Shown here piece after piece: positions 1-64,000 of a stretch of DNA of 64,000 nt; position 1 is the stretch's first letter; every line of letters begins with the position of its first letter. The notes under the pieces are model-generated. The model saw nothing but the letters and a program-made list of their open reading frames with translations, searched no databases and had not been told where the DNA came from. The translations under genes and the position numbers were made by a program. Source of the stretch: Nocardioides sambongensis (GTDB lineage Bacteria; Actinomycetota; Actinomycetes; Propionibacteriales; Nocardioidaceae); NCBI RefSeq assembly GCF_006494815.1, contig NZ_CP041091.1, positions 124,001 through 188,000 on the forward strand. The letters run 5' to 3'.

Positions 1-1379
1 TGCTGGTCCAACGTGCCACCGTCGGACTCCACGATCACCGGCACCGGCTCGGTCTGACCGGCCGCGAAGTGCTCCTGGAAGGTCTCCAGCGCCTCGGTGG
101 ACTCCACGTCCTTCGGCAGGCTGGAGGAGAAGTCGAAGGACGGGTTGAAGCCGAGCGCGAAGACGGCGAGAGCCGCCATCACCAGGCCGGAGGCGAGCGC
201 GTGCACCGCCGGCCGCTTGCCCAGGCGACGGCCGAGGGCACCGAAGCGGGCTGCCTCGGGCTCCCTGCGCCAGCTCTTCGACGGCCAGAACACGGCCCGG
301 CCGAGCACCCGCACCGTCGCCGGCACCAGGGTGAGCGCCGCGACCAGGGTGACACCGACGGCGATCGCCAGGGCGGGGCCGATCGCCTTGAAGATGCTCA
401 GCGAGCTCAGCAGCAGCGCCAGGAAGGCCACGATCACCGCGCCGCCGGCCGAGGCGATCGCCTCACCGGCCCGCTCGATCGCGTACTCGACGCCGTTCTT
501 GACGATCGCGCGGCGGGTCACCGGGTCGGACATCGCCGAGTCGCCCTGCTCCGCGACCAGGTGGCGCAGGCGCTCGCGGTAGCGGAAGAGGAAGAAGAGG
601 ATGTAGTCGGTGCCGATGCCGTAGAGCACCACCACCAGGATCGCCTCGATCGAGCTGTCCGCCTGGAGTCCGAAGATCTCGTTCGCCCAGCTGATCAGGC
701 CGTTGGCCACCACCGAGACCAGACCGACCAGCACCACCGGCATCAGGCAGATGACCACGCTGCGGAAGATCAGTGCGAGCAGGCCGACGATCAGCACGAT
801 CGTGGCGATGGCGACGATGGCCAGGGTCTGCTCGCTGGACTCCTGCGAGTCGAGTCCCTGCGGCACCGACCCGGTGCTCTGCACGCTCAGGTCGGTGCCC
901 TCGACGAGGTCGTCCAGGTCCGACCTCAGGTCCTCGGCGTCCTCGAAGGCCTGCGGGTCGAAACCGGTCGCTCCCTCGGCCAGCCCGACGATGCCCAGCT
1001 GGACCTGGCCGTCCTCGGAGACGTTGGGGTTCCCCTGGGGGTCGGTGGTGACGACCTGCTGGACGAAGGTCTCGGCGCCCAGCTCGGGCCCGAGCTCCTC
1101 GGCGATCCGGGTGACCTCGGCCTGGTCGTCCTCGGTGAGCGCCTCGCCGTCCTCGCGCTCGAAGACCAGGATCGCGGCCGGAGAGGTGGCGCCGGGGAAC
1201 TTCTCGGCCTGCAGCTCGATGGCCTGGACCGACTCGTAGTGGTCGGGCAGGAACTCCGACTCCTCCGACGTCGTCTGCAGGGCAGGCGCGAAGGCCGCGA
1301 CCAGGACGGCGAGCACCAACCAGGTGCCGATGACGTACCAGGGATGGTGGGCGATGAAGCGACCGAGAGACCTGAACAC
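1..1379 (-). CDS. MMPL/RND-family membrane transporter, 5' part (runs off the window)
   Basis: About 459 residues are visible, reading from a GTG at 1379 to the window edge with no stop. A transmembrane segment lies near residues 13-30, followed by an extracytoplasmic region to about 185. A cluster of about five membrane helices follows, one carrying GIGTDYILF, the Asp-Tyr pair that MMPL proteins use for proton coupling. After a cytoplasmic loop the second repeat begins (helix, then a SSSLPKD-type segment). MMPL proteins export lipids or hydrophobic compounds using the proton gradient; the substrate here is unknown. A TAACGT hexamer lies 8 nt upstream of the GTG. The gene diverges from the oxygenase remnant at 1501. 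Confidence 0.88.
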   Translation of the reverse strand, partial: MFRSLGRFIAHHPWYVIGTWLVLAVLVAAFAPALQTTSEESEFLPDHYESVQAIELQAEKFPGATSPAAILVFEREDGEALTEDDQAEVTRIAEELGPELGAETFVQQVVTTDPQGNPNVSEDGQVQLGIVGLAEGATGFDPQAFEDAEDLRSDLDDLVEGTDLSVQSTGSVPQGLDSQESSEQTLAIVAIATIVLIVGLLALIFRSVVICLMPVVLVGLVSVVANGLISWANEIFGLQADSSIEAILVVVLYGIGTDYILFFLFRYRERLRHLVAEQGDSAMSDPVTRRAIVKNGVEYAIERAGEAIASAGGAVIVAFLALLLSSLSIFKAIGPALAIAVGVTLVAALTLVPATVRVLGRAVFWPSKSWRREPEAARFGALGRRLGKRPAVHALASGLVMAALAVFALGFNPSFDFSSSLPKDVESTEALETFQEHFAAGQTEPVPVIVESDGGTLDQ

Positions 1380-1488
1380 GGTGACTGACGTTAGTGGCAG
1401 CGACCCGCCCCGCGACACCGACTTTAGGCTGCAGACGACGGACCGGAGTCGATGCGACCACGGGCTCGCACCACTGGTCGCGGCGGGT

Positions 1489-1494
1489 TAGCGT
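1489..1494 (+). promoter_or_regulatory. -10 hexamer of a probable leaderless promoter for the gene at 1501
   Basis: TAGCGT fits the actinobacterial TANNNT -10 and ends 6 nt before the GTG at 1501, so transcription would start at or next to the start codon. No ribosome binding site is seen. Confidence 0.45.
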
Positions 1495-1500
1495 CGAACG

Positions 1501-2158
1501 GTGAGTGAGGGCTACTTCCCCGAAGGCTCGATGCTGCGCCACGTCCAGTCGCACCGCGGCGCGCTCGACCGGGACGAGGGGAGATATCCCCGCGGCACGC
1601 CGTACGACGCCTTCGACCCGGCGTTGATGCTGTGGGCGATGGCGATGCTCGCGGACTCCTCGCGGGTCGCCTTCGAGACGCTGGTGCGGCCGCTGACCAC
1701 GGGGGAGCGCGAGGACCTGTGGGCCGACTGGGTCAGGTTCGGGGCGCTCTTCGGGATGCCGGAGTCGGTCGCCCGCCTCGGCGGGGGCGACCGAGCAGTG
1801 GATGCGGGACTGGTACGACGGCGGCCGGATGCACCTGACCGAGGAGGCCCGGGTGGTCGGTCGTGCGATCGCCACCGACATGCCGGTCCCGTGGCCGATG
1901 ACCCCCGGGATCAAGCTGACCAACCTGACCGTCACCGGCATGCTGCCGCCCGCGGTGCGCCACCTCTTCGGGCTGCGCTGGACCCCCGCCCACGAGGTGG
2001 CCTGGCGAAGCGTGACCACTGCGGTGCGGGCCTCGCAGCGCGTCGTACCGGACCGGATCCGGATCGGTGACAACGCCGACCTGCACCACCTGGTGATCCG
2101 CACCGAGCGCACCGTCGTCGAGCGCGGTCGGGCGACCATGCGGCTGCCGGCGGCCTGA
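1501..2158 (+). pseudogene. Decayed MpaB/rubber-oxygenase family (DUF2236) gene
   Basis: The GTG frame at 1501 reads through TPYDAFDPALMLW and a FGMPESVA block, both typical of DUF2236 oxygenases. Near 1785-1800 the match moves to another frame, continuing with TEQWMRDWYDGGRMH, then IGDNADLHHLVIRTER and a stop at 2158. The change is +1 (one base gained or two lost), unlike the -1 breaks elsewhere in the window. The N-terminus goes from GYFPEGSMLRHV straight to the GTPYDAFDP block; compared from memory with full-length relatives, about 75 residues of the central helical region appear to be missing. Deletion plus frameshift suggests a true pseudogene. Family assignment is good, decay probable. 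Confidence 0.6.
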
Positions 2159-2176
2159 GTCGAGTCCTCCGAGGGC

Positions 2177-2785
2177 TCAGTCGGCGCGGGCGCCGACGAT
2201 CCGCAGGGCGAAGGTGCCGTAGGCCTCGGCGATCTGCTCCGGGGTCCAGGCGAGGTCCTCGTGGTACCACCGGGCGATGTCGATGCCCAGCGAGAGCAGG
2301 GCCGCGGCGGCGAGCCGGGGGTCGGGGCAGTCGAAGGTGCCGTCGGCGACCCCGGACCCGACCAGGTCGCGCAGCTCGACATCGATCCGGTGCCGCAGGC
2401 CGGCGATCTCGGCCGCGTGCTCGTCGTCGAGCGCGGCGAGCTCGTAGTTGATGATCCGCGCGGTGGTGTGGGCGCGGGCGTGGTGCTCGGCGAACGCCGC
2501 GGCGACCGCGCGCAGCTGACCCACCGGCTCGGCGGCCGAGGCGCGGGCGGCTCGGATCAGCTCCAGCGTCCGCTCGTGGCCGCGCTGGGAGATCAGGTGG
2601 AGCAGCTCCTCCTTGGAGCGGTGGTGCACGTAGAGCGCGGCGGGACTCATCCCCGCCGCCGCGGCGATGTCCCGGGTGGTGGTGCCGTGGAAGCCCTTCG
2701 CGGCGAACGCCTCGATGGCGGCGGTGAACAGCCGCTCCCGGGTCGCATCGGCCCGGCCGGCGGCCGCCGGTGCTGTGTCGCTCAT
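2177..2785 (-). CDS. TetR-family transcriptional repressor
   Basis: A 202-residue TetR protein with an N-terminal helix-turn-helix at about residues 28-62 (TTTRDIAAAAGMSPAALYVHH) followed by a helical ligand-binding domain. ATG 2785 is chosen because it gives the usual short N-terminal tail; an in-frame start at 2845 would run into the operator. The gene diverges from the thiolase at 2877, with a perfect palindrome between them. This is the classic layout of a repressor of its own gene and of the adjacent beta-oxidation genes, probably relieved by an acyl-CoA. The ligand is not predictable from sequence. Confidence 0.85.
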   Translation of the reverse strand: MSDTAPAAAGRADATRERLFTAAIEAFAAKGFHGTTTRDIAAAAGMSPAALYVHHRSKEELLHLISQRGHERTLELIRAARASAAEPVGQLRAVAAAFAEHHARAHTTARIINYELAALDDEHAAEIAGLRHRIDVELRDLVGSGVADGTFDCPDPRLAAAALLSLGIDIARWYHEDLAWTPEQIAEAYGTFALRIVGARAD

Positions 2786-2843
2786 CGGCGCTCTCCTTCG
2801 CATGCGGGGGTTGACCTTACCGACCTCGATGCCCGAGTCTGTC

Positions 2844-2861
2844 ACTAAGCAAGCGCTTAGT
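2844..2861. promoter_or_regulatory. Palindromic operator, probably for the adjacent TetR repressor
   Basis: ACTAAGC-AAGC-GCTTAGT is a perfect 7+4+7 inverted repeat between the divergent TetR and thiolase genes, 15 nt before the thiolase ATG. Size and symmetry suit a TetR dimer. The assignment to this repressor rests on position. Confidence 0.7.
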
Positions 2862-2876
2862 CACCTAGGAGCCTCC

Positions 2877-4097
2877 ATGCCCGAAGCAGTCATCGTCGCC
2901 ACCGCCCGATCGCCGATCGGGCGAGCCGGGAAGGGGTCGCTGGTCGACCTGCGACCCGATGACCTCGCCGTCCAGATGGTCGACGCCGCACTGGCTGCGG
3001 TGCCCGCCCTCGACCGCCGCGAGATCGACGACCTGATGCTCGGCATCGGCCAGCCCGCCGGCGAGGGTGGGCACAACCTGGGCCGGATCGTCTCGGTGCT
3101 CGCCGGGATGGACCACCTGCCCGGCACCACGGTCAACCGCTACTGCTCCTCCTCGCTGCAGACCACCCGGATGGCGTTCCACGCGATCAGGGCGGGCGAG
3201 GGTGACGCGTTCCTCTCCGTCGGCGTCGAGACGGTCAGCCGCTACGGCAAGGGCACCGCCGACGGCCTGCCCGGCACGACCAACCCGGTCTTCGACCCGG
3301 CCATCGCGCGCACCGCCGAGACCGCCACCGGCGGTGCCGGGGCCTGGCACGACCCTCGGCAGGACGACACACTCCCCGACGTCTACATCGCGATGGGGCA
3401 GACCGCGGAGAACGTCGCCTCGCTCACCGGGATCACCCGCGAGGAGCAGGACCGGTTCGGGGTGCGCAGCCAGAACCTCGCCGAGCGGGCCATCGCGGAC
3501 GGCTTCTGGGCCCGCGACATCACCCCGGTGACCCGCCCGGACGGCTCCGTGGTGAGTGCGGACGACGGGCCCCGCGCCGGCGTCACCTACGAGGCCGTCT
3601 CCGGACTCAAGCCGGTCTTCCGCCCCGACGGCACGGTCACCGCGGGCAACTGCTGCCCGCTCAACGACGGCGCTGCCGCCGTGGTCGTCATGTCCGACAC
3701 CAAGGCCGCCGAGCTGGGGCTGACCCCGCTCGCCCGGATCATCTCCACCGGTGTCTCCGGGCTCTCCCCGGAGATCATGGGCCTCGGTCCGGTCGAAGCC
3801 ACCCGGCAGGCGCTGGCCCGGGCCGGGATGACCATCGACGACATCGACCTCGCCGAGATCAACGAGGCGTTCGCGGTGCAGGTGCTCGGATCGGCGCGTG
3901 AGCTCGGCCTGGCCGAGGAGAAGGTCAACGTCAACGGAGGAGCGATCGCGATCGGCCACCCGTTCGGGATGACCGGCGCCCGGATCACCTCGACCCTGCT
4001 CAACTCGCTCGCCTGGCACGACAAGCAGATCGGGTTGGAGACCATGTGCGTCGGCGGCGGCCAGGGCATGGCGATGATCGTGGAGCGGCTCTCGTGA
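2877..4097 (+). CDS. Acetyl-CoA acetyltransferase (thiolase), degradative type
   Basis: A 406-residue thiolase that cleaves 3-oxoacyl-CoA with CoA, releasing acetyl-CoA (or propionyl-CoA). The nucleophile is Cys90 in NRYCSSSLQTT. The C-terminal half carries NEAFAVQ, GHPFGMTGAR with the conserved His, and the second catalytic Cys in ETMCVGGGQG. ATG 2877 follows an AGGAG ribosome site and immediately precedes the thiolase fold. It is the first gene of a long run in which most neighbours overlap by 1-4 bases, so one operon is likely, controlled by the operator at 2844-2861. Confidence 0.93.
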   Translation: MPEAVIVATARSPIGRAGKGSLVDLRPDDLAVQMVDAALAAVPALDRREIDDLMLGIGQPAGEGGHNLGRIVSVLAGMDHLPGTTVNRYCSSSLQTTRMAFHAIRAGEGDAFLSVGVETVSRYGKGTADGLPGTTNPVFDPAIARTAETATGGAGAWHDPRQDDTLPDVYIAMGQTAENVASLTGITREEQDRFGVRSQNLAERAIADGFWARDITPVTRPDGSVVSADDGPRAGVTYEAVSGLKPVFRPDGTVTAGNCCPLNDGAAAVVVMSDTKAAELGLTPLARIISTGVSGLSPEIMGLGPVEATRQALARAGMTIDDIDLAEINEAFAVQVLGSARELGLAEEKVNVNGGAIAIGHPFGMTGARITSTLLNSLAWHDKQIGLETMCVGGGQGMAMIVERLS

Positions 4098-4888
4098 GCG
4101 CCCCGAGCACCACCGCGGACCGGTCCGGCGCCATCGGGGGCCGCCTCGCCGGTCAGACCGCGATCGTCACCGGCGCCAGCCGCGGGATCGGGCTGGCCAT
4201 CGCCGAGCGCATCGTCGCCGAGGGCGGCCGCGTGGTGGTCACCGCTCGCAAGGCCGAGGCGCTCGAGGAGGCCGTGGCCACCCTCGGCGGCCCCGAGCAC
4301 GCCGTGGCGGTCGCCGGCCACGCCGACGACCCCGACCACCGCGACGAGGCGATCGCGCGGGCGTTGGAGGCCTTCGGCAGCCTGGACCTGCTGGTGAACA
4401 ACACCGGGATCAACCCCACCTACGGACCACTGATGGAGATCGATCTCGCGGTGGCCCGCAAGATCGTCGAGGTCAACGTCCTCTCCGCGCTGGCCTGGGT
4501 GCAGGGTGCGCACCGGTCCTGGATGGCCGAGCACGGGGGGTCGATCGTCAACGTCTCCTCGATCGGCGGCCTGCGGCCCGCGCCCGGCATCGCCATGTAC
4601 GGCGCATCCAAGGCCATGCTCTCCCACCTGACCGAGGAGCTGGCCGTCGAGCTCGGGCCGGACATCCGGGTCAACGCCGTCGCCCCGGCGGTGGTGAAGA
4701 CGAAGTTCGCCACCGCTCTCTACGAGGGGCGGGAGGAGGAGGTCGCCGCCGCCTATCCGCTGAAGCGGCTCGGTGTGCCCGACGACGTCGGCTCCGTTGT
4801 CGCCTTCCTGCTCTCCGCCGACGCCGGCTGGATGACCGGCCAGACCCTGGTGGTCGACGGCGGCGTGCTGTTGGGAGGTGGCGCGTGA
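4094..4888 (+). CDS. SDR-family oxidoreductase
   Basis: A 264-residue classical short-chain dehydrogenase: TGASRGIG at residues 26-33 (NAD(P) binding), NNTG in place of NNAG, Ser near 155, and Tyr169/Lys173 in YGASK. The GTG at 4094 overlaps the thiolase stop (GTGA), implying translational coupling. In this operon it could oxidise a hydroxyacyl-CoA or a cyclic alcohol. The substrate cannot be read from sequence. Confidence 0.9.
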   Translation: MSAPSTTADRSGAIGGRLAGQTAIVTGASRGIGLAIAERIVAEGGRVVVTARKAEALEEAVATLGGPEHAVAVAGHADDPDHRDEAIARALEAFGSLDLLVNNTGINPTYGPLMEIDLAVARKIVEVNVLSALAWVQGAHRSWMAEHGGSIVNVSSIGGLRPAPGIAMYGASKAMLSHLTEELAVELGPDIRVNAVAPAVVKTKFATALYEGREEEVAAAYPLKRLGVPDDVGSVVAFLLSADAGWMTGQTLVVDGGVLLGGGA

Positions 4889-5673
4889 TGTCCGCGCCGC
4901 GCACGGCCGTGGTGACCGGGGCCGCGTCCGGGATCGGTCGCGCCCTGGCCACCCGCCTGGCCGCCGAGGGCGTGCGCGTCGTGGTCAACGACCTCGACGC
5001 CAGCGCGCTCGCCGAGGTCGCCGACGAGATCGGCGCCCACCCGGTCCCCGGGGACGCGGCGAGCGAGGACGGCGCGGCGGCACTGGTCGCCGCCGCCCTC
5101 GCCGAGCTCGGTGGGATCGACGTCTGGTTCGGCAACGCCGGCGTCGACGCGGGTCAGGGGCTGGACGCGCCGGACGAGGCCTGGGCGCTCGCCCAGGAGG
5201 TGAACGTGATGGCCCACGTCCGCGCGGCCCGCCTGCTGGTGCCGCACTGGCTCGAGCGCGGGGCGGGACGCTACGTCGTCACCGCGTCGGCCGCCGGCCT
5301 GCTCACCATGCTCGGCAGCCCGGTCTACTCGGTCACCAAGCACGGCGCCGTGGCGTTCGCGGAGTGGCTCTCGGCGACCTACCGGCACCGCGGCGTGGTG
5401 GTCCAGGCGATCTGCCCGCAGGGAGTGCGGACCGCGATGCTGGACCGGTCCGGGCCGCTGCAGGAGCTGCTCAGCCACGACACGGCCCTGGCGCCGGAGG
5501 AGGTGGCCGACCGGGCCTGGGCAGCGCTCGGCCACGAGGAGTTCCTGGTGCTGCCCCATCCCGAGGTCGGCGGCTACTACGCCGCCCGGGCCACCGACAC
5601 GGACCGCTGGCTCAGCGGGATGAACCGCCTCCAGCAGCGACTCGACGAGCACCAGACAGGAGCACAGGCATGA
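4888..5673 (+). CDS. SDR-family oxidoreductase
   Basis: A 261-residue short-chain dehydrogenase with TGAASGIG at residues 10-17, Ser134, and Tyr147/Lys151 in YSVTK. The usual NNAG is FGNAG. ATG 4888 overlaps the upstream stop (TGATG) behind GGGAGG; the adjacent GTG at 4885 is an alternative. Second of three SDRs in the operon, implying several oxidation steps on one substrate or stereochemically different alcohols. Confidence 0.88.
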   Translation: MSAPRTAVVTGAASGIGRALATRLAAEGVRVVVNDLDASALAEVADEIGAHPVPGDAASEDGAAALVAAALAELGGIDVWFGNAGVDAGQGLDAPDEAWALAQEVNVMAHVRAARLLVPHWLERGAGRYVVTASAAGLLTMLGSPVYSVTKHGAVAFAEWLSATYRHRGVVVQAICPQGVRTAMLDRSGPLQELLSHDTALAPEEVADRAWAALGHEEFLVLPHPEVGGYYAARATDTDRWLSGMNRLQQRLDEHQTGAQA

Positions 5674-6652
5674 AGGCGTGGCAGGTCCGACAGCTCGGCG
5701 AGCCGAGGGTCGCGATGACCCTCAACGAGATCCCCGACCCGGAGCCCGGCCCCGGCCAGATCGTGGTGCGGGTGCTGGCGACGCCGGCCAACTTCCCCGA
5801 CGTGCTGATGTGCCGCGGGGAGTACCAGGTCAAGCCCGACCTCCCGTTCACCCCGGGGGTCGAGGTGTGTGGCGAGGTCGCCCTGCTCGGCGACGGTGTC
5901 ACCGGCCTCGCGGTCGGCGACCGGGTGATCGGCTCCCCGGTGCTGCCGCACGGCGGCTTCGCGGAGTACGCCGTCCTGGAGGCGGCAGCGGCGTTCGGGG
6001 CACCGGACTCCCTCGACGACGCGCAGGCGGCCTCGCTCTTCATCGGCTACCAGACCGGCTGGTTCGGCCTGCACCGCCGCGCCCACCTGCAGCAGGGCGA
6101 GACCCTGCTCGTGCACGCGGCCGCCGGAGGCGTCGGCAGCGCCGCGATCCAGCTCGGCAAGGCCGCGGGCGCCCGGGTGATCGGGGTCGTCGGCGGCGAG
6201 GCGAAGGCGGAGGTGGCCCGTGCCCTGGGCGCCGACGTGGTGGTCGACCGCTACACCCAGGACTTCGTCGAGGTGGTCAAGGCCGAGACCGGTGGCCGCG
6301 GTGCCGACGTTGTCTACGACCCGGTCGGCGGCGACACCTACCGGCGCTCCACCAAGTGCATCGCCTTCGAGGGCCGGATCGTGGTCGTCGGCTTCGCCGG
6401 CGGCGAGATCCAGTCCGCCGCGCTCAACCACGCGCTGGTGAAGAACTACAGCATCGTGGGCCTGCACTGGGGGCTCTACAACCAGCGCGACCCGGCCGCC
6501 GTCCGTGCCTGCCACGACGACCTGGTCCGGCTGGCCGACGCCGGCCACATCCGCCCCTGGTCTCCGAACGACTCGCGCTCGCCGACGTCGCCGACGGCGT
6601 GCAGCGCCTCGGCGAGGGCACCACGGTCGGCCGCGTCGTCCACGTCGCCTGA
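5670..6652 (+). CDS. NADPH:quinone oxidoreductase family (zinc-free MDR), one frameshift
   Basis: A medium-chain reductase with a GroES-like N-terminal domain and a nucleotide-binding motif HAAAGGVGSAAIQLGK. It lacks zinc ligands, as in quinone oxidoreductases and enoyl-CoA-reductase-like MDR enzymes. The reading frame fails near 6554-6557: adding one C to the CCCC run restores the C-terminus LVSERLALADVADG to a stop at 6652, giving about 327 residues, a normal family length. ATG 5670 overlaps the upstream stop (ATGA). The break looks like a sequence error rather than decay. Confidence 0.82.
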
Positions 6653-6682
6653 CCTCCCCACCCACTCCTGAAAGGCCGATCG

Positions 6683-7483
6683 ATGACCTCCCCTGCCACG
6701 CTCGACGACCTCGACACCCACACCCCCGATCCCGTACGACGGACCGCGGTGGTCACCGGTGCCGCCCGCGGCATCGGCGCCGCGGTGGCCCGCCGGCTGG
6801 CCGCCGACGGGATGGCGGTCGCCGTCCTCGACCTGGACGAGTCCGCCTGTGCCGGCGTGGTCGCCGAGATCCGCGCCGCCGGTGGCGACGCCCTCGCCGT
6901 CGGCTGCGACGTCGCCGATCCCGGATCGGTCACCGCCGCGGTGGAGCGGATCGCCGCCGACCTCGGCGCGCCGACGGTGCTGGTGAACAACGCCGGCATC
7001 ATCCGCGACAACCTGATGTTCAAGATGAGCGTCGAGGACTTCGACGCGGTGACCGCGGTCCACCTGCGTGGTGCCTTCCTGATGACCAAGGCGGTCCAGC
7101 AGCACATGGTGGCCGCCGAGTTCGGGCGGGTGGTCAACCTGTCCAGCACCAGCGCCCTGGGCAACCGGGGGCAGGCCAACTACGCCGCCGCCAAGGCCGG
7201 TGTCCAGGGCTTCACCAAGACCGTCGCGTTCGAGCTGGGCCGGTTCGGGGTGACCGCGAACGCGATCGCGCCGGGCTTCATCGAGACCGACATGACCGCG
7301 GCGACCGCGGAGCGGGTCGGGATGGACTTCGAGGACTTCAAGAAGGCGGCCGCGGCACAGATCCCGGTGGCGCGGACGGGCCGACCCGACGACATCGCCC
7401 ACGCGGTCTCCTTCTTCGCCAGCGAAGGCGCCGGCTACGTCTCCGGCCAGGTGCTCTACGTCGCCGGCGGACCCCGCAACTGA
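6683..7483 (+). CDS. FabG-like 3-oxoacyl-(ACP/CoA) reductase, SDR family
   Basis: A 266-residue SDR closest to FabG-type reductases: TGAARGIG at residues 25-32, NNAG at 102-105, and Tyr167/Lys171 in YAAAK, with an ETDM segment in the substrate loop. A GAAAGG ribosome site lies upstream of ATG 6683. Next to a MaoC hydratase it probably interconverts 3-hydroxyacyl- and 3-oxoacyl-CoA in the catabolic direction. A biosynthetic FabG role is less likely in this setting. Confidence 0.88.
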   Translation: MTSPATLDDLDTHTPDPVRRTAVVTGAARGIGAAVARRLAADGMAVAVLDLDESACAGVVAEIRAAGGDALAVGCDVADPGSVTAAVERIAADLGAPTVLVNNAGIIRDNLMFKMSVEDFDAVTAVHLRGAFLMTKAVQQHMVAAEFGRVVNLSSTSALGNRGQANYAAAKAGVQGFTKTVAFELGRFGVTANAIAPGFIETDMTAATAERVGMDFEDFKKAAAAQIPVARTGRPDDIAHAVSFFASEGAGYVSGQVLYVAGGPRN

Positions 7484-7503
7484 CCCGAGCTGAGAGGACC
7501 ACC

Positions 7504-7956
7504 ATGAAGATCTTCACCGGCATCGAGGAGCTGGCCGCCGCGGTCGGCACCCACCTCGGCCACTCCTCCTGGTTGACGGTCGAGCAGGAGCGGATCGACA
7601 CCTTCGCCGACGCCACCGGGGACCACCAGTGGATCCACGTCGACCCCGAGCGTGCCGCGGCCGGGCCGTTCGGCACCACCATCGCGCACGGCTACCTCAC
7701 GCTCTCGCTGGTCCCGCTGCTGGCCGGTGAGGTCTACCGGGTGGACGGGCTGTCGATGGGCATCAACTACGGCACCGACAAGGTGCGGTTCCCCGCGCCG
7801 GTGCCGGTCGGCTCCCGGGTGCGCGCCGGCGTCGAGCTGCTGGCGCTCGACCCGATCCCGATGGGCCGCCTCGCCCGCGTCCGGGTCACCGTCGAGATCG
7901 GCGGGCAGGACAAGCCGGGCTGCGTCGCCGAGGTCCTGAGCGTGCTGGTCCCGTGA
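7504..7956 (+). CDS. MaoC-family (R)-specific enoyl-CoA hydratase
   Basis: A 150-residue single hot-dog protein. The hydratase-2 motif is intact: FADATGDHQWIHVDP places the catalytic Asp at 40 and His at 45, followed by HGYLTLSL. It should hydrate enoyl-CoA to 3-hydroxyacyl-CoA, feeding the neighbouring SDR and thiolase. A GAGAGGA ribosome site precedes ATG 7504, and the stop overlaps the next gene. Confidence 0.9.
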   Translation: MKIFTGIEELAAAVGTHLGHSSWLTVEQERIDTFADATGDHQWIHVDPERAAAGPFGTTIAHGYLTLSLVPLLAGEVYRVDGLSMGINYGTDKVRFPAPVPVGSRVRAGVELLALDPIPMGRLARVRVTVEIGGQDKPGCVAEVLSVLVP

Positions 7957-8996
7957 ACAGCACGCCCGGACTGGCGCCCGCCGTCCTGACCCGTTGGTGG
8001 CGCGACCACCTCGGCGGCGAGCCCGCCACCGCGCTGGCCGGAGGGCTGCGGGCCTCGCTGATCGCCGGCGGCAAGTCGAACCTGACCTACCGGGTCGGCG
8101 ACGGCTCCCGCACCTGGGTGGTGCGCCGCCCGCCGCTGGGCCACGTGCTGGCCACGGCGCACGACATGGGGCGCGAACACCGGGTGATGAGCGCGCTCGC
8201 GCCGACCCCGGTGCCGGTGCCGGCGACCTACGCCCTGTGCGAGGACACCTCGGTGCTGGGCGCGACGTTCTACGTGATGGCCGACGTGGAGGGCACGCCC
8301 TACCGGACCGCCGCCGAGCTCGGCGCGCTCGGCGCCGGGCGGACCCGGGCCATCGCCGACCGCATGGTCGACGTCCTCGCCGACCTGCACCGGGTGGACC
8401 CGGCCTCGGTCGGCCTCGACGACTTCGGACGGGTCGAGGGGTTCCTGCCCCGCCAGGTGCGCCGCTGGCGTCAGCAGATGGAGTCCTCCCGGACCCGGGA
8501 CCTCCCGGCGGCCCGGGAGCTGGCCGACCGGCTCGCAGCGGGAGCCGACGCGGCGGCGGCCCTGGGGTCGGCCGGCATCGTGCACGGCGACTACCGGCTG
8601 GACAACCTGCTGGTCGACGCCCGCGACGAGGTCGCGGCGGTCCTGGACTGGGAGATGGCGACCCTGGGGGACACCCTCACCGACGTCGCCCTGCTGGTGC
8701 TCTACAACCGCCTCGCGACGCTGGCCCCCGGGCTGGTGGCCGACGCGGCGTCGGCGCCCGGCTTCCCGGGCGAGGAGGAGATCCTGGAGCGCTACGCCAC
8801 GGCCACCGGCCGCGACCTGGCCGGGCTCGGCTTCCACCTCGGGCTGGCGTCGTACAAGCTCGCTGCCATCCTCGAAGGCATCCACTACCGCTACCTTCAC
8901 GGACAGACGGTCGGTGCCGGGTTCGACCGGGTGGGTGAGGTCGTCGAGCCGCTCCTGCTGGCCGGGCTCGACGCGCTCTCCGCCCGGCGGGCGTGA
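7953..8996 (+). CDS. APH-like phosphotransferase of the acyl-CoA dehydrogenase-linked type
   Basis: A 347-residue aminoglycoside-phosphotransferase-fold kinase. Catalytic loop HGDYRLDN at residues 211-218 and metal-binding DWE at 232-234. In human ACAD10/11 a kinase domain of this family is fused to an acyl-CoA dehydrogenase; here the kinase precedes an ACAD10/11-like dehydrogenase gene, so the two probably act together, perhaps phosphorylating a 4-hydroxyacyl-CoA (inference from ACAD10/11). GTG 7953 overlaps the MaoC stop. Antibiotic resistance is unlikely in this context. Confidence 0.82.
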   Translation: MNSTPGLAPAVLTRWWRDHLGGEPATALAGGLRASLIAGGKSNLTYRVGDGSRTWVVRRPPLGHVLATAHDMGREHRVMSALAPTPVPVPATYALCEDTSVLGATFYVMADVEGTPYRTAAELGALGAGRTRAIADRMVDVLADLHRVDPASVGLDDFGRVEGFLPRQVRRWRQQMESSRTRDLPAARELADRLAAGADAAAALGSAGIVHGDYRLDNLLVDARDEVAAVLDWEMATLGDTLTDVALLVLYNRLATLAPGLVADAASAPGFPGEEEILERYATATGRDLAGLGFHLGLASYKLAAILEGIHYRYLHGQTVGAGFDRVGEVVEPLLLAGLDALSARRA

Positions 8997-9092
8997 CCGG
9001 CGCGACCGGCCCGACCGACCCCCACCCGACACATCACCCGTTCACCCGCCCACCCGACTTCACCGATCGCCACTCACCGAGGAGAGGACCCG

Positions 9093-10346
9093 ATGGACTT
9101 CGCCCACGACTCACGCACCGAGGAAATGCAGGGCCGGATGCGCGCCTTCATGGAGGAGCACGTGCTCCCCGCCGAGGCGGTGTTCGACGCCCAGCTCGCC
9201 GACTCCGGAGACCGGTGGGCGTGGTCACGCGTGCCGGTGCTCGCCGACCTGCGCACCACCGCCCGCGAGCAGGGGCTGTGGAACCTCTTCCTGCCGGGCG
9301 AGCACGCGGGCGTGGAGGGCGCCGGCCTGACCAACCTGCAGTACGCACCGATCGCCGAGCTCAGCGGCCGGTCCAAGCTCGCGCCGCCGGCGATGAACTG
9401 CTCGGCCCCGGACACCGGCAACATGGAGGTGCTCTCCATGTTCGGCACCCCGGAGCAGAAGGAGCGCTGGCTGCACCCGCTGCTGCGCGCCGAGATCCGC
9501 TCGGCCTTCGCGATGACCGAGCCCGACGTCGCCTCCTCCGACGCCACCAACATCTCCACCCGGATCACCCGGGACGGTGACGAGTACGTGGTCAGCGGGC
9601 GGAAGTGGTGGATCACCGGCGCGATGAACCCCGACGCCGAGATCCTGATCGTGATGGGCAAGACCGATCCCGACGCCGACCGGCACCGCCAGCAGTCGAT
9701 GATCCTCGTCCCCCGGGACACCCCCGGCCTGGAGATCGTCCGCGGCATGGAGGTCTACGGGTACGACGACCACGACCACGGCGGTCACGCCGAGCTGGTC
9801 TTCCACGACGTACGGGTCCCGGCGGCCAACCTGATCGGCGAGGAGGGGCAGGGCTTCGCGATCGCCCAGGCCCGCCTCGGACCGGGCCGGATCCACCACT
9901 GCATGCGCGCCCTCGGGCTGGCCGAGCGGGCCGTGGAGCTGATGTGCGCCCGCGCCGACGAGCGGGTCGCGTTCGGCCGCAAGCTCTCCGACCAGGGAGT
10001 GGTCCGCGACTGGATCGCCGAGTCGCGGGTGAAGATCGAGCAACTGCGGCTGCTCTGCCTCAAGGCGGCCTGGCTGATGGACACCAAGGGCAACAAGGGC
10101 GCCCACACCGAGATCCAGGCGATCAAGATCGCCACCCCGGCGACCGTGGAGTGGATCCTGGACAAGGCGATCCAGACGCACGGCGCCGGCGGCCTCTCCC
10201 AGGACTTCCCACTGGCGCCGGCCATCGCCGGGATCCGCACCCTGCGGTTCGCCGACGGCCCCGACGAGGTCCACAAGCAGGCGCTGGCCCGCCACGAGCT
10301 GCGCCGGCAGGCCGGTCTCCGCGAGCAGGCAGGGGCGGCCCGATGA
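9093..10346 (+). CDS. Acyl-CoA dehydrogenase, ACAD10/11-like
   Basis: A 417-residue FAD-dependent acyl-CoA dehydrogenase (flavin loop AMTEPDVASSDATNI; FGRKLSDQGVVRDWIAESR). The C-terminal catalytic-base loop reads ADGPDEVH rather than YEGTNEI, as in the ACAD10/11 branch, which fits the kinase gene upstream. It is separated from that kinase by about 96 nt and has its own GAGGAGAGG ribosome site. It oxidises an acyl-CoA to enoyl-CoA and passes electrons to ETF. Substrate unknown. Confidence 0.9.
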   Translation: MDFAHDSRTEEMQGRMRAFMEEHVLPAEAVFDAQLADSGDRWAWSRVPVLADLRTTAREQGLWNLFLPGEHAGVEGAGLTNLQYAPIAELSGRSKLAPPAMNCSAPDTGNMEVLSMFGTPEQKERWLHPLLRAEIRSAFAMTEPDVASSDATNISTRITRDGDEYVVSGRKWWITGAMNPDAEILIVMGKTDPDADRHRQQSMILVPRDTPGLEIVRGMEVYGYDDHDHGGHAELVFHDVRVPAANLIGEEGQGFAIAQARLGPGRIHHCMRALGLAERAVELMCARADERVAFGRKLSDQGVVRDWIAESRVKIEQLRLLCLKAAWLMDTKGNKGAHTEIQAIKIATPATVEWILDKAIQTHGAGGLSQDFPLAPAIAGIRTLRFADGPDEVHKQALARHELRRQAGLREQAGAAR

Positions 10347-11521
10347 CCGCCGCCGATCTCCGTGAGCGGGTCGAGCGGCTGCTCGCCGAGCACGACCCCG
10401 CCACCACCGACCGTCTCGACTTCCTCCGCGCCCGGTACGACGCCGGGCTGGCCTGGGTGTGGTTCCCCGAGGGCCTCGGCGGACTCGGGCTCGCCCGCGG
10501 CGACCAGGGCCCCGTCGACGCGCTGCTGGCGGAGGCCGGCGCCCCCGGCAACCACCCCGAGCGCAACGGGATCGGCCTGGGCATGGCCGCCCCGACCATC
10601 CTGCGGTTCGGCACCGAGGAGCAGAAGAAGCGCTTCCTGCGACCGCTGTGGACCGGCGAGGAGATCTGGTGCCAGCTCTTCTCCGAGCCCGGCGCCGGAT
10701 CGGACCTGGCCGGGCTGGCCACCCGGGCCGTGCCGGACGGCGACGGGTGGGTGGTCAACGGGCAGAAGGTGTGGACCTCGGGGGCGCACAACGCCCAGCT
10801 CGCGATCCTGGTCGCCCGCACCGACCCGGACGCGCCGAAGCACCGGGGGCTGACCTACTTCCTCTGCGACATGACCGACCCCGGGGTCGAGGTGCGTCCG
10901 CTGCGCCAGATCACCGGCGAGGCCGAGTTCAACGAGGTCTTCCTCAACGACGTGCGGATCCCCGACAGCCAGCGGCTCGGCGAGGTCGGGCAGGGGTGGC
11001 TGGTGGCCGCCGCCACCCTGGACAACGAGCGGGTGGCGATCGGTGGCGCGGCAGCGCCGCGGGAGGCCGGGATGATCGGGAAGGTCGCCCGGACCTGGCG
11101 CGAGCGGCCCGAGCTGCGCACCACGGGCGTGCACCAGCAGCTGGTCGAGTCGTGGGTCGACGCCGAGGTGGCCCGGGTCACCGGCGTGCGCCTGCGCCAG
11201 AAGCTCGCCCAGGGACAACCCGGTCCGGAGGGGTCGGCGATGAAGCTGGTCTTCGCCGGTCTCGCCCAACGGCTCTCCGGCTTGGAGCTCGAGCTGCTCG
11301 CCGAGGACGGCCTGCGCTACTCCGACTGGACCATGGTCCGACCCGACCGGGTCGACTTCACCGGCCGCGACGCCGGTTACCGCTACCTGCGCGCGAAGGG
11401 GAACTCCATCGAGGGCGGCACCTCGGAGATCCTGCGCAACGTCATCGCCGAACGCGTCCTCGGCCTCCCCGGTGAGCACCGGGTGGACAAGGACGTGCCG
11501 TGGAAGGAGATCCCGCGATGA
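10343..11521 (+). CDS. Acyl-CoA dehydrogenase, catalytic subunit of a probable heteromer
   Basis: A 392-residue dehydrogenase with the FAD motif LFSEPGAGSDLAGL and the active-site loop SIEGGTSEILRN near the C-terminus, which supplies the catalytic Glu. ATG 10343 overlaps the upstream stop and its own stop overlaps the next dehydrogenase (ATGA). Size, order and pairing match the FadE alpha2-beta2 heterotetramers of actinobacterial steroid side-chain degradation (ChsE-type), in which one subunit has the base and the other does not. Confidence 0.88.
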   Translation: MTAADLRERVERLLAEHDPATTDRLDFLRARYDAGLAWVWFPEGLGGLGLARGDQGPVDALLAEAGAPGNHPERNGIGLGMAAPTILRFGTEEQKKRFLRPLWTGEEIWCQLFSEPGAGSDLAGLATRAVPDGDGWVVNGQKVWTSGAHNAQLAILVARTDPDAPKHRGLTYFLCDMTDPGVEVRPLRQITGEAEFNEVFLNDVRIPDSQRLGEVGQGWLVAAATLDNERVAIGGAAAPREAGMIGKVARTWRERPELRTTGVHQQLVESWVDAEVARVTGVRLRQKLAQGQPGPEGSAMKLVFAGLAQRLSGLELELLAEDGLRYSDWTMVRPDRVDFTGRDAGYRYLRAKGNSIEGGTSEILRNVIAERVLGLPGEHRVDKDVPWKEIPR

Positions 11522-12669
11522 GCACGAACGTCCTGGCCACTCCCGCCGACGTCGACCTGCTGCCCACCCAGGACGGTGAGGACCTGCGGGCCGCGGTCCG
11601 CTCGGTGCTCGCGGCCCAGTGCGACCCCACCGCGGTGATCGCCTGCTACGACGGCGACCGCTCGGTGGTGGCGCCGCTGTGGCGTGCCCTCGCGGTCGAC
11701 CTCGGCCTCGCCGGCCTGCTGGTGCCCGAGGAGCACGGCGGCCACGGCGCCACCGCGCGCGACGCCGCCGTGGTGCTCGAGGAGCTCGGCGCGGCCGTGG
11801 CCCCGGTGCCGTTCCTGACCAGCAGCGTGCTCGCCACCGGGCTCCTCGCCTCGCCGACCGCCACCGACGCGGCCGCCGAGGTCCTCACCGCGCTGGCCGC
11901 GGGTGAGCAGGTGGCGACCCTGGTGGTGCCGTGGTCCACCGGGCCCGGCGACGTGCCGCTGCTGGGCAGCGACGGCGGAGCGGTGCGCAGCGTCGCCGGC
12001 GCCGTCGAGGCCGACGTGCTGCTGGTGCCGGTCGCCGCGGCCGGCGGCACCGAGGTGCGGGCGGTCCCGGTGGCCGCGGCCGAGGTGACCGGGGTGCCGT
12101 CGCTGGACATGACGCGACAGCTCGCCGACGTCCGGGTGAGCGCCGAGGCCCTCGCCGCGGCCCCGGTGGTGGTCGCCGATGCGGACGCGGCACTCACCGA
12201 CGCGCTGACGCTGGGCGCCGCCCTGCTGGCCTCCGAGCAGGCCGGGATCATCCGCTGGTGCGTCACCACCACCGTGGCCTACCTGAAGGAGCGGCGGCAG
12301 TTCGGCCGGGTGGTCGGCGGGTTCCAGGCGCTCAAGCACCGGCTCGCCGACCTCTACGTGGAGGCCGAGCAGGCCACGGCGGCGGCGACCTGGGCGGCCG
12401 CGACGGCGGCCGAGGGCGCCGGCCCGGACGCCGGTCCGGACGAGGCACGGCTGGCGTCGGCGGTCGCTGCGTCGTACTGCAGCCGGGTCGCGGTGCACGC
12501 GGCCGAGGAGACCGTGCAGCTGCACGCCGGCATCGCGATGACCTGGGAGCACCCGGCCCACCTGGCGCTGAAGCGCGCCAAGTCGGACCAGATCGCTCTC
12601 GGCTCGCCCGAGCAGCACCATGTGATCGTGGCGGACCTGGCCCGACTGCCGGGCCCGACCGCGGGCTGA
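11518..12669 (+). CDS. Acyl-CoA dehydrogenase-like protein, probable partner subunit
   Basis: A 383-residue acyl-CoA dehydrogenase fold. It keeps the FGRVVGGFQALKHRLADL helix and a TWEHPAHLALKRAK segment but has no YEGT(N/S)EI-type loop; the C-terminus reads GSPEQHH instead. The flavin-binding first half is also weakly conserved. It therefore probably acts with the subunit encoded immediately upstream (4-nt overlap) rather than alone. It ends the first operon; a terminator-like hairpin follows at 12699-12732. Confidence 0.85.
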   Translation: MSTNVLATPADVDLLPTQDGEDLRAAVRSVLAAQCDPTAVIACYDGDRSVVAPLWRALAVDLGLAGLLVPEEHGGHGATARDAAVVLEELGAAVAPVPFLTSSVLATGLLASPTATDAAAEVLTALAAGEQVATLVVPWSTGPGDVPLLGSDGGAVRSVAGAVEADVLLVPVAAAGGTEVRAVPVAAAEVTGVPSLDMTRQLADVRVSAEALAAAPVVVADADAALTDALTLGAALLASEQAGIIRWCVTTTVAYLKERRQFGRVVGGFQALKHRLADLYVEAEQATAAATWAAATAAEGAGPDAGPDEARLASAVAASYCSRVAVHAAEETVQLHAGIAMTWEHPAHLALKRAKSDQIALGSPEQHHVIVADLARLPGPTAG

Positions 12670-12698
12670 CCCACCCTCCCTCCCTCCCCGGGTCAGTC

Positions 12699-12732
12699 AG
12701 GGCGGCCGGTGGCTCGCGCTACCGGCCGCCCT
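12699..12732. terminator. Bidirectional hairpin between convergent genes
   Basis: A perfect 12-bp stem (AGGGCGGCCGGT / ACCGGCCGCCCT) with a 10-nt loop lies between the plus-strand dehydrogenase and the 3' end of the minus-strand regulator, overlapping that regulator's stop. No T-run, as usual in high-GC actinobacteria. Confidence 0.6.
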
Positions 12733-13971
12733 CGGTGTGCCCGATGGCGAGCAGGCCGAGCGCGAGCAGCAGCCGGTCCCGCGGGTCACGGAGGTCGCGC
12801 CCGGTCAGCCCCTCGATCTGCTTGAGCCGGTACAGCACCGTGTTGCGGTGGCAGTAGAGCTCCTCGGCGGCCTTGGTCGGTGATCCGTTGCAGCGGACCA
12901 GCGTGGCGAGCGTGGCGAGCAGCACCTCGGACTGGTGCCGTCCCAGGCCCAGGAGCGGTGCCACCGTCTCCTCGACCAGCAGCGTGCTGACCTCGGGGCT
13001 GGCGCTGAGCAGCAGCTCGGGCAGTCGCTCGGTCACCTGCACCACCTCCACCCGGCCCGCGGCAGCGTCTGCGCGGTGCGGGCGGCCAGCTGGTAGACGC
13101 CGGCGAACCCGGCGACGCCGTCGGCGGCGAGCGCGATCGCGACGCGGCCCGCGGCCGCCGGGGCCAGCAGCGCGGCGAGCTCCTCGCCGGTGCAGCCCTC
13201 CATCGGCACGAGTGCGAACTGTGCGCCGCCTCGCACGTGCCAGAACGAGACCCGGCCGGCCCGCTCCAGCCGGTCCTCCGGCGAGCGCAGCGGCTCCTCC
13301 AGGGAGTCGAACGGCGCCACCACGCAGGCCACCGGCTCGCCGGGTGCGATGCCCAGCGCGGCGGCTGCCTCGTCGATGAGCTCCGGCTGGGCGTGACCGT
13401 CCACCAGACGGTCCAGCAGGCCCTGCTGCCGCTGCAGGTCCCGGCGCGCCAGTCGCGCGCTCTCCCGGCGGTGGGAGTCGATGAGCACGGCGTTCTGCAC
13501 GTCCAGGGCGTGCCAGAGACGTTGGCCCGCGATCAGCAGCACGTGGTCGTCCAGGCCCAGCTCGTCCCGGTCCAGGTCGAGCAGCGCCTCCCACATCACC
13601 CGGGTGCCCAGCGTGTAGGCGTTGAGGACCAGCTCCATCGAGATGCCCTGCCGGGCCCGCCGCCGCCCGGTCTCCCGCCACACGTCGGCCGGCCGGTGCT
13701 CGGGGTCGTCCTGGTCGGCCAGGGTGCGCAGGCCGCGTCGTACGTGCTCGCGGGTGTTGTGCACGACGTCGGCCTTGAGCGCCGGATCGGCCCGCTCGAA
13801 CCAGACCGGGTCGTTGTGCTCGAGCATCGCGGTGATCGAGTCCGCGATCTCGTCGGCGCGGGGGATCAGCGTCGCCCAGGCGCGCTGCAACCGGGCCTCC
13901 AGCTCGGCGTCGACGGTGGCCGGTGCGGGCAGGGGAGCGGGGCGGGGCCCCACGATCCCGGTGCGTGACAT
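12719..13971 (-). CDS. PucR/CdaR-type transcriptional regulator, one frameshift
   Basis: About 417 residues once one lost base near 13050-13056 is restored. The N-terminal 300 residues form a sensory/GGDEF-like region; the C-terminus carries the PucR helix-turn-helix (ELYCHRNTVLYRLKQIE), where family members bind DNA. Start ATG 13971 (MSRTGIVG) is preferred over an earlier in-frame ATG at 14064. It diverges from the liv ABC genes and converges on the dehydrogenase operon, so it may control the importer. The frame break falls in GGCCGGG-type sequence and probably reflects a sequencing error. Confidence 0.78.
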
Positions 13972-14274
13972 GCGCCACAGCGTTGCACCGAATGCACAGT
14001 GCCGCCAAGAGGGCTCCCGCGGTTCGCGGCGGTTCGCACCACTCACTTTGGGCAGTTCGTCCATACCCCTGGTTTGTGCAGATCGTCCAGAGTGAGGGAC
14101 GCCACATCACGACCGCCGAACGGTTCTCACCCGGACCCGGAGGTCGTCCCCGCTGGAAGCAGCGTCGCCGGCCGATCGGCCGGCGGTCCCCGATCCGCCG
14201 ATCCGCCGATCCGCTGCGCCTCCCGTCCACCTCCACTGCACGCGCCCCGCTGCGCCAGCCCACCAGGAGATCCC
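13972..14274. promoter_or_regulatory. Divergent intergenic region between the PucR regulator and livG
   Basis: About 300 bases without a gene. It holds a direct repeat, GCAGTTCGTCCA (14052-14063) and GCAGATCGTCCA (14078-14089), spaced 26 bp apart, i.e. 2.5 helical turns, a possible site for the adjacent regulator. Further on there is an 8-bp tandem repeat, CCGATCCG about three times (about 14190-14213). No clear -35/-10 pair was identified. Confidence 0.35.
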
Positions 14275-15089
<815 letters not shown>

Positions 15090-15093
<4 letters not shown>

Positions 15094-15808
15094 CCAGCCT
15101 GACCGTGCACGGACTCGGCGTCAGCTACGGCCCGGTCCGCGCCCTGGACGGCGTCGGCTTCGAGGTGCCCGGCGGGATCACCGCCGTGCTCGGCGCGAAC
15201 GGCGCGGGGAAGACGACGCTGCTGCGCACCCTCTCCGGCCTGGTCGCCCCCACCGCCGGGACCGCGCGCCTCGACGACATCGACCTGCTGCGCACCCCCG
15301 CCGAGGAGATGACCCGGGTGGGGCTGGCCCACGTCCCGAGGGACGCGGCGTGATCGCCGAGCTCACCGTCGCGGAGAACCTGCACCTCGGTGCGCTGGGC
15401 GCTCGGGCCGCCCGGCGCGGCGCGGACCGCCGGTTCGACCTGGCGCGGGTCTACGACCTCTTCCCGGTGCTGGGGGAGCGGGCCGGTCAGACCGCGCACA
15501 CCCTCTCCGGTGGCGAGCGACAGATGCTGGTGGTCGGCCGGGCGCTGCTCGCCGAGCCGTCCATCCTGCTCCTCGACGAGCCCTCCCTCGGCCTCGCACC
15601 GCGCGTGGTGGCGCAGATCTTCGCGCTGATCCGCGACCTCGTCGACCAGGACGGCCTCACCGTGCTGCTCGCCGAGCAGAACGCCCGCAGCGCGCTGTCG
15701 ATCGCCGACCGCGCGCTGGTCCTCGGCCTGGGCCGCGTCGTCGTCGACGAGCCGGCCGCCACCCTCGCCGGCGACGACCGGCTCCGACACGCCTACCTCG
15801 GCGCCTGA
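15090..15808 (+). CDS. livF: Branched-chain amino acid-type ABC transporter ATPase (LivF-like), one frameshift
   Basis: About 239 residues after correction. The first part has Walker A GANGAGKTT. Near 15338 one G is missing: restoring it turns HVPRDAA-stop into HVPEGRGVIAELTVAENL, the normal LivF sequence. The rest carries LSGGERQM, Walker B LLLDEPSLGL and the switch region. ATG 15090 overlaps the LivG stop. Both halves are intact, so this is very probably one functional gene with a sequence error. Confidence 0.85.
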
Positions 15809-15842
15809 GACGACGCGCTCATCCGACTGGAGGACACACCCC

Positions 15843-16721
15843 GTGCAACAGCTGTTGACCACCACCTTGAGCGGACTGACGCTCGGGTTCGTCTACGCCG
15901 CGTTCGCGCTGGCGCTGGTGATGATCTGGCGATCCACCCGGATCGTGAACTTCGCCCAGGCGCCGATGGCGATGATCACCGCCTACGTGGCGCTGGTCCT
16001 GATCGACGCCGGCTACTCCTACTGGATCGGGTTCGCCGCCGCGCTGCTGGCCGGCTTCGCGCTCGGCGCCCTGGTGGAGTGGCTGGTGATCCGCCGGGTC
16101 GACGCGAGCAACCCGATCAACCCGGTGATCCTGACCCTCGGACTCTTCATCGTCTTCCACTCGCTGGCCGCACTGGTCTTCGGGTCGCGGTTCCGCTCCT
16201 TCCCGGCTCCGTTCGGGGTACGCGGGTTCGAGGTCGGTGACGTGACCATCGCGCTGACCGGCTTCGGCGTGTTCACCATCGTCGCGGTCCTGGTCGCTCT
16301 CGGCGCCCTGGTGCTGCTCTTCCGGTTCACCGACGTCGGACTGCGGATGCGGGCCTCCGCCTTCAACCCGGAGGTCTCCCGGCTGCTCGGAGTGCGGGTC
16401 GGCCGGATGCTCAGCCTCGGCTGGGCGCTCGCGGCCGTCCTCGGCTCCCTGGCCGGCCTGCTCATCGCCGGCGGCGGCCTGGTCCACCCCTCCTACATGG
16501 ACCCCGTGGTCGTCTACGGGTTCGTGGCCGCCGTGCTCGGCGGCCTGGACAGCCCGGCCGGGGCGGTGCTCGGAGGCCTGCTGCTCGGCCTGAGCCTCAG
16601 CTTCGTCAGCGGCTACCTCGGCTCGGAGCTGGTGGCACTGGCGGCCCTGGTGGTGCTGATGGGCGTGCTGCTGGTGCGCCCCGGCGGCATCTTCGGCGGC
16701 ATCGCGGAGCGGAGGGTCTGA
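15843..16721 (+). CDS. livH: Branched-chain amino acid-type ABC permease (LivH-like)
   Basis: 292 residues, about eight membrane helices, with the LivH-type segment MRASAFNPEVSRLLGVRV (EAA-like loop that contacts the ATPases) and GGLDSPAGAVLGGLLLG. GTG 15843 follows GGAGGAC. Its stop overlaps the next permease gene. Forms the membrane channel with LivM. Confidence 0.88.
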   Translation: MQQLLTTTLSGLTLGFVYAAFALALVMIWRSTRIVNFAQAPMAMITAYVALVLIDAGYSYWIGFAAALLAGFALGALVEWLVIRRVDASNPINPVILTLGLFIVFHSLAALVFGSRFRSFPAPFGVRGFEVGDVTIALTGFGVFTIVAVLVALGALVLLFRFTDVGLRMRASAFNPEVSRLLGVRVGRMLSLGWALAAVLGSLAGLLIAGGGLVHPSYMDPVVVYGFVAAVLGGLDSPAGAVLGGLLLGLSLSFVSGYLGSELVALAALVVLMGVLLVRPGGIFGGIAERRV

Positions 16722-17869
16722 TGGCGACGTTGAAGCGGTACCTGAGCCCCGCCGGCGCCACCGGCCGGCTGCTGATCGCGCTGGTCGGGCTGGTCGCGGC
16801 GTTCGCCGTGATCGGGCTGGTCGGCGAGTTCCGGGCCACCCAGCTGGCGTCGATGGCCTACCTCGGCATCGCCGCGGCCGGCCTGACCGTGCTCACCGGG
16901 CTCAACGGACAGCTCTCGCTGGGCCACGGCGCCTTCATGGCGATCGGCGCCTACACCGCCGCGCTGCTGCTGCCGGACGCCGATGCGGCGGTGCCGCTGC
17001 CGGTGGTGCTGCTCCTCGCCACCGCGGTCACCGTCCTGGTCGGTGCGCTGGTCGGCGTCGCCGCGGCCCGCCTGCACGGTCCCTACCTGGCCGGTGCCAC
17101 CCTCGCGCTGGCCGTCGCCGTCCCCGGGCTCGCGATCTACTTCGGCGGCACGCTCGGAGGGGAGCAGGGGCTCTCGGTCGCGGTGCCGGAGGTGCCGGCC
17201 TGGTTCGCCGACCAGGTCTTCTTCCTCACCGGCACCGACCCCTCCCGCGGCCGCTACGTCACCTACGTGGCCTGGCTGGTGCTGGTCCTGGTGCTGCTGG
17301 TGCTGGCCAACCTGTCCCGCAGCCGCACCGGGCGGCTGTGGCGGGCGGTGCGCGACGACGAGATCGCCGCCCAGCTGGCCGGCATCGACCTCGCCCGCAA
17401 CCGGGTGCTCGCCTTCGTGGTCAGCGCGGCCTGCGCCGGGCTCGGCGGCGCGGTGATGGCGCTCGCGGTGCGGATCACCGCCCCCAGCGGCTTCACGATC
17501 ACGCTCTCGCTGACCCTCGTCGCCGCCATCGTGCTCGGTGGCCTCGGCAGCCTCTCCGGCGCCCTGATCGGCGCCGCCCTGCTCACCTTCCTGCCCCAGG
17601 TCGTCACCCAGCTCGGTGGAGACCTCGGACTCGACGACGTCCAGTCCGCACAGCTCGCCCCGCTGGTCTACGGCGTGGTGATGGTGCTCGTCGTGCTGCT
17701 CGCCCCGGCCGGACTGGTCGGGTCGCTGCAGCGGTGGCGGCTGCAGCGGGCGGGCCGTCGCGCCGCCGCGGCGGCAGGGGAGAGGGCGACGCCGTCAGAG
17801 GCCACCGAGACCAGTCCCGAACCGTCTTCGTCCACCTCAACCCAACCGACACCGAGAGGCGCACACTGA
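16721..17869 (+). CDS. livM: Branched-chain amino acid-type ABC permease (LivM-like)
   Basis: 382 residues with the LivM signature GLNGQLSLGHGAFMAIGAY near residue 65 and RAVRDDEIAAQLAGI as the cytoplasmic coupling loop, then GGLGSLSGALIGA. A hydrophilic tail of about 50 residues, rich in Thr/Ser/Pro, is not needed for the fold. ATG 16721 overlaps the LivH stop and its stop overlaps the binding protein start. Confidence 0.88.
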   Translation: MATLKRYLSPAGATGRLLIALVGLVAAFAVIGLVGEFRATQLASMAYLGIAAAGLTVLTGLNGQLSLGHGAFMAIGAYTAALLLPDADAAVPLPVVLLLATAVTVLVGALVGVAAARLHGPYLAGATLALAVAVPGLAIYFGGTLGGEQGLSVAVPEVPAWFADQVFFLTGTDPSRGRYVTYVAWLVLVLVLLVLANLSRSRTGRLWRAVRDDEIAAQLAGIDLARNRVLAFVVSAACAGLGGAVMALAVRITAPSGFTITLSLTLVAAIVLGGLGSLSGALIGAALLTFLPQVVTQLGGDLGLDDVQSAQLAPLVYGVVMVLVVLLAPAGLVGSLQRWRLQRAGRRAAAAAGERATPSEATETSPEPSSSTSTQPTPRGAH

Positions 17870-19227
17870 TGAGGTCAACCCTTCCCGACAAGCTCCGCCG
17901 CCGTCCGACGGCGGCCGTCGCCGCCACCGTCCTCGCCGCCTGCGCCGCGCTCTCCGCGTGCGGAGCCGGCGAGGACCGCGAGGACTCCGCCGACGAGGCC
18001 CGCAACGCGGTCGGCGTCACCGACGACACGATCAAGATCGGCGGCCACTTCCCACTCACCGGTGTCGCGGCCCCCGGCTACAGCGAGATCCCGACCGGCC
18101 ACCAGGCCTACTTCGACTACGTCAACGCCAACGGCGGGGTCAACGGTCGTCAGATCGAGTTCGTGGTCAAGGACGACGCCTACAACCCGACCAACACCAG
18201 CAGCGTGACCAACGAGCTGGTGCTGCAGGACGAGATCTTCGGCATGGTCGGCGGCCTGGGCACACCGACGCACGGGGCCGTGATCGACTTCCTCAACGAC
18301 GAGCAGGTGCCCGACCTGTTCGTCTCCTCCGGTTCGCGCCAGTGGGGCGAGACGCCCGAGGAGTATCCCTACACCTTCGGGTGGCAGCCCGACTACGTGA
18401 TCGAGGGCAAGGTGATCGGCCAGTACATCGCCGAGAACCTGCCCAAGGCGAAGGTCGGTCTCTTCCTGCAGGACGACGACCTCGGTGCCGACGGCGAGAG
18501 CGGGGTGCGCCAGTTCATCGACGACCAGATCGTCGAGACCGTCTCCTACACGCCGGGCAACACCGACGTCGCGCCGCAGATCGCCAAGCTCCAGGCCGCC
18601 GGCGTCGACCTCGTGGTCGGCTTCAACGTGCCCTCCTACACCGCGCTGTCGCAGCTGGTCGCGCTGAAGACCGGCTTCGCCCCGCAGTGGATCTACAGCA
18701 ACGTCGGCTCCGACCCGAACCTGGTCGGCTCGCTGCTCGCCAACTTCTCCGAGGGCGCCGTCGACGGCGGTGCCGGACTGCTCGACGGGGTGATCACCAC
18801 CGAGTACATGCCCGGCGCGGACGCTCCGGACGACCCGTGGACCCAGCTGTGGCAGAAGGTCTGGGACGAGCACGGCAAGGACGGCGAGCTGACCAACTAC
18901 CGGATCTACGGCATGGCCGAGGCGTACACCTTCGTCCAGGCACTCCAGGCCGCGGGCGAGGACCTCACCCGCGACGGCATCGTCGAGGCCCTCGAAGAGG
19001 CTGGCGCCGAGTTCGAGGGACCCGGCTTCGGTCCGTTCCGCTACTCCGCCGACAGTCACCTCGGCCTCTCCGGCCTGCAGGTGGTCGAGCTCAAGGGCGG
19101 AGCCGGCGAGCCGCTGACCCCGGTCCTGGTCACCGACCTGGGCGACGCCGCGATCGAGGAGGACGACTCCGCCGCCGGTGACGCGCCGCCGGAGAGCGGC
19201 ATCCCCGAGGTCGACGCCGTCGACTGA
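17869..19227 (+). CDS. ABC transporter substrate-binding lipoprotein (type 1 periplasmic fold)
   Basis: 452 residues. An N-terminal signal with a lipobox ending LSAC implies lipid anchoring outside the membrane. The mature protein begins DDTIKIGGHFPLTG and shows the Leu/Ile/Val-binding-protein fold (IEFVVKDDAYNPTNT; GTPTHGAVIDFLND). An acidic tail ends the protein. Its ligand is unknown; gene order makes it the receptor for the upstream Liv-type importer. Two strong hairpins follow the stop. Confidence 0.88.
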   Translation: MRSTLPDKLRRRPTAAVAATVLAACAALSACGAGEDREDSADEARNAVGVTDDTIKIGGHFPLTGVAAPGYSEIPTGHQAYFDYVNANGGVNGRQIEFVVKDDAYNPTNTSSVTNELVLQDEIFGMVGGLGTPTHGAVIDFLNDEQVPDLFVSSGSRQWGETPEEYPYTFGWQPDYVIEGKVIGQYIAENLPKAKVGLFLQDDDLGADGESGVRQFIDDQIVETVSYTPGNTDVAPQIAKLQAAGVDLVVGFNVPSYTALSQLVALKTGFAPQWIYSNVGSDPNLVGSLLANFSEGAVDGGAGLLDGVITTEYMPGADAPDDPWTQLWQKVWDEHGKDGELTNYRIYGMAEAYTFVQALQAAGEDLTRDGIVEALEEAGAEFEGPGFGPFRYSADSHLGLSGLQVVELKGGAGEPLTPVLVTDLGDAAIEEDDSAAGDAPPESGIPEVDAVD

Positions 19228-19232
19228 GCCGT

Positions 19233-19302
19233 CCGGCCCGGGCCTGCGCCCGGGCCGGCCCGGCCACCGACGTCCGTGCGGGCCCTCCCGGCCCGCACGG
19301 AC
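19233..19302. terminator. Two tandem GC-rich hairpins after the importer operon
   Basis: First hairpin: CCGGCCCGGGC (19233-19243), 4-nt loop, GCCCGGGCCGG (19248-19258). Second: GTCCGTGCGGGCC (19272-19284), 5-nt loop, GGCCCGCACGGAC (19290-19302). Both stems are perfect. They probably end or attenuate the liv transcript before the ligase gene. Confidence 0.65.
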
Positions 19303-19340
19303 ATCCCGCACCGTCCCGCAACCTCCAGCGAAGGAGAACC

Positions 19341-20848
19341 ATGAGCACGCTGTCCCTGGCCTCGGTCCTCGCCGAGCCGGCCCGCCGCCGCCCCGACCAC
19401 ACCGCCGTGGTGGAGGGCGAGACCCGCACCGGCTACGCCGACCTCTGGAGAGAGGCCCGGAGCTTCGCCACCGCGCTGACCCGGCGCGGGGTGCGGCCCG
19501 GCAGCCGGGTGGCCCTGCTCGCGCCGAACGTGACCGACTTCGTCCGCGCCTACTACGGCATCATCGCGGCGGGCGGGGTGGTGGTGCCGATCCCGACCCT
19601 GCTCAACGCCGAGGAGGCCGACTACCTGCTGCGCCACTCCGGGGCCGAGCTGCTGCTGCACCACCAGGCCACCGCCGCGGTGGCCGAGCCGGCCGCGGCG
19701 GCGGTGGGGATCGAGACCCACGACGTCGCGGGATTCGGGGCGGGCGCCGAGCCGCTGGCGTCGTACGTCACCCGGAGGCCGGAGGACCCGGCGGTGATCT
19801 TCTACACCAGCGGCACCACCGGGCGGCCCAAGGGCGCCGTGCTCACCCACCTCAACCTGGTCCTCAACGCGACCGTCAACGCCGTCGACGCCAACCCGCT
19901 GCTCGGTGACGACGTGGTGATGGGCTGCCTGCCCCTGTTCCACACCTTCGGGCAGTCGGTGTCGATGAACACCACCTTCCGGGTCGGCGCCACGCTCGTG
20001 CTGCAGCCGCGCTTCGACCCGGTCCGGGCGCTGGAGATCATGGTCGCCGAGCGGGCCACCATCTTCTTCGGCGTGCCGACCATGTACATCCACCTGCTCG
20101 AGGCCGCCGCCCAGGCGCCAGCGCTCCCGGCGTTGCGCGACTGCGTCTCCGGTGGCGCCTCGCTGCCGGTGGCGGTGCTGGAGCGCTTCGAGAGCGTCTT
20201 CGCCACCCGGATCTTCGAGGGCTACGGGCTCTCGGAGACCTCGCCGTCGGCCACCGTCAACCAGCGTGTCTACGGCGCCCGCCCCGGCACCGTCGGACAC
20301 CCCCTGTGGGGCGTCGAGGTCGAGATCGCCGAGGCCGACGTCCAGGACCGGATCGTGCTGCTCGGGCCGGGGGAGAGCGGGGAGGTCGTGGTCCGTGGCC
20401 ACAACGTCTTCGCCGGCTACCTCGACGACCCGACCGCCTCGGCCGCGGTGCTGGTCGACGGCTGGTTCCGCACCGGTGACATCGGCGTCAAGGACCCCGA
20501 GGGCTTCGTCAGCATCGTGGACCGGCTGAAGGACCTGGTGATCCGCGGCGGCTACAACGTCTACCCCGCGAGGTCGAGGAGGCGCTCGCCCGCCACCCGG
20601 CCGTCGCGCAGGTGGCTGTGATCGGCGTGCCGGACCCGGTCCACGGCGAGGAGGTCTGTGCCGTCGTCGTACCGAGCCCGGGTGCGGTGGTCGAGGCCGA
20701 CGAGCTGCGCGCCTGGGCCCAGGAGCGCCTGGGGCGGCACAAGTACCCCCGCCTGGTCGAGGTGGTCGACGAGCTCCCGCTCGGGCCCTCGCACAAGGTG
20801 CTCAAGCGCGAGCTCCGGGCCCGGTTCACCCCGGCCGTCCAGTCCTGA
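19341..20848 (+). CDS. Long/medium-chain acyl-CoA synthetase (FadD-like), one frameshift
   Basis: About 502 residues after correction. Adenylation-superfamily P-loop YTSGTTGRPKGA near residue 155, GYGLSETSPSATVNQ, and the hinge DRLKDLVIRGGYNVYP. After that hinge the frame breaks at the CCCC run 20564-20567; adding one C gives PREVEEALARHPAVAQVAVIG and the C-terminal domain with the catalytic Lys region PSHKVLKREL, stop at 20848. It activates a carboxylic acid to its CoA thioester, supplying the dehydrogenases around it. ATG 19341 follows GAAGGAGAA. Confidence 0.85.
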
Positions 20849-20910
20849 CCGACCCCCGCACCACCGTCCGCGGCGTGCCCCGCACGCCCACCGAGGAGAA
20901 GAACACACGC

Positions 20911-22092
20911 ATGGACCTGCAGCTGAACCAGGAAGAGCGAGAGATCCGCCAGTGGGTGCGCTCGTTCGTCACCAAGGAGATCCTGCCGCTGGAGCCCGAG
21001 GCGCTGGCCCGGGAACGGCGCCACGAGCCCGGGGTCACCGAGGCGGAGATGCGCGCCCTCCAGGACAAGGCCCGGGCGGCCGGCTTCTTCGGCGTCCAGA
21101 CGCCCGAGGAGTACGGCGGCATGGGGCTCGGCGCCGTGATGACCGCCCTGATCGAGGTGGAGCTGGGACGGTCGTTCATCCCGTTCCGGTTCGCCGGCGA
21201 GGCCGACAACATCCTCTTCGACGCCAACGACGAGCAGCGCGAGCGCTACCTGGTGCCGACCATCGAGGGGGACCGTCGCTCCTGCTTCGCGATCACCGAG
21301 CCCGGCGCCGGCTCGGACGCCCGCGCGATCCGCACCAGTGCGGTCCGGGACGGCGACGAGTGGGTGATCAACGGAGAGAAGACCTTCATCACCCGCGGCA
21401 ACGAGGCCGACTTCACCATGGTCTTCGCGGTCACCGACCCCGAGAAGCACAAGGCCGGCCAGACCGGCGAGTCGGTCACCTGCTTCCTGGTCGACCGCGA
21501 CCAGGGCTGGCGCTCGGAGTACATCGACACGATGGGTGAGTGGGGGCCGGCCTCCCTGGTCTTCGAGGACGTGCGGGTGCCGCACAGCGCCATCCTCGGC
21601 GAGGAGGGCAAGGGCTTCGCGATGGCGATGCGCTGGATCGGGAAGGGCCGCTACCTGCTGCCCGCCCGCGCGCTCGGTGCCTGCGAGCGACTGGTCGAGA
21701 TGGCCATGGACCACGCCCGCAACCGGGTCACCTTCGGCAAGCCGATCGCCGAGCGTCAGGCGATCCAGTGGATGATCGCCGACTCCGCCACCGACATCGA
21801 GGCGTTGCGCTGGCTGGTGCTCGGTGCCGCCTGGCAGGTCGACGCGGGCAACGACTCGCGCCAGCTGCAGTCGATGGCCAAGCTGTTCGGTGGCGTCCGG
21901 GCCAACGAGATCGTGGACCGGATGCTCCAAGTGCACGGCGGGATGGGGTACACCCGCGAGCTCCCGCTGGAGCGCTGGTACCGCGAGCTGCGGCTGCTGC
22001 GGATCTACGAGGGCACCGACGAGATCCAGCGCCGCACCATCGCCCGCAACCTGCTCGCCGGCCACGCGTCGGTGCGCGGGCACCTGGGCTGA
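20911..22092 (+). CDS. Acyl-CoA dehydrogenase
   Basis: 393 residues with FAD motif AITEPGAGSDARAI, the FGKPIAERQAIQ helix and the classical catalytic loop IYEGTDEIQRRTIARN. ATG 20911 is preceded by GAGGAGAAG; an upstream in-frame start at 20875 would add 12 residues without homology. It probably catalyses the first oxidation of the acid activated by the ligase immediately upstream. It converges on the methyltransferase gene with a 19-nt gap. Confidence 0.9.
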   Translation: MDLQLNQEEREIRQWVRSFVTKEILPLEPEALARERRHEPGVTEAEMRALQDKARAAGFFGVQTPEEYGGMGLGAVMTALIEVELGRSFIPFRFAGEADNILFDANDEQRERYLVPTIEGDRRSCFAITEPGAGSDARAIRTSAVRDGDEWVINGEKTFITRGNEADFTMVFAVTDPEKHKAGQTGESVTCFLVDRDQGWRSEYIDTMGEWGPASLVFEDVRVPHSAILGEEGKGFAMAMRWIGKGRYLLPARALGACERLVEMAMDHARNRVTFGKPIAERQAIQWMIADSATDIEALRWLVLGAAWQVDAGNDSRQLQSMAKLFGGVRANEIVDRMLQVHGGMGYTRELPLERWYRELRLLRIYEGTDEIQRRTIARNLLAGHASVRGHLG

Positions 22093-22111
22093 GCTGAGCC
22101 CGGTCGGCTGC

Positions 22112-23287
22112 TCAGATCGGCTCGACCAGCAACGCCGTACCCGCCCCGGCCACCCGGGTCAGCACCAGGGTGGCCGGGGTGTCACCGCGCAGCGCGAGGC
22201 GCTGGCGGAGCTGCTCGGGGACGACGTCGACGCCGCGCTTCTTGATGGTCAGCGAGCCGATCCCGCGCTCGCGCAGCGCCGCCTTGAGCTGCTTCTCCCG
22301 GTAGGGCAGCTCCTCGAGCACCCGGTAGCCGCGGGCGAAGGGGGTGTGGAAGGCGGCGGCCGAGGTCACGTAGGCGATCTTCGGGTCGACCAGCCGCCCG
22401 AGCACCCCGACGGCGACCGCAGTGACCAGCCCGGCCCGGATCACCGCACCGTCCGGCTCGTAGAGATAGCTGTCGACCGGACCGGCGCCGACCTCGGCCG
22501 GCCCCGGGTCGTCCTCGTCGGTGATCGAGGCCAGCCCGCCCGCGCCGATGAGGGTGGCGCGACGCCGGACGGTCGCGGTGCGTCCGGACCACAGCGCCGC
22601 CTCCTTCACCTCGCCGTGGTCGCTGACCCACTCGGCCTCGACGCCGTCGGGCACCAGGTCGTGGGGGATGCCGGGCGCCACCTTCACGCAGGCGTCGCGC
22701 TGCAGCAGGCCCTCCACCCAGCTCCACGGCGGGGTCCAGTCCTCGGCCCGGAACGTGCGTCCGGCCCCGCTGCGGCGGGCCGGGTCGGCGAAGGCGAGGT
22801 CGAAGGGAGTGTGGTCCACCTCGGTGGCGTCGGCGACCTGGACGGCGCCGGGCAGGTCGAGCGCGGCCAGGTTGGCGCGGGCCACGGCCACTCGGACGGG
22901 GTCCTGGTCCACCCCGGCGCAGATCAGGCCGGCCCGGGCGGCGGCGATCAGGTCGCCGCCGATGCCGCAGCCGAGGTCGATCACGGTCCTCGCTCCGAAG
23001 GCGGCGAACCGCGCCGCACGGTGCTCGGCCACCGCCGACCGGGTGGCCTGCTCGAGAGCGTCCGGGGTGAAGTACATCCGTTCGGCGAGCTCCCCGAACT
23101 TGGCGGTCGCAGCCGCACGGAGCGACACCTGGGTGAGGGCCGCGGCGGCGCGCTCGGGTGTGGTGGTCCGGCGCAGCAGCGTGCTCACCCGCAGCTCGGC
23201 CTCGCCGGCGAGGAGGGCTGTCCGCGCCTGGTCGATGACCCGCTGGCCGTCGTCGGTGAGCAGCCATTCGAACGCCTCGAGGTCCAC
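22112..23287 (-). CDS. Class I SAM-dependent methyltransferase, THUMP-like domain protein
   Basis: 391 residues from GTG 23287. A Rossmann methyltransferase motif I, VIDLGCGIGGDL, near residue 100, and DLAFADPARRS, a catalytic-loop-like DPAR motif. The C-terminus (GSLTIKKRGVDVVPEQLRQRL) resembles the THUMP-like domain found in a widespread bacterial methyltransferase family. Target unknown; an RNA or nucleic-acid substrate is suggested by the family. It diverges from groES, with CIRCE elements between. Confidence 0.8.
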   Translation of the reverse strand: MDLEAFEWLLTDDGQRVIDQARTALLAGEAELRVSTLLRRTTTPERAAAALTQVSLRAAATAKFGELAERMYFTPDALEQATRSAVAEHRAARFAAFGARTVIDLGCGIGGDLIAAARAGLICAGVDQDPVRVAVARANLAALDLPGAVQVADATEVDHTPFDLAFADPARRSGAGRTFRAEDWTPPWSWVEGLLQRDACVKVAPGIPHDLVPDGVEAEWVSDHGEVKEAALWSGRTATVRRRATLIGAGGLASITDEDDPGPAEVGAGPVDSYLYEPDGAVIRAGLVTAVAVGVLGRLVDPKIAYVTSAAAFHTPFARGYRVLEELPYREKQLKAALRERGIGSLTIKKRGVDVVPEQLRQRLALRGDTPATLVLTRVAGAGTALLVEPI

Positions 23288-23325
23288 GCGGTCATCCTGC
23301 CAGCCGCCGGAGAAGCGGCCCCTCT

Positions 23326-23352
23326 CTGGCACTCGTTGACGGTGAGTGCTAG
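23326..23352. promoter_or_regulatory. CIRCE operator (HrcA site) upstream of groES
   Basis: CTGGCACTC-N9-GAGTGCTAG matches the CIRCE consensus TTAGCACTC-N9-GAGTGCTAA with one mismatched pair between the arms. HrcA represses groE through this element at normal temperature. Confidence 0.88.
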
Positions 23353-23359
23353 TTTCGTC

Positions 23360-23386
23360 TTGGCACTCTCGGACCGAGTGTGCCAG
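23360..23386. promoter_or_regulatory. Second, degenerate CIRCE-like element
   Basis: TTGGCACTC then 7 nt then GAGTGTGCCAG: the spacer is shorter and the right arm has one extra base. Tandem CIRCE copies in front of groES are known in Streptomyces and mycobacteria, so this is probably a genuine weaker HrcA site. Confidence 0.6.
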
Positions 23387-23507
23387 TGCTTGTGACGGAG
23401 TGCGACCCCCGCGACGGCGTACCCCATCCCAAGCCCCAACGTGGGAGGGCGGCCCTGCTCTCCAGAACAAGTCAGACAAGTTCTCAGCAGAGAAAGAGGT
23501 CGATCCC

Positions 23508-23804
23508 GTGTCGATCAACATCAAGCCCCTCGAGGACCGCATCGTCGTCAAGCCCCTCGACGCCGAGCAGACCACGGCCTCCGGCCTGGTCATCCCGGAC
23601 ACCGCCAAGGAGAAGCCGCAGGAGGGCGAGGTCCTCGCTGTCGGCGCCGGCCGCTGGAACGAGGACGGCGACGAGCGCATCCCCGTCGACGTCGCCGTGG
23701 GCGACAAGGTCATCTACAGCAAGTACGGCGGCACCGAGGTCAAGTACTCGGGCCAGGAGTACCTCATCCTGAGCGCGCGTGACGTGCTCGCGGTCATTTC
23801 CTGA
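23508..23804 (+). CDS. groES: Co-chaperonin GroES
   Basis: 98 residues, the family length. [26 protein letters not shown] includes the mobile loop that binds GroEL; the C-terminus has [21 protein letters not shown] 23508 is chosen because it gives the canonical N-terminus. It caps the GroEL folding chamber. Expression is under the two CIRCE elements upstream. Confidence 0.96.
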
Positions 23805-23813
23805 TTTCCGTTC

Positions 23814-25513
<1,700 letters not shown>

Positions 25514-25539
25514 GGTCTTTCCTCACTCGCATCACCACT

Positions 25540-25569
25540 GCGGCCCCGCTCCGGTTGGAGCGGGGCCGC
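25540..25569 (+). terminator. groEL terminator hairpin
   Basis: GCGGCCCCGCTCC (25540-25552), loop GGTT, GGAGCGGGGCCGC (25557-25569): a perfect 13-bp stem 26 nt after the groEL stop. Confidence 0.8.
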
Positions 25570-25581
25570 GGTGCGTTCGGG

Positions 25582-25668
25582 GGTGCGGGTTTCACCGGCT
25601 GGCCGGTGAAACCCGCACGACACGCCGAGGCGCACCGGCGTGTCGTGCGGGTTTCGGCCGACAGGTTC
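25582..25668 (+). repeat. 87-bp palindromic repeat, copy 1 (solitary)
   Basis: An 87-bp element that can form two mutually exclusive hairpins. Stem 1: 25583-25599 with 25602-25618, 17 perfect pairs. Stem 2: arm GAAACCCGCACGACACGCCG (25608-25627) with its exact complement at 25636-25655, 8-nt loop. The arms of the two stems overlap at 25608-25618. The same element recurs at 35019-35105 and, inverted, at 36187-36273. This copy lies just after the groEL terminator, between convergent genes, with no gene of its own. Confidence 0.92.
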
Positions 25669-25720
25669 GCCCGATCGCACCGGAGGTCAGCGTCGCTCGG
25701 TGGAGCGTGCCGGAGGGTTC

Positions 25721-25752
25721 ACCGCGACACCTCGTCACCGCGACACCTCGTC
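25721..25752 (+). repeat. 16-bp perfect tandem duplication
   Basis: ACCGCGACACCTCGTC occurs twice head to tail (25721-25736 and 25737-25752), just beyond the 3' end of the minus-strand membrane gene. No function suggested. Confidence 0.85.
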
Positions 25753-25764
25753 AGGGCGACGCCG

Positions 25765-26457
25765 TCAGCGCGACCCGGACCGCTGCCGCGAACGGCCCTG
25801 CCGCGACGTCGCCCTCCCGGAAGGGCTGACGCTCCGGCCGCCCGGGCCCGCCGACGACCGGGCCCGGCGGCCGCGTTCGAGGGGTCCGAGCAGCAGCAGG
25901 ATGGCGAGCAGGCCGACGCCGGCGAGCGTGCTCCAGAAGATGACGAGGTCCTCGGAGAGCGCCGGCGGGGGGAGCGGTGACCGGGCGTCGATGAACATGG
26001 TCACCACCGTCGGCGCGATCCCGGACAGCACCACCGCGGAGGCCACTGCGCCTCCCGGCTGTGGCACACGGCGCCGCAGCGCGAGTCCGCTCGCCAGCAC
26101 CGTGGCCCCGAGGGCCCCGAGGACGACGAGCCAGTCCTTCGTGGCGTCGGCATCTCCGACGGTGTCGACCGAGACGGCGCTCACCAGGATCAAGCCGGCT
26201 CCGAGCGGTAGCCCGGCCGCCAGCACCCGGGCCGAACCCGCCCAGCGTCCGCCGCGCGGTGTCACGTCGACCACCGCGGCCGCCGGTTCGTCCACCAGGA
26301 GGCCAGCGGAGGCTGCCGCAAGCAGAGCGACCAGCGGGAGACCGAGCGTGGCGGTCTCCGCCCACCTGTGCACCATCGCGGCCACCAGTCCACCCATCGC
26401 GAGCAGGGCGATCACGGCGCGCCAGTGGACCGCCCGGAGCAGATACCAGGCCGCCAC
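25765..26457 (-). CDS. Integral membrane protein, last gene of the sigma/ABC operon
   Basis: 230 residues from GTG 26457. About six hydrophobic helices (for example AVIALLAMGGLVAAMVH; LVVLGALGATVLASGLAL; VIFWSTLAGVGLLAILLLLG), then an Arg/Ser-rich tail. No family recognised. It starts 3 nt after the permease stop, so it is probably a further membrane component of the same ABC transporter or an accessory. Confidence 0.65.
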   Translation of the reverse strand: MAAWYLLRAVHWRAVIALLAMGGLVAAMVHRWAETATLGLPLVALLAAASAGLLVDEPAAAVVDVTPRGGRWAGSARVLAAGLPLGAGLILVSAVSVDTVGDADATKDWLVVLGALGATVLASGLALRRRVPQPGGAVASAVVLSGIAPTVVTMFIDARSPLPPPALSEDLVIFWSTLAGVGLLAILLLLGPLERGRRARSSAGPGGRSVSPSGRATSRQGRSRQRSGSR

Positions 26458-26460
26458 CGC

Positions 26461-27378
26461 TCACTCCGAGGACGGGTAGGGCAGTGGTTCGGAGATCATC
26501 AGGTGGTCCACCCCGGTCATGATCGCCAGGGTGACGAACACTGCGGCCAGACCGAGGAGCCCCAGCAGCGACCACCGCAGGCGGGCGGTGCGTGCCGCAC
26601 GGTCGTGCCACACGGCGCCGCCGGCGGCCAGGCCGCAGAGGGTGACCAGGTAGAGCAGGTACCAGACCGGGTTGCCGGCCATGATCGCCTGCGCATAGTG
26701 CGGGATGCCCTGATAGGCGTCCTCGGTCATCGTCCCGGTGTGGAACATCGCCCACGGCGCGAAGAGTCGGAACTCGTTGTGCTCGCCGTACTGCAGTGCG
26801 CCGCCGAGCAGGTAGACGACGGCGACGACGGCGACGACGGTGACGGTCGGCGCGCCGGGGAAGCGCAGCCAGCGACCGGACAGCACGCCGAGCAACGCGG
26901 CGCCGAGGCAGGCCACAGGTGCGCCGGCGAGCATGATGCTCCACACGTCGATGTCGCGCATCGTGCCGAACCAGAGCTCGTCGGGGTGCGCCGGCCTCAC
27001 CGCGAGGATGGCGAACACCTCGGCGATCCACAGCATCCCGGCGGCGAACGGCACCGAGCAGCTGCCGATGACGGCGAGCGTACGGCGAGCCTCGCCCTGC
27101 GGAGCGGTCACCATCGCCTCGACGGCCACCTCGGTCGAGCGGGTCAGCCGGGCGGCCACCACCAGGCTGGGCAACCCGATGAAGAACGCGGGGATGATGG
27201 TGAACGCCATCAGGGCGTCGGTGAAGTCCTTGTCGTTGGTCAGGTGGATCGCGAGTGTGAGGCCGTAGGCGATCAGCACACCGACGATGAAGAGCGGGTG
27301 TCGGGCGAAGCGCTTGGCCTCGATCGCGACCATGTCGCGGAGGGTGCCACGTCCGGTCGCGGGCAGGGTGGTGGCCAC
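26461..27378 (-). CDS. ABC transporter permease
   Basis: 305 residues from GTG 27378. An N-terminal cytoplasmic amphipathic segment (IEAKRFARHPLFIVG) typical of ABC-2 type permeases, then about six membrane helices. It lies between the ATPase and another membrane protein in one operon. Probably an exporter or membrane-remodelling system of the type placed under ECF sigma control; substrate unknown. Confidence 0.78.
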   Translation of the reverse strand: MATTLPATGRGTLRDMVAIEAKRFARHPLFIVGVLIAYGLTLAIHLTNDKDFTDALMAFTIIPAFFIGLPSLVVAARLTRSTEVAVEAMVTAPQGEARRTLAVIGSCSVPFAAGMLWIAEVFAILAVRPAHPDELWFGTMRDIDVWSIMLAGAPVACLGAALLGVLSGRWLRFPGAPTVTVVAVVAVVYLLGGALQYGEHNEFRLFAPWAMFHTGTMTEDAYQGIPHYAQAIMAGNPVWYLLYLVTLCGLAAGGAVWHDRAARTARLRWSLLGLLGLAAVFVTLAIMTGVDHLMISEPLPYPSSE

Positions 27379-27405
27379 GGTTGTCTCCAGGTGGTGAGGG
27401 AACGG

Positions 27406-28265
27406 TCAGACGGCCTGGGCCGAGGCCCCGGGCCCGAGCATGAGCAGGTAGGCGTCCTCCAGCGTCGGCTCAGCGGCCTCCGCCAGGTCGGGCCGAGGTC
27501 CCCGACGACGCGGTGGCGGCCGGTCCCGGTCCGCCAGGAGACGACCGCGTCCGGGACCTCGCGGTCGGTCAGCCAGACGCGCCCCGCGGCAGTGCCGACC
27601 AGGTCGGTGACCGAGCCGTCGAAGCGAACCCGTCCGTCGGCGAGCACGATCACCCGCTCGCAGAGGGCGGCCACGTCCTCGGTCTGGTGGGTGGACAGCA
27701 CCACCGTCGCCTCACTGCCCAGCACCGAGAGGGTACGACGCAGCTGGGCCCGCTGGGTCGGGTCGAGGCCGGTCGTCGGCTCGTCCAGGAGCAGCAGCCG
27801 CGGCCGGCCGAGCAGCGCCTGGGCCAAGCCCACCCTTCGTCGCTGACCTCCGGAGAGCCGGGCGACCCGCTTGCCGGCCAAGTCGGCCAGGCCGGTCAGC
27901 TCGAGCACCCGGCGGACCTCCCGGTGCCGGGCGCGCCGGTCGTTCCACTCCTTGAGGACCGCGACGTACTCGACGAAGCCGAAGGCGGTCATGTCGCTGG
28001 GGTAGCCGAGCTCCTGCGGGAGGTAGCCCAGCTCGCGTCGCACCGCGATCAGGTCGGCATGACTGGCGTACGGATCGCGGCCGACCAGCTCGACCCGTCC
28101 CCGGTCGCTGGCGATGCTGGTGGCCGCGATCCGCAGGAGCGTCGTCTTGCCGGCGCCGTTGGGTCCCAACAGGCCGGTCACCCCCGCTCCGATCCGCAGC
28201 GAGACCTCGGCGAGAGCGTCGGTCCGGCCGAAGGTCTTGCCGACCCCGTCGAGTTCGATGGTCAC
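27406..28265 (-). CDS. ABC-2 type transporter ATPase, one frameshift
   Basis: About 286 residues after correction. Walker A GPNGAGKTT, signature LSGGQRRRVGLAQAL, Walker B LLLLDEPTTGLDP and switch His in STHQTEDVAAL. Near 27488 a base is lost; restoring it gives the ending DLAEAAEPTLEDAYLLML and a stop at 27406, typical of this subfamily. GTG 28265 overlaps the stop of the upstream anti-sigma gene (GTGA), so it is coupled to it. Confidence 0.83.
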
Positions 28266-29092
28266 AGTGCTGCTCCGATCTGGCCGGTGCTGCGGGAGCG
28301 CAGACCGAGGACGAGGAGGGCGACCGCGGCCAGCGCGAGGTAGCCGAGCTGCTGCTGCAGCTCCACCGGCCAGGTGGCGTCCAAGGAGCGGACCGGGGTG
28401 AGGACCACGGCGGACCACGCCAATGCCACCACCGCCACCGCCATGCGCGGGCCGGTGAAGCTGGCCAGCGCCATCATCACCGGTACGAGTGCGAGCGCGG
28501 GGCCCATCCACGCAGCGGCGACCCACAGCGGCCCGGGCAGCAGCGTGCCGAGCAGCACCGTGACCGGGAGGACGCTCACCAGGACCGCGACGGTCCGCAC
28601 CAGGATCAGACGGGTGCGTCCGTAGGGAGTGCTGACGGCGAGTGCGTCGAAGGACTCCTCGGTGGCGGGGTAGCAGCCGGCGACCCCCAGGACCGGGATC
28701 AGGGGCGCGACCAGCAGGAACGGCCAGAGCGTCGTGCTGTCGGTGGTGAGCGTGGCGAGGGTGGCGAAGGCGAGGGCGACCACGGCGCTCGACATCCACG
28801 ACGCTCGCAGGGAGGCCGCGGCGCCGAGCAGGATCGCGGTCGGCTCGGAGAGCCCGAGTGCTCGGACCAGTCGTGCCGGCAGCCGCAGCCGGGGTCGTTC
28901 CGCCGTCGACCGCACCTGGTCCCACGCGGTGTCGAGCAGCGTCCGGTCGACGAGAACCCCGGCCGCCGCACGGCACTCGGGGCAGTGGTCGACGTGACGC
29001 TCGAGCGAGGCCGACAGCACGGCGTCCAGGGCGCCGTCGACGTAGGCCGACAGCAGTCCCGGAGACGCGTGCCAACCGGTGGTCGTGGTCAT
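28262..29092 (-). CDS. Zinc-finger anti-sigma factor fused to a permease-like membrane domain
   Basis: 276 residues. The N-terminus holds a zinc-binding anti-sigma motif HVDHCPEC (His33, Cys37, Cys40) of the ZAS type. The rest has about six hydrophobic helices, more than the single helix of most membrane anti-sigma factors, and resembles an ABC permease. Its ATG overlaps the stop of the sigma gene (4 nt). It probably holds the sigma factor at the membrane and may also serve as a transporter subunit with the ATPase and permease downstream. Confidence 0.78.
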   Translation of the reverse strand: MTTTTGWHASPGLLSAYVDGALDAVLSASLERHVDHCPECRAAAGVLVDRTLLDTAWDQVRSTAERPRLRLPARLVRALGLSEPTAILLGAAASLRASWMSSAVVALAFATLATLTTDSTTLWPFLLVAPLIPVLGVAGCYPATEESFDALAVSTPYGRTRLILVRTVAVLVSVLPVTVLLGTLLPGPLWVAAAWMGPALALVPVMMALASFTGPRMAVAVVALAWSAVVLTPVRSLDATWPVELQQQLGYLALAAVALLVLGLRSRSTGQIGAAL

Positions 29093-29658
29093 CCCAGCTC
29101 CTCCAGTCGCAGATCAGCCAACGACGCGCGCATCTGGGCCTTGGCCCGGTGCAGGCGGGTCTTGAGGGTGTTCTGCCGGACGCCGAGGAGGCGGCTGGCC
29201 TCCCGGGTGGTCAGCCCGTCCAGCACGCACGCCTGGACCACGGCCCGGAACTCCGGCGAGAGCCTCCGCAACGCCTCGCCCAGGTCGCCGTACTCGACGC
29301 CGAGCAGGACGACGTCCTCCGCCGCCGGCAGGGTCGCGGGCGCGCTGGACCAGTCCGGCACCAGCACCACGTCCTTGCGGCGACGCAGCCGGGACACCAT
29401 GCGCCGGAACGCGATCCCCCACAACCACGCCGCCAGATCGCCCTCCCCGCGCCATCGCGCGGCATCGCGCCACATCGCCACGAAGGTGTCCTGGACGACG
29501 TCGAGGACCACCTCCCGGTCGTTGCAGCGTCGTATCAGCCGCGCGGTGAGCCACGGGGCGTGCCGCTCGTAGAGCTCGCGCATCGCACCCAGGTCGCCGT
29601 CGGCCGCTGCATGGAGCAGCTCCGAGTCCGCGAGGTCCGGCGAGGTGTGATCCGACAC
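29089..29658 (-). CDS. ECF-family RNA polymerase sigma factor
   Basis: 189 residues from GTG 29658. Sigma region 2 (VVLDVVQDTFVAMWRDA; LAAWLWGIAFRRMVSRLRRRK, which binds the -10) and region 4 (LSPEFRAVVQACVLDGLTTREASRLLGVRQNTLKTRLHRA, split here only for reading; -35 recognition). No C-terminal extension. First gene of a five-gene operon with its anti-sigma factor and an ABC transporter. An ECF-like promoter in front suggests autoregulation. Confidence 0.9.
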   Translation of the reverse strand: MSDHTSPDLADSELLHAAADGDLGAMRELYERHAPWLTARLIRRCNDREVVLDVVQDTFVAMWRDAARWRGEGDLAAWLWGIAFRRMVSRLRRRKDVVLVPDWSSAPATLPAAEDVVLLGVEYGDLGEALRRLSPEFRAVVQACVLDGLTTREASRLLGVRQNTLKTRLHRAKAQMRASLADLRLEELG

Positions 29659-29665
29659 ACTCTCA

Positions 29666-29694
29666 CTGTCGCAGGCGAGGTGCGGTTCGGTTCC
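29666..29694 (-). promoter_or_regulatory. ECF-type promoter, probably autoregulatory
   Basis: Reading on the minus strand: GGAACC (29694-29689), 17 nt, then CGACAG (29671-29666). GGAAC is the common ECF -35 element. The -10 ends 7 nt before the sigma GTG, so the transcript could be leaderless. Confidence 0.5.
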
Positions 29695-29807
29695 ACGATC
29701 GGCAGATCAACTTGCTCGCGCCGACCCGGACGTTCCGCCGTCGCGTGCCGTCGCCGCGGGGCGACCGGCTGTTACCTGGGGGATCGCGGGACGTCACGCC
29801 TGTCCGG

Positions 29808-29813
29808 CATAGT
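29808..29813 (+). promoter_or_regulatory. -10 hexamer, probable leaderless promoter for the ACT-GNAT gene
   Basis: CATAGT ends 6 nt before ATG 29820. There is no good ribosome site at the usual distance. Confidence 0.4.
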
Positions 29814-29819
29814 GAGGAC

Positions 29820-30689
29820 ATGCTGTGGAGAGTGCGTGCCGACCTGCCGGACCGCCCGGGCACCCTCGCCGGGCTGGCCGCCGCGTGCGGAGACGCCGGC
29901 GTCGACATCAAGCGGGTGCGGATCTTCCCCGACACCGACCACGTCACCGACGAGTTCGTGATCGACACGCCCGAGGACTGGGAGGCCGACCGGATCGAGG
30001 AGCTGTTCGGCAGCGCCGGCGGAGACGCGGTCTCCGTGATCCGCTCCGGGCCCGCGGCTCTGGAGGACCAGCCCACGCGCTACGTGCAGGCGGTTCGCGA
30101 GGTCCTCGCCAACCCGGCCAGCTTCCCCGACGTGGCCGCACACCTCTTCGACGCCGACGTGGCGCCCTCGGACGGTGACGAGGACGTGCTCGAGATGGTG
30201 CTGGGGTCGACCACCACCATCCAGATCCGCCGTGACCCGGCGTTCACCCCGGTCGAGCGGGAGCGGGCGGCCGCGCTGGCCGAGCTGGTCGCCGAGGTGC
30301 TCGCCGCGCACAGGGCCCCGACCCCGGCGCAGGCCGGGCGTCCCGGTGAGGCGGAGCCCGAGTACGTCCGGGCCGACTCGCGGATCTCCGCCCTGGTCGG
30401 CGGACGTGTCGCGGGCCAGGCCAGCATCGAGGTGCGTGAGGGCGAGGAGCCGTGGCCGGTGGACCTGTGGGTCGACCCGTCCTGGCACCGCCGCGGCATC
30501 GGCACCCGGTTGCTCGCCGACGTCGCCCGGCTGGCCCGGTCGCGCGGCGCCGAGGAGATCGTCCTCTCGGCCCCCTCGGACACCCAGGCCGTGCTCCCGA
30601 TGGTGCTCGCGGCCGGGATGCGCGGCCGGATCCGGATGGCCGGGGAGACCCTCACCGTCCGGATCGCGGTGACCGACCTGCGCGTCTGA
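29820..30689 (+). CDS. ACT domain-GNAT acetyltransferase fusion protein
   Basis: 289 residues. Residues 1 to about 75 form an ACT-type regulatory domain (LWRVRADLPDRPGTLAGLAAACGDAGVDI, an amino-acid-binding fold). The C-terminal part, from about 185, is a GNAT N-acetyltransferase with the acetyl-CoA loop VDPSWHRRGIGTRLLADVARLARSRG shortened here as WHRRGIGTRLL. The middle (about 80-180) is unassigned. Such fusions suggest acetylation gated by an amino acid. Substrate unknown. Confidence 0.78.
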   Translation: MLWRVRADLPDRPGTLAGLAAACGDAGVDIKRVRIFPDTDHVTDEFVIDTPEDWEADRIEELFGSAGGDAVSVIRSGPAALEDQPTRYVQAVREVLANPASFPDVAAHLFDADVAPSDGDEDVLEMVLGSTTTIQIRRDPAFTPVERERAAALAELVAEVLAAHRAPTPAQAGRPGEAEPEYVRADSRISALVGGRVAGQASIEVREGEEPWPVDLWVDPSWHRRGIGTRLLADVARLARSRGAEEIVLSAPSDTQAVLPMVLAAGMRGRIRMAGETLTVRIAVTDLRV

Positions 30690-30714
30690 CCGCCGGCGAC
30701 GCGGCCCGGCCGGG

Positions 30715-32184
30715 TCAGCGGCCCGCCGGGTGGGCGCCGGCGTGCCCGCCCACGTGGTCACCGAGATGCCAACCGTCCGAGGGCAGGTCGACGGCCTCCT
30801 GCGGCCCCCACGAGCCGGCCGGGTAGGAGAGCGCGGGCGGTCGCCGGTCCAGGACCGGCTGGCAGATCTCCCACAGCCGCTCCACCTCGTCGGCGGAGAT
30901 GAACAGGGTGCGGTCGCCGCGCATCACCTCCAGCAGCAGCCGCTCGTAGGCCTCCAACGGGTCCGCATCGGGTACGTCGCCGACCAGGTCGAGCCGGAAG
31001 ACACCCTCGACCAGCGCCATGTCCGGCCCGGGCCGCTTGGCCCGGATGTCGATCTCGATCCGGGGCTGGTCGGCGAGCTCGATGACCAGCTCGTTGGGGG
31101 CCGGCTGGCCGCCGTCCTCCGGCTTGAGCCAGCGGTGCCGCGGGTCGTGGAACCGCACCGTGATGGTGCGGCGGCCCTCGGCCAGCGCCTTGCCGGTGCG
31201 CAGGTAGAACGGCACGCCGCGCCAGCGGTCGTTGTCGATCCACATCTCGATCGCGGCGAACGTCTCCACGGTGGAGTCCTCTGCCACGTCGGGCTCGTCG
31301 CGGTAGCCGTCGTACTGGCCGAAGACGACGCGGCCGGGGTCGAGGGGGCGGACCGCGCTGAACACCGCGGCCTTGGCGGCGCGCAGCGCGGACTCGCGGT
31401 AGGCGTGCGGGTCCTCCAGTGCGACGAAGCCGAGCAGCTGGCACAGGTGGGTGGTGACCATGTCGCGCAGGCAGCCGGTGGACTCGTAGAAGCTGCCGCG
31501 GCCCTCGACGGTGAGGGTCTCGGGCACGTCGATCTGGACCGAGGAGATGGTGTGCCGGTTCCAGGCCGGCTCGAAGAGACCGTTGGCGAACCGGAGCGCC
31601 AGGATGTTCTGCACGCCCTCCTTGCCGAGGAAGTGGTCGATCCGGAAGACCTGGGCGTCGGGGAAGACGCTGGCCACGGTCGCGTTCAGCTCGCGGGCGG
31701 TGGCCAGGTCCGTACCGAACGGCTTCTCCGCCACCAGCCGGGACCGGGCGACCAGGTCCTCGCGCTCCAGCATCCCGACCATCCCCTCCACTGCGCCCGG
31801 CGGGACCGAGAGGTAGAGCAGGCGTCGTACGTCGCCGAGCAGGCAGGAGCCGCGCTCCAGCAGCCGGTCCTCGGCGTCGCGCACCGCCTCACCCAGCTCC
31901 GCTCCGTCCTCGGCGGAGGAGGTGACGAAGGAGACCTGGTCCAGCAGCGCGGTGGCGACGTCGTCGTCGAGGTCCCCGACGAACTCGTCCAACCCCTCGC
32001 GGACCTGGGCCCGGAACTCCTCGTCGGAGCCGGGGGAGTGGCGGCCGGTGCCGATCACCGCGAAGTGGTCGGGGAGCCGGCCTGCTGCGGCCAGCCGGTA
32101 CAGACCGGGGAACAGCTTGCGGGCGGCCAGGTCGCCGGTGGCCCCGAAGAGGACCAGGACGTGCGGTGAGAGGTCCGAGCTCAT
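30715..32184 (-). CDS. zwf: Glucose-6-phosphate 1-dehydrogenase
   Basis: 489 residues. N-terminal coenzyme motif [17 protein letters not shown] and the active-site signature RIDHFLGKE with the catalytic His. It oxidises glucose 6-phosphate to 6-phosphogluconolactone, supplying NADPH. The extra C-terminal tail ([15 protein letters not shown]) is His/Gly-rich. It stands alone here, not with opcA, tal or tkt as in many actinobacteria, so it may be a second copy. Confidence 0.95.
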
Positions 32185-32217
32185 CGGAGGTCACCGTGCT
32201 GGTGCGCGGCGGAGCGG

Positions 32218-32247
32218 AGCGCGGTGCAGCGGAGCGCGGTGCAGCGG
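32218..32247 (+). repeat. 15-bp perfect tandem duplication upstream of zwf
   Basis: AGCGCGGTGCAGCGG twice in a row (32218-32232, 32233-32247), in the divergent region between zwf and guaB, followed by a related GGCGTCCGGGG. Possibly simple slippage. Confidence 0.75.
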
Positions 32248-32343
32248 CGTCCGGGGAGGCCTGGTCCGGGGCGGTCGAGCGGAGGAGTGGCGGCTGGTGG
32301 AGTGCTCACCCCACCAGCGTGTCGGACTCGTCAAGCGCGGCCC

Positions 32344-33858
<1,515 letters not shown>

Positions 33859-33898
33859 CCCTGCGCGAGCCCTTTCGACACCGGTCCGCGACGGGTGG

Positions 33899-33904
33899 GA
33901 GAAT
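33899..33904 (+). promoter_or_regulatory. -10-like hexamer, possible leaderless guaB3 promoter
   Basis: GAGAAT ends 6 nt before GTG 33911, the same spacing as for guaB and guaA, though the first two bases depart from TANNNT. Confidence 0.35.
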
Positions 33905-33910
33905 GGCCCG

Positions 33911-35017
33911 GTGACGGACTTCGAGATCGGCCGTGCCAAGCGCGCCCGCCGGGCGTACTCCTTCGACGACATCGCGATCGTCCCCTCGCGGCGCACCCGC
34001 GACCCGGAGGAAGTCAGCACCGACTGGCAGATCGACGCCTACCGTTTCTCGCTGCCGATCGTGGCGGCGCCGATGGACTCGGTGATGTCGCCCGACACGG
34101 CGATCGCGATCGGCCGGTACGGCGGGCTCGGCGTACTGAACCTCGAGGGCCTCTGGACCCGCTACGAGGACCCGGAGCCGCTGCTGGCCGAGGTCGCCGG
34201 ACTGGATGGCGTCGCCGGTACCCGGCGACTGCAGGAGATCTACACCGCGCCGATCCGGGCCGAGCTGATCACCGAACGGGTCCGCCAGATCCGTGAGGCC
34301 GGGGTGACCGTGGCCGGATCGCTGTCCCCGCAGCGGACCAAGGAGTTCGCGAAGGCGGTCGTGGACGCCGGCGTCGACATGTTCGTCATCCGCGGCACCA
34401 CCGTCTCCGCAGAGCACGTCTCCAGCCAGTCCGAGCCGCTGAACCTCAAGGAGTTCATCTACGAGCTCGACGTGCCGGTGATCGTCGGCGGCTGCGCCAC
34501 CCACACTGCGGCGCTGCACCTGATGCGAACCGGCGCGGCCGGGGTGCTGGTCGGGTTCGGCGGCGGCGCCGCGCACACCACCCGCACCGTGCTCGGCGTG
34601 GCGGTGCCGATGGCGTCCGCGGTCGCCGACGTGGCCGCCGCACGCCGCGACTACCTCGACGAGTCCGGTGGCCGCTACGTCCACGTCATCGCCGACGGCT
34701 CGATCGGCACGTCGGGCGACGTGGCCAAGGCGATCGCCTGCGGCGCCGACGCCGTGATGGTCGGCTCGCCCTTCGCCCGCGCCACCGACGCCCCCGGCCA
34801 CGGCTTCCACTGGGGCGCCGAAGCGCACCACGCCGACCTGCCCCGCGGCAAGCGGGTCCAGTTCGACCAGGTCGGCACCATCGAGGAGATCCTCTTCGGA
34901 CCCTCGCGGGTCGCCGACGGCACGATGAACCTGGTCGGTGCGCTGCGGCGCTCGATGGCCACCACGGGCTACACCGAGCTCAAGGAGTTCCAGCGGGTCG
35001 AGGTCGTCACGGCCTGA
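33911..35017 (+). CDS. guaB3: GuaB3-family IMP dehydrogenase-related protein
   Basis: 368 residues. It has the IMPDH barrel but no CBS domains. The loop corresponding to [11 protein letters not shown] reads GFGGGAAHTTR, so the catalytic Cys is replaced by His. This family is conserved next to guaB in actinobacteria; its activity there is not settled, and it may be regulatory. The stop at 35015-35017 lies one base before the left 87-bp repeat. Confidence 0.9.
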   Translation: MTDFEIGRAKRARRAYSFDDIAIVPSRRTRDPEEVSTDWQIDAYRFSLPIVAAPMDSVMSPDTAIAIGRYGGLGVLNLEGLWTRYEDPEPLLAEVAGLDGVAGTRRLQEIYTAPIRAELITERVRQIREAGVTVAGSLSPQRTKEFAKAVVDAGVDMFVIRGTTVSAEHVSSQSEPLNLKEFIYELDVPVIVGGCATHTAALHLMRTGAAGVLVGFGGGAAHTTRTVLGVAVPMASAVADVAAARRDYLDESGGRYVHVIADGSIGTSGDVAKAIACGADAVMVGSPFARATDAPGHGFHWGAEAHHADLPRGKRVQFDQVGTIEEILFGPSRVADGTMNLVGALRRSMATTGYTELKEFQRVEVVTA

Positions 35018-35018
35018 A

Positions 35019-35105
35019 GGTGCGGGTTTCCCCGGTCAGCCGGTGAAACCCGCACGACACGCCGTGCGCCATCGGCGTGTCGTGCGGGTTTCGGCTGACA
35101 GGTTC
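35019..35105 (+). repeat. 87-bp palindromic repeat, copy 2 (left flank of the nuclease-like gene)
   Basis: Same orientation as copy 1 and the same length without gaps; about 10 differences from it, nearly all in the tip of stem 1 and the 8-nt loop of stem 2. The 20-bp arms of stem 2 (35045-35064 and 35073-35092) are identical to copy 1. It begins 1 nt after the guaB3 stop and ends 5 nt before the stop of the minus-strand nuclease-like gene. Confidence 0.93.
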
Positions 35106-35110
35106 CCCAC

Positions 35111-36061
35111 TCAGGCGGCTCGCCGTCCCGCTGCCATCGCCCGGTGGATGCGGCCGACCGTCGCCGTCGGCCGGAACAGGTCGGCCCAGACGATCCGGAT
35201 GCAGCGCCATCCGGTGAGCTCGCGCACCAGGTCCTCGCGCGCCTTCTCCCGCAGTACGGCGTCAGCCACCGACTCCCCGTCGCGCCGGTGACGTTCGTAC
35301 TTGGCGCGGCCGTCGAACTCCATGAACAGGCCGAGCTCGGGCCAGGCGAAGTCCAGCCGCGCGACGATCCGGCCGTGCCGGTCGCGCACCTCGTACTGCA
35401 GCTCGGGCCTCGGCAGGTGGCCGGTCCAGCACAGGTGCAGCGCCAGCGACTCCCCGGCGGACTCGCAACGCCTGTCGGCGAGCGCCAGCACCACGGGCGT
35501 CGCCAGGGTGTGCGGATCGTGCCGCATGCCCCGAACCCGCCGCTCGAGGTCCTCCATCGTGGTCTCGCCGGCATGGAGCAGGCCGTTCACCGTGACCAGC
35601 GCGTGAGGTACGTCGGCGAGGGCGATCATGTCGAGTGCCGTCCGCGTGCCGCTCGTCAGCGGGATGCCGTTGCGGACAGTGATGTCCTCGGCGACGAACG
35701 CCGGGCGATGCTGCGTCATCGCCTCGGAGCTGCGCCCCGCCCGCCGATCGACCCGCGCAAGGTGCACCTTCGAGCCCATGTCCCACACCGGGACGTCGTA
35801 CTGGTCGGCGGCGCTCGGTCCGGCGAGTACGACGTGCTGCTTCGCCCGGCGTAGGGCCGCGAGGGCCTGAGCGCGCCGGCGGCCGGGTTCGGATAGGCCG
35901 TCCCAGTGGTCGGTCGGCAGGTAGGCGCCGTGGCCGATGCGGCGTAGCACGCGACGGTCAACGAGGCGACGGATGGCGCGGTCGTCGTAGCCGGAGGCGA
36001 TGAGCTCGTGGGTCATCAGGAGGTGGTCGTGGCGCAGGTCGATGGTCGAGAAGAGTGTCAT
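35111..36061 (-). CDS. AbiEi-like wHTH plus DUF559/Vsr-like nuclease-fold protein
   Basis: 316 residues from ATG 36061 (MTLFSTIDLR); an in-frame ATG at 36145 would add 28 residues without recognisable content. The N-terminus (about 10-50: THELIASGYDDRAIRRLV; GAYLP) is the winged helix of AbiEi antitoxins. The C-terminus has a restriction-endonuclease-like core: Asp237 in LDFAWPELG, Glu248 in MEFDGRAKY, then GWRCIRI. No AbiEii toxin gene is adjacent. The gene lies between inverted copies of the 87-bp repeat, suggesting it is part of a mobile or repeat-associated unit. Biochemical function unknown. Confidence 0.78.
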   Translation of the reverse strand: MTLFSTIDLRHDHLLMTHELIASGYDDRAIRRLVDRRVLRRIGHGAYLPTDHWDGLSEPGRRRAQALAALRRAKQHVVLAGPSAADQYDVPVWDMGSKVHLARVDRRAGRSSEAMTQHRPAFVAEDITVRNGIPLTSGTRTALDMIALADVPHALVTVNGLLHAGETTMEDLERRVRGMRHDPHTLATPVVLALADRRCESAGESLALHLCWTGHLPRPELQYEVRDRHGRIVARLDFAWPELGLFMEFDGRAKYERHRRDGESVADAVLREKAREDLVRELTGWRCIRIVWADLFRPTATVGRIHRAMAAGRRAA

Positions 36062-36186
36062 GCAGTTGGCCTCACCGAGGGGCGAGCGGCGAACCGGGGC
36101 CCGCGGCGCCCTGTGGATGGCCGGGCGTTCGGGGCCGCTGTGCACGGTGTCGGGGCCGATCTGGGGCGATCTGGCGCGAGGGCGGT

Positions 36187-36273
36187 GAACTTGTCGGCCG
36201 AAACCCGCACGACACGCCGGTGCTTCACGGCGTGTCGTGCGGGTTTCCCCGGTCAGCCGGTGAAACCCGCACC
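36187..36273 (-). repeat. 87-bp palindromic repeat, copy 3 (inverted, right flank of the nuclease-like gene)
   Basis: Reverse complement of the copy 1/2 layout, gap-free, with about 6 differences from copy 1. Stem 2 arms 36200-36219 and 36228-36247 are again identical to the other copies. With copy 2 it forms an inverted pair around the gene at 35111-36061; it lies 126 nt upstream of that gene's start. Confidence 0.93.
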
Positions 36274-36312
36274 CGCGCCGCTGACACGCGTCAAATCAAA
36301 CCCCTCCACTCG

Positions 36313-36342
36313 TTGACACCTAGAACACGTTCCACCCATGCT
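36313..36342 (+). promoter_or_regulatory. Promoter with a KstR-like operator in its spacer
   Basis: TTGACA (36313-36318), 18-nt spacer, CATGCT (36337-36342). The spacer contains TAGAACACGTTCCA (36321-36334), which fits the KstR motif tnnAACnnGTTnna. Repression by occluding this promoter is expected. The operator half-sites match those at 50603-50616. Confidence 0.55.
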
Positions 36343-36375
36343 GAGACCCACGTCACACGGGACCTAGGAGGGAAC

Positions 36376-37521
36376 GTGACCCAGTCACCGCCACCGGCCG
36401 ACATGACACTCCAGCGGTCGAGCCGGGACCCCGTCGGCATGCAGCGAGCGCTCACCACCTGGCTGGCGAGCGTGCTGCCGCCGGGGGCCGATCCCGAGGT
36501 GGTGGTCCACGACGGCGTGCAGACCAACGGCATGTCCAGCGAGACCGTGCTGCTCGCCATCACCAGCGGCGAGAGCGGCCAGCGCCGCACCCGGGAGTAC
36601 GTCGCCCGCGTGGCGCCCGCCGCCGAGGACCTGCCGGTGTTCCCGGAGTACCGGCTCACCGACCAGTACGACGCGATGCGGCTCTCCGGACAGCTGGCCG
36701 GGGTGCCGGTGCCGCCGGTGGGTCTGAACGAGCCGACCGGGGAGGTGCTGGGCACGCCGTTCTTCCTGATGGAGCGGCTGGACGGGGCGGTGCCGCCGGA
36801 CGTGCTGCCCTACACGTTCGGGGACAACTGGCTCTACGACGCCGACCCGGCCGAGCAGCAGCGGCTCCTGCGGGGCAGTGTCGAGGTGCTCGCCCGGCTG
36901 CACCGGATCCCGGACCCGACCACGACGTTCGGCTTCCTCGACCCGGCCGTCACCGGCCACCCCGGTCGGACCGCACTGGCACGCAACCTGGCCAGGACCC
37001 GCGCCTGGTACGACTTCGCGTCGAACGCCCCGGAGGGTTCGCCGCGCTCGCCGCTGATCGAGCGGGGCCTGGCCTGGCTCGAGGCGAACCTCCCGCCGAC
37101 CGAGGAGGCGGTGCTGGTCTGGGGTGACTCCCGAATCGGCAACATCATGTATCGCGACTTCACCCCGGTGGCGGTGCTCGACTGGGAGATGGCCACCCTC
37201 GGGCCGCGCGAGCTGGACCTGGCGTGGATGGTGTTCGCGCACCGCGTCTTCCAGGAGATCGCGGCGATGCTGGACCTGCCGGGCATGCCCGACTTCCTGA
37301 CCGCCGAGGACGTGGCGGCCACCTACGCCGAGCTCAGCGGCGTGGAGCCCGGCGACCTGACCTGGTACCAGGTGCACGCCGCGGTCAGCTGGGGCTGCGT
37401 CTTCCTGCGCACCAGCGCCCGCCAGATCCACTTCGGCGAGATCGAGTGTCCGGACGACCCGGAGGCAGTGTTCCACCATCGCCCGCTCTTCGAGCGGCTG
37501 CTCGAGGAGGTGGGCGCATGA
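36376..37521 (+). CDS. APH-like phosphotransferase family protein
   Basis: 381 residues from GTG 36376 behind TAGGAGGG; ATG 36403 is a possible later start. Kinase core WGDSRIGN (in place of HGDxxxxN) and metal site DWEMATLG. It resembles the FadE36-type kinases in mycobacterial steroid/lipid regulons. The stop overlaps the next gene. Control by a KstR-like repressor is suggested by the operator upstream. Substrate unknown. Confidence 0.8.
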   Translation: MTQSPPPADMTLQRSSRDPVGMQRALTTWLASVLPPGADPEVVVHDGVQTNGMSSETVLLAITSGESGQRRTREYVARVAPAAEDLPVFPEYRLTDQYDAMRLSGQLAGVPVPPVGLNEPTGEVLGTPFFLMERLDGAVPPDVLPYTFGDNWLYDADPAEQQRLLRGSVEVLARLHRIPDPTTTFGFLDPAVTGHPGRTALARNLARTRAWYDFASNAPEGSPRSPLIERGLAWLEANLPPTEEAVLVWGDSRIGNIMYRDFTPVAVLDWEMATLGPRELDLAWMVFAHRVFQEIAAMLDLPGMPDFLTAEDVAATYAELSGVEPGDLTWYQVHAAVSWGCVFLRTSARQIHFGEIECPDDPEAVFHHRPLFERLLEEVGA

Positions 37522-38709
37522 CGTCCGCACACAACGACCACGGCCTGCACGGGGAGTACGTCGGCCTCGGGCCGCTGGACGAGTTCCCGATCCACCAGCT
37601 GCCGCGGCCGGTCGCCTGGGCCGGCAGCAGCGACCGGAACTTCTACGACCGCTGCTACCTCAACTGCCACGACCGCACCGGCGACCTGTTCCTGATCACC
37701 GGTCTCGGCTTCTACCCGAACCTCGGCACCAAGGACGCCTTCGTGCTGCTGCGGCGGGAGCTGGACGGCCGCAGCGAGCAGACCGCGGTGCACCTCAGCG
37801 ACGCTGCCGACCCGCGTGGTGGCGACCGGATGGCGCAGCAGGTCGGTGCCTACCGGATCGAGGTGCTCGAGCCGCTGCGCCGGCTGCGCCTGGTGATGGA
37901 GGAGACCGAGGGGATCGGGCTCGACCTGACCTGGGAGGGCTCGTTCGACGTCGTCCAGGAGCTGCCGCACGTGATGCGTCAGGGCTCCGGTACGACACTC
38001 GACGCGCAGCGCTTCGCCCAGGTCGGCACCTGGGAGGGCGTGATCAGCGTGGACGGCTCCGACATCGCGGTCACCCCCGACGTGTGGCTCGGCACCCGGG
38101 ACCGCTCCTGGGGGTCCGCCCGGTCGGCGAGGCCGCGCCCGCCGGCAAGCCCTCGGACCCGGCGTTCGAGGGATGTGGTGGCTCTACGTGCCGATGCGGT
38201 TCGAGGAGTTCTGCGTGGTGCTGATCATCCAGGAGACCCCCGACGGCTACCGCACCCTCAACGACTGCACCCGCACCTGGGCCGACGGCCGGGTCGAGCA
38301 GCTCGGCTGGCCGCGGGTGGAGATCCGCTACGCCTCGGGGACCCGGGTGCCGACCGGCGCCACCATCGTGTGCACCACCCCGTCCGGCGAGGAGCTGGTC
38401 CTCGAGGTGACCTCCAAGCTCGCCGTACCGATCCACGTCGGCGGCGGCTACGGCGGTGACTCGGACTGGACGCACGGCATGTGGAAGGGGCCGGAGTTCA
38501 CCGAGCGACGCACCTACGACCTGGCCGACCCGGCCGTCGCCGGCCGGGTGATGTTCGGCGTGATCGACCACGTCGGCCACGCCGTCGCCTCCGGCCCCGG
38601 ACTCGGTACGACGTCCGCCACCGCCGAGGGACACGGGCTCTTCGAGCACGGTGCCCTCGGTCGTCACGACCCCAGCGGCTTCGCCGACTGGTTCACCCTC
38701 GCCCCCTGA
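37518..38709 (+). CDS. Uncharacterised protein, possibly AttH/CrtC-like beta-fold; two frameshifts
   Basis: About 397 residues after restoring two single G losses, one in the G run 38110-38114 and one at 38170-38172. The corrected join reads RDRSWGVRPVGEAA, then AFEGMWWLYVPMRF. The protein is rich in aromatic residues and beta-strand-like segments (DLFLITGLGFYPNLGTKD; YRTLNDCTRTW); a distant similarity to AttH/hydroxyneurosporene-synthase-type lipocalin folds is a guess. It is coupled to the kinase upstream (4-nt overlap) and 17 nt from an aldehyde dehydrogenase. Function not known. Confidence 0.7.
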
Positions 38710-38726
38710 TCCCTTCGAGGAGACAC

Positions 38727-40184
38727 ATGACCACGCTGGACCGCGACGCCCTCTTCATCGGCGGCGCCTGGACCAAGCCCGCCACCGACGCCGTGCTGGA
38801 GGTGGTCTCCCCGCACAGCGAGGAGGTCGTCGCGCGGGTGCCGGAGGGTTCGGTGGCCGACATCGATGCGGCGGTGGCGGCCGCGCGCACCGCGTTCGAC
38901 GAGGGTCCGTGGCCCCGGATGAGCCCGGCCGAACGGATCGCGATCGTGCAGAACCTCTCCGGCCTCTACGCGGCCCGGTTGGAGGAGATGGCCTCGGTGA
39001 TCACCACCGAGATGGGGTCGCCGATCTCGTTCTCCAGCCTCGCCCAGGCGCCGGCGCCGTGGATGCAGATCGAGTCGTTCCTCGGCATCGCCCGGGAGTT
39101 CCCCTGGGAGGCGACCCGGCCGGGAGCGCTGGGCGGGGACGTGCTGGTCCGCCACGAGCCGGTCGGGGTGGTCGCCGCGATCCCGCCGTGGAACGTCCCG
39201 CAGTTCACCGTGATCTCGAAGGTGGTGCCGGCGCTGCTGGCCGGCTGCACGGTCGTGGTCAAGCCCGCTCCGGAGAGCCCGCTGGACTGCTACCTGCTCG
39301 CCGAGATGATCACCGAGGCCGGCGTGCCGGAGGGTGTGGTGAGCATCGTCGCCGGTGGCCGTGAGGTCGGCGAGCACCTGGTCCGTCACCCCGGGGTCGA
39401 CAAGGTGGCGTTCACCGGCTCGACGGCGGCGGGCCGCAGGATCGGCGCGATCTGCGGCGAGCAGCTCAAGCGGGTCTCGCTCGAGCTGGGCGGCAAGTCG
39501 GCGGCGATCGTGCTCGACGACGCCGACCTCGGCTCCGTCGTGGAGGGGATGAAGTTCCTCGCGGTGATGAACTCCGGTCAGGCGTGCGTCGCGCAGACCC
39601 GCGTCCTGGTCAGCCGGGACCGGCACGACGAGGTTGCCGCCGCACTGGCCGAGGGGATCGGCGCGATGCGGGTCGGCGACCCCGCCGACCCGGCCTCGGA
39701 GATCGGGCCGATGGTGGCCCGTCGCCAGCAGGAGCGGGTCAACGGCTACATCGAGATCGGCCGGTCCGAGGGAGCCACGCTGCTCACCGGCGGCACCGGC
39801 CGCCCCGACGGCCTCGGGAGCGGGTGGTACGTGCGTCCGACGGTCTTCGCGGGCGTCGACAACCGGATGCGGATCGCCCAGGAGGAGATCTTCGGGCCGG
39901 TCGTCTCGGTGATCCCCTACACCGACGTCGACGACGCGATCCGGATCGCGAACGACTCCGACTACGGGCTCGCGGGCACGGTGTGGACCGCGGACTCCGA
40001 CGCCGGTGTCGACGTGGCTCGGCGGGTCCGGGCCGGCACCTACGGCGTGAACACCTACACGATGGACTTCGCGGCGCCGTTCGGCGGCTTCAAGGCCTCG
40101 GGCCTCGGGCGGGAGTTCGGCCCCGAGGGTCTGGCGCAGTACACCGAGCTGAAGTCCGTCTACCTCTCGGCTCCCGCGATGTGA
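38727..40184 (+). CDS. NAD(P)-dependent aldehyde dehydrogenase
   Basis: 485 residues. Catalytic Cys287 in NSGQACVAQ, the Glu motif LELGGKSAAIVLDDADL, cofactor motif FTGSTAAGRRIG and the C-terminal PFGGFKASGLGRE. It is the third gene behind the KstR-like promoter, with its own GAGGAGA ribosome site. Likely oxidises an aldehyde from lipid or sterol breakdown; substrate not predictable. Confidence 0.9.
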   Translation: MTTLDRDALFIGGAWTKPATDAVLEVVSPHSEEVVARVPEGSVADIDAAVAAARTAFDEGPWPRMSPAERIAIVQNLSGLYAARLEEMASVITTEMGSPISFSSLAQAPAPWMQIESFLGIAREFPWEATRPGALGGDVLVRHEPVGVVAAIPPWNVPQFTVISKVVPALLAGCTVVVKPAPESPLDCYLLAEMITEAGVPEGVVSIVAGGREVGEHLVRHPGVDKVAFTGSTAAGRRIGAICGEQLKRVSLELGGKSAAIVLDDADLGSVVEGMKFLAVMNSGQACVAQTRVLVSRDRHDEVAAALAEGIGAMRVGDPADPASEIGPMVARRQQERVNGYIEIGRSEGATLLTGGTGRPDGLGSGWYVRPTVFAGVDNRMRIAQEEIFGPVVSVIPYTDVDDAIRIANDSDYGLAGTVWTADSDAGVDVARRVRAGTYGVNTYTMDFAAPFGGFKASGLGREFGPEGLAQYTELKSVYLSAPAM

Positions 40185-40281
40185 GGTGGGCCGGCGGGTG
40201 TGGCGCGCGATTGACATCGAGCGGCAGTGTGTAAAACCGCACATCCGTTACCCATCGGTAGCGTCTGGTGATCCGGCTCAC

Positions 40282-40287
40282 TAGGCT
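40282..40287 (+). promoter_or_regulatory. -10 hexamer, probable leaderless promoter for gabD2
   Basis: TAGGCT ends 7 nt before ATG 40295; no ribosome site is visible. Confidence 0.45.
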
Positions 40288-40294
40288 CGTGGGC

Positions 40295-41911
40295 ATGAGT
40301 TCGTCCAACCCCGCCCCCGGCCCGCTCGTCGACGGTCCCCACGACCCCGAGCACGACCCGCGGGCGTCGTACGCCCTCGAGCCCGATCAGGTGGACCGGC
40401 TGACCGGGCGGGTGCTCTCGACGACCGGGCGCACCGCTGCCGTGCACTCGCCGATCGACGGGTCGCCGCTCGCGCACATCCCGCAGTCCAGCGCCGAGGA
40501 CGTGGCCGAGGCCTATCGCCGGGCCCGGGCCGCCCAGGCGGCCTGGGCCCGCACCTCGCTGGAGGACCGTTCCGCGGCCCTGCTGCGGCTGCACGACATC
40601 GTGCTGGACCGGCAGGACGAGATCCTCGACCTGATCCAGCTCGAGTCCGGCAAGGCGCGCAAGCACGCCTTCGACGAGCCGCTGCACATCGCGCTCACCG
40701 CCCGCTACTACGCCCGCACCGCCCGCCAGCACCTGGAGACCCGGCGCCTCTCCGGGGTGGTGCCGGGCCTGACCCGGGTCGAGGTCAACCGGGTCCCCAA
40801 GGGCGTGGTCGGCATCATCTCGCCCTGGAACTACCCGTTCACGATGGCGCTGTGCGACGGGTTGCCCGCCCTGCTGGCCGGCAACGCGGTGGTCGCCAAG
40901 CCGGACGCCCAGACGATGCTCTCGGCGCTGCTCGGCGCCCGGTTGCTCGAGGAGGCCGGCTTCCCCAAGGACCTCTGGCAGGTGGTCGCCGGTCCCGGCC
41001 GCGAGCTCGGCCCACCGATCATCGAGCGTGCCGACTACATCTGCTTCACCGGGTCCACGGCGACCGGCAAGGTGATCGCCGGTCAGTGCGCCGAGCGGCT
41101 GATCGGCTGCTCGCTGGAGCTGGGCGGCAAGAACCCGATCCTGGTGCTGCGCGACGCCGACGTGGAGCGCGCCGCCGAGGGCGCCGTGCGCGCCAGCTTC
41201 TCCAACGCCGGACAGCTCTGCGTCTCGACCGAGCGGATGTTCGTGGCCGACCAGGTCTACGACCGGTTCATGGAGCGGTTCGTGGCGCGCACCCAGGCGC
41301 TGACGCTCGGCGCGACGCTCTCCTGGGAGTCCGACATGGGCACGCTGATCTCCGAGGGTCAGCTGGAGACCGTCACCGCCCACGTCGAGGACGCCGTCGC
41401 CAAGGGCGCCGTGGTCCGGACCGGCGGCCGGGCGCGGCCCGACCTCGCGCCGTACTTCTTCGAGCCGACCATCCTGGAGGGCGTCAGCCCCGAGATGATC
41501 TGCTTCGGCAACGAGACCTTCGGGCCGGTGGTGTCGGTCTACCGCTTCCACGACGAGGCCGACGCCGTCGCGCGCGCCAACGACGGCGACTACGGGCTGA
41601 ACGCCTCGATCTACAGCCAGGACGGCGACCGGGCCCGGCGGATGGCGCGCCAGATCAAGTGCGGCACGGTCAACATCAACGAGGCCTTCGCGGCGACCTT
41701 CGCCAGCATCGAGGCGCCGATGGGCGGCATGCGGGAGTCGGGGATGGGGCGCCGCCAGGGCAGCGAGGGCATCCTGCGCTACACCGAGCCCCAGTCGGTG
41801 GCCACCCAGCGGCTGCTGCGGTTCTCCCCGATGCTCGGCATGTCGGAGGAGACCTACGCGAAGGTGATGACGCTCAACCTGCGCCTGATGAAGAAGCTGG
41901 GCCGCGCATGA
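40295..41911 (+). CDS. gabD2: Succinate-semialdehyde dehydrogenase (GabD2-like)
   Basis: 538 residues. Catalytic Cys309 in NAGQLCVSTER, LELGGKNPILVL with the Glu, and the GVVGIISPWNYPF and GGMRESGMGRR segments typical of the actinobacterial GabD2 branch. ATG 40295 is preferred over GTG 40268 because a TANNNT box sits at the leaderless distance. The stop overlaps the GMC oxidoreductase start. The assay-level substrate could be another semialdehyde. Confidence 0.85.
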   Translation: MSSSNPAPGPLVDGPHDPEHDPRASYALEPDQVDRLTGRVLSTTGRTAAVHSPIDGSPLAHIPQSSAEDVAEAYRRARAAQAAWARTSLEDRSAALLRLHDIVLDRQDEILDLIQLESGKARKHAFDEPLHIALTARYYARTARQHLETRRLSGVVPGLTRVEVNRVPKGVVGIISPWNYPFTMALCDGLPALLAGNAVVAKPDAQTMLSALLGARLLEEAGFPKDLWQVVAGPGRELGPPIIERADYICFTGSTATGKVIAGQCAERLIGCSLELGGKNPILVLRDADVERAAEGAVRASFSNAGQLCVSTERMFVADQVYDRFMERFVARTQALTLGATLSWESDMGTLISEGQLETVTAHVEDAVAKGAVVRTGGRARPDLAPYFFEPTILEGVSPEMICFGNETFGPVVSVYRFHDEADAVARANDGDYGLNASIYSQDGDRARRMARQIKCGTVNINEAFAATFASIEAPMGGMRESGMGRRQGSEGILRYTEPQSVATQRLLRFSPMLGMSEETYAKVMTLNLRLMKKLGRA

Positions 41912-43673
41912 GCGCGGCCGAGCAGCCCGACCAGCCCGATCAGGGGGAGCCGGGCGAGCGGCGCCGCGACTTCGACTACGACGTCCTCGTCGTCGGCTCC
42001 GGCTTCGGGGGCTCGGTCACCGCCCTGCGGCTGACCGAGAAGGGCTACCGGGTGGGCGTGCTGGAGGCCGGCGCCCGGTTCGACGACGCGGACTTCGCGG
42101 ACACCTCCTGGGACCTCAAGCGCTACCTGTTTGCGCCGGCCGCCGGCTGCTACGGCATCCAGCGGATCGACGCGGTGCGGGACTGCCTGATCCTGGCCGG
42201 CGCGGGCGTCGGTGGTGGGTCGCTGGTCTACGCCAACACCCTCTACGAGCCGCTCGACGCCTTCTACACCGATCCGTCCTGGTCCCACATCACCGACTGG
42301 CGCAGCGAGCTCGCGCCGTTCTACGACCAGGCCGAGCGGATGCTGGGCGTCAACGAGTACCCCGGCACGACCCCGGCCGACGAGGTGATGCGCCGCACCG
42401 CCGAGGAGATGGGCGTCGGCGACACGTTCCACCCCACGCCGGTCGGCGTCTTCTTCGGCGGACCCGAGCAGTCCGAGGGCACCGAGGTCGACGACCCCTA
42501 CTTCGGCGGCGCCGGCCCGCGTCGTACGACCTGCACCAACTGCGGCGAGTGCATGACCGGCTGCCGGCACAACGCGAAGAACACGCTGGTCAAGAACTAC
42601 CTCTACCTCGCCGAGCGCAACGGTGCCGTGGTGCACCCGTTGACCACGGTGACCCGGGTGCGGCCGTTGGCCGGAGGGGGCTACCGGGTCGACGCACGGT
42701 GGACCAAGGCGAAGCTGTCGCGGGGGAGCGCGAGCCGGACCTTCACCGCCGAGCAGGTGGTCTTCTCGGCGGCGGCGCTGGGCACGCAGAAGCTGCTGCA
42801 CAAGCTGAAGGCGACCGGTGACCTGCCCGGCGTCTCCGACCGGCTCGGCGTGCTGACCCGTACCAACTCCGAGTCGCTGCTCGGCTCGATCGCACCGGCG
42901 GACTCCGGCGTCGACTACACCGAGGGCGTGGCGATCACCTCCTCCTGGCACCCCGACGAGGTGACCCACATCGAGCCGGTGCGCTACGGCAAGGGGTCGA
43001 ACGCGATGTCGCTGCTGCAGACCGTGCTCACCGACGGCGGTGGGGACCGGCCGCGCTGGCGCACCTGGCTGGGGAGCTGTGGCGCCAGCGGCGCAACGTG
43101 CGCGACCTCTACGACCTGCGGCACTGGTCGGAGCGGGTGGTGATCGCGCTGGTCATGCAGACCGTCGACAACTCCATCACCACCCGGCCGCGCCGGACGC
43201 CCTTCGGCTGGGCGCTGACCTCCGAGCAGGGGCACGGCGAGCCGAACCCGACCTGGATCCCGATCGCCAACAAGGCCGTCCGGAAGATGGCCGAGATCAT
43301 GCGGGGTACCCCCGGCGGCACCATCGGGGAGCCGTTTGACATGCCGCTGACCGCCCACTTCATCGGCGGGTGCACGATCGGGGACAGCGCCGAGACCGGC
43401 GTGGTCGACCCCTACCACCGGCTCTACGGGTACGACGGACTCCACGTGGTCGACGGTTCGACGATCTCGGCCAACCTCGGGGTGAACCCGTCGCTGACGA
43501 TCACCGCGCAGGCGGAGCGGGCGATGGCGTACTGGCCGAACCGGGGCGAGCCGGACCCGCGCCCGGCCCTCGGGGAGGACTACCGGCGGCTGCAACCGGT
43601 CGCGCCGCGGGCCCCGGTGGTGCCGGCCCACGCACCGGCCGCCCTGCGTCTGCCGATCGTCGGCGTCAGTTGA
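41908..43673 (+). CDS. GMC oxidoreductase, ChoD (cholesterol oxidase)-like, one frameshift
   Basis: About 588 residues after correction. FAD dinucleotide motif VVGSGFGGSV at residues 28-37, a four-cysteine cluster CTNCGECMTGC near 209-219 with RHNAKNT, as in mycobacterial ChoD-type proteins, and the C-terminal GGCTIGDSAETGVVDPYHRLYGYDGLHVVDG. Near 43072-43075 one G is lost: TWLGELWRQRRNVRDLYD is restored by adding it. The stop is at 43673. The KstR-like sites in the region support, without proving, a sterol-related role. Confidence 0.83.
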
Positions 43674-43762
43674 GGGTCGCCGTCGGTTGAGTGCCGCTGT
43701 CGGTTGAGCGGGCCCCGGAAACTCTTGCCGATCTTGTGACACGTCGGCGTAACCCGGGTTGT

Positions 43763-43795
43763 CCGGGCTCGTTGATCGCTAACGAGTCCGGACCT
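43763..43795. terminator. Hairpin after the GMC oxidoreductase gene
   Basis: GTCCGGGCTCGTT (43763-43775), 7-nt loop, AACGAGTCCGGAC (43783-43795): 13 pairs including one G-U. Located 90 nt after the stop, a likely terminator or start of the guaA regulatory region. Confidence 0.6.
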
Positions 43796-43976
43796 TCACG
43801 CTCCCTCCCGAAGTCCGGGCTCTGTCCAGGCGCTGCTCAGCAGCCGTGTGGACGATCAGGGCCCGGCCACTCTCCCTCCCCGGCCGGGCTCTGGTGCGTT
43901 TTCCGGCCGGTGTGCCGGGGGCCGGCCGCCGCGCCCCCGCGGCCGCCGCGGTTCAGGGGCGCGGAGCCGGCCTGGA

Positions 43977-43982
43977 TACGAT
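43977..43982 (+). promoter_or_regulatory. -10 hexamer, probable leaderless guaA promoter
   Basis: TACGAT ends 6 nt before ATG 43989, the same geometry as guaB. Confidence 0.5.
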
Positions 43983-43988
43983 TCGCCC

Positions 43989-45575
43989 ATGACGGCGGAG
44001 GAACAGGCAGAGCACGACCACGACCTCGTCCTGGTGGTCGACTTCGGCGCCCAGTACGCCCAGCTGATCGCTCGGCGGGTGCGCGAGGCGCGGGTCTACT
44101 CCGAGATCGTCCCGCACTCCATGCCGGTCGCCGAGATGATGGCCAAGAAGCCGTCCGCCATCATCCTCTCCGGCGGCCCCTCGTCGGTCTACGCCGACGG
44201 CGCCCCCGGGATCGACGACGCCATCTTCACCACGGGCACCCCGGTGTTCGGAATGTGCTACGGGTTCCAGCTGATGGCGAAGGGCCTGGGTGGGACCGTG
44301 TCGGCCACCGGCGCCCGCGAGTACGGACGGACCCGGGTGCAGGTCGGTCACGCCGGCACGCTGCTCGGTGGCGTCCCCACCGCCCACCAGGTGTGGATGT
44401 CGCACGGCGACTCGGTGACCGCCGCCCCCGCCGGCTTCGAGGTGCTCGCCTCCACCCAGGTCACCCCGGTCGCCGCCTTCGAGGACGTCGAGCGGCGCCT
44501 CGCCGGCGTCCAGTGGCACCCGGAGGTGCTGCACTCCGAGCACGGCCAGCGGGTCCTCGAGCACTTCCTCTGGGACATCGCCGGCTGCCGCCAGTCCTGG
44601 ACCATCGGCAACATCGCCGACGAGCAGATCGAGCGGATCCGGGAGCAGATCGGCCCGGACGGCCGCGCCATCTGCGGGCTCTCCGGCGGCGTCGACTCCG
44701 CGGTCGCCGCGGCGATCGTGCAGAAGGCCATCGGCGAGCGGCTCACCTGCGTGTACGTCGACCACGGCCTGATGCGCAAGGGCGAGACCGAGCAGATCGA
44801 GCGCGACTTCGTCGCCTCCACCGGCGCCAACCTGGTCGTCGTCGACGCGGAGAAGCAGTTCCTGGACGCACTGGCGGGCGTCTCCGACCCGGAGACCAAG
44901 CGCAAGATCATCGGCCGCGAGTTCATCCGCACCTTCGAGGCCGCCGAGCTGGAGATCATCAAGGACGCCCCCGAGGGCACCTCGGTCGGCTTCCTGGTCC
45001 AGGGCACGCTCTACCCGGACGTCGTCGAGTCCGGCGGCGGGGCGGGCACCTCCAACATCAAGTCCCACCACAACGTCGGCGGCCTCCCCGACGACATCGA
45101 GTTCGAGCTGGTCGAGCCGCTGCGCACCCTGTTCAAGGACGAGGTGCGGCTGGTCGGCGAGCAGCTCGGGCTGCCGCCGGAGATCGTCTGGCGGCACCCG
45201 TTCCCGGGTCCCGGGCTGGGCATCCGGATCATCGGCGAGGTCAACCGCGAGCGGCTCGACATCCTGCGCGAGGCCGACGCGATCGCCCGCGCCGAGCTCA
45301 CCGCGGCCGGTCTCGACCGGGACATCTGGCAGTTCCCGGTGGTGCTGCTGGCCGACGTCCGCTCGGTCGGCGTCCAGGGCGACGGCCGCACCTACGGACA
45401 CCCGATCGTGCTCCGCCCGGTGACCTCGGAGGACGCGATGACCGCGGACTGGGCGCGAGTTCCCTACGACGTGCTCGAGCGGATCTCGACCCGGATCACC
45501 AACGAGGTGCCGGAGGTCAACCGGGTCACCGTCGACATCACCTCCAAGCCGCCGGGCACCATCGAGTGGGAGTGA
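43989..45575 (+). CDS. guaA: GMP synthase (glutamine-hydrolysing)
   Basis: 528 residues. N-terminal class I amidotransferase with nucleophile Cys90 in FGMCYGFQ and the His-Glu of GVQWHPE; then the ATP pyrophosphatase domain with SGGVDS near 231-236; then the dimerisation domain ending [11 protein letters not shown]. It converts XMP to GMP, the step after GuaB. ATG 43989 gives a 12-residue lead before VVDFGAQY, a normal N-terminus. Confidence 0.97.
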
Positions 45576-45694
45576 CGGGGTCGCCGCCGACCCGATCCTG
45601 GTTTCTCGGGCTGTTCTGAGGCCCGGGACCCCGAGGGGCCGCTACTCTCGGCCGAGGGAAGTCGGATGCTCCGCGTCCGTCTCGGAAGGGAGCC

Positions 45695-48294
45695 ATGACT
45701 GTCGAGTCCGGGCGGACCCTGACCCCGGCAGAGGTCGAGTCGGCACTCGACGACGGCCTGCTCCGGGTCATCTACCAGCCCTGCTACGACATCCGGACCG
45801 GGGCGATGGTGGCCGTGGAGGCACTGGCCCGGGTGGCCGACCCGGAGACCGGCGAGCTGGTCACCCCCGGCCGCTTCCTCCCGGTCGCCGAGCAGGCCGG
45901 GCTGATCGCCCGGTTGGACGAGGCGGTGCTGGCCACGGCTGCGGCGCGGGTCGCCGCCTGGCGGCGGCTGCCCGGCGGAGCGGAGCTCTGCCTCGCGGTG
46001 AACCTCTCGGTGCTCGGCCTGGACGACCCCACCCTGCCGGAGCGGTTCCTGGGCATCGTGTGGGAGGCCGGTCTGCCCGTGGACGCGCTGATCGTGGAGC
46101 TCACCGAGACCGTGCTGTCCCGCGCCGGGCGGGGCCACGAGGCGGTCGCCGCCGAGCTCGCCGCGGTCGGCTTCAACGTCACTCTGGACGACTTCGGCAC
46201 CGGCAACGCGAGCTTCGAGTACCTGCAGCGCTTCACGGTCCACGGGATCAAGGTCGACCGCTCCTTCGTGCGCCACCTCGGCTCCGGCTCGGCCGACGAG
46301 CAGCTGGCCGAGTCCCTGATCAGGTTCTGCCTCTCGCTCGGCGTACTGGTGGTCTGCGAGGGCGTCGAGGAGCCCCGCCAGCTGGAGGCCCTGCGCCGGC
46401 TGGGATGCCCCTTCGTGCAGGGCTTCCTGCTGGACCCGCCGCTGGCCGAGGACGAGATCGGGCAGCGGCTGCGAGACGACCGCCCGCCGGCCGTCCTCGG
46501 GCTGGAGAAGGACCGACCCGCGCCCCTCGCCGCGGCACCGGCCGCGACCACGACCCCGGGCGGCCGCGGCGACCGGTGGGTGACCGGGGCCCTGGCCGTG
46601 CTGCTGGTGCTGATCCTGGTCGGGCTGCTGGTCTACACGGTGGCCAGCTCGCTGCAGGCCGAGGACCGGGCAGCGAGCGCCGCGCAGGACCGGCTGGAGT
46701 CGATCGACTCCTTGGCCGCTGCGCGGATCGAGAGCGAGTTGGCGGCGATCCGCGGCGTGGTGGCGGCGAGCGCGCGCAGCCGACCCGCGTCGGCGGCGCT
46801 GGCCTCCCAGGACCCGGCGCGGGTCGAGGACGTGCTGGCGACCCTGGCCGACTTCAGCCTCGCGATGTCCACCACCGCCCTGCTCGATGCCGACGGCACG
46901 ATGCTCGGGGTCCAGCCGCGGATCCCGGACGTGGTCGGGGAGAGCTTCGACCACCGCGACTACTTCCAGGGCGCGCTGTCCTCCCCGGGGGCCTACGTCT
47001 CCGAGGCGTTCCGGCTGGCGATGCCCGACCGGCCGTGGGCGATCGCGGTCTCGGCCGCGGTGCGCGACGCCAGGGGCGCGACCGAGGGGGTGATCGTCGC
47101 GACGGTGCGCCTGGACGGGCTGCAGAGCCTGCTGGTCGCGCTGCACGCGCAACACGGCGTGGACCTCGCGCTGGTCGACGGCCGCGACAACGTGCTGGCC
47201 TCCAGCCGAGGGGGATCGGCGCCCAGGCCGACGACCCGCGACTGGAGGCCGGGGAGAACGCCGAGGGCTCCAGCGAGGACGACCCGCTCTGGGCGGTCCG
47301 CGACGTACCGTCGCTGGACGGCTGGCTGCTGGCCGAGCAGTCCCGGTCGGCGGCGTTGGCCGAGGTGCGGGAGACGGTGCGGGCGGGCGCCCTGATGGCG
47401 GGTCTGCTGGTCGTGGCCGGCCTCGCCTCGCTGATCCTGTGGCTGCACGCCGACCGTCGCCGGCGGCGCCTCGACGCCCGGGTGCAGGAGGCCTACCAGC
47501 GGTTGATCGGGGTGGTGTCGACGACCACGGCTCCGATCGTGATGTGTGACCGCGACGACCGGATCATCCTGGCCAACCCGGCGTTCGCCGCCCTGGTCGA
47601 CGTGGATCCGGACCTGCTGCCCGGCCGCGAGCTCGCCAGCTGGATCCCCGCGCTCGAGGAGGTGGTCGAACGCGGGTCGGGGGCGACCTCGGCGATGGTC
47701 ACCACCATCGGTGACGTACGGACCGTGGAGGTCAGCACCCAGCTGCTCGACGACGGCCACCAGGTGCTGCGACTGCACACCCTCACCGACGTCACGCCGC
47801 ACCGCCGCGAGCACGAGCGCCTCCGCGCGCAGGGACGGCTCGACCCGTTGACCGGGGTCGGCAACCGGGTGGCGCTGCGCGAGACGCTGGGCTCGGTGGT
47901 GCGGTCGGAGACGGCGGCGTACGCGGTGGTGATGCTCGACCTGGACGGCTTCAAGCGGATCAACGACGAGCGCGGTCACGCGGTCGGCGACCGGCTCCTG
48001 GTGGCGGTCGCCGAGGTGCTGACGGCCGCGGTCGGCCCCAACGACCTGGTCACCCGGATCGGCGGCGACGAGTTCGTGGTGGTGCTGCGCCTCGACGACG
48101 CGCGGCAGGGCGGAGAGCTGGCCGACCACCTCCGCGACCGGGTGCAGAGCGTCGTCCGCGCGGCTGAGTGGGCGCAGCAGATCGAGGTGGGAGCGAGCGT
48201 CGGAATGGCCGTGGTGGGCGTGGACGGGGACGACCCGGACGCCCTGCTCCAGATCGCCGACCGCCGGATGTACCAGGCGAAGCGCCGCCGCTGA
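45695..48294 (+). CDS. Membrane EAL-Cache-PAS-GGDEF cyclic-di-GMP signalling protein, one frameshift
   Basis: About 866 residues after adding one G to the run 47211-47215. Order: EAL phosphodiesterase domain (about 20-260; E42 in EAL, DDFGTG at 165-170, Lys187, CEGVEE at 221-226, all conserved); transmembrane helix about 297-318; extracytoplasmic Cache/PDC-like sensor about 330-530; second helix about 565-585; PAS about 600-700 (IVMCDRDDRIILANPAF); GGDEF with RIGGDEF near residue 790. Both catalytic domains look active. AAGGGAG precedes ATG 45695. Having EAL first and GGDEF last, on either side of the sensor, is unusual. Confidence 0.87.
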
Positions 48295-48409
48295 CCTGCT
48301 GGACGCCCGATCCTTCCTGTGCGGCGTGAGCGTCCCGGCATGGGGCCGTTGTGTGCTAGAACGCAGAGGTGCCCGCGGACGGCGGGTTCCGACCACCGAG
48401 GACGTGACC

Positions 48410-50605
48410 ATGGCTGACCGCGGCCCGCATCCCGTCACCTGCCCGCTGTGCGAGGCGACCTGCGGGTTGTCCGTCACCGTCGACGCCGACCGGATCCGCG
48501 TCCGGGGCGACGCCGAGGACGTGTTCAGCAAGGGCTACCTGTGTCCCAAGGGCGCCGCGATCGGGGAGCTGCACGAGGACCCGGACCGGATTCGCACCCC
48601 GCTGGTACGCCGCGACGGCGCGCTGGTCGAGGCGACCTGGGACGAGGCGTTCGCCTTCATCGACGAGCGGCTGGGGCCGCTGCAGGAGCGCTACGGGCGC
48701 AACGCGGTGGCGCTCTACTTCGGCAATCCGACCGCCCACAGCCTGGCCGGGGCGCTCTACCTGCGTCCGTTGATCAAGGCGTTCGGCACCCAGAACGTGT
48801 TCAGTGCCGGCACCGTGGACCAGATCCCGCGGATGTTCTCGGCCGGCTACCTCTTCGGCGACCCGGCCACGATCCCGGTGCCGGACCTCGAGCGCACCGA
48901 CCACCTGCTGGTCCTCGGCGGCAACCCGTTGGTCTCCAACGGCTCGATGATGACCGCGCCCGACATGCGCGGCCGGATCCGGGCGATCGCCCGACGCGGT
49001 CGGGTGACCGTGGTCGACCCGGTCCGGACCCGGACCGCGGCGGAGGCCGACGAGCACGTTGCGATCCGGCCGGGGACCGACGCGTTCCTGCTGCTGGCGA
49101 TGATCGACACGCTCTTCACCGAGGACCTGGTCGACCTCGGCGCCGCGACCGGCCTGGTCGACGGCCTCGAGGAGGTACGACGCATCGCGGCCGGCCACCC
49201 GGCCGAACGGGTCGCGGAGCGGACCGGCGTGGACGCCGCCACCATCCGGCGTCTGGCCCGCGAGGTGGCCACCACCGAGCGGTCGGCCGTGTACGGCCGA
49301 CTGGGCACCACCACGCAGCGGTTCGGCAGCGTGTGCAGCTGGCTGATCGACGTGCTCAACGTGCTGGCCGGCAACCTGGACCGTCCCGGCGGCGTGATGT
49401 TCCCGAAGGCCGCTGCCGGCCAGCCCAACACCCGATCCGGACCGCGACGTCCGTTCCGCCACGGTCGCTGGCACAGCCGGGTCTCCGGCCGTCCCGAGGT
49501 GATGGGGGAGCTGCCCGCCGTCGTGCTCGCCGAGGAGATCAGCACGCCGGGCGAGGGCCAGGTCCGTGCGCTGGTCACGCTCTGCGGCAACCCGGTGGCG
49601 AGCGTCCCGGGCTCCCGCCACCTCGACGAGGCGCTGGCAGGGCTGGACCTGATGGTCAGCGTCGACGTCTACCTCAACGAGACCACCCGGCACGCCGACG
49701 TGATCCTGCCCGGACCGTCGCCGCTGGAGCGGCCGCACTACGACCTGCTGCTCCTGCAGTACTCGGTGCGCAACATCGCCCGCTGGTCGGAGCCGGTGCT
49801 GCCCGCGTCGCTGCCGCAGGAGTGGGAGACCCTGACCAGGCTGGCCGGGATCGCGGGCGGGCTGGGGGCCGACGTACCGGTGGAGCGCCTGGACGACGCC
49901 CTGGCGGCGACCGTCGAGCAGCTCAACGGGGCGGAGCCGGCGCCGGGACTGACCGGGCCGGAGCGGCTGCTGGACATCCTCTTCCGCGCCGGTCCCTACG
50001 ACCTGACCTTCGCCGACGTCGCGGCCGCCCCGCACGGCGTGGACCTGGGTCCGCTGCAGCCGCGGCTGCCGGACGTGCTGGCGACCGAGAGCGGTCTGAT
50101 CGACCTGGCCCCGGCGGCGATCCTCGCGGACCTGCCACCGCTGGAGGCGGCCGCCGCGGCGCCGGTGGCGGACGGGCTGGTGCTGATCGGACGGCGCCAC
50201 CTGCGCTCCAACAACTCCTGGATGCACAACCTGCCGGCTCTCAACTCGGGCAGCAACCGCTGCACGCTGCAGGTGCACCCGGGCGACGCCGAGCGGCTCG
50301 GGCTGGAGTCCGGGGCGGAGGCGGAGGTCTCCAGTGCGTCGGGCTCCTTGGTGGTCGAGGTCGAGATCGACGACGCGGTGCGGCCCGGGGTGGTCACCCT
50401 GCCGCACGGGTGGGGGCACACCGAGGTGGGCGGCGACGTCGCCCGCGCCCGCCCGGGGGTGAACTCGAACCTGCTCGGCGACGTGGGCGAGACCGACGGG
50501 CCCACCGGCACGGCGGTGATCAACGGCATCCCGGTCACGGTGCGCGGGGCACGCGAGGCCGCGCTGGTCGGTGCTGCCGAGAGCACGTCGACCCGACATC
50601 TCTAG
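48410..50605 (+). CDS. Molybdopterin-dependent oxidoreductase with an N-terminal 4Fe-4S site
   Basis: 731 residues from ATG 48410 (MADRGPHP); a start at 48326 would add 28 residues without homology. Cluster ligands Cys11, Cys14, Cys18 and Cys45 (CPLCEATC; YLCPKG). Bis-MGD-binding segments GTDAFLLLAMIDTLF, GNPVASVPGS, LNETTRHADVILPG, and a C-terminal barrel with LNSGSNRCTLQVHP. BisC/FdhA-like family, also present in mycobacteria; substrate unknown. No partner subunit or cofactor-assembly gene is nearby. It is cytoplasmic, as no Tat signal is seen. Confidence 0.87.
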   Translation: MADRGPHPVTCPLCEATCGLSVTVDADRIRVRGDAEDVFSKGYLCPKGAAIGELHEDPDRIRTPLVRRDGALVEATWDEAFAFIDERLGPLQERYGRNAVALYFGNPTAHSLAGALYLRPLIKAFGTQNVFSAGTVDQIPRMFSAGYLFGDPATIPVPDLERTDHLLVLGGNPLVSNGSMMTAPDMRGRIRAIARRGRVTVVDPVRTRTAAEADEHVAIRPGTDAFLLLAMIDTLFTEDLVDLGAATGLVDGLEEVRRIAAGHPAERVAERTGVDAATIRRLAREVATTERSAVYGRLGTTTQRFGSVCSWLIDVLNVLAGNLDRPGGVMFPKAAAGQPNTRSGPRRPFRHGRWHSRVSGRPEVMGELPAVVLAEEISTPGEGQVRALVTLCGNPVASVPGSRHLDEALAGLDLMVSVDVYLNETTRHADVILPGPSPLERPHYDLLLLQYSVRNIARWSEPVLPASLPQEWETLTRLAGIAGGLGADVPVERLDDALAATVEQLNGAEPAPGLTGPERLLDILFRAGPYDLTFADVAAAPHGVDLGPLQPRLPDVLATESGLIDLAPAAILADLPPLEAAAAAPVADGLVLIGRRHLRSNNSWMHNLPALNSGSNRCTLQVHPGDAERLGLESGAEAEVSSASGSLVVEVEIDDAVRPGVVTLPHGWGHTEVGGDVARARPGVNSNLLGDVGETDGPTGTAVINGIPVTVRGAREAALVGAAESTSTRHL

Positions 50606-50640
50606 AACCTGTTCCACTTTTCCTCGTTCGCCGGTAGCGT
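50603..50640 (+). promoter_or_regulatory. KstR-like operator and promoter of the DUF1295 gene
   Basis: TAGAACCTGTTCCA (50603-50616) fits tnnAACnnGTTnna and overlaps the expected -35; a TAGCGT -10 lies at 50635-50640. The operator's first three bases are the stop codon of the upstream gene. Confidence 0.55.
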
Positions 50641-50669
50641 CCCGCTCACTCGACGATGAGGAGGCGCCC

Positions 50670-51596
50670 GTGCGGACAGGGGACGGCGCAGTGCGGGGCC
50701 GATCGATCGGCCGGGCCGAGTCCTTCGCGCGGATCGGTGCGGTGTACCTGCTGGCGTTCGGCGCCGCCACGGTGTGGCTGGTGCTCGGACCGGACACCGC
50801 CTGGCTCTGGCTCGACGGGCTGATCGCCGACCTGATCGCCACTGTGGTGGTCTTCGCGGCCAGCCGGCTGCATCGCAACTCCAGCTGCTATGACGCCTAC
50901 TGGAGCGTGCTCCCGCCCTACCTCGCGGCCTACTGGGCGATCGCGGCGGCGGGCGAGGCCGAGCCGTCGCGTGTGGCCGCCGTGCTCGCGGTGGTCGGGC
51001 TCTGGGCGCTGCGGCTGACCTGGAACTGGGCCCGGTCCTGGCCGGGGATGCAGCACGAGGACTGGCGCTACCCGATGTTGCGTGAGCGGGCCGGCCGGGC
51101 CGAGCTCGTGGTGGACCTGATGGCGATCCACGTCGTCCCCACGCTGCAGGTCTTCCTGGGCCTGGTCCCGGTCTACGTCGCGGTCGCTCTTCCCGGCCGT
51201 CCGTTCGGGTGGCTCGACGTCGTCGCGGTGGCGGTCGGGGTCGCGGCGGTCGCGCTGGAGTACACCGCCGACGAGCAGATGCGCCGCTTCACCCGGTCGG
51301 CGGCGCCGGGCGAGGTGATGGACCGCGGGCTGTGGGGCTGGTCCCGGCACCCGAACTACCTCGGCGAGATCGGCTTCTGGCTGGCGCTCGCCCTCTTCGG
51401 GATCGCCGCGTCGCCCGGTGACTGGTGGTGGCTGCTGGTCGGCGCCGCCGCGATGGTGGCGCTGTTCCTGGGGGCCAGCATCCCGATGATGGAGCAGCGC
51501 AGCGTGGCGCGGCGCCCGTCGTACGCCGACGTGGTCGCTCGGGTGCCGATGCTGCTGCCGCGCCCGCCCCGCCGGCGCGCGGCGGAGCGCCGGTGA
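50670..51596 (+). CDS. DUF1295 / 3-oxo-5-alpha-steroid 4-dehydrogenase-like membrane protein
   Basis: 308 residues from GTG 50670 behind GAGGAGG. About seven membrane helices and the family's C-terminal motif WGWSRHPNYLGEIGFW, shared with steroid 5-alpha-reductases and ICMT-type methyltransferases, where it binds NADPH or SAM. A KstR-like site upstream supports a steroid link. The stop overlaps the FAD oxidoreductase start (GTGA), so the two are probably one operon. Confidence 0.82.
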   Translation: MRTGDGAVRGRSIGRAESFARIGAVYLLAFGAATVWLVLGPDTAWLWLDGLIADLIATVVVFAASRLHRNSSCYDAYWSVLPPYLAAYWAIAAAGEAEPSRVAAVLAVVGLWALRLTWNWARSWPGMQHEDWRYPMLRERAGRAELVVDLMAIHVVPTLQVFLGLVPVYVAVALPGRPFGWLDVVAVAVGVAAVALEYTADEQMRRFTRSAAPGEVMDRGLWGWSRHPNYLGEIGFWLALALFGIAASPGDWWWLLVGAAAMVALFLGASIPMMEQRSVARRPSYADVVARVPMLLPRPPRRRAAERR

Positions 51597-52771
51597 GCGT
51601 GGCGCGACTGCGGGTGGTCGTCGCCGGCCTCGGGGACACCGGGGTGCTCACCGCGATGCACCTGGCCCGGCACGCGGACGTGGTGGGCATCGCGACCAAG
51701 CCCGGGCTGGTCAGCGGGCAGGAGCTGGGGTTGCGGCTCGCCCGCCCGGAGCAGTGGTCCGAGGACTACTGGATCGGCTTCGACCGCCTCCGCGGGCTGG
51801 ACCGGGTCGAGGTGCGGACCGGTCGCGCGGTGCACCTGGACCGGGAGGCCCGGTCGGTCACGGTGGAGGCGGCGGACGGCACCCGGACCGACGAGCGGTA
51901 CGACGCCCTGGTGATCAGCACCGGCGTGAGCAACGGCTTCTGGCGCGACGCCGGCATCGAGGACGCCTCGGGGGTCGCGGAGCGGCTCCGCGACGCTCAC
52001 GTGACCTTGGCCCGCGCCGCGTCGATCGTGGTGGTCGGCGCGGGTGCCGCGGGCGTCAGCAGCGCCTACAACGCGGCCGTGCGGTGGCCCGACGCGACGG
52101 TCGACCTGTACTTCCCGGGGGAGGCTGCGCTGCCGCAGCACCATCGTCGGGTGTGGCGCGACCTGGCGGGCAGACTCCGTGCGGTCGGCGTGGGCCTGCA
52201 CCCGGGGCATCGCGCGGTGGTGCCCGACGAGGCCGCCACCGGGATCGGTGCCGGCCCGGTGGCGTGGTCCACCGGCCAGGCGCCGACCGAGGCCGACGCC
52301 GTGCTGTGGACGGTCGGTCGGGTCCGTCCGCACACCGACTGGCTCCCCGCCGAGCTCCTCGACGAGCACGGATTCGTCCGGGTCCGCCCCACCCTGCAGA
52401 CGGCGCTGGACGGCCGGGTGTTCGCGGTGGGCGACGTCGCGGCGACCGACCCGTTGCGCTCCTCGGCACGCAACCGGGCGGACCGGCTGTTGGCCCGCAA
52501 CGTGCGCGCGGTGCTCGACGCCGGGACCGGCGCGGGGGGAGCGGGGGCCGGCGGCGGCCCGGGCGACCTGGACTCCTTCACCGCGCCGCGCCGGCGCTGG
52601 GGCTCCGTGCTGGGCTTCCAGGACGACGGGCTGCGGATCTACGCGCCCGACGGGCGCTCCTTCCGGGTGCCGCGGTGGTCGGTGGATCGCCTGCTCAAGC
52701 CCGTCGTGGTGCGTCGCGGGATCTACGGCGGGATCCGTCCGCGGCGTGCCAAGGCTCCGCTCACCCGTTGA
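51593..52771 (+). CDS. FAD-dependent oxidoreductase, NDH-2/AIF-like
   Basis: 392 residues. N-terminal nucleotide motif VVVAGLGDTGVLTAMHL, a second VVVGAGAAGVSSAYNA, and the GRVFAVGDVAATD segment binding FAD. It lacks a redox disulfide, so it fits the NDH-2/AMID branch which passes electrons from NAD(P)H to quinone or another acceptor. Coupled to the DUF1295 reductase-like gene, it could be its electron donor (inference). Confidence 0.8.
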   Translation: MSVARLRVVVAGLGDTGVLTAMHLARHADVVGIATKPGLVSGQELGLRLARPEQWSEDYWIGFDRLRGLDRVEVRTGRAVHLDREARSVTVEAADGTRTDERYDALVISTGVSNGFWRDAGIEDASGVAERLRDAHVTLARAASIVVVGAGAAGVSSAYNAAVRWPDATVDLYFPGEAALPQHHRRVWRDLAGRLRAVGVGLHPGHRAVVPDEAATGIGAGPVAWSTGQAPTEADAVLWTVGRVRPHTDWLPAELLDEHGFVRVRPTLQTALDGRVFAVGDVAATDPLRSSARNRADRLLARNVRAVLDAGTGAGGAGAGGGPGDLDSFTAPRRRWGSVLGFQDDGLRIYAPDGRSFRVPRWSVDRLLKPVVVRRGIYGGIRPRRAKAPLTR

Positions 52772-52869
52772 CTTGTGCCTCCAGCCCCGTCGACTTGTGC
52801 CTCCGGCCCCGTCGACTTTGTGCCTCCGGCCCCGTCGACTTTGTGCCTCCGGCCCCGTCGAGTTGTGCC
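52767..52869 (+). repeat. Tandem repeat of 22/23-bp units
   Basis: Four units, GTYGACTTGTGCCTCCRGCCCC with one extra T in units 3 and 4 (52767-52788, 52789-52810, 52811-52833, 52834-52856), plus a partial unit to 52869. It starts over the stop codon of the FAD oxidoreductase gene. There are no spacers, so it is not a CRISPR array. A variable-number repeat is likely. Confidence 0.88.
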
Positions 52870-52924
52870 GTCGCGCACCGCGCTCGGTGTGTGGCGCCCG
52901 GCCGCCGGAGGAGGGCGAACGCAC

Positions 52925-52961
52925 GAACGGGGGTGCCGGCCATCGGCCGGCACCCCCGTTC
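52925..52961. terminator. Strong hairpin between convergent genes
   Basis: GAACGGGGGTGCCGGCC (52925-52941), 3-nt loop, GGCCGGCACCCCCGTTC (52945-52961): 17 perfect pairs, symmetric, so usable in both directions. It lies 11 nt from the stop of the small minus-strand gene. Confidence 0.75.
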
Positions 52962-52971
52962 ATCGTGAGCC

Positions 52972-53115
52972 TCAGGTGAACAGGCTGACGCCACCCGGAC
53001 CGACGAGCAGGCCGACGACGATCAGCACGACGCCCCACAGGATGTCGCCTCGGACAAGACGGACGATGCCGAGTACGACGAGTACGACGGCGATCAGCCA
53101 CAGGATGAAGCTCAT
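52972..53115 (-). CDS. GPGG-motif small membrane protein
   Basis: 47 residues from ATG 53113-53115, behind AGGGAGGAC on the minus strand. Two short hydrophobic segments (ILWLIAVVLVVLGIV and ILWGVVLIVVGLLV) joined by RLVRGD, ending GPGGVSLFT. It matches the actinobacterial family named for its GPGG motif. Function unknown; too short for usual ORF cut-offs but the codon use, ribosome site and hydrophobicity all support it. Confidence 0.82.
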   Translation of the reverse strand: MSFILWLIAVVLVVLGIVRLVRGDILWGVVLIVVGLLVGPGGVSLFT

Positions 53116-53241
53116 GGGGGTCCTCCCTCAAGTGATGACCGGAGACGGGTGCTCCGGACCTTTCGACGTTACTGCGCCTCCGTGCCCGATCGCTGCACCG
53201 GTATGAGTTTTACGGGGCGTGTCGGTGGTCCTCGGTCCTCC

Positions 53242-53277
53242 CTTGACTTAGTTCAAGAGTCGTATTAAATAGGGTCC
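53242..53277 (+). promoter_or_regulatory. xylB promoter with a probable ROK-repressor site
   Basis: TTGACT (53243-53248), 16-nt spacer, TTAAAT (53265-53270), 7 nt, then the xylB ATG, so the mRNA is probably leaderless. CTTGA-N6-TCAAG (53242-53257) overlaps the -35 and could bind the ROK regulator at the end of the operon. The AT-rich stretch stands out in this GC-rich region. Confidence 0.55.
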
Positions 53278-54663
53278 ATGACCTTGGTGCTGGGTGTGGA
53301 CTCCTCGACGCAGTCCACGAAGGCGGTCCTCGTCGACGCCGAGGACGGCACCGTCGTGGACCAGCGCACGGCCGCGCACCCCGCCGGCACCTCGGTCGAC
53401 CCCCGGGCCTGGCTCGGCGCCTTCGACGAGGCCGCCGGCGGGCTCCTCGCACGTGCCGACGCCCTCGCCGTCGGCGGTCAGCAGCACGGGATGGTCGCCC
53501 TGGACGACGCCGGCCAGCCGGTCCGGGACGCGCTGCTGTGGAACGACGTGCGCAGCGCCGCCGCCGCCGAGCAGCTGATCGCCGAGATGGGCGGGCCGCA
53601 GGCCTGCGCCGAAGCGGTCGGCAGCGTCCTGGTCGCCTCCTTCACCGCCACCAAGCTGCGCTGGCTGCGCGACCACGAGCCGGAGAACGCGGCCCGGGTG
53701 GCCAGCGTCCTGCTGCCCCACGACTACGTCTCGCTGCACGCCGCCGAGGCCGGCGCCGAGGCCTTCACCGATCGCGGCGACGCCTCGGGCACCGGATACT
53801 TCGACGCCCGGACCGGCGCCTGGCGCCACGACCTGGCCGCGGCGGCGCTGGGCCACGAGCCGCGGCTGCCCCGCGTCGTCGCCCCCGGCGCGACCGCCGC
53901 GGTCACCGCCGCCGGCGCACCGGTCGGCGCCGGGACCGGCGACAACATGGCCGCCGCGCTCGGCATGGCGCTCGCACCCGGCGACGTGCTGATCTCGATC
54001 GGGACCTCGGGGGTCGCCTCGACGGTCAGCAGCACGCCGGTCGCCGACGGCACCGGCACCGTGACCGGGTTCGCCGACGCCACCGGGCGCTACCTGCCGA
54101 TGGCGACCACCATCAACGCCGCCGGCATCCTCGACCTCCAGGCCCGGCTGCTCGGCGTGGACCACGCCGAGCTGAGCCGCCTCGCCCTGGCGGCGCCCAC
54201 CGGCGCGGGTGGCCTCGTGCTCTCGCCCTACTACGGCGGCGAGCGGACCCCGAACCGCCCCGACGCGCACGGCGTGTGGACCGGACTCACCGCCGCCACC
54301 ACCCGGGCCGACCTCGCCCGCGCCGCCGTCGAGGCGCTGCTCTGCTCCCTGGCCGACGCCGTCGACGCGGTGGTCGCCCACTCCGGCGAGGAGCCACGCC
54401 GGATCCTGATGGTCGGCGGAGCGACCCGCAGCCCGGCGGTCCGGGCGCTGGCACCGGCCGTCCTCGGCCGCCCGGTCCTGCTCCCGCCCGAGGGGCAGTA
54501 CGTCGCCCTCGGCGCCGCCCGCCAGGCGGCCTGGACCCTGACCGGGGGACCGGCCGCGCCGGAGTGGCCCGCTGCCGACTGCACCGTGCTGGAGGCCGAT
54601 CCCACGCCCGACGTACGCGAGGCGTATGCGGCGCTGCGCGACGCCGCCCCTGCGCTGCCCTGA
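53278..54663 (+). CDS. xylB: Xylulokinase
   Basis: 461 residues, FGGY family. DSSTQSTKAVLVD binds the phosphate of ATP; GGQQHGMV contacts the sugar; the C-terminal half has GTSGVAST, YYGGERTPNRPD and MVGGATRSPAVRALAPAVLG. It phosphorylates D-xylulose, the product of XylA encoded next. First gene of xylB-xylA-xylR. Confidence 0.94.
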   Translation: MTLVLGVDSSTQSTKAVLVDAEDGTVVDQRTAAHPAGTSVDPRAWLGAFDEAAGGLLARADALAVGGQQHGMVALDDAGQPVRDALLWNDVRSAAAAEQLIAEMGGPQACAEAVGSVLVASFTATKLRWLRDHEPENAARVASVLLPHDYVSLHAAEAGAEAFTDRGDASGTGYFDARTGAWRHDLAAAALGHEPRLPRVVAPGATAAVTAAGAPVGAGTGDNMAAALGMALAPGDVLISIGTSGVASTVSSTPVADGTGTVTGFADATGRYLPMATTINAAGILDLQARLLGVDHAELSRLALAAPTGAGGLVLSPYYGGERTPNRPDAHGVWTGLTAATTRADLARAAVEALLCSLADAVDAVVAHSGEEPRRILMVGGATRSPAVRALAPAVLGRPVLLPPEGQYVALGAARQAAWTLTGGPAAPEWPAADCTVLEADPTPDVREAYAALRDAAPALP

Positions 54664-54715
54664 CCACGTCCACCCACCACCCGAGTTCCCGACCCACACC
54701 CCACGGAGGCCACCG

Positions 54716-55880
54716 ATGACGCTCCAGATCCCCACCCCCACCCCGCCGACAAGTTCTCCTTCGGTCTGTGGACCGTCGGCTGGCAGGGGCGCGACCCGTT
54801 CGGCGAGGCCACCCGGCCCGCGATGGACCCGGTCCACGCGCTCACCAAGCTCGCCGAGATCGGCTCCTACGGCGTCAACTTCCACGACGACGACCTGATC
54901 CCGTTCGGCAGCGACGACGCGACCCGCGACGGGATCGTCGAGCGGTTCAAGAAGGGGCTGGCCGAGACCGGCCTGGTGGTCACCACGGCGACCACCAACC
55001 TCTTCACCCACCCGGTCTTCAAGTCCGGCGCGCTCACCAACAACGACCGTGAGATCCGCCGCTTCGCGCTGCGCAAGGTGATCCGCAACATCGACCTCGC
55101 CGCCGAGCTCGGCGCGAAGGTCTACGTCTGCTGGGGCGGCCGCGAGGGCGCGGAGTACGGCGCCTCCCAGGGCACCGCCGAGGCCCTGGACCGCTACCAG
55201 GAGGCCTTCAACCTGCTCGGTGAGTACGTCACCGAGGCCGGCTACGACATGCGCTTCGCGATCGAGCCCAAGCCGAACGAGCCCCGCGGCGACATCCTGC
55301 TGCCGACCATCGGGCACGCGCTGGCGTTCATCGAGACCCTCGACCGTCCGGAGCTGGTCGGCGTCAACCCGGAGATCGGCCACGAGGAGATGGCGGGGGT
55401 GAACGCCGCCGCCGGCTACGCCCAGGCGCTGTGGCAGGGCAAGCTCTTCCACATCGACCTCAACGGCCAGAACGGCCCTCGGTACGACCAGGACCTGCGG
55501 TTCGGCGCCGGCAACGTGCGGGGCGCGTTCTGGGTGGTCGACACCCTGCTGGCCGGCGGCTACGACGGACCGGTGCACTTCGACTTCAAGCCCGCCCGGA
55601 CCGAGGGCGAGGACGGCGTGTGGGCCTCGGCCAAGGCCTGCATCGACAACTACCTGATCCTGCGGGAGAAGGCGAAGGCCTTCCGTGCCGACCCCGAGGT
55701 CCAGGCCGCGCTCGAGGCCGCCAAGGTCCCGAGCTCGCCGTGCCCACCCTGGCCGAGGGGGAGGGGTGGCGACAGCTGCTCGACGCGGCCCCGGAGGACC
55801 CCGAGGCGCTGGCCGAGCGCGGCGGCGCGTTCGAGGCGCTCGACCAGCTCGCGCTGGAGCACCTCTACGGCGTGCGCTGA
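54716..55880 (+). CDS. xylA: Xylose isomerase, two frameshifts
   Basis: 388 residues after restoring two single G losses, near 54745 (giving [15 protein letters not shown]) and near 55730 (giving [13 protein letters not shown]). Metal and substrate residues are intact: [10 protein letters not shown] with the catalytic His, [32 protein letters not shown] and FDFKPAR. CGGAGG precedes ATG 54716. It converts D-xylose to D-xylulose. Both breaks sit next to G or C runs, pointing to consensus errors. Confidence 0.9.
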
Positions 55881-55905
55881 CCCGCGTCCTGACCGGGACA
55901 GAGCA

Positions 55906-57117
55906 GTGACCGACCCCTTCGCCGGGCCCGCCGGCGCCGAGCAGGTACGACGGCGCAACACCGCCACCGTGCTCCGCTCGTTGCGCGAGGCCGGCCCGGC
56001 GAGCCGGGTCGAGCTCGCTGCCCGCACCGGGCTGGCCAAGGCGACGGTCGGCACCATCGTCGGCGCGCTGGAGGAGGGCGAGGTGGTGCGCCTGCACGAG
56101 CAGGTGCGCAGCGGCGACCGGGGCCGACCCGCCTCCCGGGTCACCCTGGCCGGCTCCCGGCCGGTCGGGATCGGCCTCGAGATCAACGTGGAGCACGTCG
56201 CCGCGGTCGCGGTCGACCTCGGCGGCGGCGTCCGGTTGCGGCGCACCCGCGCGGTGCCCCGCCCGGAGGAGGCTTCCCGGCTGCTGGTGCAGGTGGCCGA
56301 GGAGGTGGCCGGGCTGCTCGCCGAGCACGGCCTGCGCGCCGTCGGCGCCACCGTCGCCGTGCCCGGACTGATCGAGGCCGACGAGCGGACCGTCGCCTGG
56401 ACCCCGAACCTGCCGCTGGCCGAGGCGAGCCTCGCCGAGCAGGTCGACGCGGTGTTCGGCTGGCGGCGGCGGGTGCGGATCAGCAACGACGCGGACTGCG
56501 GGGCCCTGGCCGAGCTGCACCACGGCGCCGGACGAGGCAGCCGGCACCTGCTCTACCTGACCGGCGACGTCGGCATCGGTGCCGGCGTGGTGGCCGACGC
56601 CCGGCTGATGCGCGGCGCCTCCGGGTTCGCCGGTGAGGTGGGACACCTGCCGCTGGGCGCCTCCGAGGCCCGCTGCGGCTGCGGTCGGCACGGCTGCTGG
56701 GAGGCGTCGGTGGGCCTGCACGCCCTGCTCGAGCGGGTCGGCCTGCCCCGCACCGGCACCGCCGCCGGCACCGCCGCCGCCGTCGCCGACCGGGCGCGCA
56801 CCGACGCCGCCGCGCGGGCCGGGATCGCCGACCTCGGCCGCTGGCTGGGGCACGGCCTCGGTGTGGTCTGCGGGGTGCTCGACCCGGGTCTGGTGGTGTT
56901 GGGCGGCTACTTCCAGCCGCTGGGGGTGCTGGTGCTCGACCCGGCACGGGCGGCCCTCGCCGCGACGGTCGCCTCGCCCGCCCAACCCGTTCCCGAGCTC
57001 CGCGTGGGGGAGCTCGGGCCGGAGGCGGCCGCGCTCGGTGCGGCCGAGAGGGCGGTGGCCGACGTGCTCGACGGCAGCACCGAGATCGACCTGGCGGAGC
57101 CGGCGTCCCCCGCCTGA
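55906..57117 (+). CDS. xylR: ROK-family transcriptional regulator, probable xylose repressor
   Basis: 403 residues from GTG 55906. N-terminal winged helix (about 15-70; [20 protein letters not shown]), then a sugar-kinase-like ROK domain with the zinc motif [10 protein letters not shown] and EVGH. Its place directly after xylA suggests it senses xylose and represses the xyl genes. The GTG falls 26 nt after the xylA stop. Confidence 0.87.
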
Positions 57118-57133
57118 CCGGTCGGGCGGGGGC

Positions 57134-58354
57134 TCAGCCGACCATCCGCGTCGGGGCGTCCTTGATCGCCGTGGCCAGGCTCGCCACCGGGTCGGTGAGC
57201 AACGGGTCGAGGGCCACCTCCGCCGCGCCCAGCAGCACCGAGTCGGTGCCCAGGCCGGGCTCGGCCAGCCGCAGCGACTCCAGCGCGGGTGCCATCGCCC
57301 GCTCGCTCAGGCCGGCCGCGATCTCGGCGCGCAGCAGGCGGTGCAGCGGCTGGAAGTAGCCGCCCAGGATCACCACCGTGGGGTTGAACGCGTTGACCAC
57401 CGCGGACAGGCCGCGGCCCAGGTTGGTGGCGATCGGTCGCAGCGCGCGGGGCGGGGTCGTGTAGCCGTCGAGCTCCTCGCCCAGCCGGACCGCCTGGTCC
57501 GTGGCGAGGCCGATCGCCTTGGCGATCGCCGGCGCTCCGACCACCGTCTCCCAGCACCCGCGGCTGCCGCAGTGGCAGGCGGCACCGTTGGGGTCGAAGC
57601 TGAGGTGGCCGATCTCGCCGGCGTAGCCACCGGCGCCGAGGATCCGGGCACCGCCGGTGATCACCCCGGCACCGACGCCGACGTTGCCGGAGATGTAGAT
57701 GATGTCGTCGACGCCCTCGCCGACCCCCCGGCGGTGCTCGGCCAGCGCGCCGAGGTCGGCGTCGTTGCCCAGCGTCACGGGGACGTCGAGGCCGAGGGCC
57801 GCGAGCAGGATCGAGGCGAACGAGACGTCGGTCCAGCCGAGGTTGGGTGCCTGGCGGATCAGGCCGTCGCTGCGTCGTACCAGACCGGGGACGGCGACGC
57901 CGATGCCGAGCAGCGAGGCGTTGTCCGGCGCCAGGCCCGCGACGTGGCGGACCAGGCGGGCGACGGCCGCGCCCACCTGCCACGCCTCCGCCTGCGGCTC
58001 GATGGTGGCCTCGGCCCGCTCGAAGACCTGGTCGCCCAGGCCCACCCGGGCCACCACCGCCCGGTCCACGCCCAGGTCGACGGCGATCACGTAGGGGCCG
58101 TCGGACGCGTGCACCGCGGCCGACGGCCTCCCTGCCGTACGACGCTCGCCGGTCGCGGCGCCCTGCTCGATCAACCCCAGGCTCTCCAGCTCGCTGGCCA
58201 GCGCTCCGATGGTGCTGCGGTTGAGCCCCATCAGCGTGGTCAGCTCGGCCCGCGAGATCTCCCCGGTCCGGTGGACGTGCCGCAGCAGCGTCCCGAGATT
58301 GTGGCGGCGCACCCCCTCCTGGTTGGTGCCGGCGCCGCGCCGTGGGCTCGTCAT
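57134..58354 (-). CDS. ROK-family transcriptional regulator (second xyl regulator)
   Basis: 406 residues from ATG 58354 (MTSPRRGAG); an earlier in-frame start at 58435 overlaps the permease gene. Winged helix SRAELTTLMGLNRSTIGALA, then the ROK domain with EIGHLSF and the zinc motif CHCGSRGCWE. It is downstream of xylH on the minus strand and convergent with xylR, so two ROK repressors serve one locus, perhaps one for catabolism and one for transport. Confidence 0.87.
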   Translation of the reverse strand: MTSPRRGAGTNQEGVRRHNLGTLLRHVHRTGEISRAELTTLMGLNRSTIGALASELESLGLIEQGAATGERRTAGRPSAAVHASDGPYVIAVDLGVDRAVVARVGLGDQVFERAEATIEPQAEAWQVGAAVARLVRHVAGLAPDNASLLGIGVAVPGLVRRSDGLIRQAPNLGWTDVSFASILLAALGLDVPVTLGNDADLGALAEHRRGVGEGVDDIIYISGNVGVGAGVITGGARILGAGGYAGEIGHLSFDPNGAACHCGSRGCWETVVGAPAIAKAIGLATDQAVRLGEELDGYTTPPRALRPIATNLGRGLSAVVNAFNPTVVILGGYFQPLHRLLRAEIAAGLSERAMAPALESLRLAEPGLGTDSVLLGAAEVALDPLLTDPVASLATAIKDAPTRMVG

Positions 58355-58364
58355 GGGCGTGGCG

Positions 58365-59639
58365 TCACACGCCGGAGCTGGAGCGCCGGCGTCGGGAGAT
58401 CGCGTCCACGCTGGCGGCGAGCAGGAGCACGCCACCGGTGACCAGGAAGTTGATGTAGCTGGCCTGGTTGAGCAGTCCGAGCCCGTTCGGGATGGTCGCG
58501 ATGACCAGTCCGCCGATCACGCCGTTGATGGCCCGGCCGCGACCGCCGAAGAGGCTGGTGCCGCCGATGACGGCGGCGCCGACCGCGTAGAGCAGCTCGT
58601 TGCCGCCACCGGAGCCGGGGGAGACCTTGCCGGTGTAGGAGGCCGCCAGCAGTCCGCTGATCGCCGCCATGCTGGAGCAGATCACGAACGCGGTGACCTT
58701 CATCCCGGTGACGTTGATGCCGGCCCGTCGGGCGGCCTCGGCGTTGCCGCCGACGGCGTAGAGGTGGCGACCGAAGCGGGTCCGGTTGAGCACGAACGTC
58801 CACCACAGCAGCAGCACGATCACCACGGGTGCCACCCACGGGATGCCCTCGATCGTGAAGATCTCGGGGTTGGGGGCGCGGTTCTGGCTGAGCAGCGCGG
58901 TGAGGCCGAGGATCACCACGGCCATCGCGGCGATCTTGATCACCAGCAGCGACAGCGGCTGGTGCACCAGGCCCTTGCTGACCTGGCTGCGGTGGCGCCA
59001 CAGGCTGAGCACGGCGAACCCGAGCACGATCGCGATCGCCGCGATCCAGCCCGCTGTCACCGGGACGTTCTTGATCGACAGCCCGCGCAGCACCTCGTCG
59101 TTGAACCGCAGCGATCCGCCGGAGCCGATCAGCTTCAGCGGCACCGCCTGCAGGGCGAGGAAGAACGCGAGGGTGACCACGAAGGACGGGATGCCCAGGA
59201 AGGAGACCAGCAGGCCGATCACCAACCCGATCACGGCGCCGGTGGCGATGCCGGCGAGGGTCGCCAGCCACCAGGTCCAGTCGTAGTCGATCAGCATCAG
59301 CGCGATGATCGTGGCGGAGGCGCCGCCGGCGACACCGGCGGAGAGGTCGATCTCGCCCAGCAGCAGCACGAAGATCAGGCCCATCGCCAGGACGCAGATC
59401 GAGCCGGCCTGGATGACCAGGTTGGCCATGTTGTAGGTGGTCAGGAAGTTGTCGTGCAGCGAGGAGAAGACGACGAAGAGGAAGATCAGGCCGAGGATGG
59501 CGGGCAGCGAGCCCATGTCGCCGCCGCGCAGGCGGTTCAGGTACGCCGAGACCGCGTCGCCGAGGGTGGCGCTCTGCTGGCTGTCGCCGTGGAACTCGCC
59601 GTCGGCCAGGGTGGGCATGGAGTCTGATTCAACAGTCAT
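58365..59639 (-). CDS. xylH: Xylose-type sugar ABC permease
   Basis: 424 residues. About ten membrane helices, with GEIDLSAGVAGGASA and the coupling loop VGGNAEAARRAGINVTGMK characteristic of XylH/RbsC permeases, and GGTSLFGGRGRA. ATG 59639 lies 14 nt after the ATPase gene stop. With XylG and XylF it imports xylose or a similar pentose. Confidence 0.9.
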   Translation of the reverse strand: MTVESDSMPTLADGEFHGDSQQSATLGDAVSAYLNRLRGGDMGSLPAILGLIFLFVVFSSLHDNFLTTYNMANLVIQAGSICVLAMGLIFVLLLGEIDLSAGVAGGASATIIALMLIDYDWTWWLATLAGIATGAVIGLVIGLLVSFLGIPSFVVTLAFFLALQAVPLKLIGSGGSLRFNDEVLRGLSIKNVPVTAGWIAAIAIVLGFAVLSLWRHRSQVSKGLVHQPLSLLVIKIAAMAVVILGLTALLSQNRAPNPEIFTIEGIPWVAPVVIVLLLWWTFVLNRTRFGRHLYAVGGNAEAARRAGINVTGMKVTAFVICSSMAAISGLLAASYTGKVSPGSGGGNELLYAVGAAVIGGTSLFGGRGRAINGVIGGLVIATIPNGLGLLNQASYINFLVTGGVLLLAASVDAISRRRRSSSGV

Positions 59640-59653
59640 GGATCGTGTCCCGT

Positions 59654-60427
59654 TCAGATGGTCGCCGACGCGGTGTTCTGGAGGCCGAGGTCGCCGGAGC
59701 GTCCGGCGGTGATCAGCTCGACCACCTGGTTGTGGCTGACGTCCTCGACGTGGACGTCCGCGGCGACCCGGCCGAGGTAGAGCGCGGTGATCCGGTCGGC
59801 CACCTCGAACACGTCGTTCATGTTGTGCGAGATGAGGACGACGCCGAGGCCGCGGTCGGCGAGGCGGCGTACCAGGTCGAGGACCTGGCGGGTCTGGGCG
59901 ACGCCGAGCGCGGCGGTCGGCTCGTCGAGCAGCACGACCTTGGAGTTCCACAGCACGGCCTTGGCGATGGCCACCGTCTGGCGCTGGCCGCCGGAGAGGC
60001 TGGCGACGGGCTGGCGCACGGACTTCACGGTCCGCACGGACAGCGAGGTCAGCGTCTCCCGGGCCTGGGTCTCCATGGTGATCTCGTCGAGCACCGGTCC
60101 GTGGCGCAGCTCGCGGCCGAGGAACATGTTCTGGACGATGTCGAGGTTGTCGCAGAGCGCGAGGTCCTGGTAGACGACCTCGACGCCGAGGCCGGCGACG
60201 TCGCGGGGGCCGTGCACGTTCACCGGCGCGCCGTCGAAGAGGAAGTCGCCGTTGTCGCGGCCGTAGATGCCGGCGATCACCTTGACCAGGGTGGACTTCC
60301 CGGCGCCGTTGTCACCGACCAGGGCGGTCACCTGGCCGGGGTAGACGGCGAAGTCGACATCGTGCAGCACGTGCACGACACCGAAGCTCTTGTTCACGCC
60401 GCGCAGTTCGAGCAGCGGTTCGGTCAT
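59654..60427 (-). CDS. xylG: Sugar ABC transporter ATPase, single-domain
   Basis: 257 residues with one ATPase domain: Walker A GDNGAGKSTLV, signature LSGGQRQTVAIAKAV, Walker B VVLLDEPTAALGV and SHNMNDVFEVADR. E. coli XylG has two fused ATPase domains; this one is half-size and must act as a homodimer. ATG 60427 follows a purine-rich site; a hairpin separates it from xylF. Confidence 0.88.
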   Translation of the reverse strand: MTEPLLELRGVNKSFGVVHVLHDVDFAVYPGQVTALVGDNGAGKSTLVKVIAGIYGRDNGDFLFDGAPVNVHGPRDVAGLGVEVVYQDLALCDNLDIVQNMFLGRELRHGPVLDEITMETQARETLTSLSVRTVKSVRQPVASLSGGQRQTVAIAKAVLWNSKVVLLDEPTAALGVAQTRQVLDLVRRLADRGLGVVLISHNMNDVFEVADRITALYLGRVAADVHVEDVSHNQVVELITAGRSGDLGLQNTASATI

Positions 60428-60480
60428 CTTTCGCCTCCGGGGCAGGGCGCAGCGCGCCCGAGTGGGTCGGGTGGAGCGGG

Positions 60481-60515
60481 TCGGGTGCCCGGGCCGGTCG
60501 GGCCCGGGCACCCGA
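60481..60515 (-). terminator. Attenuating hairpin between xylF and xylG
   Basis: TCGGGTGCCCGGGCC (60481-60495), 5-nt loop, GGCCCGGGCACCCGA (60501-60515): 15 perfect pairs inside the operon. Hairpins here commonly protect the binding-protein mRNA and lower expression of the downstream ATPase and permease. Confidence 0.7.
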
Positions 60516-60557
60516 GGAGGTCGCGGGGTGGCGCGACCTCCTGCGGTGTTCGGTGGA

Positions 60558-61643
60558 TCAGGAGATGCCGGCGTCGGCGCAGAGCTTCTTGAACTCGCCC
60601 GCGCAGACGTCCTCCATGGTCTGACCGCCGTCGTCGATCACGTCCTGGACGTTGTCCTTGGTGATCGATTGGGGCTCGAGCAGGATGGACGGCACGTCGC
60701 GGCCACCCTCGCTGTCCTCCACGGTGCCGGTGGTCTCCGCGTCCTCGCCGTTGACCAGCGCGATCGCGGCCTCGGCCAGCGCGCCGGCCTCCTGGGTGGC
60801 GGACTTGTAGACCGTCATGCACTGGGTGCCGGCGAGGATGTTCTGCAGACCCTCGACGGTGGCGTCCTGGCCGGTGACCGGGACCTTGCCGGCCAGGCCG
60901 TTGCCCTCGAGGATGCCGATCGCGGCGCCGCCGAGGCCGTCGTTCGCGGCCAGCACGCCGTCCACCTTGCCGTCAGCCGCGGTGTACAGCTGCTGGAAGA
61001 TGGTCGCCGCCTCGTCGTTGTCCCAGTCCGGGACGGCCTGCTCGCCGACGACCTTGTAGTTGCTCATCTCGTCCAGGACGCTGTGCGCACCGGCCGAGAA
61101 GAGGGTCGCGTTGTTGTCGGTGGGGGAGCCGTTCAGGTAGACGATGTTGGCCGCCTTGTCCCCCAGGCAGTCGGCCAGGCCCTGGCCCTGCAGCTCGCCG
61201 ACGACGGTGTTGTCGAACGACACGTAGTACTCCGCGGAACCGCCCAGGGTCAGGCGGTCGTAGTCGATGGTGGCCACACCCGCTGCGGCCGCCTTCTCCT
61301 GGATCGCCGCGCCCGACTCGGAGTCGAGGTTGACGATCGCGAGCACGGTGACGCCGTCACCGATCATCGAGTCGGCGATCTGGGTCATCCGCTCGGCGTC
61401 GCCCTCGGCGTTGTCGATGGAGTAGTCGACGCCGGCCTCCTCGAAGGCCGCCTCGAGTGCCGGGCGGTCGGCCGACTCCCAGCGCACCGAGGACTCGGTG
61501 TCAGGGAGGATCACGCCGATCTTGCCTTCGGAGTCGCTGGAGCCGCTGCTCCCGCTGTCACTGTCGTCACTGCCGCACGCGGTCAAGGAGAGAGCGAGTC
61601 CGAGCCCCGCCGCCACGACAGCAGCATTTCTGCGCTTCAACAT
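60558..61643 (-). CDS. xylF: D-xylose-binding lipoprotein
   Basis: 361 residues. Signal peptide with lipobox LTAC, then a Ser/Asp/Gly linker. The sequence matches XylF at DYDR and YYVSFDNTVVGELQ, with VPVTGQDATVEGLQ near the C-terminus. ATG 61643 is behind AGGAGG at 7 nt; the adjacent TTG at 61646 is less likely. First gene of xylF-xylG-xylH. Confidence 0.92.
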   Translation of the reverse strand: MLKRRNAAVVAAGLGLALSLTACGSDDSDSGSSGSSDSEGKIGVILPDTESSVRWESADRPALEAAFEEAGVDYSIDNAEGDAERMTQIADSMIGDGVTVLAIVNLDSESGAAIQEKAAAAGVATIDYDRLTLGGSAEYYVSFDNTVVGELQGQGLADCLGDKAANIVYLNGSPTDNNATLFSAGAHSVLDEMSNYKVVGEQAVPDWDNDEAATIFQQLYTAADGKVDGVLAANDGLGGAAIGILEGNGLAGKVPVTGQDATVEGLQNILAGTQCMTVYKSATQEAGALAEAAIALVNGEDAETTGTVEDSEGGRDVPSILLEPQSITKDNVQDVIDDGGQTMEDVCAGEFKKLCADAGIS

Positions 61644-61704
61644 CAACCGCCTCCTTGCGATCGGCCCGGGTCACGCGTGGGTCGCGCACCTTACTCAACG
61701 GGCC

Positions 61705-61727
61705 ATATGTTGTTTGAAGCAACATAT
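61705..61727. promoter_or_regulatory. Operator upstream of xylF, probably a ROK-repressor site
   Basis: ATATGTTG (61705-61712), 7-nt spacer, CAACATAT (61720-61727): a perfect 8-bp inverted repeat in an AT-rich island 62 nt upstream of xylF. Size and AT-richness fit ROK regulators; two such regulators are encoded at this locus. Confidence 0.65.
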
Positions 61728-61902
61728 TGGGTGACAGCCGTCACGTCTACCCCGGGTCCGAATTGATCGTGCCAATCGGCCGGATCCCCCGAAATCGGGT
61801 ACGTCGCGGCCCGCCCCGACCCGCGATCGGGACCGGCCGCCGGCGTCGGCCTCGGGTTCGGCCGGGCGGTGCGGTCCGGGCCCAGCCAGGCTCAGGCCAG
61901 GC

Positions 61903-64000
61903 TCAGCGGGCCGGCGGGACGCCGTACAGGGTGGTGCGTTCGACCACCGGCCGGTCGATCCCGGCACCGATCTCCACCAGCTCCTCGACCGTCTTGGCCG
62001 AGCCGTGCTCGGAGCCGGCCATCCGGGAGATGGTCTCCTCCATCAGGGTGCCGCCGAGGTCGTTGGCGCCGGAGCGGAGCATCGCCCGGGTGCCGTCGAC
62101 GCCGAGCTTGACCCAGGAGGTCTGGATGTTGGGGACCCGGCCGTGGAGCAGAATGCGGGCCATCGCGTGCACGGCCAGGTTGTCCCGCAGGGTCGGGCCG
62201 GGGCGGGCGACGCCGGCGAGGTAGATCGGCGCGGAGGTGTGCACGAAGGGGAGCGGCACGAACTCGGTGAAGCCCTGCGCGCCGTTCTCCAGCGCGGTGT
62301 CGTGGACCCGCTTGAGCACGTTGAGGTGGCCGACCCAGTGCCGGGGGTTGTCGACGTGGCCGTACATCATCGTCGAGGTGGTCGGCACCCCGACGCGATG
62401 GGCGGTGGAGACGATCTCGATCCAGGTCGAGGCGGGCAGCTTGCCCTTGGTCAGCACCCAGCGGACCTCGTCGTCCAGGATCTCCGCCGCGGTGCCGGGC
62501 AGCGAGCCGAGGCCGGCCTCGCGGGCCTTGATCAGGAAGTCCTCGATGGACAGACCGGTGCGGGCGGTGCCGTTGACGACCTCCATCGGGGAGAAGGCGT
62601 GCACGTGCATGTCCGGGACCCGCTGCTTGACTGCGGCGACCAGGTCGAAGTAGGCGCTGGCCGGCAGCTGCGGGTCGATGCCACCCTGCATGCAGACCTC
62701 GGTGGCGCCCAGGTCCCACGCCTCCTGAGCGCGGTCGGCGACCTCGTCGTAGGAGAGCGAGTAGGCGTCGGCGTCGCTGCGGCGCTGGGCGAAGGCGCAG
62801 AACCGGCAGCCGACGTAGCAGACGTTGGTGAAGTTGATGTTCCGGTTGACCACATAGGTGACGTCGTCGCCGACCGTCGCGCGACGCAGGTCGTCGGCGA
62901 GCCCGGTGACCGCGCGGAGCAGGTCGCCCTCGGCGGTCATCAGGGTCAGGGCGTGCTCGTCGGAGAGGTCGACCCGGCCGGATGCCGCGGCCGCCTCGGC
63001 GGCGGCCAGCGCCTGGCGCCCCTCGGCGTGCAGGAGCGCCGGAGCCTTGGTCGACGGCCGGTCCGCGGGGTCCATCGTCCCGGTACGCCGCGCGGCCTCC
63101 TCGACACTGGCCCAGTCGCCGTAGACCGAGCCGAAGTCGCTGCGCCGGTCCTCCGAGCGACCCTCGCTGTCGACCGCCTCGTGCAGGTCGGTGCGGCCGG
63201 CGGACTCGACACCGCCGTCGGGCTCCTGCCAGGGCAGTCCGACCGGGCGGACACCGGGGAGGGCGAGGCCGTCAGGGCCGGCGAGCGCGGAGACGTGGCC
63301 GATCACGCGGGGGTCGATCCAGGCCTCGCCGCGCTCCAGCGTGCCGCGGACGTACTCGGGATGCACGGTGAGCCGGGCGCGCAGTTCGAAGCCGCTCTCG
63401 GCGGTGATCGCGCGGAGCCGGTCCAGCGAGGGCCACGGCCGTTCGGGGTTCACGTGGTCCGGGGTCAGCGGCGAGACGCCGCCCCAGTCGTCGACGCCGG
63501 CCTCGAGCAGCAGGCGGCACTCGATCGATCCCTCGTCGGAGTCGACCAGGTTCGGCGGTGCCTGGATCCGGGCCTTGGGCCCCAGCACGAGGCGGGTGAC
63601 GGCGATCGCCGCGCGGTACTCCTCCAGGCCCAGGTCATCGGTGTGCCGCATCGCGGTGTCCGGCTTGGCGCGGAAGTTCTGCACGATCACCTCCTGGACC
63701 GCGCCGTAGGCGCGGGAGGTGGCACGCAGCGCGAAGATGGTCTCGGCCCGCTCGGCCAGCGTCTCGCCGATCCCGACCAGCAGGCCGGTGGTGAAGGGGA
63801 TGCCGTGGCGTCCGGCGTCCTCGAGCACCCGGAGCCGGACCGCAGGGTCCTTGTCCGGCGAGCCGTAGTGGGCCTCGCCCTTGGTCTCGTAGAGCCGGCG
63901 GGAGGTGGTCTCCAGCATCATCCCCATGGAGGGGGAGACCGGCTTGAGCCGGTTCAGCTCCTCCCAGCTCATCACGCCGGGGTTGAGGTGCGGCAGCAGA
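61903..64000 (-). CDS. fbiC: FO synthase (fused CofG-CofH, FbiC), 3' part
   Basis: About 699 residues are visible; the frame continues past 64000, and the full protein is usually about 850 residues. The first visible part is the CofG half ([21 protein letters not shown]), whose Cys cluster is outside the window. The CofH half starts near 63,000 and has the radical-SAM motif [10 protein letters not shown]. Together they make the deazaflavin FO, precursor of coenzyme F420, from tyrosine and a flavin-pathway intermediate. The linker between halves is Asp/Arg/Ser-rich. Confidence 0.94.

Follow-up and report, generated by a model that had tools for sequence, protein, structure and literature searches.

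We analyzed a stretch of 64,000 nucleotides of the Nocardioides sambongensis genome (NZ_CP041091.1, 124,001-188,000), which is referred to here as the window. The genome is complete, has a size of 4.43 Mb, and is labeled G000 below. The window contains a nuclease-like gene that lies between two inverted copies of an 87-bp repeat, and another copy of the same repeat stands alone. The features, in window positions, are as follows.

25582..25668, plus strand: repeat copy 1, solitary, one of the 28 copies outside the unit in G000
35019..35105, plus strand: repeat copy 2, on the 3' side of the nuclease-like gene, with its tail pointing at the gene (P1 palindrome 35020-35055; P2 hairpin 35045-35092; tail 35093-35105)
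35111..36061, minus strand: nuclease-like gene, 316 aa (ATG at 36061, stop codon at 35111)
36187..36273, minus strand: repeat copy 3, on the 5' side of the nuclease-like gene and inverted relative to copy 2, with its tail pointing at the gene (P1 36237-36272; P2 36200-36247; tail 36187-36199)

The whole unit spans 1255 bp. Copy 2 starts 1 nt after the stop of guaB3 (35017) and ends 5 nt from the stop codon of the nuclease-like gene, and 126 nt separate the upstream copy 3 from the ATG. The original prediction had placed the three copies and the gene at these positions and had given the same three distances, and all of these values agreed with ours. The genes neighboring the unit belong to the IMPDH family (guaB3), the APH family and, farther away, the aldehyde dehydrogenase family. 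Each repeat is an 87-nt composite, in which P1, the outer palindrome, and P2, a second hairpin, have one arm in common, and in the unit the tail that follows them faces the gene. When copies 1, 2 and 3 were folded as single-stranded DNA, the z values against shuffled sequences were -9.7, -7.1 and -6.0, respectively.

Inverted-repeat detection at the unit gave arms of 99 nt with 83% complementarity and a spacer of 1057 nt. The inverted-match score of the unit was 64, and the 99% quantile of 820 random placements of the same geometry within the window was 20. Among the controls, only one region of the window gave high scores, 52 in three of the placements and 63 in a regular scan, and it is a pair of ROK-family genes at about 56.2-58.1 kb. 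These genes have opposite orientation, are 34% identical, and form a long coding inverted repeat (window 54823-58435); the first ROK open frame also covers a xylose-isomerase-like domain, being either two genes or a fusion.

The AlphaFold2 model of the nuclease-like protein (pLDDT 92, pTM 0.89) suggests an AbiEi-like winged helix with a middle module at residues ~14-190 and a Vsr-like nuclease-fold domain at residues ~195-316. In the Foldseek search, the single match with an E value of 0.001 or less was the AbiEi antitoxin 6y8q (1.3e-4), which covers the N-terminal half; Rv2827c (1zel) was next for this half. The nuclease domain matched the catalytic domain of I-Bth0305I (3r3p; E 0.26, probability 0.99, TM 0.69 on a 98-residue target), AbaSI (4par; E 0.18) and Vsr (1cw0/1vsr; E 0.53 and 0.99), and these structural matches, none of which has an E value below 0.1, rest on probability and shape. 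AbaSI was a weak match at the sequence level too (E 0.6). Residues E204, D237, E248, D250 and K254 were invariant in 44 sequences of the family. That is, Asp237 and Glu248, which the original prediction had named, are conserved throughout, and E204 likewise. With the catalytic fold of the model and these conserved acidic residues, the protein appears to have the features by which the Vsr-like / EDxHD superfamily is defined.

Pfam AbiEi_4 matched 35 of the 44 members and was the sole Pfam family that matched any member at E 0.01; the window protein scored 23.9 bits against it, under the cut-off of 25. The DUF559 label was rejected, because none of the 44 members matched that Pfam model at E 0.01. 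Thus, of the earlier description of the protein as AbiEi-type plus DUF559/Vsr-like, the AbiEi part held (AbiEi_4, 6y8q), the Vsr-like part was supported by the predicted fold, and DUF559 was dropped. A HUH/Y1 tyrosine transposase domain was absent from the Pfam matches of the 44 members and from the predicted fold, which is AbiEi plus Vsr-like. The dN/dS values of six pairs of relatives were 0.07-0.18, showing at the level of sequence that the protein is under purifying selection.

The framing of a homologue was scored as the highest inverted match of the 350 nt preceding the matched gene to the 300 nt following it. A homologue of the nuclease gene was found in 161 of 196 sampled genomes of the same genus (E 1e-20). 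Inverted framing occurred at 49 of 49 same-genus homologues examined (29 best matches and 20 picked down the ranking), with scores of at least 27. The two distant paralogues in G000 scored 34 (L029) and 20 (L030). Among named Nocardioidaceae loci, the best 80 of 509 found were scored, and 14 of the 49 homologues recur among them; 77 of these 80 reached at least 24, compared to 0 of 155 offset controls, and among the three loci that fell short, L237 is at the edge of its contig. The layout was steady: P1 lay outside and the tail inside, the 3' repeat was often within about 10 nt of the stop codon, and the 5' repeat was mostly 100-180 nt upstream of the gene match.

A phylum-wide search found homologues in 57 of 396 genomes and 41 of 237 genera (E 1e-20). 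From these, 29 loci (1 from the same family and 28 more distant) were scored with wider flanks, the maximum of the plain-shuffle control being 13-19. Fifteen of the 29 were framed (at least 24), by repeats dissimilar to those of Nocardioides, and 14 scored below 24. These scores show that inverted framing belongs to the gene family as such and is general beyond the window genome. Flanking by two inverted repeats, which is characteristic of REP/RAYT units, is therefore found in the nuclease family. The idea of a REP/RAYT-like unit with a different protein, put forward in the original prediction, was borne out in this respect, since the framing is tied to the gene family (49/49; 77/80 vs 0/155).

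The repeats themselves were then compared with the proteins at 76 loci preselected at a score of at least 30. The repeats vary strongly from lineage to lineage, yet the two within one unit matched with a median score of 50. Between different units of one genome, the best cross-score was 24 or less in 11 of 14 pairs; the other 3 pairs, all from one strain and with proteins 61-69% identical, had cross-scores of 34-45. Protein identity correlated with repeat similarity over the 76 loci (Mantel r 0.54; 0/999 permutations). These comparisons show that the repeat type follows the protein lineage.

Partial correlations with the repeat were calculated with the nuclease domain as a yardstick, which controls shared ancestry only partly. 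Residues 61-190 gave 0.51 and the wHTH gave 0.16 (0/499 permutations each). The partial r of the nuclease domain was -0.06 (414/499 permutations; simple r 0.27). Among pairs with less than 52% identity, the value was 0.42 for residues 61-190 and 0.05 for the nuclease domain, and the end of the nuclease domain, residues 261-316, had a small partial correlation of 0.16. Thus, repeat similarity appears to track the AbiEi-like half of the protein rather than the nuclease domain. The partial Mantel analysis gave no support to the nuclease part as the DNA reader.

We also aligned 39 repeats, namely the 5' repeat of the window unit and 38 of 44 upstream repeats preselected by score and length. Two-sided changes were found at 23 of 23 P1 and P2 pairs. 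In this alignment 85.5% of the cells were paired, compared to 31-46% when the partner was slid, the structure having been taken from the same alignment, which favors it. An alternative pairing, of the tail with the 5' arm of P2, reached 74.8% vs 34-39%. Compensatory changes of this kind show, as far as aligned sequences can, that the two-hairpin form has been kept. The conservation of the repeat suits a hairpin and a palindromic duplex site alike. Inspected by eye, the consensus of the 39 repeats had no conserved end resembling the GT(A/G)G head on a 20-40 nt palindrome, and no CGTC or GTAG end was conserved in the 39 aligned repeats. Chance palindromes are ruled out as an explanation by the random placements (99% quantile 20), the offset controls (0/155) and the slid-partner pairing control.

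Next, copies outside the units were counted. G000 carries 30 repeat copies; one of these is a fragment with P1 only, and a few others are rearranged or compound. Thus, the three copies of the original prediction are present in the window, yet the total of the genome is ten times as large. When compound copies are set aside, the nuclease-like gene alone has a neighboring pair of copies less than 5 kb apart; that is, the genome-wide count and pairing check proposed with the prediction placed the inverted pair at this gene alone. Repeats equally common around unrelated genes had been named there as an outcome that would speak against it, and what we found is that the inverted pair is tied to the nuclease family. 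Solitary copies do adjoin unrelated genes, as in RAYT genomes. With ORFs called by length and GC3 only, 3 of the 28 solitary copies in G000 overlap an ORF and 8 of the 28 begin no more than 5 nt past the stop codon of a same-strand ORF.

Similar scattering was seen in other genomes. Collapsed at a spacing of more than 2 kb, the repeat sites numbered 29 in G000, 35 in G110, 33 in G012 and 19 in G122. The G110 repeat occurs at about 40 places in G110; among 14 other genomes, 4 gave matches, none of them longer than 68 of the 89 nt. The G012 repeat occurs at more than 30 places in G012, with weaker matches in G050, G122, G061 and G088, and the G122 repeat recurs also in the relatives G117 and G007. 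In another family, one repeat was found at 21, 7 and 13 places in three genomes. Nine genomes in total were searched with the repeat of the genome itself or of a close relative, and scattered copies were present in all nine; many solitary extragenic copies, the other mark of REP/RAYT systems, are thus found. In five genomes without the protein (G023, G027, G036, G088 and G115) the G110 repeat had 0 matches and the G012 repeat one weak match (G088), a comparison in which the protein-bearing genomes are mostly without foreign repeats too.

Several further observations concern the arrangement of the copies. In three genomes the repeat sites are significantly concentrated in the half of the chromosome nearer to dnaA, namely in G000 (22/29), G110 (31/35) and G122 (15/19); the bias in G012 (20/33) was not significant. 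In G000, the same compound copy of ~119 nt stands at two distant sites (L013 and L021) whose flanks differ by eye, and G110 has three tandem copies ~141 bp apart, followed by a fragment (G110:C1:2139509-2139915). Another repeat family, CCGCCGAG.GGTC arrays, lies near the two distant paralogues in G000 (33% and 27% identity), with additional, weaker matches of this family elsewhere; the loci concerned are G000:C1:1096460-1097982 and 1064216-1064320 (L029, L030, L295, L300, L301). This is perhaps a second repeat system.

Seven chosen sites, A-G, were compared in the close relatives G122, G117 and G007. At sites A, B, D and G the repeat is present in G122 and G007 and missing in G117. At site E it is in G117 alone, the sequence of G007 being non-homologous downstream, and at site F it is in all three genomes. 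Site C has the repeat in G122 and G007, and the downstream sequence of G117 could not be aligned. These alignments show that close relatives differ, at corresponding sites, in whether a scattered copy is there. Because the three genomes are nearly equidistant, each polymorphic site can be read as a gain or as a loss. Judged by eye, the segment that differs can be as much as ~30 nt longer than the repeat, and drift and extra bases blur the exact junctions. The 20 copies compared gave no signal of a target-site duplication (1.65 vs a null of 1.37; 72 of 500 shuffles reach 1.65), in line with the original prediction, in which none was visible. For further empty sites guessed by synteny, 2 of 3 queries had no match in the stretches compared.

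As for the unit itself, the four closest homologues found (in G041, G038, G008 and G190) share its location upstream of this APH-family gene, and the unit is absent at the APH-gene site in G002, G187 and G124. The original prediction had held that a unit fixed and vertically inherited in all relatives would argue against mobility; the shared site agrees with such inheritance in the closest relatives, and the three empty sites do not. The nuclease gene looks largely vertically inherited.

Individual sites showed other features. In G117, a repeat lies inside an open frame (L131 ~1501-1585 in frame 799-2385) that encodes a chorismate-binding enzyme domain in its second half; the same is seen in G122 and G007, and this repeat may have become protein-coding. 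At one intergenic site, by eye, G122 and G007 carry repeats of two families (L310 1504-1594 and L311 ~10710-10785), which hints at insertion hot spots. Relative to G012, G022 carries ~650 additional bp immediately at the outer end of the 3' repeat of the unit (L039 / L044, gene-oriented, near 2500).

These findings can be compared with known systems. Passages of PMC2817692 describe RAYT units as always having two inverted REPs, with complementary mutations preserved, and RAYT genes are given as single-copy and vertically inherited in passages of PMC8049555. The unit resembles these systems in that the gene lies between two inverted repeats, solitary palindromes are scattered in the genome, and the nuclease gene looks largely vertically inherited. 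In contrast to them, its protein combines an AbiEi-like module with a Vsr-like nuclease fold and is not a HUH/Y1 enzyme, its repeats are ~80-100 nt long with two hairpins whereas REPs are 20-40 nt with a GT(A/G)G head, and it has been seen in Nocardioides and other Actinomycetota. The unit would work like a RAYT system, but with its unrelated enzyme it is not a member of that group. CGTC-tagged REPs, reported in PMC3733652 as lacking associated transposase genes, are also REP-like repeats, but no CGTC end was conserved in 39 unit repeats by eye.

The AbiEi antitoxins of type IV toxin-antitoxin systems share the N-terminal fold (6y8q, 1zel; AbiEi_4 in 35/44), and AbiEi and Rv2827c are described in PMC7319586 as binding 23-bp inverted repeats in their own promoters. 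The present protein differs from them by its added C-terminal nuclease-fold domain and by repeats that lie on both sides of the gene and are scattered. A type IV (AbiE) pair was rejected, as the window has no adjacent AbiEii nucleotidyltransferase toxin gene and the gene is alone between the repeats. With the EDxHD / Vsr-like homing endonuclease I-Bth0305I the protein shares the fold of the catalytic domain (3r3p) and the tie of a nuclease to the persistence of a mobile sequence; here, however, a short non-coding palindrome is multiplied to tens of copies, not a nuclease gene at one target. A classical IS (DDE, TIRs) was also rejected, since the fold is Vsr-like, there is no DDE domain, and 20 copies had no target-site duplication.

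Taken together, we think that the unit is probably a REP-like element partnered by an AbiEi-Vsr-type nuclease in place of the RAYT (HUH) transposase. We infer that the AbiEi-Vsr-type protein binds, cuts and mobilizes the repeat. The AbiEi-like half (~14-190) would recognize the repeat, because of the covariation and the known binding of inverted repeats by AbiEi. The Vsr-like domain, in view of its fold and invariant residues, would nick or cut DNA at the repeat, possibly at replication, when the hairpins may extrude from single-stranded DNA. Repair or re-insertion would then leave new copies, mostly in intergenic regions; we suppose such a spread because of the scattered copies and the presence/absence differences. 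To our knowledge, Vsr-like enzymes have no strand-transfer activity and do not transpose DNA, so the insertion would need a host step.

Other explanations have to be weighed against this. The protein might be an AbiEi-type repressor that regulates its own gene, with the 5' repeat as its operator and the 3' repeat as terminator; the scattered copies would then be regulon sites or terminators spread in another way. The binding of AbiEi and Rv2827c to inverted repeats in their own promoters (PMC7319586) and the position of the 5' repeat in the upstream region of the nuclease gene agree with this, and the covariation of the AbiEi-like half with the repeat suits any DNA binding. However, a repressor needs no invariant acidic residues in a nuclease fold, the inverted 3' repeat is kept at nearly all loci, and 8 of 28 solitary copies begin no more than 5 nt after the stop of a same-strand ORF, not in promoters. 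Since the copies also differ between close relatives, we consider autoregulation unlikely.

It is also conceivable that a RAYT or IS200/IS605-type transposase elsewhere moves the repeats and that the nuclease gene is a passenger using them as landing sites. This would fit the absence, as far as we know, of transposition by Vsr-like nucleases. A passenger, however, would not be expected to match the repeats lineage by lineage or to be framed by unlike repeat families phylum-wide, and we regard this explanation as quite unlikely. Finally, the nuclease might attack incoming DNA while the chromosomal repeats titrate it or mark self. PADLOC AbiEi models match the N-terminal half (best E 5e-9) and the ZorE model weakly matches part of the nuclease domain (E 8.5e-4); yet the neighbors of the unit are IMPDH-, APH- and aldehyde-dehydrogenase-family genes and not known defense genes, the framing by two inverted repeats is left unexplained, and here too the differences of the copies between close relatives stand against it. 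A role in defense therefore seems very improbable.

Returning to the REP-like element with its own nuclease, we can extend it to a phylum-wide class whose protein, a fusion of an AbiEi-type reader with a Vsr-like nuclease, recognizes and propagates palindromes by nicking of hairpins and copying by host repair; to this wider proposal we give about even chances. If true, short DNA could spread in bacteria without a transposase, and there would be a candidate explanation of how REPs that lack a RAYT spread. Among the matches listed in searches of titles and abstracts, with most subscription journals and all non-PMC bioRxiv preprints outside the scope, no publication tied the AbiEi-Vsr-type family to such repeats, and the partnership is likely new to the literature.

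REPs are widespread bacterial repeats, and the HUH-type RAYT is the only enzyme partner of REPs that we know of. Our findings suggest that hairpin palindromes in bacteria have, besides RAYT, another and unrelated type of enzyme as a partner. Several family members are publicly named 'type IV toxin-antitoxin system AbiEi family antitoxin domain-containing protein' or 'hypothetical' and one is named 'very-short-patch-repair endonuclease'; these current names hide a repeat-nuclease system. With a second partner, it would seem that REPs became associated with enzymes on at least two occasions, and orphan REPs would gain a candidate enzyme. Moreover, a reader module that changes in step with its repeat would provide many naturally matched pairs of protein and DNA for studies of specificity.
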